From: Synechococcus sp. CCY 9618
GTDB lineage: Bacteria > Cyanobacteriota > Cyanobacteriia > PCC-6307 > Cyanobiaceae
Reading direction: 5' to 3'
DNA length: 38,077 nt
NCBI RefSeq assembly: GCF_019038415.1
Contig: NZ_JAFKRG010000020.1
Location: 1-38,077 of the forward strand
Part shown: positions 1 through 38,077 of the stretch, one piece after another
Numbering within the stretch: position 1 is the first letter of the stretch
Layout of the letters: every line of letters starts with the position of its first letter
The notes under the pieces: model-generated
What the model was told of the DNA's origin: nothing
Databases searched by the model: none
The model's input: only the letters and a program-made list of their open reading frames with translations
Translations under genes and position numbers: made by a program

Positions 1-64
1 CCCCGCCCGCGCCCCCCCCCCCCCTCCTTTCCACCTTCGGTCTCCCTTCCCAGGGATTCGTGAC

Positions 65-436
65 ATGTCCAAGAAGCGCAAGCGGATCAGTCGTCGTCGT
101 CTCGCCGGACAGCGGGTTCTCGCCCATGTCCCCACCTTCAATCTCGAAACCGGCGCGCACAAGCCGGTCACGGCAGCTCGCCGCTACATCGCCGAAACGG
201 AGCTGGTGGCCCCGGCGATCCTCAACGTGCGCCGCAACGAACACACCACCGACCGCTTCTTCTGGGGGGAGAAGGGTCTGTTCAGCGCCCAGTACGCCGA
301 AGAGAACCACTTCCTCTTCCCATCCCTGCGTCTGATCGTGGACAGCATCGGTGAAGAGGTGCTCTTCGATGGGCTCGAGGCCCTCGCGTCCGACGACTGG
401 GAGGAGATGGAGGAGTACGAGTACGCCTTCGTCTGA
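65..436 (+). CDS. DUF3155 domain protein (cyanobacterial conserved hypothetical)
   Basis: A 123-residue protein with a strongly basic N-terminus (KKRKRISRRR, residues 3-12) and an acidic, Glu/Tyr-rich tail. The core matches my memory of the cyanobacterial DUF3155 family: HVPTFNLETG, then KPVTAARRYI, then VRRNEHTTDRFFWGEKGLF and ENHFLFPSLR. The function is unknown. The basic head suggests nucleic acid or ribosome contact, but that is inference. The ATG at 65 is chosen because the basic head begins the family. The gene is convergent with the esterase, 21 bp away, with no obvious terminator between them. Confidence 0.85.
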   Translation: MSKKRKRISRRRLAGQRVLAHVPTFNLETGAHKPVTAARRYIAETELVAPAILNVRRNEHTTDRFFWGEKGLFSAQYAEENHFLFPSLRLIVDSIGEEVLFDGLEALASDDWEEMEEYEYAFV

Positions 437-457
437 ATTGCATCGCTGAACCGACTC

Positions 458-1120
458 TCAGCTCCCCTGCCAGCCGCTGAGCAGAAACTCCCTCATGGCG
501 GTCATCAGGGAGGGATCGATGCTGTGACCGCCTGAGAAGGCCATCCGCTGCACCGAACCTCCCGCCGCCGTGAGGGATTGCTCCAGCGCTTCACTGGCTG
601 CAAACGGCACCACCGGATCCTGTTCTCCGTGGGTGAGCAGGATCTTCGTCTGTGGCCGCTGGGGTTGCCAGTCGGGATGGGGATAGCCGCTGCAGCCGAC
701 AAGGGCCGCCAGCGCCAGTGGTCCGGCGCCCTCCCCTCCGCCACCGGTCGCCACGTCGATGGCCATGGCGGCCCCCTGGGAGAAGCCCAGCAGGGCGGTG
801 TGCTCCAGTGGAACGGAGGCATCCAGGGCCAGCAGCCGTTGCCGCAGATCCCGCCGGGCCTGGGGCAACTGGGGCCAGGAGGGTTGCTGCAGGTCGTACC
901 ACTGGCGCCCGCTGCCGCCGGGGTGGGGCAGGGGCGCCCGCAGCGCCACCACGCTCAGTCCGATGGCAGCGGGATCGCCGCCCAGCATGGCCTCACCCAG
1001 GTCCAGCAGGTCATCGGCATCGGCGCCCCAGCCATGGAGCAGCACCAGCCTCCGGTCGGCCCGGCGCGGACCGACCCACAGGGCGGTGCCGTCGTCTGAG
1101 GGGGTGGGATCGGTGGGCAC
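458..1120 (-). CDS. Alpha/beta-hydrolase, phospholipase/carboxylesterase family
   Basis: A 220-residue cytosolic serine hydrolase of the small carboxylesterase / acyl-protein thioesterase type. The oxyanion region is LLHGWGADADDL (about residues 27-38). The nucleophile is Ser114 in GFSQGAAMA, followed by Asp168 in GEQDPVVP and His199 in GGHS, so the triad is complete and in family order. The start is a GTG at 1120. The gene diverges from purH across 56 bp, so the two may share a promoter region. The natural substrate cannot be read from sequence; short acyl esters are typical of the family. Confidence 0.85.
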   Translation of the reverse strand: MPTDPTPSDDGTALWVGPRRADRRLVLLHGWGADADDLLDLGEAMLGGDPAAIGLSVVALRAPLPHPGGSGRQWYDLQQPSWPQLPQARRDLRQRLLALDASVPLEHTALLGFSQGAAMAIDVATGGGGEGAGPLALAALVGCSGYPHPDWQPQRPQTKILLTHGEQDPVVPFAASEALEQSLTAAGGSVQRMAFSGGHSIDPSLMTAMREFLLSGWQGS

Positions 1121-1176
1121 GGTGGCCTTCGGCTGCTGCTGCGTAGGTTGGCTCGTCCAGCATCCCTTCCGCCGAC

Positions 1177-2751
<1,575 letters not shown>

Positions 2752-2800
2752 GGCCGGCGGGAGATGTAATTTCGATGCACTCGCTGCCGGCCCCGGCCCG

Positions 2801-3289
2801 GTGGAGTACCTCAGCGTCATGTTCGCCGCCCTTCCCGCTTCGCTCGCCTACGGGCTCAACTTCGTCCATCCCCTGCTGATGTGGGTGGTGCTCGGCCTGG
2901 CGCTCTACGCCATGGTGCTGGGCATCAAGGCCAAGAAGACCCGCACCGCTGATGCCGAGGAGCGCAAGCAGCTGATCAAGGGCCAGTTCGCCAAGCGCCA
3001 TTTCCTCTTCGGCAGCATCGTGCTTGCTGTGATGGTGCTGGGCAGCGTGAGTGGCATGGCCGTCACCTATGCCAACAACGGCAAGCTGTTCGTCGGTCCC
3101 CACCTGCTGGTGGGGCTCGGCATGACCTCCCTGATCGCCATCGCCGCGGCCCTCTCACCGCTGATGCAGGCCGGCAACCTGATCGCCCGCAAGGTCCATG
3201 TGGGCCTCAACATGACCCTGATCTCCCTGTTTCTCTGGCAGGCGGTCAGCGGCATGCAGATCGTCAACAAGATCCTCACCACTCCCTGA
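2801..3289 (+). CDS. DUF4079 membrane protein
   Basis: A 162-residue integral membrane protein with about four hydrophobic segments (about residues 22-42, 69-90, 100-120 and 134-153). It resembles the cyanobacterial/plant DUF4079 family. The GMAVTYANNGKLFVGPHLLVG stretch and His residues at the membrane edges (FVHPLLM, GPHLLVG, KVHVGLN) recall b-type cytochrome-like membrane proteins, but haem binding is inference. The start is the GTG at 2801; an in-frame ATG at 2819 is also possible. It lies 49 bp after purH and converges with the DUF1997 gene. Confidence 0.75.
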   Translation: MEYLSVMFAALPASLAYGLNFVHPLLMWVVLGLALYAMVLGIKAKKTRTADAEERKQLIKGQFAKRHFLFGSIVLAVMVLGSVSGMAVTYANNGKLFVGPHLLVGLGMTSLIAIAAALSPLMQAGNLIARKVHVGLNMTLISLFLWQAVSGMQIVNKILTTP

Positions 3290-3307
3290 GGCCCGCAGGC
3301 CGGCAGC

Positions 3308-3985
3308 TCAGAACTGGGCCCGACGCCTGGGTGGGCAGGGGATGCCGTGACTGGCGTGGAAGTCCTCCTGGACCTTCCAGGTGAGCCGGCGGGAGATCTG
3401 ACGCACGATCTGACGCAGCAGGTGGTCGCCGCTGCTCTGCACCAGAGGATCGGGAAGCAGCGACAGCATGCTGGGCAGGCGCAGCCACACCGCCAGGTCG
3501 AGCTGCCAGCGCACCAGGGTGTGCAGCATCACCCCATCCACCTCCTCGGCGGACACCTCGGAGCCGCTGGCCTCGTCCAGGCAGAGAGAGGCGATGAATT
3601 CGACGTCGTAGAGGCCGCTCAGGGCTGGATCCCCATCCGGCACCGGCACCGTGATGATCCGGTAGACGCCTGCGGCCTGGGGAAGCAGTTCCAGACCGAT
3701 GGTCGGCTCCACCTCAAAGCCGAAGTTGCCGAACCGGCCCAGGGTCAGCACATACCCCTGGCTGCCGATGGGGTCGACCGTCATCGGGGCGGCGCAGCGG
3801 CGGAACCAGCCCTCATGGCGGTCGAGATAGGCGCCCACCACTGCAGCGGGGGCCCTCATCTCCATCAGGTCGGCGAAGGTGCTGGCATAGCGCCGCACGG
3901 CAGGGTCGCCGCTCTCGCGCAGCTGCCGGGGCAGGTCAGCAGCGGGATCGTCGGGGCCCTGGTGCAGGGAGGAGCCTGCCGCCAT
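3308..3985 (-). CDS. DUF1997 domain protein
   Basis: A 225-residue soluble protein of the cyanobacterial/plastid DUF1997 family. Family-like stretches are YLDRHEGWFRRCAAPMTV, a VLTLGRFGNFGFEVEPTIGL core and a C-terminal WKVQEDFHASHGIPCP motif. The frame stays open to 4138, but the ATG at 3985 is preferred: the extra 51 residues are Pro/Arg-rich, not family-like and probably leader. The plant relatives are plastid proteins of uncertain role, and I assign no function. It ends 18 bp from the DUF4079 stop, a tight convergent pair. Confidence 0.75.
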   Translation of the reverse strand: MAAGSSLHQGPDDPAADLPRQLRESGDPAVRRYASTFADLMEMRAPAAVVGAYLDRHEGWFRRCAAPMTVDPIGSQGYVLTLGRFGNFGFEVEPTIGLELLPQAAGVYRIITVPVPDGDPALSGLYDVEFIASLCLDEASGSEVSAEEVDGVMLHTLVRWQLDLAVWLRLPSMLSLLPDPLVQSSGDHLLRQIVRQISRRLTWKVQEDFHASHGIPCPPRRRAQF

Positions 3986-4174
3986 CGTGATCTGGGGCGT
4001 GCGGTGGGTCAGAGGAAAGCAGCCGGAAAGAACGGAGGTTTCGAAGCCTGGGCGGGAAGGGCGCGCCAGAGCCGCAGGCGGTGACGGGTGTCGGCGGAGG
4101 CGGTGAAACCTGTTGTGAATGTAAAGCCACCCGACCATGCCCCGCTCGCCTCTGTGCCGATCCGGATCAGGGCC

Positions 4175-5383
4175 TCACGACTCGCTCAGCCCCACCAGCC
4201 GCTCGATCACGTCCTCCACCACCCGGTCAGGGGTGGAGGCCCCTGAGGTGATGCCCAGCCTGACCGATCCGTCCGGCAGGAAAGGCTCCAACGTCTCCAG
4301 GGCCCCGCCCAGGGGCTTGTGCTCGATCCGGTTGCCGGGACCGATCCTCTCCGGGGTGTCGATGTGGAACGAGCGGATGCCGCGGCTCTCGGCGATCTCC
4401 TGCAGGTGGGTGGTGTTGGAGGAGTTGTAGCCGCCGATGACCACCATCAGGTCGAGGGGTTCGTCCACCAGGGCGAACATGGCATCCTGACGCTCCTGGG
4501 TGGCATCGCAGATGGTGTTGAAGGCCAGGAAGTGCTCGTTCAGCTCGGCGGGGCCGTAGCGCTGCAGCATGGTGCGCTCGAACAGCCGCCCGATTTCCTC
4601 GGTTTCGCTCTTGAGCATGGTGGTCTGGTTGGCGACACCCACCCGCACCAGGTCCCTGTCGGGGTCGAAACCCGGCGAACAGGCATTGGCGAAATGGCGC
4701 ATGAAGGCCTGCCGGTCGATGGCGCCCTGGCCGCCCTCCAGGATGAAGTCGCTCACCATGCGGGCCTCGGTCAGATCGAGCACCACCAGGTAGGTGCCCG
4801 CGAAGGAGCTGGTGGCCAGGGTCTCTTCGTGCTTCACCTTGCCGTGGATGATCGAGGTGAAGGCGTGCTTCTTGTGCTTCTCGACCGTGTTCCACACCTT
4901 CGAGACCCAGGGGCAGGTGGTGTCGACGATGTGACAACCCCGTTCGTTGAGCAGCTGCATCTCCTGGACGGTGGCCCCGAAGGCGGGCAGGATCACCACA
5001 TCGCCGGTGCCCACGTCGGAGAAATCCTTGACGTCATCGTCGACGGGGATGAAACGGACGTCCATCTGGCGCAGATGGGCGTTGACCGAGGGGTTGTGGA
5101 TGATCTCGTTGGTGATCCAGATCCGCTCGCTGGGGTAGTGGCGGCGGGTTTCATAGGCCATCGCCACCGCCCGCTCCACACCCCAGCAGAAGCCGAAGGC
5201 TTCCGCCAGGCGGATCTTCAGCCGGCCGCGCTGAAGAACATGGCCATTCTCCCGCAGGCTGGCGATCAGGTTGCTCTGGTAGGCCTGCTCGAGGCTGACC
5301 GCCACCTCCTCGCCGAGGCCGAAGCCGCGGCGGTTGTAGCGATCCGAGTGGTGGAGGGAGCGCTTGAAGGCACGGGTGTCCAC
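4175..5383 (-). CDS. ispH: 4-Hydroxy-3-methylbut-2-enyl diphosphate reductase
   Basis: A 402-residue iron-sulfur enzyme catalysing the last step of the MEP pathway, from HMBPP to IPP and DMAPP, which feeds carotenoids, the chlorophyll phytyl chain and quinones. The three conserved cluster cysteines are visible: Cys66 in [10 protein letters not shown], Cys157 in [12 protein letters not shown] and Cys292 in [11 protein letters not shown]. The N-terminal extension of about 50 residues ([10 protein letters not shown]...) is typical of the long cyanobacterial/plastid form, which takes electrons from ferredoxin. It lies downstream of amt on the same strand but is separated by the amt terminator, so it is probably transcribed independently. 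Confidence 0.97.
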
Positions 5384-5433
5384 AGGCGGGAATCGGTTGT
5401 GCCGACTCTATGGGGGGCGGCCCTGGGGCGTGC

Positions 5434-5460
5434 AAAAAAAAACCGCGGCACAAGCCGCGG
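5434..5460 (-). terminator. Rho-independent terminator of amt
   Basis: Read on the minus strand this is a perfect 7-bp stem CCGCGGC / GCCGCGG with a 4-nt loop, followed directly by nine T residues (the A-run at 5434-5442 on the plus strand). It sits 26 bp after the amt stop codon. This is the clearest intrinsic terminator in the window and isolates amt from ispH. Confidence 0.93.
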
Positions 5461-5486
5461 TCGGGGAAGGATCGGAGGGTGTTCCT

Positions 5487-6932
5487 TCAGTTCGAGGACG
5501 CCACGAAGTCCGGGTAGGCCTCCATGCCGTGCTCGCTGATGTCGAGACCGACGATTTCTTCCTTCTCGTGGACCCGGATGCCTCCGGAGAGGGCACCGAG
5601 GATGCTCCAGAGGATCCAGGAGGTCACGATCACGAAGACCGCGTAGGCCACCACACCGAGGATCTGCAGACCGAGCTGATTGAAGCCGTGGCCGGTGAAC
5701 AGGCCGCTGTCCATGTTGAACAGGCCGACGGCCAGGGTGCCCCAGATACCGCCGGCGCCGTGGACCGAGAAGGCGCCCACGGGGTCGTCGATGCCGATGG
5801 AGTCGATGAAGCTGACGCTGTAGACCACGATCGCGCCGCCGATGAAACCGACGACCCAGGCGCCAGGCATCGAGAAGCCATCGCAGCCGGCGGTCACAGC
5901 CACCAGGCCGGCCAGGATGCCGTTGATCGACATGGTGAGGTCAGGCTTGCCGGAGTGGATCTGGGAGATCAGGGTGCCGGCGATACCGCCGCCGGCAGCA
6001 CCCAGGGTGGTGGTGACGGCGATGTAGGGAACCATTTCATCCATCGCCAGCTGGGAACCGGGGTTGAAGCCGTACCAGCCGAGCCAGAGAATCAGACAGC
6101 CGAGGGTGGCCAGGGCGAGGTTGTGGCCGGGGATGGCCTGGGGCTTGGAGTCGACGTATTTGCCGATGCGGGGGCCGAGGATCATCGCCCCAACCACGCC
6201 CGCCCAGGCGCCGACGGAATGCACCAGGGTGGAGCCGGCGAAGTCGATGAAGCCGAGCTGGTTGAGCCAGCCGTTGGCGTTCCACTTCCAGCTGCCGGCG
6301 ATCGGATAGATGATGCCGACCAGGATCAGGGAGAACAGAACGAACTCCTTGAACTTGATGCGCTCGGCCACCAGACCGGAAACGATGGTGGCGGCGGTGC
6401 CGGCGAAGGCGGCCTGGAAGAGGAAGTCGACGCTGGGAACCAGGCTGCCCTCGGTCACCATTTCAGGGGTGACCGTGGGATCGAAGAACAGGCCCTTGAA
6501 GTGCAGCCAGCCACCGGCAATCGAGTCGCCGTACATCAGCGAGTACCCGATCAGCCAGTAGGCGGACACCGCCAGGGCGAAGACGATCAGGTTCTTGGCC
6601 AGGATGTTGACGGCGTTCTTCTGGCGGCAGAGCCCGGCTTCCACCATGGCGAAGCCTGCGTTCATGAAGATCACGAGGAAGGCCGCGATCGACAACCAGA
6701 GGTTGTTGGCCAGGAAAGCGGGAGTCAGCTCGGGAAGCTCGGCCGCGTGGGCCGAGAGGTTGAACACGCCCAGGCCGAAAAGCGCCAGAGGCACGCAGGC
6801 GAGCCAGGTAAGACCCTCCCGGGAGGAAAGACCACGAACTTTACTCAATAAAAGTGATGGCGCCTCAAGGAGGCTGGCCTCTTTGAGGCTTCTTGGCGGT
6901 CGAACCTTGTGCTGGTGACTTGAATCGATCAT
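5487..6932 (-). CDS. amt: Ammonium transporter (Amt family)
   Basis: A 481-residue inner-membrane ammonium channel/transporter. An N-terminal signal-like hydrophobic stretch (LTWLACVPLALFGLGVFNLSAHAAE) precedes the mature Amt fold of 11 TM segments. Family signatures are FMNAGFAMVEAGLCRQKNAVNI, FDFAGSTLVHSVGAWAG, GWYGFNPGS and DDPVGAFSVHGAGGIWGT, with the paired pore histidines. The start at 6932 is preferred over the in-frame ATG at 7001, because the putative NtcA promoter would place the transcript start near 6986, downstream of 7001. The gene ends in a strong terminator. Nitrogen control by NtcA is expected for cyanobacterial amt1 genes and is supported by the upstream site. Confidence 0.95.
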   Translation of the reverse strand: MIDSSHQHKVRPPRSLKEASLLEAPSLLLSKVRGLSSREGLTWLACVPLALFGLGVFNLSAHAAELPELTPAFLANNLWLSIAAFLVIFMNAGFAMVEAGLCRQKNAVNILAKNLIVFALAVSAYWLIGYSLMYGDSIAGGWLHFKGLFFDPTVTPEMVTEGSLVPSVDFLFQAAFAGTAATIVSGLVAERIKFKEFVLFSLILVGIIYPIAGSWKWNANGWLNQLGFIDFAGSTLVHSVGAWAGVVGAMILGPRIGKYVDSKPQAIPGHNLALATLGCLILWLGWYGFNPGSQLAMDEMVPYIAVTTTLGAAGGGIAGTLISQIHSGKPDLTMSINGILAGLVAVTAGCDGFSMPGAWVVGFIGGAIVVYSVSFIDSIGIDDPVGAFSVHGAGGIWGTLAVGLFNMDSGLFTGHGFNQLGLQILGVVAYAVFVIVTSWILWSILGALSGGIRVHEKEEIVGLDISEHGMEAYPDFVASSN

Positions 6933-6992
6933 GGGAACGTGATGAAGTGAACGTTCGACTTCTGACGCCGGAGTAGGCATCAACGAGATCCG

Positions 6993-7034
6993 ACTATCCA
7001 TGACGGAGCCCCATCCCAATGTCTGATCCGATAC
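6993..7034 (-). promoter_or_regulatory. Putative NtcA-activated promoter of amt
   Basis: On the minus strand, GTATCGGATCAGAC (7034 to 7021) fits the relaxed NtcA pattern GT-N10-AC (GTA-N8-GAC). Exactly 22 nt further on lies GATAGT (6998 to 6993), a plausible -10 element. Site, 22-nt spacer, then -10 is the class-II layout described for NtcA-activated cyanobacterial promoters. One half-site base differs from the GTA-N8-TAC ideal. The ntcA gene in this window has a related site with the same spacing. Confidence 0.6.
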
Positions 7035-7251
7035 AAAACTGCGCCGAGGAGCCCGTGGTGGTGCGGATCGCCCCTGCGGCTGGAAGGCTTCTGAGGCGGT
7101 GAGCCGGCGCACGGCCGACAGGGCCGCACTTAAAAAATGCAAAGAGTTTGCCAAAATGTTCAAAATGAACAGTGCTGGCGAGCTAGAAATGCATTGAGCA
7201 GATCAACGGCCTCCGGCCTCTCTCCTGCTCCCCTCTTCTGCTCCTGTCACC
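7035..7251. other. Intergenic region between divergent amt and DUF4278 genes, with an inverted repeat
   Basis: No gene is seen between the amt promoter and the DUF4278 start. The part from about 7130 to 7195 is unusually AT-rich for this genome (TTAAAAAATGCAAAG and nearby). It contains a perfect inverted repeat, TGTTCA-AAA-TGAACA, at 7157-7171, about 80 bp upstream of the DUF4278 ATG. This could be an operator or part of the DUF4278 promoter. The protein that would bind it is not identifiable from here. Confidence 0.5.
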
Positions 7252-7446
7252 ATGGCCCGCTCCACCCTCTGCTACCGCGGTCTCCGCTACGACCACTCCC
7301 ACGATGAGCCCCCCTCGACCGTCCCCGTCGAGCACGTCTACCGCGGCCATCACTACGACGCCCCCCTGCGCCATCAGCCTTCCCTGACCGACGAGGAGCG
7401 CGACCTCGTCTACCGCGGCACCCACTACCACCCGCACCACGCCTGA
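7252..7446 (+). CDS. Small DUF4278 protein with three YRG repeats
   Basis: A 64-residue protein, rich in His and Tyr, made of three copies of a YRGxxY unit: CYRGLRY (7-13), VYRGHHY (29-35) and VYRGTHY (53-59). LxYRGxxY is the hallmark of the cyanobacterial DUF4278 family. The protein has no signal peptide or membrane segment, and its function is unknown. The ATG at 7252 places the first repeat at the usual position near the N-terminus. It faces the end of sfsA 22 bp downstream. Confidence 0.75.
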   Translation: MARSTLCYRGLRYDHSHDEPPSTVPVEHVYRGHHYDAPLRHQPSLTDEERDLVYRGTHYHPHHA

Positions 7447-7468
7447 GCGGACGGCAGCCCCCCGGGCC

Positions 7469-8227
7469 TCAGGCCTCCACGGTCGCCAGGCCGAGGAAGC
7501 TGACCATGTCGGCCTCGAAGCGGTAACGGCAGGGCAGCACTTCCACGCCCGCCGTCAGGGCGGTGCGGAAGAGTTCCCCGTAGCGCGGATCGGCGCTGTC
7601 TCCGGGCGCGAAGCGGGTCACGTCGCTGCGGCTCAGGCAGGGCACCAGCACCGCCCGCGCCCCGGGCACCAGGGCCGTGAGTTCCTGCAGATGCTTCTGC
7701 CCCCGCTCGGTGACGGTGTCGGGGAACAGGCCCAGATCCCCCTCGCTCCAGGTCGTGTTTTTCACCTCCACATAGATGGGTCGCGGATCGGCGGCGCCTG
7801 CCGCGGGCGTGAGCAGCAGATCGATCCGACTGCGGCGGCCCTCGCCATAGGGCACCTCCGGGCGGATCGCCTCGATCGGCCCCAGCCAGGGCTCCAGGCA
7901 GCCGGCCTCGATGGTGGCCCGCACCAGCCGGTTGGGCAGCGCCGTGTTCACGCCCACCCAGATGGGTCTGCCGCCATCCCCGTCCACCCGGGCCTGCTCC
8001 CAGGTCCAGGCGAGCTTGCGCGTCGGTGAGGGATCGTGGCGCAGGCGCACCCGCCCGCCCGGCAGCAGCACGCCGGTCATCGGGCCTGTGTTGGGGCAGT
8101 GGGCGGTCACCGTGCGGCCGTCGTCGAGCTCCACATCGGCGAGGAAGCGCTTGTAGCGCTTCAGCAGCACCCCCTCCACCAGCGGACCGGTCGTCAGCAC
8201 GGGCACGGCAACGGTTGTGGCGGCCAT
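7469..8227 (-). CDS. sfsA: SfsA family DNA/RNA nuclease (sugar fermentation stimulation protein)
   Basis: A 252-residue protein of the SfsA family. Signatures are GVLLKRYKRFLADVEL at the N-terminus, the AHCPNTGPMTG motif, VNTALPNRLV, and the PD-(D/E)XK-like nuclease core RSRIDLLL ... YVEVKNTTW. The frame is open far upstream, but the family begins right before 'GPLVEGVLLKRYKRF', so the ATG at 8227 is chosen; an ATG at 8257 would add ten residues. It diverges from murJ with 66 bp between the starts. The E. coli homologue has been described as binding DNA; the cyanobacterial role is unknown. Confidence 0.92.
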   Translation of the reverse strand: MAATTVAVPVLTTGPLVEGVLLKRYKRFLADVELDDGRTVTAHCPNTGPMTGVLLPGGRVRLRHDPSPTRKLAWTWEQARVDGDGGRPIWVGVNTALPNRLVRATIEAGCLEPWLGPIEAIRPEVPYGEGRRSRIDLLLTPAAGAADPRPIYVEVKNTTWSEGDLGLFPDTVTERGQKHLQELTALVPGARAVLVPCLSRSDVTRFAPGDSADPRYGELFRTALTAGVEVLPCRYRFEADMVSFLGLATVEA

Positions 8228-8293
8228 CGCAGGAGCGACCCGGGGGGAGCCGGCCATACTGCCGTGCGTTCCGATGGGCTGCGCCCAGCCGCC

Positions 8294-9898
8294 ATGGCCC
8301 GATCCCTGCGCCGCATCGCCCTGATCGTGGGGGCGGCCACGGCTCTCAGCAAGGTGGCCGGTCTGGTGCGCCAGCAGGTGATCGCCGCCGCCTTCGGGGT
8401 GGGAGCCGCCTACGACGCCTACAACTACGCCTACGTGCTGCCGGGTTTCCTGCTGATCCTGCTGGGCGGCATCAACGGTCCCTTCCACAGCGCCATGGTC
8501 AGCGTGCTCTCGCGCCGGCCGCGCCAGGAGGGGGCCCATGTGCTCGCCAGCATCAACACCCTCGTGGGGGCGGCGCTGATCGGGGTCACCCTGCTGCTGC
8601 TGCTGGCCGCCGACCCCCTGATCGATCTGGTGGGACCCGGTCTGGACGCCACCCGTCATGACCTGGCCGTGCTCCAGTTGCGCTGGATGGCGCCGATGGC
8701 CCTGTTCGCCGGCCTGATCGGTCTCGGTTTCGGTGCCCTCAATGCCGCCGACGTGTTCTGGTTGCCGTCCGTCAGCCCCCTGCTCTCCAGCGTCGCCGTG
8801 ATCGGCGGCATCGGCGTGCTCTGGTGGCAGCTCGGCCCCGCCATCACCCTGCCGGCCGCCGCGGTGGTCGGCGGCGTGGTGCTCGCCGCCAGCACCACCC
8901 TGGGGGCGGTGCTGCAGTGGCTGATCCAGCTGCCCGCCCTGGCGAAGCAGGGGCTGCACCGTTTCCGGCTGGTCTGGGACTGGCGCGATCCCGGCGTGCG
9001 CGAGGTGCTGCAGGTGATGGGGCCGGCCACCCTCTCGTCGGGGATGTTGCAGATCAACGTGTTCGTGGATCTGTTCTTCGCCTCCGGCATCGTCGGGGCG
9101 GCCGCCGGTCTGGGCTACGCCAACCTGCTGGTGCAGACCCCCTTGGGGCTGATCTCCAATGCCCTGCTGGTGCCGCTGCTGCCGGTCTATTCCCGGCTGA
9201 CGGCGCCGACAGATCGCCCCCAGCTGGTCGCCCGCATCCGCCAGGGTCTGATGCTCTCGATCGCCAGCATGCTGCCGCTGGGGGCGGTGCTGGTGGGTCT
9301 GGCCGGACCGATCGTTGCGCTGGTCTACGAGCGTGGCGCCTTCGATCAGGGCGCCGCCCGGCTCGTGGCCGGGTTGCTGATGGCCTACGGCCTGGGCATG
9401 CCCGCCTACCTGGCCCGGGATGTGCTGGTGAGGGTGTTCTACGCCCTGGGGGACGGCAACACCCCATTCCGCTGGTCGATGGGAGGGATCGGTCTCAATG
9501 CCGTCTTTGACTGGCTGCTGGTGGGTGGGCCCACCCCGGCCGGGCTGCAGCTGCCCGCCCTGGACCTGGGCGCCCCCGGTCTGGTGCTGGCCACCGTGGC
9601 CGTGAACGTCATCACCTGCCTGGGACTGCTGGCGGCGCTCTCCACGCGCCTCGGGGGACTGCCGCTGCGGCCCTGGGCCCGCGACACCCTGGTGCTGGCG
9701 GGGGCGGCCCTGGTGGCCGGGCTGGCGGCCTGGAGCCTGGCCCGTGGGGTCGGCTGGCCGCACGGTCTGCCGGGGCTGCTGCTGCAGAACGGCGTCTGTG
9801 CCGGCCTGGCGCTGGCGATCTTCGGCCTGCTGGCCTCCCTGGCCGGAGTACCCGAGGCCCGCCAGCTGCTGCAGATGGTGCGCCGGCGTCGCGCCTAG
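8294..9898 (+). CDS. murJ: Lipid II flippase MurJ (MviN family)
   Basis: A 534-residue polytopic inner-membrane protein of the MOP exporter superfamily that flips lipid II for peptidoglycan synthesis. About 14 hydrophobic segments are visible. The N-terminus ALIVGAATALSKVAGLVRQQ and the TM2 region AYDAYNYAYVLPGFLLILL with GGINGPF are typical of the family. LVYERGAFD and the AYGLGMPAYLARDVLVRVFYALGD-type motif are also present (seen in pieces). The start ATG at 8294 gives the standard N-terminus. Its TAG stop overlaps the stop of the convergent 85-aa gene within the palindrome CTAG (9895-9898). Confidence 0.93.
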   Translation: MARSLRRIALIVGAATALSKVAGLVRQQVIAAAFGVGAAYDAYNYAYVLPGFLLILLGGINGPFHSAMVSVLSRRPRQEGAHVLASINTLVGAALIGVTLLLLLAADPLIDLVGPGLDATRHDLAVLQLRWMAPMALFAGLIGLGFGALNAADVFWLPSVSPLLSSVAVIGGIGVLWWQLGPAITLPAAAVVGGVVLAASTTLGAVLQWLIQLPALAKQGLHRFRLVWDWRDPGVREVLQVMGPATLSSGMLQINVFVDLFFASGIVGAAAGLGYANLLVQTPLGLISNALLVPLLPVYSRLTAPTDRPQLVARIRQGLMLSIASMLPLGAVLVGLAGPIVALVYERGAFDQGAARLVAGLLMAYGLGMPAYLARDVLVRVFYALGDGNTPFRWSMGGIGLNAVFDWLLVGGPTPAGLQLPALDLGAPGLVLATVAVNVITCLGLLAALSTRLGGLPLRPWARDTLVLAGAALVAGLAAWSLARGVGWPHGLPGLLLQNGVCAGLALAIFGLLASLAGVPEARQLLQMVRRRRA

Positions 9899-10152
9899 GG
9901 CAGCCGCACCTGGCGATCTTCCCGGACCTGCACGGGGATCTCCAGGTGGGAGCGGCCGATCATCTGGGGACCGTCGATCGAGAAGATCCGCGCCTCGATG
10001 CCGAAATCCTTGAAGGCGGTCTCGAGCTCCTGGATCAGGGCCTTCTCCACCTGGGCCTCCGCATCCACCACCTTGCCGATCAGTCGCCCGCCCAGTCGGC
10101 CGATGCGCTGGCGGACCACGTCGCGGGCATTGGTGACTTCGATGACCAGCAC
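9895..10152 (-). CDS. Conserved cyanobacterial hypothetical protein (85 aa)
   Basis: An 85-residue protein beginning with GTG at 10152. It has an amphipathic, probably helical middle (VVRQRIGRLGGRLIGKVVDAEAQVEKALI) followed by FGIEARIFSIDG and a C-terminal PVQVREDRQVRLP strand. I recall close homologues in marine Synechococcus annotated only as hypothetical. It is soluble, with no cysteines or metal motif. It is the last of three small minus-strand genes (10732 to 9895) and overlaps the murJ stop by 4 bases. Codon use matches the surroundings. Confidence 0.7.
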   Translation of the reverse strand: MLVIEVTNARDVVRQRIGRLGGRLIGKVVDAEAQVEKALIQELETAFKDFGIEARIFSIDGPQMIGRSHLEIPVQVREDRQVRLP

Positions 10153-10208
10153 GACCCGCCTGCGTGGGGCGTCACCCTATCCGCAGAAGGGGGCTCCGGC
10201 AGCGGCTC

Positions 10209-10496
10209 TCAGCAAAAGGGTTGCAGCACGTCTTCCAGATCCCGCAGCTGGCCGGCTGGCACCAGGCGAGCCAGGGGCAGGCGGGTGGCGCCAGCGCCGA
10301 TCGGCACCTGCACCGCCTCAAGTCCCTGGCGGGCGCAGATCGCGGCACCCTGGTCCAGCCGGGCGGCACATTCGATCGCCAGGGTCTGGGCCAGGCCCGC
10401 ATCGCCCAGATAAAGGTGCCAGGCGGCCACCTGGATATAGATCCGGTCGGCGATCGCCTGACTAAGTTCCTCGATCTCCGGAGCGGAAAGCGTCAT
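10209..10496 (-). CDS. DUF3181 family protein
   Basis: A 95-residue protein whose N-terminal half (ELSQAIADRIYIQVAAWHLYLGDAGLAQTLA) matches the cyanobacterial DUF3181 pattern, an IY-(I/M)-V-A-xWHLYL-x-DA core. Function is unknown. The start ATG (10494-10496) overlaps the stop of the upstream 79-aa gene in an ATGA junction, so the two are translationally coupled. No membrane segment. Confidence 0.75.
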   Translation of the reverse strand: MTLSAPEIEELSQAIADRIYIQVAAWHLYLGDAGLAQTLAIECAARLDQGAAICARQGLEAVQVPIGAGATRLPLARLVPAGQLRDLEDVLQPFC

Positions 10497-10732
10497 GACT
10501 GGAGACGTGGACGTTGCAGCACCACCACACTCGCATGGGCCAGAAGCAGAGCAGCCCAGCCGACCGTGAGCCAGGCCAGGTGGGACCAGGGATGGCGCAG
10601 TCCCTGCACGACCCAGAGGCCGCTGTTCACGGCGGCGAAAAGAGCGGCATGGAGGGTGAGATTGACGATCCGCTCAAAGTGCCGGTAAGTGGGATCTTCG
10701 GGATCGGCAGGGCCGTACCAGCGGATCGGCAT
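10493..10732 (-). CDS. Small two-TM membrane protein
   Basis: A 79-residue protein with two hydrophobic segments (about residues 27-44 and 52-72) joined by a short GLRHPW loop. The RHFERIVNLTLHAALFAAVNSGLWV stretch followed by WLTVGWAALLLAHA resembles the '2TM' domain pattern, in which a charged helix leads into TM1 and TM2 carries G-W and a His. Function is unknown. It is the first gene of a three-gene minus-strand set and overlaps DUF3181 by four bases. Confidence 0.7.
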   Translation of the reverse strand: MPIRWYGPADPEDPTYRHFERIVNLTLHAALFAAVNSGLWVVQGLRHPWSHLAWLTVGWAALLLAHASVVVLQRPRLQS

Positions 10733-10807
10733 GGTGGGTCATCCCGCCGCAGGCGGTGGGGGTGGGCTGAAGCGGACCCTATCGGGCCGGAGGCAGGCGG
10801 AGCGTTG

Positions 10808-10838
10808 TTGACGGATCGGCACCCCGTGGGGTGAGAAT
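10808..10838 (+). promoter_or_regulatory. Possible tRNA-Arg promoter
   Basis: TTGACG (10808-10813) is a good -35 hexamer, and GAGAAT (10833-10838) is a weak -10 with 19-nt spacing. A transcript would start just before the tRNA at 10849. The spacing is longer than ideal, so this is tentative. Confidence 0.35.
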
Positions 10839-10848
10839 GACCAGGCAG

Positions 10849-10922
10849 GCGCTTGTAGCTCAGCGGATTAGAGCATCTGACTACGGATCAGAGGGTCGGG
10901 AGTTCGAATCTCTCCAGGCGCG
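10849..10922 (+). tRNA. tRNA-Arg (anticodon ACG)
   Basis: A 74-nt cloverleaf folds by eye. The acceptor stem GCGCTTG / CAGGCGC has one T-G pair and discriminator G. The D-arm is GCTC...GAGC. The anticodon stem is TCTGA / TCAGA with loop CTACGGA, giving anticodon ACG. The T-arm is GGGAG-TTCGAAT-CTCTC. Position 34 A would be edited to inosine to read CGU/CGC/CGA. The 3' CCA is not encoded, as is common in cyanobacteria. A terminator follows directly. Confidence 0.97.
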
Positions 10923-10933
10923 CTTTCTTCCAG

Positions 10934-10956
10934 ACCGTCCTTCGGGGCGGTTTTTT
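10934..10956 (+). terminator. Intrinsic terminator of tRNA-Arg
   Basis: A stem ACCGTCC / GGGCGGT (one G-T pair) is capped by a stable TTCG tetraloop and followed by a run of six T (10951-10956). It begins 12 bp after the tRNA 3' end. Confidence 0.9.
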
Positions 10957-11062
10957 CATGGCCGCTGGGACTGCGGCCCACCGGCGTGGAGTGGGAAGCC
11001 CCGGCAGGGTCGTTCGGCACCTCCCGGTTTGCCTACGATCAGCAACGACACCGAGTAGATCC

Positions 11063-12385
11063 ATGGCGGACCGAGAGGATCACGGCCCTGCGCCCACCCT
11101 GGCCTCCAGCCTGGCGCCCATCGACAGCCCACTGGCCAGTGGCGATCCGGCCATCGCCGCCCTTATCGAAAAGGAGCTGAGGCGGCAGCAGACCCATCTG
11201 GAGCTGATCGCCAGCGAGAACTTCGCCTCCCGGGCGGTGATGGAGGCCCAGGGCTCGGTGCTCACCAACAAGTACGCCGAAGGCCTGCCCCACAAGCGCT
11301 ATTACGGCGGCTGCGAGCACGTCGACATCATCGAGGAGCTGGCCATCGAGCGGGCCAAGCAGCTCTTCGGGGCGGCCTGGGCCAACGTGCAGCCCCACAG
11401 CGGTGCCCAGGCCAACTTCGCCGTGTTCCTGGCCCTTCTCCAGCCGGGCGACACGATCCTGGGCATGGACCTCTCCCATGGGGGGCATCTCACCCACGGG
11501 TCCCCCGTCAACGTGTCGGGCAAGTGGTTCAAGGCGGTCCACTACGGCGTCGACCCCGACAGCCACCGGCTCAACTTCGACACCATCCGCCAGCTCGCCC
11601 TGGAGCACCGGCCCAAGCTGATCATCTGCGGCTACTCCGCCTATCCCCGCACGATCGACTTCGCCGCCTTCCGCGCCATCGCCGACGAGGTGGGCGCCTT
11701 CCTGCTGGCCGACATGGCCCACATCGCCGGGCTGGTGGCCTCCGGGGTGCACCCCAGCCCCATCCCCCACTGCCATGTGGTCACCACCACCACCCACAAG
11801 ACCCTGCGCGGGCCCCGGGGCGGACTGATCCTGGCCTCTGATGCCACCTTCGGCCGCCAGTTCGACAAGGCGGTGTTCCCCGGTTCCCAGGGGGGACCGT
11901 TGGAGCACGTGATCGCCGCCAAGGCCGTGGCCTTCGGCGAGGCGCTGCAGCCCAGCTTCCGCAGTTACAGCCAGCAGGTGGTCCGCAACGCCCAGGCCCT
12001 GGCTGACCGCATCCAGGAGCGGGGCATCGCCGTGGTTTCCGGAGGCACCGACAACCACCTGGTGCTGCTGGATCTTCGCTCCATCGGCCTGACCGGCAAG
12101 GTGGCCGACCTGCTGGTGAGCGATGTCAACATCACCGCCAACAAGAACACGGTGCCCTTCGATCCCGAATCCCCCTTCGTGACCAGCGGGCTGCGGCTGG
12201 GCAGCGCCGCTCTGACCACCCGGGGTTTCGATGCAGCGGCCTTCCATGAGGTGGCCGACGTGATCGCCGATCGCCTCCTCCACCAGGACGATGCCGTCGT
12301 CGAACTGCGTTGCCGGGAGCGGGTGTCCTCCCTCTGCGAACGCTTCCCTCTCTACGGCCGGCAACGAGAGCTGCAGCACGCCTGA
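11063..12385 (+). CDS. glyA: Serine hydroxymethyltransferase
   Basis: A 440-residue PLP enzyme that interconverts serine and glycine with THF. In cyanobacteria it supplies one-carbon units and takes part in photorespiratory glycine use. Family motifs are [39 protein letters not shown] and [10 protein letters not shown]. The PLP lysine is Lys246 in [14 protein letters not shown]. The frame is open upstream, but the ATG at 11063 is preferred: the earlier part translates the tRNA terminator region. A TACGAT hexamer at 11034-11039 could be its -10. The stop is 59 bp before the WecA-like gene. Confidence 0.96.
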
Positions 12386-12444
12386 ATCGACATGTTCGCC
12401 GGTAACGTGACGCCCTCAGGCCCGCTGCTTCCCGGCCCATTGCT

Positions 12445-13527
12445 GTGACTCTTGCCTACAGCCCCAACGCGGCGGCCCTGCTGACGGCCACCGTGGCGGC
12501 CCTGCTCACGGCGCTGATCGTGCCTGTCGTGCGTGCCCTCGGCCTGCGCTGGGGACTGGTGGATCCCCCCGATGCCCGCAAGCAGCACACCCTGCCCATG
12601 GTCCGGCTCGGGGGGGTGGGCATCGTGGCGGGTTTCAGTCTCTCGCTCGCCTGCACCTGGGCCTTCGGCGGCTTTGCCGAACTGCCAGCGGCCAAGGATC
12701 AGCTGATCTGGACCACCCTGGCGGGAGCGCTGTGCTACTTCGTCATCGGTCTGGCCGATGACCTGTTCGCCCTGCCTCCCCTGCCCCGCCTGCTCGGCCA
12801 GGTGCTGGTGGCGGCGGCGGTGTGGAACCAGGGGGTCCGCATCGGCAGCATCGACCTCCCCTTCGGACTCGGATCCGACACGGCCTCCCTGACCCTCTCG
12901 GCGGGCCTGAGCCTGCTGGCGACCCTGGTCTGGCTGGTGGGGATCACCAACGCCATCAACTGGCTGGATGGGCTCGACGGCCTGGCGGCGGGGGTGAGCG
13001 GCATCGCGGCGGTGGGTCTGCTCTCGGTCAGCTTCAGCCTCAGCCAGCCCGCCGCCGGGCTGCTGGCCGCGGCCCTGGCGGGGAGCTGCCTGGGCTTCCT
13101 GCGCCACAACTTCAACCCCGCCCGCATCTTCATGGGCGATGGGGGCTCCTACTTCCTCGGCTTCGCCCTGGCGGCGATCAGCATCGTCGGCCCCGCCAAG
13201 CGGCTCACCAGCGTCAGCCTGCTGCTGCCCCTGCTGATCCTCTCCCTGCCGCTGGCCGACATGTCGGCGGTGATCATGGGCCGTCTGCGTGAAGGCCGCT
13301 CCCCCTTCTATCCGGATCGCCGCCATCTGCATCACCGCCTGCTGCGGGCCGGTTTCAGCCATCGCCGCACGGTGGTGCTGATCTATGCCTTCACCCAGTG
13401 GCTGGCCTCCCTGGCGCTCGTGCTGGCCAACGCGGAGATGCGCTTCCTCTGGCTGGGCCTGGCCACCGCGGTGCTGATCGCCGTGCTGGTGGTGAGCCGC
13501 CGCCAGATGCAGGAGGAGGCCCAGTGA
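12445..13527 (+). CDS. MraY-like glycosyltransferase (WecA/TagO/Rfe type)
   Basis: A 360-residue polytopic membrane enzyme of the polyprenyl-phosphate N-acetylhexosamine-1-phosphate transferase family. It probably attaches the first sugar-phosphate to undecaprenyl phosphate for O-antigen or exopolysaccharide. Motifs are [18 protein letters not shown], the Mg-binding DD pair at 105-106 (GLADDLFAL), [12 protein letters not shown] (Asp175, Asp178), [12 protein letters not shown] and the cytoplasmic [11 protein letters not shown] histidine loop. The HHRLL loop and DGxDGLA pattern favour WecA over MraY. The start is GTG at 12445. It overlaps the cinA start by four bases (GTGA), so the two are coupled. 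Confidence 0.88.
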
Positions 13528-14798
13528 GCGCCGCCCCCGGCCGCGCCGGGGTGGAGGTGCTCTGCATCGGAACCGAGCTGCTGCTGGGCAACATCGTCAA
13601 CGGCAATGCCCGCTGGCTGGCGGAGGAGCTGGCGGCCCTCGGCGTGGTGCACCACCGCCAGGAGGTGGTGGGCGACAACCGGGAGCGGCTGATCGAGGCG
13701 GTGCGGCAGGCGGCCGGCCGCTGCCGGGTGCTGATCACCACCGGCGGCCTGGGTCCCACCCCCGACGACCTCACCACCGAGGCGATCGCGGCGGCCTTCG
13801 GCGCCGACCTGGTGGAGCACGGCGAGATCTGGGCGGCCATCCAGGCGCGGATCCGTGCCCGGGGCCGTCCCGTGGCCGCCAGCAACCGCAAGCAGGCCCT
13901 GCTGCCCCGAGGCGCCGAGGTGCTGGCCAATCCCACCGGCACGGCCCCGGGGATGATCTGGACCCCGGTGCCGGGCTTCACGGTTCTCACCTTCCCGGGG
14001 GTGCCCAGCGAGCTGCGGGCCATGTGGCAGGCCACGGCGGCCCCCTGGCTGCGCCAGGCCGGCCTGGCCAGCGGCGTGTTTGCCAGCCGCATGCTGCGCT
14101 TCTGGGGTGTGGCCGAATCGGACCTGGCCGAGCGGGTGGGGGACCTGCTGGTCCTGGAGAACCCCACCGTGGCCCCCTATGCCGGGGCGGGCGAAGTGAA
14201 GCTGCGGATCACGGCCCGGGCGGCCGACGGGGCGGCCGCCGCGGCGCTGCTGGCTCCGGTGGAGGCGGAGCTGCGACGCCGCACCGGCGCCAGCTGTTAT
14301 GGCGTCGATGGCGACAGCCTCGCTTCGGTGGTGCTGGCGGCCCTGCGCCGGCGCGGCGAGACCCTGGCGGTGGCCGAGTCATGCACAGGCGGCGGCATCG
14401 GCGCGGCCCTGGCGGCGGTGCCGGGGGCGTCGGAGGTGTTTGTCGGGGGCGTGATCGCTTACGCCAACAGGGTCAAGCAGGAGCTGCTGGGGGTGCCGGG
14501 CGCGCTTCTGGAGCGGCACGGGGCCGTGAGCGATCCGGTGGCCGAAGCCATGGCCGAGGGGGTGCGCCTCCGCACGGGGTCCACCTGGGCGGTGGCGGTC
14601 ACCGGCATCGCCGGGCCGGGAGGCGGCAGCGCCGCCAAGCCCGTCGGGTTGGTGCACATCGCCGTGGCGGGCCCCGAAGGTTGCCGCAGCGAGGGGGTGA
14701 GATTCGGCAGCGGCCGCGAACGCCACAGCATCCAGACCCTCACCGTGGGAGAAACCCTGAATCGTCTGCGGTTACAGCTGAACCATCGGGGGATCTGA
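13524..14798 (+). CDS. cinA: CinA family protein (competence/damage-inducible, NMN deamidase type)
   Basis: A 424-residue two-domain protein. The N-terminal MoaB/CinA (COG1058) domain has [17 protein letters not shown] and [16 protein letters not shown]. The C-terminal CinA deamidase domain has [30 protein letters not shown] and [19 protein letters not shown]. Family members act as ADP-ribose pyrophosphatase and/or NMN deamidase in pyridine nucleotide salvage. The GTG start at 13524 is favoured: it has an AGGAGG ribosome site 7 nt upstream, begins just before the family motif, and makes a GTGA overlap with the preceding gene. Frame upstream of it is open but not family-like. Confidence 0.93.
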
Positions 14799-15154
14799 GC
14801 CGGCCTGATCGGAACTTCTGCTGCGGCAGCCGCCAACGATCACGAATCCTGAGCCATGGACTTTTCCCCGGTGCTCCGTTCTTTTCCCCCGAACGCCGGG
14901 GCTTTTCCACAGGCCGTCGGTGCCGTTCCGGCGCCCTCAGGCGCGTCCTGGGTCCTGGCTGCGGGAAAGGCCTTCCCCCCTTGACCGGACGCGGACCGCG
15001 GCACCGGTCCGACGGCCGCCGGCGGTCGGGCACCCGGAAGCCGCCCTCCGCCGGGATTCTCAGCGGCGGACCCTTGGGACCGGCCCCCTGCGGCCGGCTT
15101 TGACGCCGGGGACACCGGCGTGGCCTGATGGGGGGGACCGACGACCAGCGCCGA
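14799..15154. other. Gene-free, GC-rich structured intergenic region with TTTTCC repeats
   Basis: I see no convincing gene in these 356 bp. Three CTTTTCC copies (TTTTCC at 14862, 14882 and 14903) are spaced 20 and 21 bp apart. The last is TTTTCCACA (14903-14911), which fits the bacterial DnaA-box consensus TTWTNCACA. Further on are perfect 6-bp inverted repeats: GGACCG/CGGTCC (14993-15010) and CCGGCC/GGCCGG (15080-15097), the latter followed by CTTT. An unannotated RNA, a cinA terminator or a protein-binding region are all possible. If translation of the next gene starts at 15128 instead of 15155, this region is 27 bp shorter. Confidence 0.5.
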
Positions 15155-15463
15155 ATGAGCCAGATTCCCGACCACGCTCCCCGCACCGTGAGCATCGAGA
15201 ACCAGATGCCGGAGGACCTGTTCGAGGCCATGCGGGAGTTCATCCGGGTCCACCCCCAGTGGGACCAGTACCGCCTGATGCAGGCGGCCCTGGCGGGTTT
15301 TCTGTTCCAGCACGCCAGCCACGACCGGGCCGTGGCCCGGCACTACCTCGACGGTCTGTTCCGGCGTGAGCAGCCGCCCGCGGAATCCCTCACCGGCCAT
15401 GGGGAGCCCCCCCCCGGCGGTGACGACCGGGCTGCGGACCGGAACAGCCTCCTTCTAGGCTGA
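15155..15463 (+). CDS. DUF2811 domain protein
   Basis: A 102-residue protein. The family core is [39 protein letters not shown] and a following [12 protein letters not shown], which matches the cyanobacterial DUF2811 pattern (a short helical domain with HPxWDQ). The C-terminal 30 residues are low-complexity Gly/Asp-rich. Function is unknown. Two ATGs are possible: 15128, and 15155 (preferred, since the conserved part begins about ten residues later). Neither has a clear ribosome site. Confidence 0.7.
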
Positions 15464-15488
15464 AATCCGCCCTTTCCGATCCCGTCTC

Positions 15489-16931
15489 TTGAGCGCCGGC
15501 ACCCTCTACGACAAGGTATGGGAGCTGCACCGGGTCGCCGATCTGCCCGGCGGTGCCACCCAGCTCTTCATCGGTCTGCACCTGATCCACGAGGTCACCA
15601 GCCCCCAGGCCTTCGCCGCCCTCCATGACCTCGGTCTGGCGGTGCGCCATCCGGAGCGCACGGTGGCCACGGTGGATCACATCGTCCCCACCACCTCCCA
15701 GGCGAGGCCCTTCGCCGATTCCCTGGCCGAGGAGATGCTGGCCACCCTCGAGGCCAACTGCGCCACCCATGGCATCACCCTGCATGGCCTCGGCAGCGGC
15801 CGCCAGGGCATTGTTCATGTGATCGCCCCGGAGCTGGGGCTCACCCAGCCCGGCATGACCGTGGCCTGCGGCGATTCCCACACGTCCACCCATGGCGCCT
15901 TCGGGGCCATCGCCTTCGGCATCGGCACCAGCCAGGTGCGCGACGTGCTCGCCAGCCAGAGCCTGGCCATGGGCAAGCTCAAGGTGCGCCGGATCCGGGT
16001 GGAGGGGGAGCTGCAGAGCGGCGTCTTCGCCAAGGATCTGGTGCTCCACATCATCCGTCGTCTGGGGGTGAAGGGCGGTGTGGGCTACGCCTACGAATTC
16101 GCCGGCCCGGCGATCGAGGCCCTCTCGATGGAGGAGCGCATGACCCTCTGCAACATGGCCATCGAGGGCGGTGCCCGCTGCGGCTACATCAATCCCGATG
16201 CCGTCACCTTCGCGTACCTGAAGGGGCGGCCCCACGCCCCCACCGGCGAGGCCTGGGAGCGGGCCGTGGCCTGGTGGAGCGGCCTCGCCTCCGATGCCGA
16301 TGCCGTCTTCGACGATGAGGTGGTGTTCGACGCGGCGGCGATCGCGCCCACCGTCACCTGGGGCATCACCCCGGGGCAGGGGATCGGTGTCGACGAGACC
16401 GTGCCCACCCTGGAGCAGACCGAGGCCGACGAGCGGCCGATCGCCGAGGAGGCCTATCGCTACATGGATCTCAGCCCCGGAGCGCCGATCGAGGGGCTGC
16501 CGGTGGACGTCTGCTTCATCGGCAGCTGCACCAACGGCCGGCTCAGCGATCTGCGCGCCGCCGCCGCCATCGCCCGGGGCCGCCACGTGGCCGTCGGCAT
16601 CAAGGCCTTCGTGGTGCCGGGCAGCGAGCAGGTGGCGGCGGCGGCCGAGGCCGAGGGGCTCGATGCGGTGTTCCGCGAGGCCGGCTTCGAGTGGCGTGAG
16701 CCCGGTTGCTCCATGTGCCTGGCCATGAACCCGGACCGCCTGGAGGGGCGCCAGATCAGCGCCAGCTCCAGCAATCGCAACTTCAAGGGGCGCCAGGGGT
16801 CCGCCTCCGGCCGCACCCTGCTGATGAGCCCAGCCATGGTGGCGGCGGCCGCCGTCAGCGGCCACGTCGCCGATGTGCGCCGGCTGCTCGCCATCCCTAC
16901 GAACCCAGAGCCCGCCGCCACTTCCGCATGA
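15489..16931 (+). CDS. leuC: 3-Isopropylmalate dehydratase large subunit
   Basis: A 480-residue aconitase-family subunit that, with LeuD, isomerises 2- to 3-isopropylmalate in leucine synthesis. It starts with TTG at 15489 ([15 protein letters not shown]). The 4Fe-4S ligands are Cys347 in GSCTNGRL and Cys407 and Cys410 in [13 protein letters not shown]. Substrate-binding [23 protein letters not shown] and the [12 protein letters not shown] loop are intact. Length is standard. The stop overlaps the leuD start (ATGA, 16928-16931), which indicates translational coupling. Confidence 0.97.
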
Positions 16932-17554
16932 GCACCAGCCCCTTCCCGTCCGGACCGATCCAGGCCCTCCGGGGGCATGCCCTGGTCCTTCCCGGAGATG
17001 ACATCGACACCGACCGGATCATCCCGGCCCGCTATCTGAAATGTGTCACCTTCGACGGTCTGGTCGACGGCGTCTTCGCCGACGACCGCGCCGAGCGGGC
17101 GGGCGACCATCCCTTCGACCGGCCGGAACAACGGGGCGCTTCGATCCTGGTGGTGAACCGCAACTTCGGATGCGGCTCCAGCAGGGAGCACGCGCCGCAG
17201 GCGCTGATGCGCTGGGGCATCCGGGCGGTGATCGGCGAGAGCTTCGCCGAGATCTTCTTCGGCAACTGCCTGGCCCTGGGCATACCCTGCCTCACCGCCG
17301 ATCACGACGCCGTACTGGCCCTGCAGGCGGCCATCGCCGCCGATCCGGGCACCGTTCTGCAGCTCGATCTCGACCCGCCCCGGGTGACGCTCAGCGGCGA
17401 TGGGTCTTCCCGGGTCTGGCCCCTGGGACTCCCCGCAGGTCCCGCCCGCATGCTGGTGAGCGGGGAATGGAACGGCACGGCCCAACTGGTGGCCCACGAC
17501 AACGAACTGCGGGCCACGGTGGCCCGGCTGCCCTACATGGCCGGCTTTACCTAG
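16928..17554 (+). CDS. leuD: 3-Isopropylmalate dehydratase small subunit
   Basis: A 208-residue swivel-domain partner of LeuC. Motifs are [23 protein letters not shown] and [17 protein letters not shown] (seen in pieces), then [22 protein letters not shown]. It begins in an ATGA overlap with leuC. The 3' end is unusual: the last coding bases and stop lie in a 20-bp sequence repeated almost exactly downstream (17541-17560 and 17561-17580). The second copy contains the stop of the convergent LptD-like gene. Confidence 0.96.
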
Positions 17555-17580
17555 GAGGGGCGGGCTTTACCTAGAAGGGG
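17541..17580. repeat. Imperfect 20-bp tandem duplication at leuD/LptD stop codons
   Basis: Two adjacent 20-bp copies differ at two positions (CCGGCTTTACCTAGGAGGGG, then CGGGCTTTACCTAGAAGGGG). The first carries the leuD stop TAG (17552-17554). The second carries the minus-strand TAG stop of the LptD-like gene (17571-17573), so two convergent genes end in copies of one sequence. Confidence 0.85.
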
Positions 17581-20500
17581 CGCTGGAGAGTGTTTCTTGT
17601 GGGGTGGTAGGGGATGAAGGGCGTTCCCGGGCCGTTGAAGTTGAAGTCGTTCAGCCGCACCCGGATGCCACCGAGGCCGTCGTAGGGGCTGTAGTACACC
17701 CCGATCTCGTAGGAGCGCCGCTGCCAGCGCAGCTCCAGGTAGGACCCGGTGATGTCGCCGTAGAACTCGGAACCGGGATCGACGTTGATGCCCACGCCGC
17801 CGCTGAACACCAGGGGACCCACCAGCTGCTGGCTGAGACCGATCCCCAGCGTGCCCAGATCCACGGCCCGGTCGAAGTTGAGCGGACTCTGGCCCTGCCG
17901 CAAGGTGATGCCGCCGGTGACCGTGAGCCGGGTGAAATCGAAGAAGGGCTTCTCGAAGTGGCCCAGGGTCAGCGAGGGGCCGAACGACAGCCCGATCGTG
18001 TTCTGGTTGGAGCCATCGCTGAAGTAAGTCGCGATACCTAGCAGGTTGGCGTCCAGGCGCAGGCCGGGCACGACCGGCACCGGCGTATTGGACAACGCCA
18101 CCACCGGTGGGCTGGTGGAGGCCTTCCCGGTCCAGAGGGGATAGGAGAAGTTCATCGAGCCGACCGCACTGGCCCGCCAGAGGCTCAGCAGATCGGAGCT
18201 CCCGGACTGTTCGGCTTCGAACCGGCCGACGCCCAGCCTCCAGTAATAGCTCCGCGAGAGCTTGCCCCAGCTGGGGGCGGATCCCCGGTCTTCGAGGGAG
18301 ACGCCGTAGGCGGAGTAGACGTCCTGTTCCCCCAGGGAGCCGTTCCAGGTCCGGAAGCGGTAGGCCCCGAAGATCCTGAAGGTGCTTTCCCCGAGCAGGG
18401 GCATGGTCACCTTCCTGGAGAAGTCGCCGTAGCTGCGGGTCCCGTCGGCGAAATTGTCGGGATCAAGGGTGGAGAGACTGAGCCTGGCTTCGGCGTCGAA
18501 TCCCAGGAACATGCCGTTGAGCTTGGCTTCCAGGCCGAAGTAATCACCGGTCTTGGCCGGTTGCTCCACGCTGCGGGTGCTGCCAGGGGGGGAGCCGGGT
18601 GGGGGATAGACGCTGGTGGTGCCCTCAAACAGACGCTGCACCATCACCTGGGGCTGGATCTGGAGGGTGGTGGTGTTGCCGAGCTTGAACGACTGGTTGT
18701 AGCCGATGAAGAAGCCGTCCCGGTCCTCCGTGTCGTTGCCCAGCACCAGGCGATTGCTGACCTCCTCCTCCTTCTCGATCCGTTGCTCGCGCGTGACCCG
18801 GATCGGCAACCGGTCTTCGAGCCGCAGGGTGTTGCGTCGGGCTTTGACCAGGGTCGTGCCATCCGGCAGCAGGGTGATCACCACCTGCTCGGAATCCATC
18901 CACGACTGGGCAGGGGTGAAGGGATCGTTGGTGAATCCCATCCGATCTGCGGACAGGGTGTTGGGTGTGAATCTCAGGCGCCGACTCTGGATCCGCCAGC
19001 GGCTGATGAAGCCCTTGATCAGTTCCCCGCTTCTGGAGTTGTTCAGGCCCCTGAGCTGCTCCGGTCGGGTCGTGCCGAAGTCGTCGGCTGTGTCGGTTGT
19101 GGAGAGATTCCCGGAGAAACCGAACCCCCGCTCGCCCGTGAGACTTCGCTGGAAGCTGACGCCGTCCACCCTCTGGGGGATCGCGGCGATGGCCTCGCGG
19201 CGCAGCCGTTCCTGCTCGCGGGCGTTACGCCAGACCCCGCCCCTGTCGGGGCCGGACGCCGCTTCCGGTGGCGGTGGCACCGGCTGGCTGTTGGTGCCGC
19301 TCCAGCCCGGCCCCATGGTCACCTGCTCGAGCCGCTGGGCCAGGCCGTCGGGCTGTTCGCTGGCCAGCGGAGGCGCCCCCGGACAGCCCTGGGCCGGTGG
19401 CACCGCCATCGGCTGGCCGGTGGCCGGCCGGTCGGCACCGAAGCGGTAGCGCAGGCCGACCAGGTAGGCGTTGCTGCCTTCGCTGACGCCGCTGAAGGTG
19501 CCGTAGGCCCCGGAGCGGTGGTGGATGCGGCCCACCGCCGACCAGCGGGGGGTGACCAGGGCCTCCACCTCGAAGGCCAGATAGTTGAGCAGCCGGGCCG
19601 AGTTCGGACGGAAGGTGTTCTCGTAGTTGCTCTTGGCGGAGAGGACACTGAGTCCCTCGACGAAGAAGACGTTGAGCCAGGGCCTCAGCCACAGCCGCAG
19701 ACCGAGCCCCGCGGTCAGCTCGCCGAAGGTCTGGCTGGGGGTGTTGGAGAAGGGCACCGACTGGTTGAAGCCCCCGCCCGGCTGGGCGCTCGCCCGGTGG
19801 CCGAGCAGGTTGGCGTCGAATTCCAGCGACACCGGTCCGGCCTCGAAGAGCCGGCGCTGCAGACCGATCCCCCCCAGGTATTCGGGCCGGAACCGGCCGC
19901 TGAAGGTGAAGGTGTCGCCGAACTCACCGGCGTACATCTGTCCGGCCCATGCGGTCGCCGCCCAGGGGTAGGGATGCCACTGGGGCACGGCCGGGTAGAT
20001 CGGTGTGCAGCTGATCGGCTCCGGAGGCGGCAGCGGCTGGGAGGCCTCCGTCGCGAGGTCGAAGTCGGCCGAGCTGGTGTCGAGATCGATCACGCCGTAG
20101 ACGTCGTCGATCTCGCCGATCCCCTCCAGCAGCGAATAGCGCAGGCGGCTGGCCTGCAGGTATTGCTGGCCGCGCTGAAAACGCACGTTGCCCACCGCGT
20201 AGATGGAGCGCGTGCTGGCTTCGAATTCCAGCCGATCCGCCAGCAGGCGGCCCCCGGCGATTCTGGCCATGACGTTGCCGGTGGCCACGAAGCGCTGCAG
20301 CTGGCCGTCGTACCCCTGCTGGTTCGCGGTCAGTTCGATCTCCAGGGGCACGTCCTCGTCCTTCAGGCCCTCCGGGGAGAGGCCAGAGGCCGGTTCCGGC
20401 ACCGTCAGCGGCGCCGGCCTGGCCGGTGCCGTGGCGGGGCCGGAAGCCGGCGGTGCAGGAGAGGCTCCGGCCTCAGGTTCGTCGTCGAAGGGATCGGGGG

Positions 20501-20732
20501 TGGACTCTGCCGCTGCTGCGGGTCGGGGAGCTTCGGCCGGCAGGGCGGTGGCTCCGTCCGGCACGGCCCGGGCCGGTGCGGCGGCAGTCACTGCCAGCAC
20601 GCCGCAGAGCCCCAGCCACAGGCTGGTGCAAAGGCTGCCGCCTGGGGCCAGCCGACGTGCCGTCCGGGGATGGAACACCACAGGCAGCGGGGGGACGGCG
20701 AGGACGCGGCCGATCCTGCCATGGGGGTTCAA
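17571..20732 (-). CDS. LptD/OstA-like outer-membrane protein (DUF3769)
   Basis: A 1053-residue protein likely to be the outer-membrane LPS-assembly porin of cyanobacteria. It has an N-terminal signal peptide (hydrophobic LWLGLCGVLAVTAAAPARA, ending near residue 56) and a Pro/Ala-rich low-complexity linker. An OstA/LptA-like beta-jellyroll domain follows (LEIELTANQQGYDGQLQRF, then FVATGNVMARIAGGRLLADRLEF and AVGNVRFQRGQQYLQASRLRY). The long C-terminal part is rich in alternating aromatic strands typical of a beta barrel (DUF3769 in cyanobacteria). The last residue is Phe (QRPF), the usual BAM-recognition end. Start is the ATG at 20732. The function in LPS export is from family knowledge. Confidence 0.85.
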   Translation of the reverse strand: MNPHGRIGRVLAVPPLPVVFHPRTARRLAPGGSLCTSLWLGLCGVLAVTAAAPARAVPDGATALPAEAPRPAAAAESTPDPFDDEPEAGASPAPPASGPATAPARPAPLTVPEPASGLSPEGLKDEDVPLEIELTANQQGYDGQLQRFVATGNVMARIAGGRLLADRLEFEASTRSIYAVGNVRFQRGQQYLQASRLRYSLLEGIGEIDDVYGVIDLDTSSADFDLATEASQPLPPPEPISCTPIYPAVPQWHPYPWAATAWAGQMYAGEFGDTFTFSGRFRPEYLGGIGLQRRLFEAGPVSLEFDANLLGHRASAQPGGGFNQSVPFSNTPSQTFGELTAGLGLRLWLRPWLNVFFVEGLSVLSAKSNYENTFRPNSARLLNYLAFEVEALVTPRWSAVGRIHHRSGAYGTFSGVSEGSNAYLVGLRYRFGADRPATGQPMAVPPAQGCPGAPPLASEQPDGLAQRLEQVTMGPGWSGTNSQPVPPPPEAASGPDRGGVWRNAREQERLRREAIAAIPQRVDGVSFQRSLTGERGFGFSGNLSTTDTADDFGTTRPEQLRGLNNSRSGELIKGFISRWRIQSRRLRFTPNTLSADRMGFTNDPFTPAQSWMDSEQVVITLLPDGTTLVKARRNTLRLEDRLPIRVTREQRIEKEEEVSNRLVLGNDTEDRDGFFIGYNQSFKLGNTTTLQIQPQVMVQRLFEGTTSVYPPPGSPPGSTRSVEQPAKTGDYFGLEAKLNGMFLGFDAEARLSLSTLDPDNFADGTRSYGDFSRKVTMPLLGESTFRIFGAYRFRTWNGSLGEQDVYSAYGVSLEDRGSAPSWGKLSRSYYWRLGVGRFEAEQSGSSDLLSLWRASAVGSMNFSYPLWTGKASTSPPVVALSNTPVPVVPGLRLDANLLGIATYFSDGSNQNTIGLSFGPSLTLGHFEKPFFDFTRLTVTGGITLRQGQSPLNFDRAVDLGTLGIGLSQQLVGPLVFSGGVGINVDPGSEFYGDITGSYLELRWQRRSYEIGVYYSPYDGLGGIRVRLNDFNFNGPGTPFIPYHPTRNTLQRPF

Positions 20733-20775
20733 CGGCTGCTCCCCTGTCGGACCGGTTGTCAGGACGGGCGAAGAA

Positions 20776-20798
20776 TGACGCCACAGGCGCGGGCGTCA
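20776..20798 (-). terminator. Possible terminator-like hairpin after psbI
   Basis: A perfect 7-bp inverted repeat TGACGCC / GGCGTCA with a 9-nt loop begins 15 bp after the psbI stop on the minus strand. The following sequence (TTCTTCGCC) is only mildly T-rich, so it may be a weak terminator or an RNA-stabilising 3' hairpin. Confidence 0.4.
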
Positions 20799-20813
20799 GG
20801 GAAGAGGACGAAT

Positions 20814-20933
20814 TCAGTCCTCAAGGTCCTTGCGGCTGGGGGAGCGGGTGGGATCGCTGGCCAGGAAGCCGAAGACGAAGATCCCGATGAAGAAGAAGAC
20901 GACCGAGTAAACCGAGATCTTGAGAGCGAGCAT
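20814..20933 (-). CDS. psbI: Photosystem II reaction centre protein I
   Basis: A 39-residue single-TM protein. It begins [10 protein letters not shown], continues with the hydrophobic [14 protein letters not shown] helix (11-24) and ends with the stromal/cytoplasmic tail [15 protein letters not shown]. It matches cyanobacterial PsbI nearly throughout, including the SDPTR and RKDLE motifs. PsbI sits at the D1/CP43 edge of photosystem II and helps early D1 assembly. A TAAGAT hexamer on the minus strand at 21010-21005 could be its -10 element, giving a leader of about 65 nt. In other picocyanobacteria I recall psbI near psbN-psbH; here a mannosidase gene separates them. Confidence 0.96.
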
Positions 20934-21071
20934 GGTCTGTCCGGCGGGTGACAGGGAGTGACAGGCGCCGGTACGGGTCTCGATGACCCCTCGGCAGCCG
21001 CATCATCTTATGGGTGGTGGTCCTCCTCCCAGGCTGTCCGATGCCGTTTGGCGGGGGCAACCGGCCCCGAT

Positions 21072-21083
21072 TGAAACGTTTCA
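21072..21083 (+). promoter_or_regulatory. LacI/Cra-type operator palindrome upstream of the mannosidase
   Basis: TGAAACGTTTCA is a perfect 12-bp palindrome with the central CG typical of LacI-family operators. It fits the enterobacterial Cra (FruR) pattern TGAAWCSNTHHW. It ends 12 bp before the mannosidase ATG (21096), a position where a bound repressor would block transcription or its early steps. The cognate regulator is not in this window, so assignment is inference. Confidence 0.5.
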
Positions 21084-21095
21084 GTCACGTTCCCC

Positions 21096-24074
21096 ATGCA
21101 TCGGCCGCAGGATCTCCAGCCCCGCTGGCAACGCGTTCAGCCTGGAGGCGGCGCCGTTGCGGCCCTGGGGGCGGCCTGGGGGCTGAGCCACCGTCCCGAC
21201 TGGGCGGCCCGGGGTCTGATCATCTGGCCCCGGGGCGGCCAGTGGTGTCACCTGCGCCTGCGTTGCCTCTGTCCGCAGGAGTGGCTTCCCCTGGCGCCCG
21301 CCGCCGGGGGGGCAGCCAGGGCCCGGCTGGTGCTGTGCTGGTGGGCCGATCGCGCCGAACTCTGGGTGGATGGCGAGCCCATCCACACCGGTGATCTGTT
21401 CGACACCGCCTGCCGCTGGCCCCTGCCCATGCGCTGGTGGGAGGGGGCGGCGCTGGATCTGGAGCTGCGCCTGCGCAGTCCGCTCCACGACGACGGTGCT
21501 CTGATCCGGAGCCGGATCGAGCTCGAACCCCTCGATCCCGCCGATCCCCATGGTCTGCTGAGGTCCACCGGCGACGAGCTGCGCCAGCTGCGCCGCGGAC
21601 AGGGTCATGACGGAACCCCTGGTGAGGGGGTGTTGCACGTGCTGGGCCATGCCCATCTCGATCTGGCCTGGCTGTGGCCCGTCGCCGACACCTGGCAGGC
21701 GGCGGAGCGCACCTTCGCCTCCGTCCTGACTCTGATGGAGCGCTTCGGGTCGCTCCACTTCGGCCATTCCACCCCGGCCCTCTACGCCTGGCTGGAGCGA
21801 CACCGGCCGGCCCTGTTCGCGCGCATCCGCCAGGCGATGAGGGCCGGCCGTTTCGAGCCCCTCAACGGCCCCTGGGTGGAGAGCGACTGCATCCTGGTGT
21901 CCACCGCCTCGCTGCTGCGCCAGTTCCAGGAGGGCCAGCACTACAGCCGGCGCACCTTCCCGGAGTGGAGCCATCAGTTGGCCTGGCTGCCGGACAGCTT
22001 CGGCTTCGCCGCCGGCCTGCCGGCGGTGGCCGCCGCCACGGGGGTGCGCTGGTTCTGCACCCACAAGCTGGCCTGGAATGCCACCAACCCCTTCCCCCAC
22101 CGCCTGTTCCGCTGGCGCAGCCGCTGCGGCGCCGAGGTGCTGGCCCTGATGACGGCGCCGATCGGCACCGATGGCGATCCGGTGGCCATGGAGCGCTACC
22201 GCCTGGAATGGCAGCAGGCCAGTGGCTGCGCCGATGCCCTCTGGCTGCCGGGGGTGGGGGACCACGGCGGAGGACCCACCGCCGAGATGCTCGAGCAGCT
22301 CGCCCTCTGGCAGCAGCAGCCGGTGGCGGCCGACCAGCGCCACGGCACCCTGCGGGCCTTCCTGCAACCCCTGGAGCCCCTGGCCGCCCAGCTGCCGGTG
22401 TGGCGGGATGAGCTCTATCTGGAGCTGCATCGCGGCTGTGCCACCAGCCGGCCCGACCAGAAACGCCACAACCGCACCCTGGAGCGGCTGCTGCGGGAGG
22501 CCGACCTGGCCGTCGCCCTCCTGAGCGGGGAGCCCGGGGCCGCCTCTCCCACTCAGGAGGACTGGCGCACCCTGCTGTTCCAGCAGTTCCACGACATCCT
22601 GCCGGGCACCGCCATCCCGGAGGTGTTCGAGCAGGCCGAGCCCCAGTGGCTGCAGGCCCGGCGCCGGGCCTGCAGCCGACGCGACGGGGCCCTGCTGCTG
22701 GGGCTGCGGCGGGCCCGGTCCGTCGGGGCGGCGGAGCCCTGGTGCGCCGTGCAGCTCCAACCTCTGCCGGGGGTGCCCCGCACCCTGCGACTGCCGGCCG
22801 GCGACTGGAGGCTCGAGGCTCCGGGGGGGGAGCGGCCGCTGGCGGGGCAGCCGGCCCCCGGGGGTGGTCAGTGGCTGCAGCTGCCCGGCATCGAGGGGGT
22901 GGGGGTGCTGCGTCTGCGTCGGCAGCGGCGGGGTTCGGGGTCGCCGACCGCCGGCAGCGAGGACGCCCTGCCCGTGCAATGGCCGGTGCAGCTGCTGCCG
23001 GCCGGGGAGCTGGGACCCGGTCACTGGCGGCTCGGCAACGGCCGGCTCTCCGCCCTGATCGGCCCCCGGGGGGTGGAGCAGCTCTTCGATGCAGCCGGCG
23101 TGCCCCAGCTCGCTGGTCCCCTGGCCTGGTGCCGCTGGCGCGACCGGGGGGAGTTCTGGGATGCCTGGGATCTGGCTGCCGACTACCACCAGCACCCCCG
23201 TCCGTGGACCTGGCAGGGGGTGCCGGAATGGCTCGAGACCGGTCCCCTCTGCGCCCGCTTCCGCTGGCGCGGCCGCTGTGGCGAGAGCCCGGTGCGCCTC
23301 GATGGCCGCCTGCTGGCGGGGAGCCCCTGGCTGGAACTGGTGCTCAGCACCCAGTGGCGCCAGCGGCACGAGCTGCTGCGCCTGGAGATCCCCCTGGCCC
23401 GGCGAGCCAGCCGCTGGGCCGCCGACACCGCCGGGGGGGTGATCGAGCGACCTGCCACCCCCCGCACAGCCCGGGAGCGGGCCCGCTGGGAGGTGAGCGC
23501 CATCAGCTGGATGGCCTCGGTGGGAGACGGCGGCGGGGATGGCCTGGCGGTGCTGCTCGATGGGCCCCAGGGGGTGTCGGCCACGGAGGGGCGCCTGGGG
23601 GTGTCCCTGCTGCGGGGACCCACCTGGCCCGATCCCGGCGCTGACAACGGCTGGCAGCGTCAGCGGCTGGCCCTGCTGCCGTGTCCCGGCGGCTGGCGGG
23701 CGGCGGGAGCGCCCCAGCAGGCGATCCGCCTGAGGGAACCGCTGTGGTGTCGCCCTGCGGGAGGCGCCGGACCCGGGGCTGGCGCCTCCGACACCCTCTT
23801 CCCCAGCCTCGGGGAGGATCTGCAGCTTGTGGCCCTGCGGCCCCTGCAGGAGGGGTCTGCCGTGGCCGGATCGGCCGAGGTGCTCCTCAGCGTCCAGAAC
23901 CTGGGACCCTGCCGGCGCCGACTGGCACCAGGCCCCGATTGGGTCGCCCTCAGCCGCTGTGACGGCCTGGGTGAGGACCTGGGGAAAGGGGAGCTCTCAG
24001 ACCTGCTGGTGCTGGGGCCCTGGCAGCTCGGTCACTGGCGGCTGGGCCGCAGGATTCCGGATCAGTCGTCGTGA
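21096..24074 (+). CDS. GH38 alpha-mannosidase
   Basis: A 992-residue glycoside hydrolase of family 38. An N-terminal sandwich domain (about 1-180) precedes the catalytic domain. The zinc site begins with [12 protein letters not shown] (His187, Asp189). The catalytic nucleophile is Asp300 in WLPDSFGF, and [10 protein letters not shown] supplies a further His for the metal site. FNPWVESD-like [12 protein letters not shown] and [10 protein letters not shown] (substrate loop) are family-like. The C-terminal two thirds hold the beta-sandwich domains. There is no signal peptide, so it is probably cytosolic, acting on mannose-containing oligosaccharides or glycolipid-derived sugars. It overlaps the 3' end of convergent psbN by 13 bp. 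Base composition matches the host, so any transfer is old. Confidence 0.9.
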
Positions 24075-24211
24075 TCGTCGAAGGGATCGGTGAGGCCTTT
24101 GGAGGGGGGGCCGAAGGCGGTGTAGACGCCGAAACCGGTGAGCGCCAGCAGCACGGCGAGCACCGCAAGGGCCACCGAAAGGGCTGGGGAGGTGCTGGCG
24201 GCGGGATCCAT
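24062..24211 (-). CDS. psbN: Photosystem II protein PsbN
   Basis: A 49-residue single-TM protein, [20 protein letters not shown] at the N-terminus, then [15 protein letters not shown] and an acidic TDPFDDHDD tail. The [24 protein letters not shown] end is diagnostic of PsbN. PsbN is not a stable photosystem II subunit; in plants it is needed for assembly and repair of the reaction centre. As in other cyanobacteria and plastids it lies on the opposite strand next to psbH. Its 3' end overlaps the mannosidase stop region (24062-24074). Confidence 0.96.
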
Positions 24212-24285
24212 GGCGGGCAGGGCTGGCGGGGGTGCGGGGTTCCGTCACAACTCTCGACAGCCCAACTCGGTGGGGCCGGCAAGAC

Positions 24286-24298
24286 GCTTACAGTAAGC
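24286..24298. repeat. Perfect inverted repeat in psbN-psbH intergenic region
   Basis: GCTTAC-A-GTAAGC is a perfect 6-bp inverted repeat with a 1-nt centre, 34 bp upstream of the psbH ATG. It contains TACAGT (24289-24294), which could serve as the psbH -10, so the repeat may overlap the promoter. No good -35 was found at the expected distance. Confidence 0.4.
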
Positions 24299-24332
24299 AC
24301 CGCGATCCCGTGCCCGAGAGGTCCGAGCTGCC

Positions 24333-24533
24333 ATGGCCCAACGCACCCGTCTGGGAAACCTGCTGCGCCCCCTGAATTCCGAGTACGGAAAAGTGGTGCC
24401 CGGCTGGGGGACCACCCCCGTGATGGGCGTGTTCATGCTGCTGTTCCTGGTCTTCCTGCTGGTGATCCTGCAGCTGTACAACAAGTCCCTCCTGCTCGAG
24501 GGGATCAACGTCAACTGGAACGGCGTCGGCTGA
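24333..24533 (+). CDS. psbH: Photosystem II reaction centre protein H
   Basis: A 66-residue single-TM thylakoid protein. [20 protein letters not shown] is followed by [12 protein letters not shown], the TM helix [18 protein letters not shown] and the lumenal [10 protein letters not shown] tail. It supports PSII dimer stability and electron flow between QA and QB. It diverges from psbN across 121 bp and is followed 19 bp later by tatA. Confidence 0.97.
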
Positions 24534-24552
24534 TTTCCCTCGCTCCTTGCCC

Positions 24553-24852
24553 ATGAACATCTTCGGCATCGGTCTGCCCGAGATGGCGGTCATCGCCGCC
24601 ATCGGCCTGCTGGTCTTCGGACCCAAGCGCCTGCCGGAGATCGGCAAGACCCTGGGCCGCACCCTGCGGGGCTTCCAGTCGGCATCGCAGGAGTTCGAGA
24701 AGGAGTTCCGCAGCGCCGTGGGCAGTGATCAGCCCCTCGATCCGGAGCCCACCCCGCCCGCCATCGCAGCGGCACCCCCACCCCGGGACGAGTCGGCGCT
24801 GGAAGCCTCGGTGGTGGAGCCGGTCGAAGAAGGCGCCAACGCCCCGTCCTGA
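24553..24852 (+). CDS. tatA: Twin-arginine translocase subunit TatA/E
   Basis: A 99-residue protein with the short N-terminal TM helix (FGIGLPEMAVIAAIGLLVFG), the FGPKRLPEIGKTLGRTLRGF hinge and amphipathic helix, and a Pro/Glu-rich tail. This is the classic TatA/E architecture for export of folded proteins across thylakoid or plasma membrane. The ATG at 24553 is used; a TTG two codons upstream is possible. The psbH-tatA-pth order is, as I recall, shared with other picocyanobacteria. Confidence 0.92.
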   Translation: MNIFGIGLPEMAVIAAIGLLVFGPKRLPEIGKTLGRTLRGFQSASQEFEKEFRSAVGSDQPLDPEPTPPAIAAAPPPRDESALEASVVEPVEEGANAPS

Positions 24853-24867
24853 GGGTCGCTGACGCCG

Positions 24868-25476
24868 TTGGATCTGCAACTGCTGGTGGGCCTGGGCAAT
24901 CCCGGCGCCCGCTACGCCGACACCCGCCACAACGTCGGCTTCATGGTGCTCGAGCGCCTGGCACGGGCCGAAGGGGCCGGCTTCCGCAACCAGCCCCGTC
25001 TGCATGGCCTGCTGGCCGAAACGGGACAGGGGGAGAAGCGGCTGCGGCTGCTGATGCCCCAGACCTTCATGAACGACAGCGGTCGCTCGATCCGGGCCGC
25101 CCTCGACTGGTTCCGCCTGGATCCCTCCCAGATGCTCGTGCTGGTGGACGACATGGACCTGCCCCTGGGCCGTCTGCGGCTGCGGGCGGCGGGAGGCGCC
25201 GGCGGTCATAACGGCCTGCGCAGCACCATCACCCATCTGGGCAGCGAGACCTTCGCCCGGCTGCGCATCGGCATCGGCGCCCCCGCTGACAACCCGGTGG
25301 AGCGCCGGGCTCGTACCGTGTCCCATGTGCTGGGGCGTTTCTCGGCCACTGACAGACCTGTGCTGGAGCAGGTGCTGGGAGAGGTGGAGGCGGGCATCGA
25401 CCTGATCCGGCGCCTCGGCCTGGAGCGGGCCGCCAACCGGCTGAACAGTTTTAAGGCCGATCCATCGCCATCCTGA
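24868..25476 (+). CDS. pth: Peptidyl-tRNA hydrolase
   Basis: A 202-residue enzyme that releases tRNA from stalled peptidyl-tRNA. Motifs are LLVGLGNPGARYADTRHNVGF (Asn11 and catalytic His21), PQTFMNDSGRSI, VLVDDMDLPLGRLRLR and GGAGGHNGLRSTITHLG. The start is TTG at 24868, which sits directly before the conserved strand; there is no ATG candidate before the motif. It lies 15 bp after tatA. Confidence 0.95.
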   Translation: MDLQLLVGLGNPGARYADTRHNVGFMVLERLARAEGAGFRNQPRLHGLLAETGQGEKRLRLLMPQTFMNDSGRSIRAALDWFRLDPSQMLVLVDDMDLPLGRLRLRAAGGAGGHNGLRSTITHLGSETFARLRIGIGAPADNPVERRARTVSHVLGRFSATDRPVLEQVLGEVEAGIDLIRRLGLERAANRLNSFKADPSPS

Positions 25477-25520
25477 AGGCATCGACCGCCCCAGCCCGGC
25501 TGCCCCTCTGCCCGATTCCC

Positions 25521-25778
25521 GTGAGTCGCCTGCCCGCCACCACTGCCCAGTTGCGGGTGCTGCGCCAGAGCTTCAACCCCTGCCTGCTGGAGGGCGAGAT
25601 CACGGCGGGCACATTCCAGTGGCGTTTCCGCTGGGCCTTCGACCGGGGTGAGCTCCAGGTGGAGCCCTCCCTGGGACGGGCCCTGATCCAGGACGCCCTG
25701 CTGCGCTTCCTGCTCAAGGCCGACTACCAGCTCGAGCCCGGCGGCGATTACGTCTTCACCGTCCGGGCCTCGTTCTGA
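25521..25778 (+). CDS. DUF3146 family protein
   Basis: An 85-residue protein with the cyanobacterial DUF3146 pattern: LPATTAQLRVLRQS, LEGEITAGTFQWRFRWAF, GELQVEPSLGRALIQ and YQLEPGGDYVFTVRASF. It starts with GTG at 25521. Function is unknown. Its last 31 bp overlap the 3' end of the convergent YqgF-like gene (25748-25778), so both C-termini are encoded on the same DNA. Confidence 0.82.
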   Translation: MSRLPATTAQLRVLRQSFNPCLLEGEITAGTFQWRFRWAFDRGELQVEPSLGRALIQDALLRFLLKADYQLEPGGDYVFTVRASF

Positions 25779-26218
25779 TCCGGGCGGCGGGGCAGTTCCC
25801 GCCCCAGCCGCCGCTCCAGCAGCAGCTGGGCCACGACGTCGTCCCAGTCCCGCGGCGGCAGACGCATGCCCTGCGGCAGCAGCCGGCGCCAGCCCCTGGG
25901 GGGAAACAGCTGCCAGTAGCGGCGCCGCGCCGCCAGGGTGGTGCCCCGTTCGTCCACCACCTCCACCGTCAGCAGGGGCTCCAGGCGCCGGCGCCAGGGG
26001 CCGCTGCCGGTGCCGTCACCGATCACCACCACCTGCAGGCCCCGCTGCCTCTGCCAGTCCTGGAGATGCCGCCAGGCGGCCTCGGGGGGGAGCACCAGGG
26101 CTGCGCGGATCTCGCGGCGCTCCGGATCGGTGAGCACCAAGCCGCACTTGCTGCGACCCGGATCCAGGCCGGCCAGGGGGCCTGGGGCCTGGGCGCCTCC
26201 GCCACCGGTGGCGGTCAT
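25748..26218 (-). CDS. YqgF/RuvC-like RNase H-fold protein
   Basis: A 156-residue protein. It begins with an RNase H-fold strand AGLDPGRSKCGLVLTD, the DPGxxxxG motif of RuvC/YqgF nucleases. A second strand, GLQVVVIGDGTGS, and VEVVDERGTTLAARRRYW follow; the conserved DERxT motif is typical of YqgF-type proteins. The C-terminus has DWDDVVAQLLLERRL with a further acidic pair. It is probably a cyanobacterial relative of the pre-16S rRNA processing nuclease family, but its own activity is unproven. Its start overlaps the DUF3084 stop (ATGA). The 3' end overlaps DUF3146 by 31 bp. Confidence 0.75.
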   Translation of the reverse strand: MTATGGGGAQAPGPLAGLDPGRSKCGLVLTDPERREIRAALVLPPEAAWRHLQDWQRQRGLQVVVIGDGTGSGPWRRRLEPLLTVEVVDERGTTLAARRRYWQLFPPRGWRRLLPQGMRLPPRDWDDVVAQLLLERRLGRELPRRPDQNEARTVKT

Positions 26219-27462
26219 GGCCGTGGCGCGCGGGGGGCCGGTTCGTTGCGCACCCAGCGCAGCTCCACGCCGATCGGGTCCGGCGTGTCGGCGGCCTGGG
26301 TCGCCACGGCCTCGAGGTTGGCGCTGACGCCGGCGGGTCGGTCGCCGAGCTCGCGGGCCAGGGCCGTGAGGCTGGCGGCATCGAACTGGAGGCCGTTGGC
26401 CAGGGTCCCCTGGCGCTGGACCTTGGCGTAGGCGGCGGCCAGCAGCAGGTTGAGGCGGCTGCGCACGGCGGCCGGATCACGGACGTCCGGCTCCAGGGCG
26501 GTGCGGGCCAGCACCTCCCCCTGCTCGACCACCTGGCGGTTGGGGCGCAGGTCCGGGAAGGCCAGCACCTGGGCCTCGCCCCGCAGCACGTTGGCGGCGG
26601 AGCGGATGCTGACCACCCAGGTGCCCGGGCTGCCGAGCAGGGATTCCAGCCGGGTGATGTCGCTGCGGGGCACCAGCAGGATCTGGCGGCTGGGGGGCTC
26701 GCCGGGCAGCAGTTGCTGGAAGGCGGCGCGGTTGGCCTCCTGCAGCAGGGCATCGATCACCTGCCGGGCCTGGCCGGGGCGCTGCAGCTGCACCTTGGCG
26801 GTGGCCAGGGGCTGGCCGCTGGCGATCACCACGTCGCCCCGGCGCAGGGCGATCACGTTCTTCTCGAGATCCTCCAGTTCCTTTTCGCCGGCGCTGATGC
26901 GGCGCCGCACGCTGGCCAGCTCGTTCTCGGTGCGGCGGATCTCCGCGTCGCGGCCCTTCACCTCCTTCGTGAGCCGGTCCCGTTCCGCCTCCAGGCGGCG
27001 GCGCTGGGCCTGCAGAGGCTGCAGCTCCCGGCGCAGGGTCTCCACCTGTCGCTCGGCCTCCAGCAGCTGGTCCCGGGCCCGGCGCTGGCTGGCCAGGGCC
27101 TGGTCACGCCGGCGTTCGGCGGTGGTCAGATCCAGCCGGCTGCGTTCCAGTTCACCGCGGGTGCGCCCCAGTTCCGCCTGGTTGCGCTGCAGAGCGATGC
27201 GGCTCTGCTGCAGGCGTTCCTGGATCTGGTCGAGCTGGAAGAGCCCCACCCGCAGCCGTTCGCTCACCAGAAGCATCAGCCCGAGCGACACGGCGCTGAT
27301 CAGGCTGCCGGTGAGCACGGTGATCACCACAGCCGTGTTGCGGGGCCGGAGGTTGAAGAGGCTGAGGCGTGCCTTGCCCACCCGGCTGCCGAGCCGGTCC
27401 CCCAGGGTGGAGAGCACTCCGCCGAGCACCAGCAGCGCCAGGATCAGCAGCCAGCCCGACAC
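26215..27462 (-). CDS. DUF3084 membrane-anchored coiled-coil protein
   Basis: A 415-residue cyanobacterial protein. It has two N-terminal TM helices (about 4-18 and 45-68) around a basic GSRVGKARLSLFNLRPRN loop, then a long heptad-rich coiled coil (about 75-205, Arg/Glu/Gln-rich). A globular C-terminal domain follows, with LLVPRSDITRLESLLG and AFPDLRPNRQVVEQGE. This is the standard DUF3084 layout; function is unknown. It lies 74 bp downstream of ntcA and is coupled to the YqgF-like gene, so it may be in the ntcA transcript. Confidence 0.82.
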   Translation of the reverse strand: MSGWLLILALLVLGGVLSTLGDRLGSRVGKARLSLFNLRPRNTAVVITVLTGSLISAVSLGLMLLVSERLRVGLFQLDQIQERLQQSRIALQRNQAELGRTRGELERSRLDLTTAERRRDQALASQRRARDQLLEAERQVETLRRELQPLQAQRRRLEAERDRLTKEVKGRDAEIRRTENELASVRRRISAGEKELEDLEKNVIALRRGDVVIASGQPLATAKVQLQRPGQARQVIDALLQEANRAAFQQLLPGEPPSRQILLVPRSDITRLESLLGSPGTWVVSIRSAANVLRGEAQVLAFPDLRPNRQVVEQGEVLARTALEPDVRDPAAVRSRLNLLLAAAYAKVQRQGTLANGLQFDAASLTALARELGDRPAGVSANLEAVATQAADTPDPIGVELRWVRNEPAPRAPRP

Positions 27463-27536
27463 CTCTGCGCCTCGGTTTCGCGGTGCAACAAGTATCCCTG
27501 GCGGCGGCGGCAGGCCCTTCGCCAGGGGCCGGCCGC

Positions 27537-28277
27537 TCAGCTGAACCGCTTGGCCAGGGCAATGGGATCGAAGACGGTGATCTTCTTGCGGTCGATCTGC
27601 ACCAGTCCGTCGTTGCGCAGATCGCCCAGCAGGCGGGTGATCGTCACCCGGGTGGAGCCGATGGCCTCGGCGATGGCCTGGTGGGAAAGGCGCAGGTCGA
27701 TGGTGATCCCCTCGCTGCCGGGCACGCCGAAATCGCGACAGAGCACCAGCAGGAAACTTACCAGCCGGGAGGACATGTCCCGGTGGGTGAGGGTTTCGAT
27801 CATGGTTTCGGTCTGGAGGATGCGGGAGGAGAGGCCCTGGAGGAGCAGCAGCCCGACGCTGGCGTCCTGCTCGATGGCCCGCCGCACCGAGGTGGCCGGG
27901 GCCGTGACCATCTCCACCCGGGTGAAGGCGATGGCGTGATAGAAGCGGTCGGAGCGCTGGCCGGTGAGCAGGGACAGCACGCCGAAGAGGCTGTTCTCCC
28001 GCAGCAGGGCGACGGTGATCTCCTCACCGGATTCATACACCCGGGACAGCCGCACGGCGCCGCGGCGCAGCAGATAGACCCGCTCGGCCGGATCGCCGGG
28101 GAAGAAGATCGTCTTGCCCCGTTCAATGGTTTCGACGCTGCTGCCCGACAGCCCCCGGATCACTTCGAGAAGGGTGGTGGAGTTCGATCCGGACGCACCC
28201 ATGGAAGTCACCGAACCGGGTGACCCGCTGGATGGACTGTTGGGGTAGCGACTGAAGCCACGCGTGGCGGCGACCAT
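27537..28277 (-). CDS. ntcA: Global nitrogen regulator NtcA
   Basis: A 246-residue CRP/FNR-family activator that senses 2-oxoglutarate and PipX. The effector domain has [39 protein letters not shown] and [20 protein letters not shown] (seen in order). The C-terminal HTH is [21 protein letters not shown] (about 198-218). The frame is open upstream with ATGs at 28316, 28277 and 28202. The NtcA-type promoter puts the transcript start near 28293, which excludes 28316, and 28277 gives an N-terminus ([10 protein letters not shown]) like picocyanobacterial NtcA. No strong ribosome site is seen. It is flanked by rph upstream and DUF3084 downstream. Confidence 0.96.
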
Positions 28278-28299
28278 CGAGGCGTGGCGAATGGTAAGG

Positions 28300-28341
28300 A
28301 ACCTATGGATCGCCATGGGCGAACCATGTAGCGAATCACAC
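28300..28341 (-). promoter_or_regulatory. Putative NtcA autoregulatory promoter of ntcA
   Basis: On the minus strand, GTGTGATTCGCTAC (28341 to 28328) fits GT-N10-AC (GTG-N8-TAC). After exactly 22 nt comes TAGGTT (28305 to 28300), a TAN3T -10 element. This is the class-II NtcA promoter geometry, and autoregulation of ntcA is known in other cyanobacteria. It lies wholly in the rph-ntcA gap. Confidence 0.7.
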
Positions 28342-28362
28342 CCTTTGTAGGGTCTCGCCGGT

Positions 28363-29094
28363 TTACGGAGCGGGTGCCAGCGCCAGGGCCTGCCGCTGGG
28401 CCTCCTGGAGGGCCCGCAGCCCGGGCTCCGCCAGATCCAGCAGGGCATCGAGGCGGGCGCGGGGGAAGGGGGCACCCTCGGCGGTGCCCTGGATCTCCAG
28501 CAGCCGTCCCTGCTCGTCCATCACCACGTTGAGGTCCACGTCGGCACGGGAATCCTCGGAATAGTCCAGATCCAGCAGGGCCTCGCCATCCACCAGCCCC
28601 ACCGACACCGCCGCCACCTGCTGGCGCAGGGGCGAGGCGGCCAGCACCCCGCGGTTCTGGAGGCGCTGCAGGGCGGCCGCCAGGGCGATCCAGGCGCCGG
28701 TGATCGAGGCGGTGCGGGTGCCGGCATCGGCCTGGAGCACGTCACAGTCGACCAGCAGGGTGCGTTCGCCGAGGGCGTCGAGATCCAGGGCGGCCCGCAG
28801 GCTGCGGCCGATGAGGCGCTGGATCTCCTGGGTGCGGCCGGAGAGCTTCATCAGCTCCCGCCCCTGGCGGGATGGGGTGGAAGCGGGCAGCAGGCGGTAC
28901 TCGGCGCTGAGCCAGCCGCTGCCCGATCCCCGCCGCCAGCGGGGCACCTCCTCCTCAAGGCAGACGCTGCACAGCACCCGGGTACGGCCGGCCTCGAAGG
29001 TGACCGAGCTGAGGGCGAAACCCATGGGATCCCAGTGCACCTGCACGGGGCGCAGGTCCTCGGCGCTGCGGCCGTCGTTGCGGGCTGGAGTCAC
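28363..29094 (-). CDS. rph: Ribonuclease PH
   Basis: A 243-residue phosphorolytic 3'-5' exoribonuclease that trims tRNA 3' ends. Motifs are [15 protein letters not shown] at the N-terminus, [55 protein letters not shown] and the active-site [45 protein letters not shown]-type sequence closes the fold. The GTG at 29094 is chosen because it precedes TPARNDGR by the usual margin and gives the standard length. The frame continues upstream without homology. It is 85 bp from ntcA. Confidence 0.95.
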
Positions 29095-29252
29095 GGGGCC
29101 GGGGCGGGGAAACGGCAGCGTAGGTGTCGCCGCTGGTACGCCTGTTTCCACTACCGATGGTGTGTCCAGCTGGCGATGGCCGCTACATTCGGGAGGTGAA
29201 GGGCTGGGGCGTTCCCCCCGACCCCTCCGCCCACCGCTTCCATGGGGTGTCC

Positions 29253-29843
29253 ATGACCGCCAGCCTCGTCGACCCCGGCCATTCCCAGCGATCGGCGGCC
29301 GGATCCCGATCCGAGGGGCTGGCTCTGGTGCCGCCACTGACGCCGCCCCTGCGGCTGGTGACCCAGCCTGAGGGGCTGCTGCAGATCCACACAGCCCCCT
29401 TCCGCGGCAGCTTCGCGGCCGTGTTCAGCCAGGCTCTGCGCACGGCAGGTCTTGGCAGCCGGGTGCTGGTGAGCCAGTTCCTCAAGGGTGGAGTGGAGCA
29501 GGGGCTGGCGGGCAGCCTGTGGCTCTGCGGCCGGCTGCAGTGGCTGCGGCCGGCCACTCCCCATTGCCTCGATGGGCCGCCGCCCGTGGAGGACGAGGCC
29601 GAGGACGCGGTGCGCCAGGTGTGGGACTACAGCCGCGGGCGGCTGCTGGCCGGAGATCTGGATCTGCTGGTGCTCGACGAACTGGGCCTGGCGATCGCCC
29701 TGGGCTACCTGCCGGCGGCGGAGGTGATCGCCAGCCTCGAGCAGCGGCCGGCCCATCTGGATGTCATCCTGACGGGCCCTTCGATGCCGGCCAGCCTGAT
29801 GGCCATGGCCGACCAGGTCACCCAGCTGCGCCAGGGCCGTTAG
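29253..29843 (+). CDS. CobO-like P-loop protein with a degenerate Walker A
   Basis: A 196-residue protein resembling ATP:corrinoid adenosyltransferase (CobA/CobO): LLQIHTAPFRGSFAAVFSQA, ALRTAGLGSRVLVSQFLKGG, WDYSRGRLLAGDLDLLVLDE and LGLAIALGYLPAAEVIASLEQRP align segment by segment. The usual GNGKGKTTA phosphate loop reads APFRGSFAA (about 48-56), so the Walker lysine and Ser/Thr are missing, while the Walker B-like VLDE (Asp142-Glu143) is kept. It is probably not a working adenosyltransferase; a repurposed nucleotide- or corrinoid-binding role is inference. The ATG at 29253 is chosen just before the variable N-terminus. It is four bp from dcd, so the pair is likely an operon. Confidence 0.75.
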   Translation: MTASLVDPGHSQRSAAGSRSEGLALVPPLTPPLRLVTQPEGLLQIHTAPFRGSFAAVFSQALRTAGLGSRVLVSQFLKGGVEQGLAGSLWLCGRLQWLRPATPHCLDGPPPVEDEAEDAVRQVWDYSRGRLLAGDLDLLVLDELGLAIALGYLPAAEVIASLEQRPAHLDVILTGPSMPASLMAMADQVTQLRQGR

Positions 29844-29847
29844 CTCC

Positions 29848-30441
29848 ATGCTCAAGAACGACCACTGGATCAACGAACAGGCCGCCGGCGGCATGCTGGA
29901 GCCGTTCCAGCCCACCCTGGTGCGCCACCTGGATCCGGAGGCCCGCACCGGCCCGGTGCTGAGCTTCGGCTGTTCGTCGTACGGCTACGACCTGCGCCTG
30001 TCGCCGAAGGAGTTCCTGATCTTCCGCCACGTGCCCGGCACGGTGATGAACCCGAAACGGTTCAACCCGGCCAATCTGGAGCCGGCGCCGATGCACAGCG
30101 ACGAGGACGGCGACTACTTCATCCTGCCGGCCCACTCCTACGGGCTGGGGGTGGCGCTGGAGAAGCTGCGGGTGCCGGCCAACATCACCGTGATCTGCCT
30201 GGGCAAGAGCACCTACGCCCGCCTGGGCATCATCGTCAACACCACCCCGGCCGAAGCCAGCTGGGAGGGCCACCTCACCCTGGAGTTCAGCAATTCCTCC
30301 GGTGCCGACTGCCGCATCTACGCCGGCGAAGGCATCTGCCAGCTGCTGTTCTTCGAAGGCGACCCCTGCGCCACGACCTACAGCGACCGGGCCGGCAAGT
30401 ACCAGCACCAGCCCGAGCGGGTGACCCTGGCGAAGGTGTGA
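29848..30441 (+). CDS. dcd: dCTP deaminase
   Basis: A 197-residue enzyme of the dUTPase/Dcd trimer family that deaminates dCTP to dUTP for thymidylate synthesis. Motifs are LSFGCSSYGYDLRLSPKEF, SYGLGVALEKLRVPANIT, CLGKSTYARLGIIVNTTP and HLTLEFSNSS (putative catalytic Glu146). It ends with ICQLLFFEGDPC and the usual KYQHQ tail. It fits with thyX, about 3.7 kb away, in a dUMP-to-dTMP route. It lies four bp after the CobO-like gene. Immediately downstream the base composition changes sharply. Confidence 0.96.
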   Translation: MLKNDHWINEQAAGGMLEPFQPTLVRHLDPEARTGPVLSFGCSSYGYDLRLSPKEFLIFRHVPGTVMNPKRFNPANLEPAPMHSDEDGDYFILPAHSYGLGVALEKLRVPANITVICLGKSTYARLGIIVNTTPAEASWEGHLTLEFSNSSGADCRIYAGEGICQLLFFEGDPCATTYSDRAGKYQHQPERVTLAKV

Positions 30442-30661
30442 AGGACGGGCATGGGTGCGTTATAGCGATCACCGATGCTGGTGTGTGCAGCCAAACGAGC
30501 CGTTCGATATCGGGTTCGCCCAAGTCGCTGGGCTGGTGCTTCGCTCTTCTACGGAGTGGCTGCCGCGGCAGCGCTCTCGGGGTATGGCTTTGCCTAGGGC
30601 ACGAACTTATGCGGAAATAAGGCTGGTCGGTGGGGTGGTTATCGGACCCGCCCATTTAGTA
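30442..30661. other. Gene-free leader of the accessory block
   Basis: No convincing gene lies in these 220 bp. A perfect 14-bp palindrome GCTGCCGCGGCAGC occurs at 30559-30572, and GCCCA/TGGGC flank a 6-nt loop near 30520-30536. The composition drifts to lower GC toward the right end. The stretch may be the remnant of an earlier cassette or recombination site. I could not fold a convincing attC hairpin ending at the GTTAGAC boundary at 30662. Confidence 0.4.
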
Positions 30662-30696
30662 GTTAGACAGCCGTACAAAAGTCAGGTGATCGTACC

Positions 30697-31380
30697 GTGA
30701 ACGTTGATCAGAAAATCGTCTCACGAATCAAGGAGCTGATTGATCGAGGCGAGGCATTGCTCGCGACGCGACGGGATCCTCCGCGCAATTCAATCGGCTT
30801 TGACGCGACGGTCGATGGCCAATTGGCTCATCAGTGGTTTACAAACGTTCAGAACATCCTTGCGCGAGTCTTTGCGAAAGACAGCGAGCACTACCTGAAC
30901 TTTTCCAAACAACCAGGAAAGCAGGGCCTCAGCTACTCGCCTGTGCGTAGATCACTTGGGGTTCTTAGGGCGGCGCTTGAGGATTACGAGCAGGGTTACT
31001 TGTTGAAGATCAAAGAGTTGGTTGAGGCAGAAGTCTTCAGCGACTTTCTAGATCAAGCCAGCGCGTTGATTGAGGCGGGGTACTGTGCTCCAGCGGCCGT
31101 TGTTGTTGGAGCAGTTCTAGAAGATGGTCTCCGTCGGCTAGCTCTTCGCTCGAACTTAGAGCTAGCAGAGGTCCCAAGGCTTGATCGAGTTAACGCCGAA
31201 CTTGCAAAAGCCGGTGTTTACTCAAAACTCATGCAGAAGCGTATAACCGCACTTGCAGATATACGTAATAGTGCAGCGCATGGAGACTGGAAGGCATTTA
31301 ACGAGGAGGACGTGAAAGACATGCATAAATGGACGTGTCGTTTTCTTGAAGAACATCTAGACAAGACTGACGCTGTCTAA
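30697..31380 (+). CDS. HEPN-like (DUF4145-type) protein, integron cassette cargo
   Basis: A 227-residue soluble, mostly helical protein with base composition unlike its neighbours. The C-terminal half (about 115-220) looks like a HEPN/DUF4145-type helical bundle: AAVVVGAVLEDGLRRLALRS, then LMQKRITALADIRNSAAHG with Arg190-Asn-x3-His195, the RX4H motif of HEPN ribonucleases. The N-terminal half (about 1-110) includes a WFTNVQNILARVF helix and is not recognised. It starts with GTG at 30697 behind AGGTGA. The TAA stop overlaps the R'' box of the attC-like site. A defence or toxin role is possible because integron cassettes often carry such genes, but this is inference; many HEPN-like proteins have no known activity. 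Confidence 0.75.
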   Translation: MNVDQKIVSRIKELIDRGEALLATRRDPPRNSIGFDATVDGQLAHQWFTNVQNILARVFAKDSEHYLNFSKQPGKQGLSYSPVRRSLGVLRAALEDYEQGYLLKIKELVEAEVFSDFLDQASALIEAGYCAPAAVVVGAVLEDGLRRLALRSNLELAEVPRLDRVNAELAKAGVYSKLMQKRITALADIRNSAAHGDWKAFNEEDVKDMHKWTCRFLEEHLDKTDAV

Positions 31381-31461
31381 AAAGCCCATCGATTGGACAG
31401 GCATCCATTGAGTCTCATGCTCGCCCTATGCATTGCCTGCCACTCAGGGGCAGTGTTAGAC
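31375..31461 (+). repeat. attC-like recombination site (87 bp)
   Basis: An imperfect inverted repeat. GTCTAA (31375-31380) pairs with TTAGAC (31456-31461), and GCCC (31384-31387) with GGGC (31448-31451). GA then pairs with TC, and TGG (31394-31396) with CCA (31440-31442). After one bulged A, CAGGCA (31398-31403) pairs with TGCCTG (31434-31439). That is 21 pairs with unpaired spacers and a 30-nt terminal loop, the architecture of an integron attC. The R'' box is GTCTAAA rather than RYYYAAC, one mismatch. The preceding gene's stop TAA lies in it. Confidence 0.6.
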
Positions 31462-31469
31462 CGAGCTAG

Positions 31470-31942
31470 ATGCCTCCACCACGATTCCTGGGAGAGCTCA
31501 AATCATGGAACGATGAGCGAGGCTTCGGTTTCATCGAACCAGTTCATGGTGGTAAGGATATCTTCGTCCATATCAAGGCCTTCCCTTCGGGTTCAGGCCG
31601 TCCATCGATCGGGCAATCGCTGACGTTTGAGGTGGAGCCAGGACGGGAGGGCAAATCTCGTGCCCATTCCGTTCAGTACGTCGAGCCCAGCAGGAGAGCC
31701 AAGCCTCATCGGCCATCCACGGTCGCCGCCGTACGCCAGAGAAGACGCTGCACCTGCTCGGTCTCGCCGGCGGCTGGCCTGGCGCTCTGCTCGCGCAGCA
31801 GCTGTTGCGCCACAAGTGTTCCAAGGCCAGCTTCGTGGCCATGTTCTGGTTCACGGCGGCAGCCAACGTCACGATGTTCATCGTCTGGCATTCAGGCTTG
31901 CTGACGAGCGTCGTTGTTTCATCAGAGCTGCCGCGGCTTTGA
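31470..31942 (+). pseudogene. Cold-shock/DUF1294 gene, frameshifted and internally deleted
   Basis: The first about 70 codons encode an intact cold-shock domain (RFLGELKSWNDERGFGFIEP, DIFVHIKAFP, QSLTFEVEPG). The remainder of a DUF1294 membrane domain is in another frame from about 31700: RTPEKTLHLLGLAGGWPGA, LLAQQLLRHKCSKASFVAMF, WFTAAANVTMFIVW, stop at 31940-31942. The first DUF1294 TM segment is missing and the frames do not join, so a deletion with frame shift is likely. Read straight on, the CSD frame yields 144 residues (to 31904) with an unrelated Cys/Ser/Arg-rich tail. The ATG lies 8 bp after the attC-like boundary. The cold-shock part alone could still be functional. Confidence 0.7.
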
Positions 31943-32691
31943 TCACCACCGTCGGCATCGATGTGGGCGGCCCCCTCAAGGGATTCCACGCTGTGGCCCT
32001 CCGTGATGGCGCCTACGCGGGCCAGCTGGCCAGCCGTGAGGCGCGGGAGCTCGCCCACTGGTGCCGCTGCGTGGTGCAGGCGCGGGTGATCGCCATCGAT
32101 GCCCCCTGCCGCTGGAGCGTTGATGGCCGCGCCCGTCCCTGCGAACGGGAGCTGAGGCGGCAGGGGATCGTCTGCTTCGCCTCGCCCACCCGCGAGGCCG
32201 CCGTCGCCCACCCAAGCGACTACTACGGCTGGATGCTGCGCGGCGAAGCGCTGTATCAGGCCCTCGAGCCCACCCATCCGCTCGCCGCCGCGCCGCCGCT
32301 CGCAGGCCAGCACTGTTGCTTCGAAACCTTTCCCCACGCCATCACCTGGCACCTGCGCGGCGGCAACGCCCAGGCGGCCCGCAAGCGCACCCAGCGCCGG
32401 GAGCTGCTGCGGCTGGCGGGCATCGACCTGGCTCCGCTCACCAGCATCGACCAGATCGATGCCGCCCTCTGCGCCCTGGCCGCACACCACGCCGCCATCG
32501 GTGGCGAGTGCGTGACCTACGGGGAGCCGCAGACGGGTTGGATCGTGGTGCCCAGCCGGCCCATCTCCTGGCCCGACATCAGCGGCCCCATCCGCACGTC
32601 ACCCGGCTCGATTTCACCGGACCCCACGAAGTTCCGGCGCGCCTTCCGTGAGGCCAGCCTGTCCCTATCCTGCGGCCATGAAGCAGGTTGA
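31939..32691 (+). CDS. DUF429 domain protein
   Basis: A 250-residue protein of the DUF429 family, predicted to have an RNase H-like fold: TTVGIDVGGPLKGFHAVAL at the start (G-x-D-x-G), ARVIAIDAPCRWSVDGRARPCERELRR, CCFETFPHAITWHLRGG and IDQIDAALCALAAHHAAIGG follow the family's order. The start is taken as TTG at 31939 (ITTVGIDVG), which overlaps the remnant DUF1294 stop in TTGA; no ATG lies before the first strand. The last 40 residues, after GWIVVP, are not family-like. The 3' end overlaps the GNAT gene by 14 bp. Activity is unknown. Confidence 0.72.
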   Translation: MITTVGIDVGGPLKGFHAVALRDGAYAGQLASREARELAHWCRCVVQARVIAIDAPCRWSVDGRARPCERELRRQGIVCFASPTREAAVAHPSDYYGWMLRGEALYQALEPTHPLAAAPPLAGQHCCFETFPHAITWHLRGGNAQAARKRTQRRELLRLAGIDLAPLTSIDQIDAALCALAAHHAAIGGECVTYGEPQTGWIVVPSRPISWPDISGPIRTSPGSISPDPTKFRRAFREASLSLSCGHEAG

Positions 32692-33169
32692 CGTCAGGCA
32701 GGCCGTCCTCGCCGATCTATCCGATCTCGCGCAGCTGCTGGATGCCTATCGCCGCTTCTACGGACGCAGCAGTGATGGGGAGGCCGCAGGCCGCTTCCTG
32801 CGGGCCCGCTTCGAGCATGGGGAATCGGTGCTCTTCATCGCGACCGTGGATGGGGTAGCCGTTGGCTTCTGCCAGCTCTATCCAGGCTTTTCCTCCCTTT
32901 CCCTGGCCAGGACCTTCATCCTCAATGACCTCTATGTCGTGGAGGGTGCCCGCAAGCAAGGTGTCGCCAGCCGTCTCCTCGAGGCTGCGGCGGAGTACGC
33001 CAGGCAGGTGGGTGCCCTTTGCCTCACCCTCTCCACGGCGACCGGCAATCAAACCGCTCAGGCCCTGTATGAGCGGCTGGGTTGGATTCGCGATCTGGAG
33101 TTCCATGTCTACAACCTGATCCTTTCGGCAGAGCGCCTCCCCCTGGCCTCAGCGGAGCAGGGGGGCTGA
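32678..33169 (+). CDS. GNAT family N-acetyltransferase
   Basis: A 163-residue acetyltransferase with the full GNAT fold: VDVRQAVLADLSDLAQLLDAY, VLFIATVDGVAVGFCQLYPG, FILNDLYVVEGARKQGVASRLL (acetyl-CoA pyrophosphate loop RKQGVA) and LCLTLSTATGNQTAQALYERLGW. The substrate is unknown; the family includes enzymes acting on small amines and protein N-termini. The ATG at 32678 begins the fold; an upstream in-frame ATG at 32648 lies inside the DUF429 gene. It overlaps DUF429 by 14 bp. Confidence 0.88.
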   Translation: MKQVDVRQAVLADLSDLAQLLDAYRRFYGRSSDGEAAGRFLRARFEHGESVLFIATVDGVAVGFCQLYPGFSSLSLARTFILNDLYVVEGARKQGVASRLLEAAAEYARQVGALCLTLSTATGNQTAQALYERLGWIRDLEFHVYNLILSAERLPLASAEQGG

Positions 33170-33256
33170 CGCAGCTGCCGCTCACCGAGATCGGCGCCAA
33201 GAACAACACCACGACCGTGGTGATGCTGCCCGCTCGGGTAGCGTTGGGCCTCCGCC

Positions 33257-33505
33257 ATGACCAGGGCCACGAAGACGCCGCTCCTCCTGATGCTGGGCAG
33301 CTCCATCGGCTTTCTGATAGGCATGGCCTGGGGCATCTTCTTCGGATTCCCCTCTCCCGATGCAGGGCAGAAGGAGTCGTTGCAGCTTCAGTTCCATGCG
33401 AATCTCTCCGGTTCGATCATGGCGCTCACGTTCCTCGTCTTTGGCGCATCGGGCATCTATCTTCTGCAGCAGCGGCTTCTGCCAAGGAGGCGAGATCGCT
33501 CCTAG
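33257..33505 (+). CDS. Small two-TM membrane protein
   Basis: An 82-residue protein with two hydrophobic helices (about 8-30, LLLMLGSSIGFLIGMAWGIF, and 52-72, SIMALTFLVFGASGIYLLQQ). A short polar loop separates them and the tail is basic (RRRDRS). I do not recognise a family. The ATG at 33257 begins the hydrophobic segment with a Lys/Arg lead, as expected for an inner-membrane protein. It lies 87 bp after the GNAT gene in the accessory block. Confidence 0.55.
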   Translation: MTRATKTPLLLMLGSSIGFLIGMAWGIFFGFPSPDAGQKESLQLQFHANLSGSIMALTFLVFGASGIYLLQQRLLPRRRDRS

Positions 33506-33838
33506 GTCTGCATCGCATAGGCTCCACCATGTGCCACCTCACGATAAAGACCATGACTGAGACCATCGAGATCCGCGACGATTTCAGTGCGCTGCTGAAG
33601 CGCCATGTGGTTCCAGCGGGTGGCTCGGGCCTCCGTGGTGCCGTGCTGCTGGGAGCGGAACGCACCGGCGCTCAGCTTGCGGGGGCAAAATACGATTCGA
33701 AAACCCAATTTCCCGTTGGCTTTCATCCCGGGAAGGCGGGAATGCTGAGAGTGGAAAGCGACTGAATCGGCGGCTTCGGCCCCGAGGGCGTTCGCCGTCA
33801 TACGGTGGCAGGGAAGTGGCGCAGACGTGGAGAGAACC
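33506..33838. other. Gene-poor stretch before the HPF/RaiA gene
   Basis: No recognisable gene is seen in these 333 bp. A 78-codon plus-strand reading frame (33529-33765, ATGTGCCACCTC...) has no family I recognise and could be a remnant. There is an AT-rich patch GGCAAAATACGATTCGAAAA (TACGAT as a possible -10). Another TACGGT about 38 bp upstream of the next ATG may belong to its promoter. This is probably the right end of the accessory block. Confidence 0.4.
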
Positions 33839-34144
33839 ATGCAAGTCCAGATCAACACCGACCACAACATTGGGGGCGACGAGCGGTTGGCGGAGGCGGT
33901 GGAGGCGGCCGTCCGGGGGGCCCTGGGCCATTTCGGCGCCCAGCTCACCCGGGTGGAGGTGCACCTCAGCGACCAGAACAGCGACCAGAAGACCGGCAGC
34001 GAGGACATGCGCTGCGTGCTGGAGGCACGGCCGGCCGGCCACCAGCCCCTCTCGGCCAGCGATGAAGCCGCGACCGTCGAGCAGGCCGTCGACGGGGCGG
34101 CACGGAAGCTGAAGCACGTCCTGGAGAGCACCCTGGACCGTTAA
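33839..34144 (+). CDS. HPF/RaiA family ribosome-associated protein
   Basis: A 101-residue short hibernation-factor-type protein: MQVQINTDHNIGGDERLAEAV, then ALGHFGAQLTRVEVHLSDQN, MRCVLEARPAGHQPLSAS and a C-terminal TVEQAVDGAARKLKHVLE helix. The fold (sigma-54 modulation/S30EA) binds the 30S decoding region in its relatives. It is shorter than the long HPF (LrtA) of cyanobacteria, lacking the C-terminal dimerisation domain. ATG at 33839 is chosen; GGAGAG sits 5-10 nt upstream. A GTG at 33827 is in frame. It is convergent with thyX, 17 bp away. Confidence 0.85.
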   Translation: MQVQINTDHNIGGDERLAEAVEAAVRGALGHFGAQLTRVEVHLSDQNSDQKTGSEDMRCVLEARPAGHQPLSASDEAATVEQAVDGAARKLKHVLESTLDR

Positions 34145-34161
34145 GCCCCCGGGCCCGGTGG

Positions 34162-34887
34162 TCAGGGCGCCAGCCGCGCCCTGTGCAGCCGGCTCTTCTC
34201 GTACCACTCGGCGAACTGCGGCACCCAGGTCTGCAGGTGGGGCCACATCAGATCGCAGAGTTCCCGGATCTCCTGCTGGGCATCGAGTTTGGCCCGCAGA
34301 TCGAGGAAGTGCAGGAACGCCCGCAGGGTGAAGCTCACCACGAAGTGCTGGCGGTAGTCGAAGGGGAGGATGCCGCGGGCGTGCTCCTCGGCGAAGCCGG
34401 CATCGAGCAGGTCGCGGTAGCGGTCGGCGGCCGCCCGGCAGATCGCCAGGTCGATGGCCCGCTGGGCCTCGTCGTAGAGGTACTTCTTGCCCTGGCGGTC
34501 GCTGTAGGCCCCCACCGGCCGCAGGTAGAACACCTCCTCCAGCTCCAGTTCGCCGATGGCGGCCCGGCGGATGCGGTCGCCGGTGTAACGCATCGACTGC
34601 ACATCGAAGCTCACCCCCACCCGGTGGGTGCGGGCCTGCTGCATCACCGAATGGGGGAACCAGCCCACGTTGAGCACGATCTGGGCGTGCTCCAGGGGGC
34701 CGTAGTGGCCCCGCTCGCCGGCCAGCAGCCGCTTGACGCAGATCTCGCCGGCCTTCCGCTCGTCGGGCCAGTCCTCCCGGTCGGCGGCCACGAAGCCTTC
34801 GCTGTAGTCCTGGTGCATCCCGGCGTAGACGCACTGCTGCGGGTTCGGCGTGGCGGCGATCAGGCTGACCCGGAAGCGGGGATCCAT
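34162..34887 (-). CDS. thyX: FAD-dependent thymidylate synthase
   Basis: A 241-residue flavin-dependent enzyme that methylates dUMP to dTMP using methylene-THF and NADPH. The ThyX signature region is QARTHRVGVSFDVQSMRYTG (84-103): His88-Arg89, Ser93, Ser98 and Arg100 match RHRxxSxNxxSxR, except for one extra residue between HR and S and no Asn, a variant I recall in cyanobacteria and some phages. Other family parts are GERGHYGPLEHAQI and ILPFDYRQHFVVSFTLRAFLHFLDLR (in pieces). It starts with ATG at 34887; the frame continues upstream into the thioredoxin-like gene's shadow. It follows the thioredoxin-like gene by 44 bp and may share its transcript. Confidence 0.93.
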   Translation of the reverse strand: MDPRFRVSLIAATPNPQQCVYAGMHQDYSEGFVAADREDWPDERKAGEICVKRLLAGERGHYGPLEHAQIVLNVGWFPHSVMQQARTHRVGVSFDVQSMRYTGDRIRRAAIGELELEEVFYLRPVGAYSDRQGKKYLYDEAQRAIDLAICRAAADRYRDLLDAGFAEEHARGILPFDYRQHFVVSFTLRAFLHFLDLRAKLDAQQEIRELCDLMWPHLQTWVPQFAEWYEKSRLHRARLAP

Positions 34888-34931
34888 GGGCGGGGTCGAC
34901 GGGGGGATGTGAGGTTGCGGGGTCGGGGGAA

Positions 34932-35510
34932 TCAGCCGTGGCTGCGGGGGCCGGCCTGGGTGTCGGCCGCGGGGGGCGCTGCGGCCTCGGCCAGGGAGCT
35001 CACGGCCCCCACCCCCGCCAGCCTGGGCAGGGGCTCGCCCTCCACCAGGGCCGTGGTGAGGGCCTCCAGCTCGGGGCCGCTGCGGGCGCCGATGGAGCGG
35101 CCCACCGAGTCGCCGGCGGCATCGAAGAACTCCAGCTGGGGGATGCCGTTGACGTCGTAGCGCTCCAGCTCCGGCTGCCAGCGGGGGTTGTCCACATTGA
35201 GCAGCACCACATCCAGCTGGCCATGGCGTTGGCGTTCGATCGTCTCCATCGCCGGCGCCATCGACCGACAGGCTTCGCACCAGTCGGCATAGAACTCCAC
35301 GAGCGTGGGCCGGCCGTCGGCAATGGCCGTGGTGAACTCGGGCGACTGGCGGGCCAGGCGCTCCAGGGGCGCTTCCGGGTGCAGGCCGCCCCGCAGCCAC
35401 AGCATCAGCACCACCAGCACCGCCGCCACCGCCGCCAGGGCCATGCGTTCAAGCCGGCCCAGGGCTGGCGGGGGGGAACTGCCCGAGGGGGCCATGGACG
35501 GCGGTGGCAT
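34932..35510 (-). CDS. Membrane-anchored thioredoxin-like protein (TxlA/HCF164 type)
   Basis: A 192-residue protein. A Pro-rich N-terminus precedes one TM helix (about 24-39), followed by a thioredoxin domain: TLVEFYADWCEACRSMAP with Trp77-Cys78-Glu-Ala-Cys81, VVLLNVDNPRWQPELERY, and the cis-Pro motif VNGIPQLEFF. The C-terminus is an Ala/Pro-rich tail. The order matches cyanobacterial TxlA and plant HCF164, which face the thylakoid lumen and carry reducing power for cytochrome b6f assembly. WCEAC instead of WCGPC is usual for this type. The start ATG is at 35510. Confidence 0.85.
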   Translation of the reverse strand: MPPPSMAPSGSSPPPALGRLERMALAAVAAVLVVLMLWLRGGLHPEAPLERLARQSPEFTTAIADGRPTLVEFYADWCEACRSMAPAMETIERQRHGQLDVVLLNVDNPRWQPELERYDVNGIPQLEFFDAAGDSVGRSIGARSGPELEALTTALVEGEPLPRLAGVGAVSSLAEAAAPPAADTQAGPRSHG

Positions 35511-35625
35511 GGAACGGGGCCACTCTGGCAGTGGTGCTCCTCGCTCAGCGGAGGCCCATGCACAGTGCCATCGCGCTGATAGCCCTGACCAGCGTTGCTA
35601 GCGTTTGTTTTCCCGGTCTGGAGCG

Positions 35626-36036
35626 GTGAAACGGCGCCTCACTCTCCATTTCCCCTCCGAGGCGGTCCATCAGCCGATCACCTACCGGCTGGCGGTGGAT
35701 TTCGACATCGCCGCCAAGATCCTGCGGGCTCAGATCGCCCCCAACCAGAGCGGCACCATGGTGGTGGAGCTCTCCGGCGACATCGACGAACTCAATGCGG
35801 CCGAGGACTGGCTGGAGAGCCAGGGTCTGGGGCTCAACCGCGCCCCCGGCGAGATCCGCATCGACCCGGACCTCTGCGTCGATTGCGGCATCTGCTCCAG
35901 TGTCTGCCCAAGCGGTGCCCTGAGCTTCACCGCGGCAAGCCAGCGGCTGCATTTCGAGGCCTCCCGCTGTCTGGTGTGCGAGCAGTGCATCCCCAGCTGC
36001 CCGCTGGAGGCGATCACCCTGGTGCTGGAGCCATGA
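35626..36036 (+). CDS. NIL-domain 4Fe-4S ferredoxin
   Basis: A 136-residue protein. The N-terminal NIL domain (about 1-75: KRRLTLHFPSE, ITYRLAVDFDIAAKILRA, GTMVVELSGDIDELNAAEDWLES) is the small ligand-binding domain also found in methionine transporters. Two 4Fe-4S clusters follow: DPDLCVDCGICSSVCPSGAL and CLVCEQCIPSCPLEAI (eight cysteines in two CxxCxxCxxxC(P) sets). It probably carries electrons in sulfur or amino-acid metabolism, but the partner is unknown. The GTG start at 35626 is chosen. The next gene starts 10 bp later behind GAGGAGCGAGGG. Confidence 0.88.
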   Translation: MKRRLTLHFPSEAVHQPITYRLAVDFDIAAKILRAQIAPNQSGTMVVELSGDIDELNAAEDWLESQGLGLNRAPGEIRIDPDLCVDCGICSSVCPSGALSFTAASQRLHFEASRCLVCEQCIPSCPLEAITLVLEP

Positions 36037-36046
36037 GGAGCGAGGG

Positions 36047-36514
36047 ATGAGAGACATCTTTCGGCTGCTGCTGCTGCCCTTGCAGGCGCCGATGCTGCTG
36101 GTGCTGATGGGGGTGAGCACCTACCTGGGCATGCACTGGAGCCGGGCGATGGATGTGACTGAATCCCAGATGCACGGGCTCACCACCCTGATCTGGTCGG
36201 CGGAGTGCCTGCAGGCCCTGCTGATCGTGGTGGTCTGCACCATGCCCGATCTGATGCTGCGTCAGGTGTCGATGCTGATGGCCGCCAGCCGGGTGGTGAG
36301 CCTGGTGGTCACCCTGCTGGCGGTCACGGTGGGTGGCCTGTACCTCCTGCACCTCAACGTGCTGGCCAATGTGCTGATCCTGGGCTCGGCGGTGCTGCTG
36401 GCCCGGCTTGATCTGCTGCGGGTGCGGGTGGTGCCGCCGCCCCTGGTGCTGGCGGCGGTGCTCACCCTGCTGGTGCTGGGCGGCGCCAACTTCGGCCGCA
36501 TGATCGTGCGCTGA
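36047..36514 (+). CDS. Conserved cyanobacterial membrane protein
   Basis: A 155-residue protein with about four TM helices (about 5-27, 48-68, 77-103 and 128-147). RALL-type charged loops are short: GMHWSRAMDVTESQMHGLTT, MPDLMLRQVSMLMAASR and RLDLLRVRVVPPP. It resembles unnamed proteins in other picocyanobacteria, and I do not recognise a domain. It is 10 bp after the NIL-ferredoxin gene, so co-transcription is likely. A TGA stop lies 25 bp from the convergent lytic transglycosylase. Confidence 0.65.
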   Translation: MRDIFRLLLLPLQAPMLLVLMGVSTYLGMHWSRAMDVTESQMHGLTTLIWSAECLQALLIVVVCTMPDLMLRQVSMLMAASRVVSLVVTLLAVTVGGLYLLHLNVLANVLILGSAVLLARLDLLRVRVVPPPLVLAAVLTLLVLGGANFGRMIVR

Positions 36515-36539
36515 TCGCCTCCCTGCACCAGGGCGCCGC

Positions 36540-38077
36540 TCAGCAGCCTGGCTCGGGGCCCTGCTGGTAGCTCCAGACGTTGCCCAGCACCTTCTTCACG
36601 TAGAGGCGCGTCTCGGGATAGGGAATCGCCTCCACCCACAGCTCCGGGGCACCGGCCAGCCGGGGCCCCAGCCAGCCGGCCACGGCCCCCGGCCCGGCGT
36701 TGTAGCTGGCCACCGCCAGCAGGGGACTGCCGTCCCACTGGCGCAGCATCCGGGCCAGGTAGCGGCCGCCGAGCAGGGCGTTCTCGGCCGGGTCCTCCAG
36801 CACGGCCTCCGGCACCGGCCCACCGGCCAGCTCGGCGGCGGTGGCGGGCATCAGCTGCATCAGCCCGGTGGCGCCCACCGGTGAGCGCACCGTCGGGGTG
36901 AAGCGCGACTCCTGTTTGGCCACCCCCAGGAGCAGCTCCATCGGCAGGCCGGCCTGCTGCGAGGCCGCCGCGAAGGCTTCCGGAAAACGCAGCGGGTGGA
37001 GGCTGCGCTCCAGCTGGCGCTCAAGGCCGCACTGGTCGCCGCCGAGCCGCAGGCTGGCCCGCTCCAGCAGGCCGAAGGCGGTCCAGTCATCGCCGACCCC
37101 CTGACGCAGCCGCCCCTCCAGCAGCAGCTCCTGGCTCCCCTCCGGATCGCGGCGGCCGCGGCGGTCGCGCCAGGTTTCCCAGGCCTCGGTGCGCTGATCG
37201 AGCCGCCACAGGCGATCCAGGGTCGGGTCGCCGCTGGTCAGGGGCTGCCAGGCGGCGCTGTCGGGCGGCTGGCGGGGACCGGCGCCCAGGTCCAGATCCC
37301 CCTGGCCCAGGCGCACGGAGGCACGCCAGCCGTAGTAGCCACCTGGATGGCGCCGCAGCAGGGCCTCCCAGGTGCCCCGGGCGGCGGCGTCCTGGCCGAG
37401 CTGCGCCTGGGCGAAGCCGACCCAGAAGCTCTGACGTGCCGCCAGGGGGGGCGGCAGCCGGTCGGTGGGGATGGCCTCGAGCAGGGTGAGGGCCGCCCGC
37501 CACTGGCCGGCCAGCAGCCGTTCCCGGGCCAGGTCCCACTGCAGTTCACGGCTGGCGGGATCCTGGGGCGAGCGGCCCAGCAGGCCCAGGGCGGCCGCAT
37601 CGGTGCCGGCATGGGGCCCCGGACCCTGCGGTTCGGCGTCCAGGATCCGCCGGGCCTGCACCGGCGCGCTGTCCCGCCAGCGGGGCGGCAGCTGGTCGAG
37701 GGCGGCCCTGGCGGCAGGACCGTCCAGCTGGCTGAGCAGCCGCACGGCCGCGTCCGCCTCGGGGGGTGGCGGGCTGGTGCGGGCCACGCGCATCAGCAGA
37801 CGCTCGGCCTGGCGTTGCTGCTCCGCGTCCCCGACCAGCAGGGCCTGGGCCAGGCGCAGCCGGCCGCTCGGGGAGAGGGCCGCCTCGGCCTGCCCCAGGC
37901 AGCCAAGGGCGCCGCCGGCATCGCCCAGTTCCGCCAGGCCCTCGGCCAGCTGGGCTTTCTGGGGGGGCGTCAGGGTGCGGGCATCCTCTGCGCAGACCTG
38001 CCGCAGCCGGGCACCGGCGCCCGGCCAGCGGGCGCCCCAGCGGGCCAGGTGCAGGGCGCCGTCGCGGCGGGCGGCCG
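36540..38077 (-). CDS. Soluble lytic murein transglycosylase (Slt70-like), 5' end outside window
   Basis: A partial gene of at least 510 codons. The frame is open to the window's right edge without a stop, so its start lies beyond 38077. The N-terminal part is an alpha-superhelical TPR-like region rich in Arg/Ala/Leu. The C-terminal lysozyme-like SLT domain has the catalytic Glu in LLLGVAKQESRFTP, then SPVGATGLMQLMPATAAELAG, GGRYLARMLRQWDG and VASYNAGPGAVAGWLG. It cleaves peptidoglycan glycan strands with formation of 1,6-anhydromuramic acid. Either an in-frame ATG at 37793 or an upstream start is formally possible, but homology-like sequence continues past 37793. Confidence 0.88.
   Translation of the reverse strand, partial: AARRDGALHLARWGARWPGAGARLRQVCAEDARTLTPPQKAQLAEGLAELGDAGGALGCLGQAEAALSPSGRLRLAQALLVGDAEQQRQAERLLMRVARTSPPPPEADAAVRLLSQLDGPAARAALDQLPPRWRDSAPVQARRILDAEPQGPGPHAGTDAAALGLLGRSPQDPASRELQWDLARERLLAGQWRAALTLLEAIPTDRLPPPLAARQSFWVGFAQAQLGQDAAARGTWEALLRRHPGGYYGWRASVRLGQGDLDLGAGPRQPPDSAAWQPLTSGDPTLDRLWRLDQRTEAWETWRDRRGRRDPEGSQELLLEGRLRQGVGDDWTAFGLLERASLRLGGDQCGLERQLERSLHPLRFPEAFAAASQQAGLPMELLLGVAKQESRFTPTVRSPVGATGLMQLMPATAAELAGGPVPEAVLEDPAENALLGGRYLARMLRQWDGSPLLAVASYNAGPGAVAGWLGPRLAGAPELWVEAIPYPETRLYVKKVLGNVWSYQQGPEPGC

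Follow-up and report, generated by a model that had tools for sequence, protein, structure and literature searches.

Does NtcA, the master nitrogen regulator, control the expression of its own gene in Synechococcus sp. CCY 9618? The question arises from the sequence that precedes ntcA in the 38,077-nucleotide stretch of DNA that was analysed as a whole and is called the window below. The ntcA gene lies on the minus strand (27537..28277, stop codon included; ATG at 28277) and encodes a protein of 246 aa. This protein is a full-length NtcA equivalog, with 375.4 bits against TIGR03697 (cut-off 244.95), and the complete profile (positions 1-193 of 193) covers its residues 54-246. An N-terminus of the MVxAxxGFSR type is seen in most of the genus genomes compared. 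Furthermore, residues 34-246 align to the solved structure of a global nitrogen regulator (2xgx), which we take to be the S. elongatus protein, and the DNA-binding helix is nearly identical. The genome also carries a gene for PipX (110 bits) and four matches to PII-family proteins, the best one reaching 108 bits. The same-strand upstream neighbour of ntcA is rph, encoding ribonuclease PH (28361..29136, minus strand, start putative; TIGR01966, 328 bits).

The gap between the rph stop codon TAA (28363..28361) and the ntcA ATG, two genes of the minus strand separated by 83 nt, contains an element that is very probably a canonical class II (CRP-type) NtcA-activated promoter of ntcA, i.e. a device for positive autoregulation gated by 2-oxoglutarate, as judged from sequence comparison. 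Read on the minus strand, it begins with a predicted NtcA-type operator, GTGTGATTCGCTAC (GTG-N8-TAC, 28341..28328), whose distal half is GTG and whose promoter-proximal half is GCTAC. The operator is followed by a spacer (28327..28306) and by the -10 box TAGGTT (28305..28300), which has the form TAN3T and lies exactly 22 nt from the operator. When re-read in the window, the letters, strand, 22-nt spacing and coordinates that the first-pass annotation had given for this element in the rph-ntcA gap were all found to be correct. In the available portions of PMC3898017 and PMC9430850, canonical NtcA-activated promoters are described as a GTAN8TAC site centred near -41.5 or -40.5 together with a TAN3T -10 box. 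This geometry places the predicted transcription start at position 28293 of the minus strand, 41.5 nt from the operator centre and 7 nt past the -10 box. The TAN3T box expected about 22 nt downstream of the site in a class II promoter is provided by TAGGTT, and a scan of 27400-29200 for TTGACA-type sigma-70 promoters gave no hit. Compared with GTAN8TAC, the operator has the GTN10AC core and T12 but lacks A3: its distal half departs from the consensus because position 3 is a G instead of an A. According to the accessible text of PMC3898017, one group of sites from an Anabaena ChIP analysis shows a highly conserved GTN10AC with some prevalence of A3/T12, and the list of putative NtcA sites of Synechococcus WH7803 includes similar deviations from the consensus in the part of PMC9430850 that was available.

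The conclusion of autoregulation results from the conservation of this layout in relatives. NtcA relatives were gathered twice, as the best 80 named loci (L numbers) and as 119 genomes (G numbers); these sets overlap in part and their counts are not to be added. Moreover, the counts given below come from genomes that share ancestry and do not represent independent events. In the genus part of the 119-genome set, G001, which lacks a full ntcA match, and G005, whose match begins at residue 115, were not judged. Of the genomes judged, 40/40 of the genus and 29/31 of the family have GTN9TAC-N22-TAN3T in front of ntcA, and the two other family genomes keep the layout with a spacer of 21 nt (G065) or 23 nt (G048). 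The layout itself is therefore found in 71/71 genomes judged, of which 69 have the exact 22-nt spacing. This bears on the conservation of the motif upstream of ntcA in close strains, one of the two points on which the first-pass annotation had let its reading of ntcA autoregulation stand or fall, and the reading is supported. In shuffled upstream stretches, the mean number of genomes with the layout was 0.0 for the genus and 0.12 for the family. With spacers of 14 to 30 nt allowed after the GTN9TAC core, none but 22 occurred in more than one genome, in the genus set or in the family set. Among the best 80 named loci listed, 75 have the layout at 22 nt; the exceptions are L033, in which AAC replaces TAC at 22 nt, and L012, L061 and L066, with 23 nt, and L073 has only 40 nt of upstream sequence. 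The conservation in front of the same gene in related genomes that is expected of a class II promoter is thus observed.

The bases that are kept within the element were identified in an alignment of 30 of the 32 genera, from which genomes with 21- or 23-nt spacers were excluded. The alignment pattern itself fixes five operator positions, G1, T2, T12, A13 and C14, as well as three letters of the -10 box, T, A and T. At the free positions, conservation is complete for G10 and for A15, with which the spacer starts, both over the 30 genera and over the 40 genus genomes, and the T of the TCC that precedes the -10 box is found in 29/30 genera. For the free operator positions, the mean is 0.94 bits per base in the 30 genera and 1.30 in the genus, against 0.55 and 1.04 for the 22-nt spacer, and 0.39 and 0.44 (genera) or 0.75 and 0.71 (genus) for the two flanks. 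Position 3 of the operator is a G in 38/40 genus genomes and an A in 1/40, and across the 30 aligned genera it is C in 14, G in 8, T in 6 and A in 2. Therefore, the promoter-proximal half of the ntcA operator is the better kept one.

Promoters of the same type precede glnA in the genus. GlnA proteins above the family cut-off (TIGR00653) were found in 25 genus genomes, two of which (L142, 108 nt; L144, 45 nt) have too short an upstream sequence. All 23 loci with enough sequence have GTN9TAC followed by TAN3T, with a distal half that is loose as in ntcA. The spacer is 23 nt in 14 of them and 22 nt in nine, whereas that of ntcA is 22 nt in 40/40 genus genomes. These 23/23 loci therefore indicate that nitrogen genes here generally have this type of promoter, ntcA being the more uniform. 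The idea that a loose position 3 is special to ntcA was only partly borne out: position 3 of the glnA sites is T in 9, A in 7, G in 4 and C in 3, so that glnA is loose too (A in 7/23), and A3 is rarer at ntcA (1/40) than at glnA (7/23), kinship being uncorrected in this comparison. As for glutamine synthetases themselves, 25/42 genus genomes have a type I enzyme above the TIGR00653 cut-off of 429; the genome of the window (best match 319 bits) and 16 others fall below it. GSIII (PF12437) is found in 39/42 genus genomes, including that of the window, and the subclade of the window may rely on GSIII.

The site might be used mainly by another regulator of the CRP/FNR family (CRP-like or PtrA-like), in which case NtcA would not control its own gene. 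The genome gives some room for this, since a search with NtcA returned four matches, i.e. three besides NtcA itself, which are presumably other CRP/FNR-type regulators and might in principle act at a GTN10AC site. Furthermore, the ntcA site starts with GTGTGA, which resembles the half-site consensus of CRP. However, the half that is kept, GCTAC(A), is of the NtcA type, and the CRP-like resemblance involves position 3, which varies across the 30 genera. The glnA promoters of the genus, with GTN9TAC and TAN3T at 22 or 23 nt in all loci judged, also argue against another main user, and we consider this alternative very unlikely.

Alternatively, ntcA could be expressed by read-through from rph only, the element being a leftover or being constrained for some other reason. 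The proximity of rph on the same strand and the lack of any terminator-like site found at 27400-29200 would allow such read-through. However, the presence of the element does not follow that of rph. Among the best 80 named loci, 75 have at least 1000 nt of upstream sequence and were judged for rph (the five others being too short): rph lies upstream in 30/75 of these listed loci, with the element at 22 nt in 30/30, and it was not detected in 45/75, with the element in 45/45 (42 at 22 nt and three at 23 nt). Since the element is kept with or without a detected rph, it belongs to ntcA. Read-through could add a basal level of expression but leaves the fixed 22-nt layout unexplained, and as the sole source of ntcA mRNA it is highly improbable. 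A coding constraint was also considered as the source of conservation and rejected. In 62/71 genomes, 20-24 nt separate the -10 box from the ntcA start codon, with shifts of single bases, and this favours a short untranslated leader and disfavours coding constraint. The rarity of the upstream in-frame ATG at 28316, found in 3/40 genus genomes including that of the window, is a second ground for this rejection.

Within the window, the operator taken alone proves nothing, since the 14-mer GTRN8TAC occurs five times for 3.7 expected. The complete layout, GTN9TAC-N22-TAN3T, occurs once when both strands are searched, and 200 dinucleotide shuffles did not produce it. A second site had been put forward by the first-pass annotation as a partner, namely the candidate NtcA site of amt, GTATCGGATCAGAC (7034..7021, minus strand), upstream of a PF00909 transporter gene; the reverse complement of the ntcA site matches it at 11 of 14 positions, and the pair was held to be stronger than either site alone. 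The arithmetic of this match is right but the pair is not independent support, as chance gives such matches in the window: with at most three mismatches, there are three matches (the site itself being one of them) against 1.73 expected. A closer match (12/14) lies at 1321-1334, within the purH reading frame. We therefore rejected the amt pair as independent evidence, and autoregulation is concluded from conservation, not from this pair. A chance resemblance, to which the near-chance frequencies of the 14-mer and of the 11/14 amt match in the window would point, is refuted by a layout that all genus and family genomes judged possess and that shuffled sequences practically never produce, which leaves it a negligible probability.

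The amt site has its own conservation. It is found at the same place in 16/25 amt orthologues compared, this genome counted. In these 16, the hexamer 22 nt downstream (23 nt in G032) is GATAGT, as in the window, or in one case GATATT; GATAGT is not of the TAN3T form. Of the nine remaining orthologues, eight have no site at that place and one (L123) has only 340 nt of upstream sequence, and seven of the nine have GTAN9AC somewhere else upstream. Compared with the ntcA site of the same genome, the amt sites of the 16 genomes match at 7 to 11 of 14 positions on the reversed strand and at 5 to 8 of 14 directly. From these matches, we read the amt site as flipped, with its strong half apparently promoter-distal, that of the ntcA site being promoter-proximal. 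The amt site can be viewed as a candidate NtcA site in its own right, giving weak support to the ntcA site.

If the element is the NtcA-activated promoter of ntcA, the steps that we infer are as follows. Nitrogen shortage would raise 2-oxoglutarate, which would activate the NtcA dimer, with PipX as a likely coactivator. The dimer would bind at 28341-28328, where it would replace a -35 element and contact RNA polymerase. The polymerase would open the DNA at TAGGTT and begin transcription near 28293, so that the leader of the ntcA mRNA would measure about 16 nt. The resulting rise in NtcA would close a 2-oxoglutarate-gated positive feedback loop. Stronger binding of NtcA in the presence of 2-oxoglutarate has been seen for the glnA promoter of Prochlorococcus, according to the available part of PMC5767323.

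Self-activated ntcA promoters are of a kind that is already known in related cyanobacteria, and what is described here is not a new system. In the accessible part of PMC9430850, the list of NtcA sites of Synechococcus WH7803 gives that of ntcA as the only one experimentally determined, and ammonium is a negative regulator of ntcA in this strain (Lindell 1998, cited in the part of PMC4923085 that was available). The WH7803 ntcA promoter thus also has an NtcA-type site upstream of ntcA, a likeness that holds by description and not by letters. In Anabaena PCC 7120, the available text of PMC3898017 reports that NtcA acts on the ntcA promoter and that binding is affected by mutations in the two NtcA sites which this promoter contains; its layout is non-canonical, whereas the promoter described here has one canonical site. 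Our literature search, which was mostly not Cyanobium-specific and ran outside subscription papers, returned no description of this particular ntcA promoter.

In the class outside the family (seven genomes, G097, G101, G103, G105, G106, G110 and G112, being left out of the upstream comparison), GTAN8TAC occurs near ntcA in 21/39 genomes, against a shuffle mean of 1.9 and a largest value of 5 in 50 shuffles. The distance from GTN9TAC to TAN3T is 22 nt in 2/39 of them, 23 nt in four and 18 nt in six, the others being scattered. Self-regulation of ntcA therefore looks widespread, with a spacing that is not fixed, and the layout locked at 22 nt characterizes the family. One class-level genome (G082) resembles that of the window in having GTAGCGATTGCTAC-N22-TACGGT upstream of ntcA, but its site is a perfect GTAN8TAC, whereas the distal half is GTG here. 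The 18-nt layout (G095, G109, G102, G115, G085 and G111) is commoner than those with neighbouring spacers and possibly represents a different NtcA promoter layout.

For Cyanobium-like picocyanobacteria, these data give a firm comparative basis to the autoregulation of NtcA, with one promoter layout retained throughout the genus and family genomes studied. Since ntcA expression has been used as an indicator of nitrogen status (as given by the title of a reference in the available part of PMC9430850), a promoter that is uniform in the family helps its interpretation. Moreover, the ntcA operator of the family appears lopsided and frozen, given its kept GCTACA half, its distal half that avoids A3 and its spacing locked at 22 nt. 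Speculatively, such an operator could give picocyanobacteria a peculiar autoregulatory loop of low affinity and strong ligand dependence, a proposal that we regard as rather doubtful.

A second conserved block lies at 29130-29185 of the window, between a cobO-like gene of the plus strand and rph on the minus strand. It includes CCGCTACATTC on the plus strand, with TACATT as a possible -10 box, and a 16-bp palindrome near ACACYATCCNTRGTGT, whose form in the window is ACACCATCGGTAGTGG (29163..29148, minus strand) and in some Prochlorococcus ACACTGCATATAGTGT. Upstream of ntcA, the best match to ACACYATCCRTRGTGT reaches at least 13/16 in 46 of the best 80 named loci, as a raw count. In four loci (L053, L057, L058 and L062), in which rph was not detected (only 63 nt of upstream sequence being available for L062), the palindrome block is found a short way upstream of the ntcA operator, and two regulatory blocks adjoin. 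This palindrome is reminiscent of an NrdR box. The same window carries dcd and a ThyX gene, i.e. deoxynucleotide genes are found near the palindrome.
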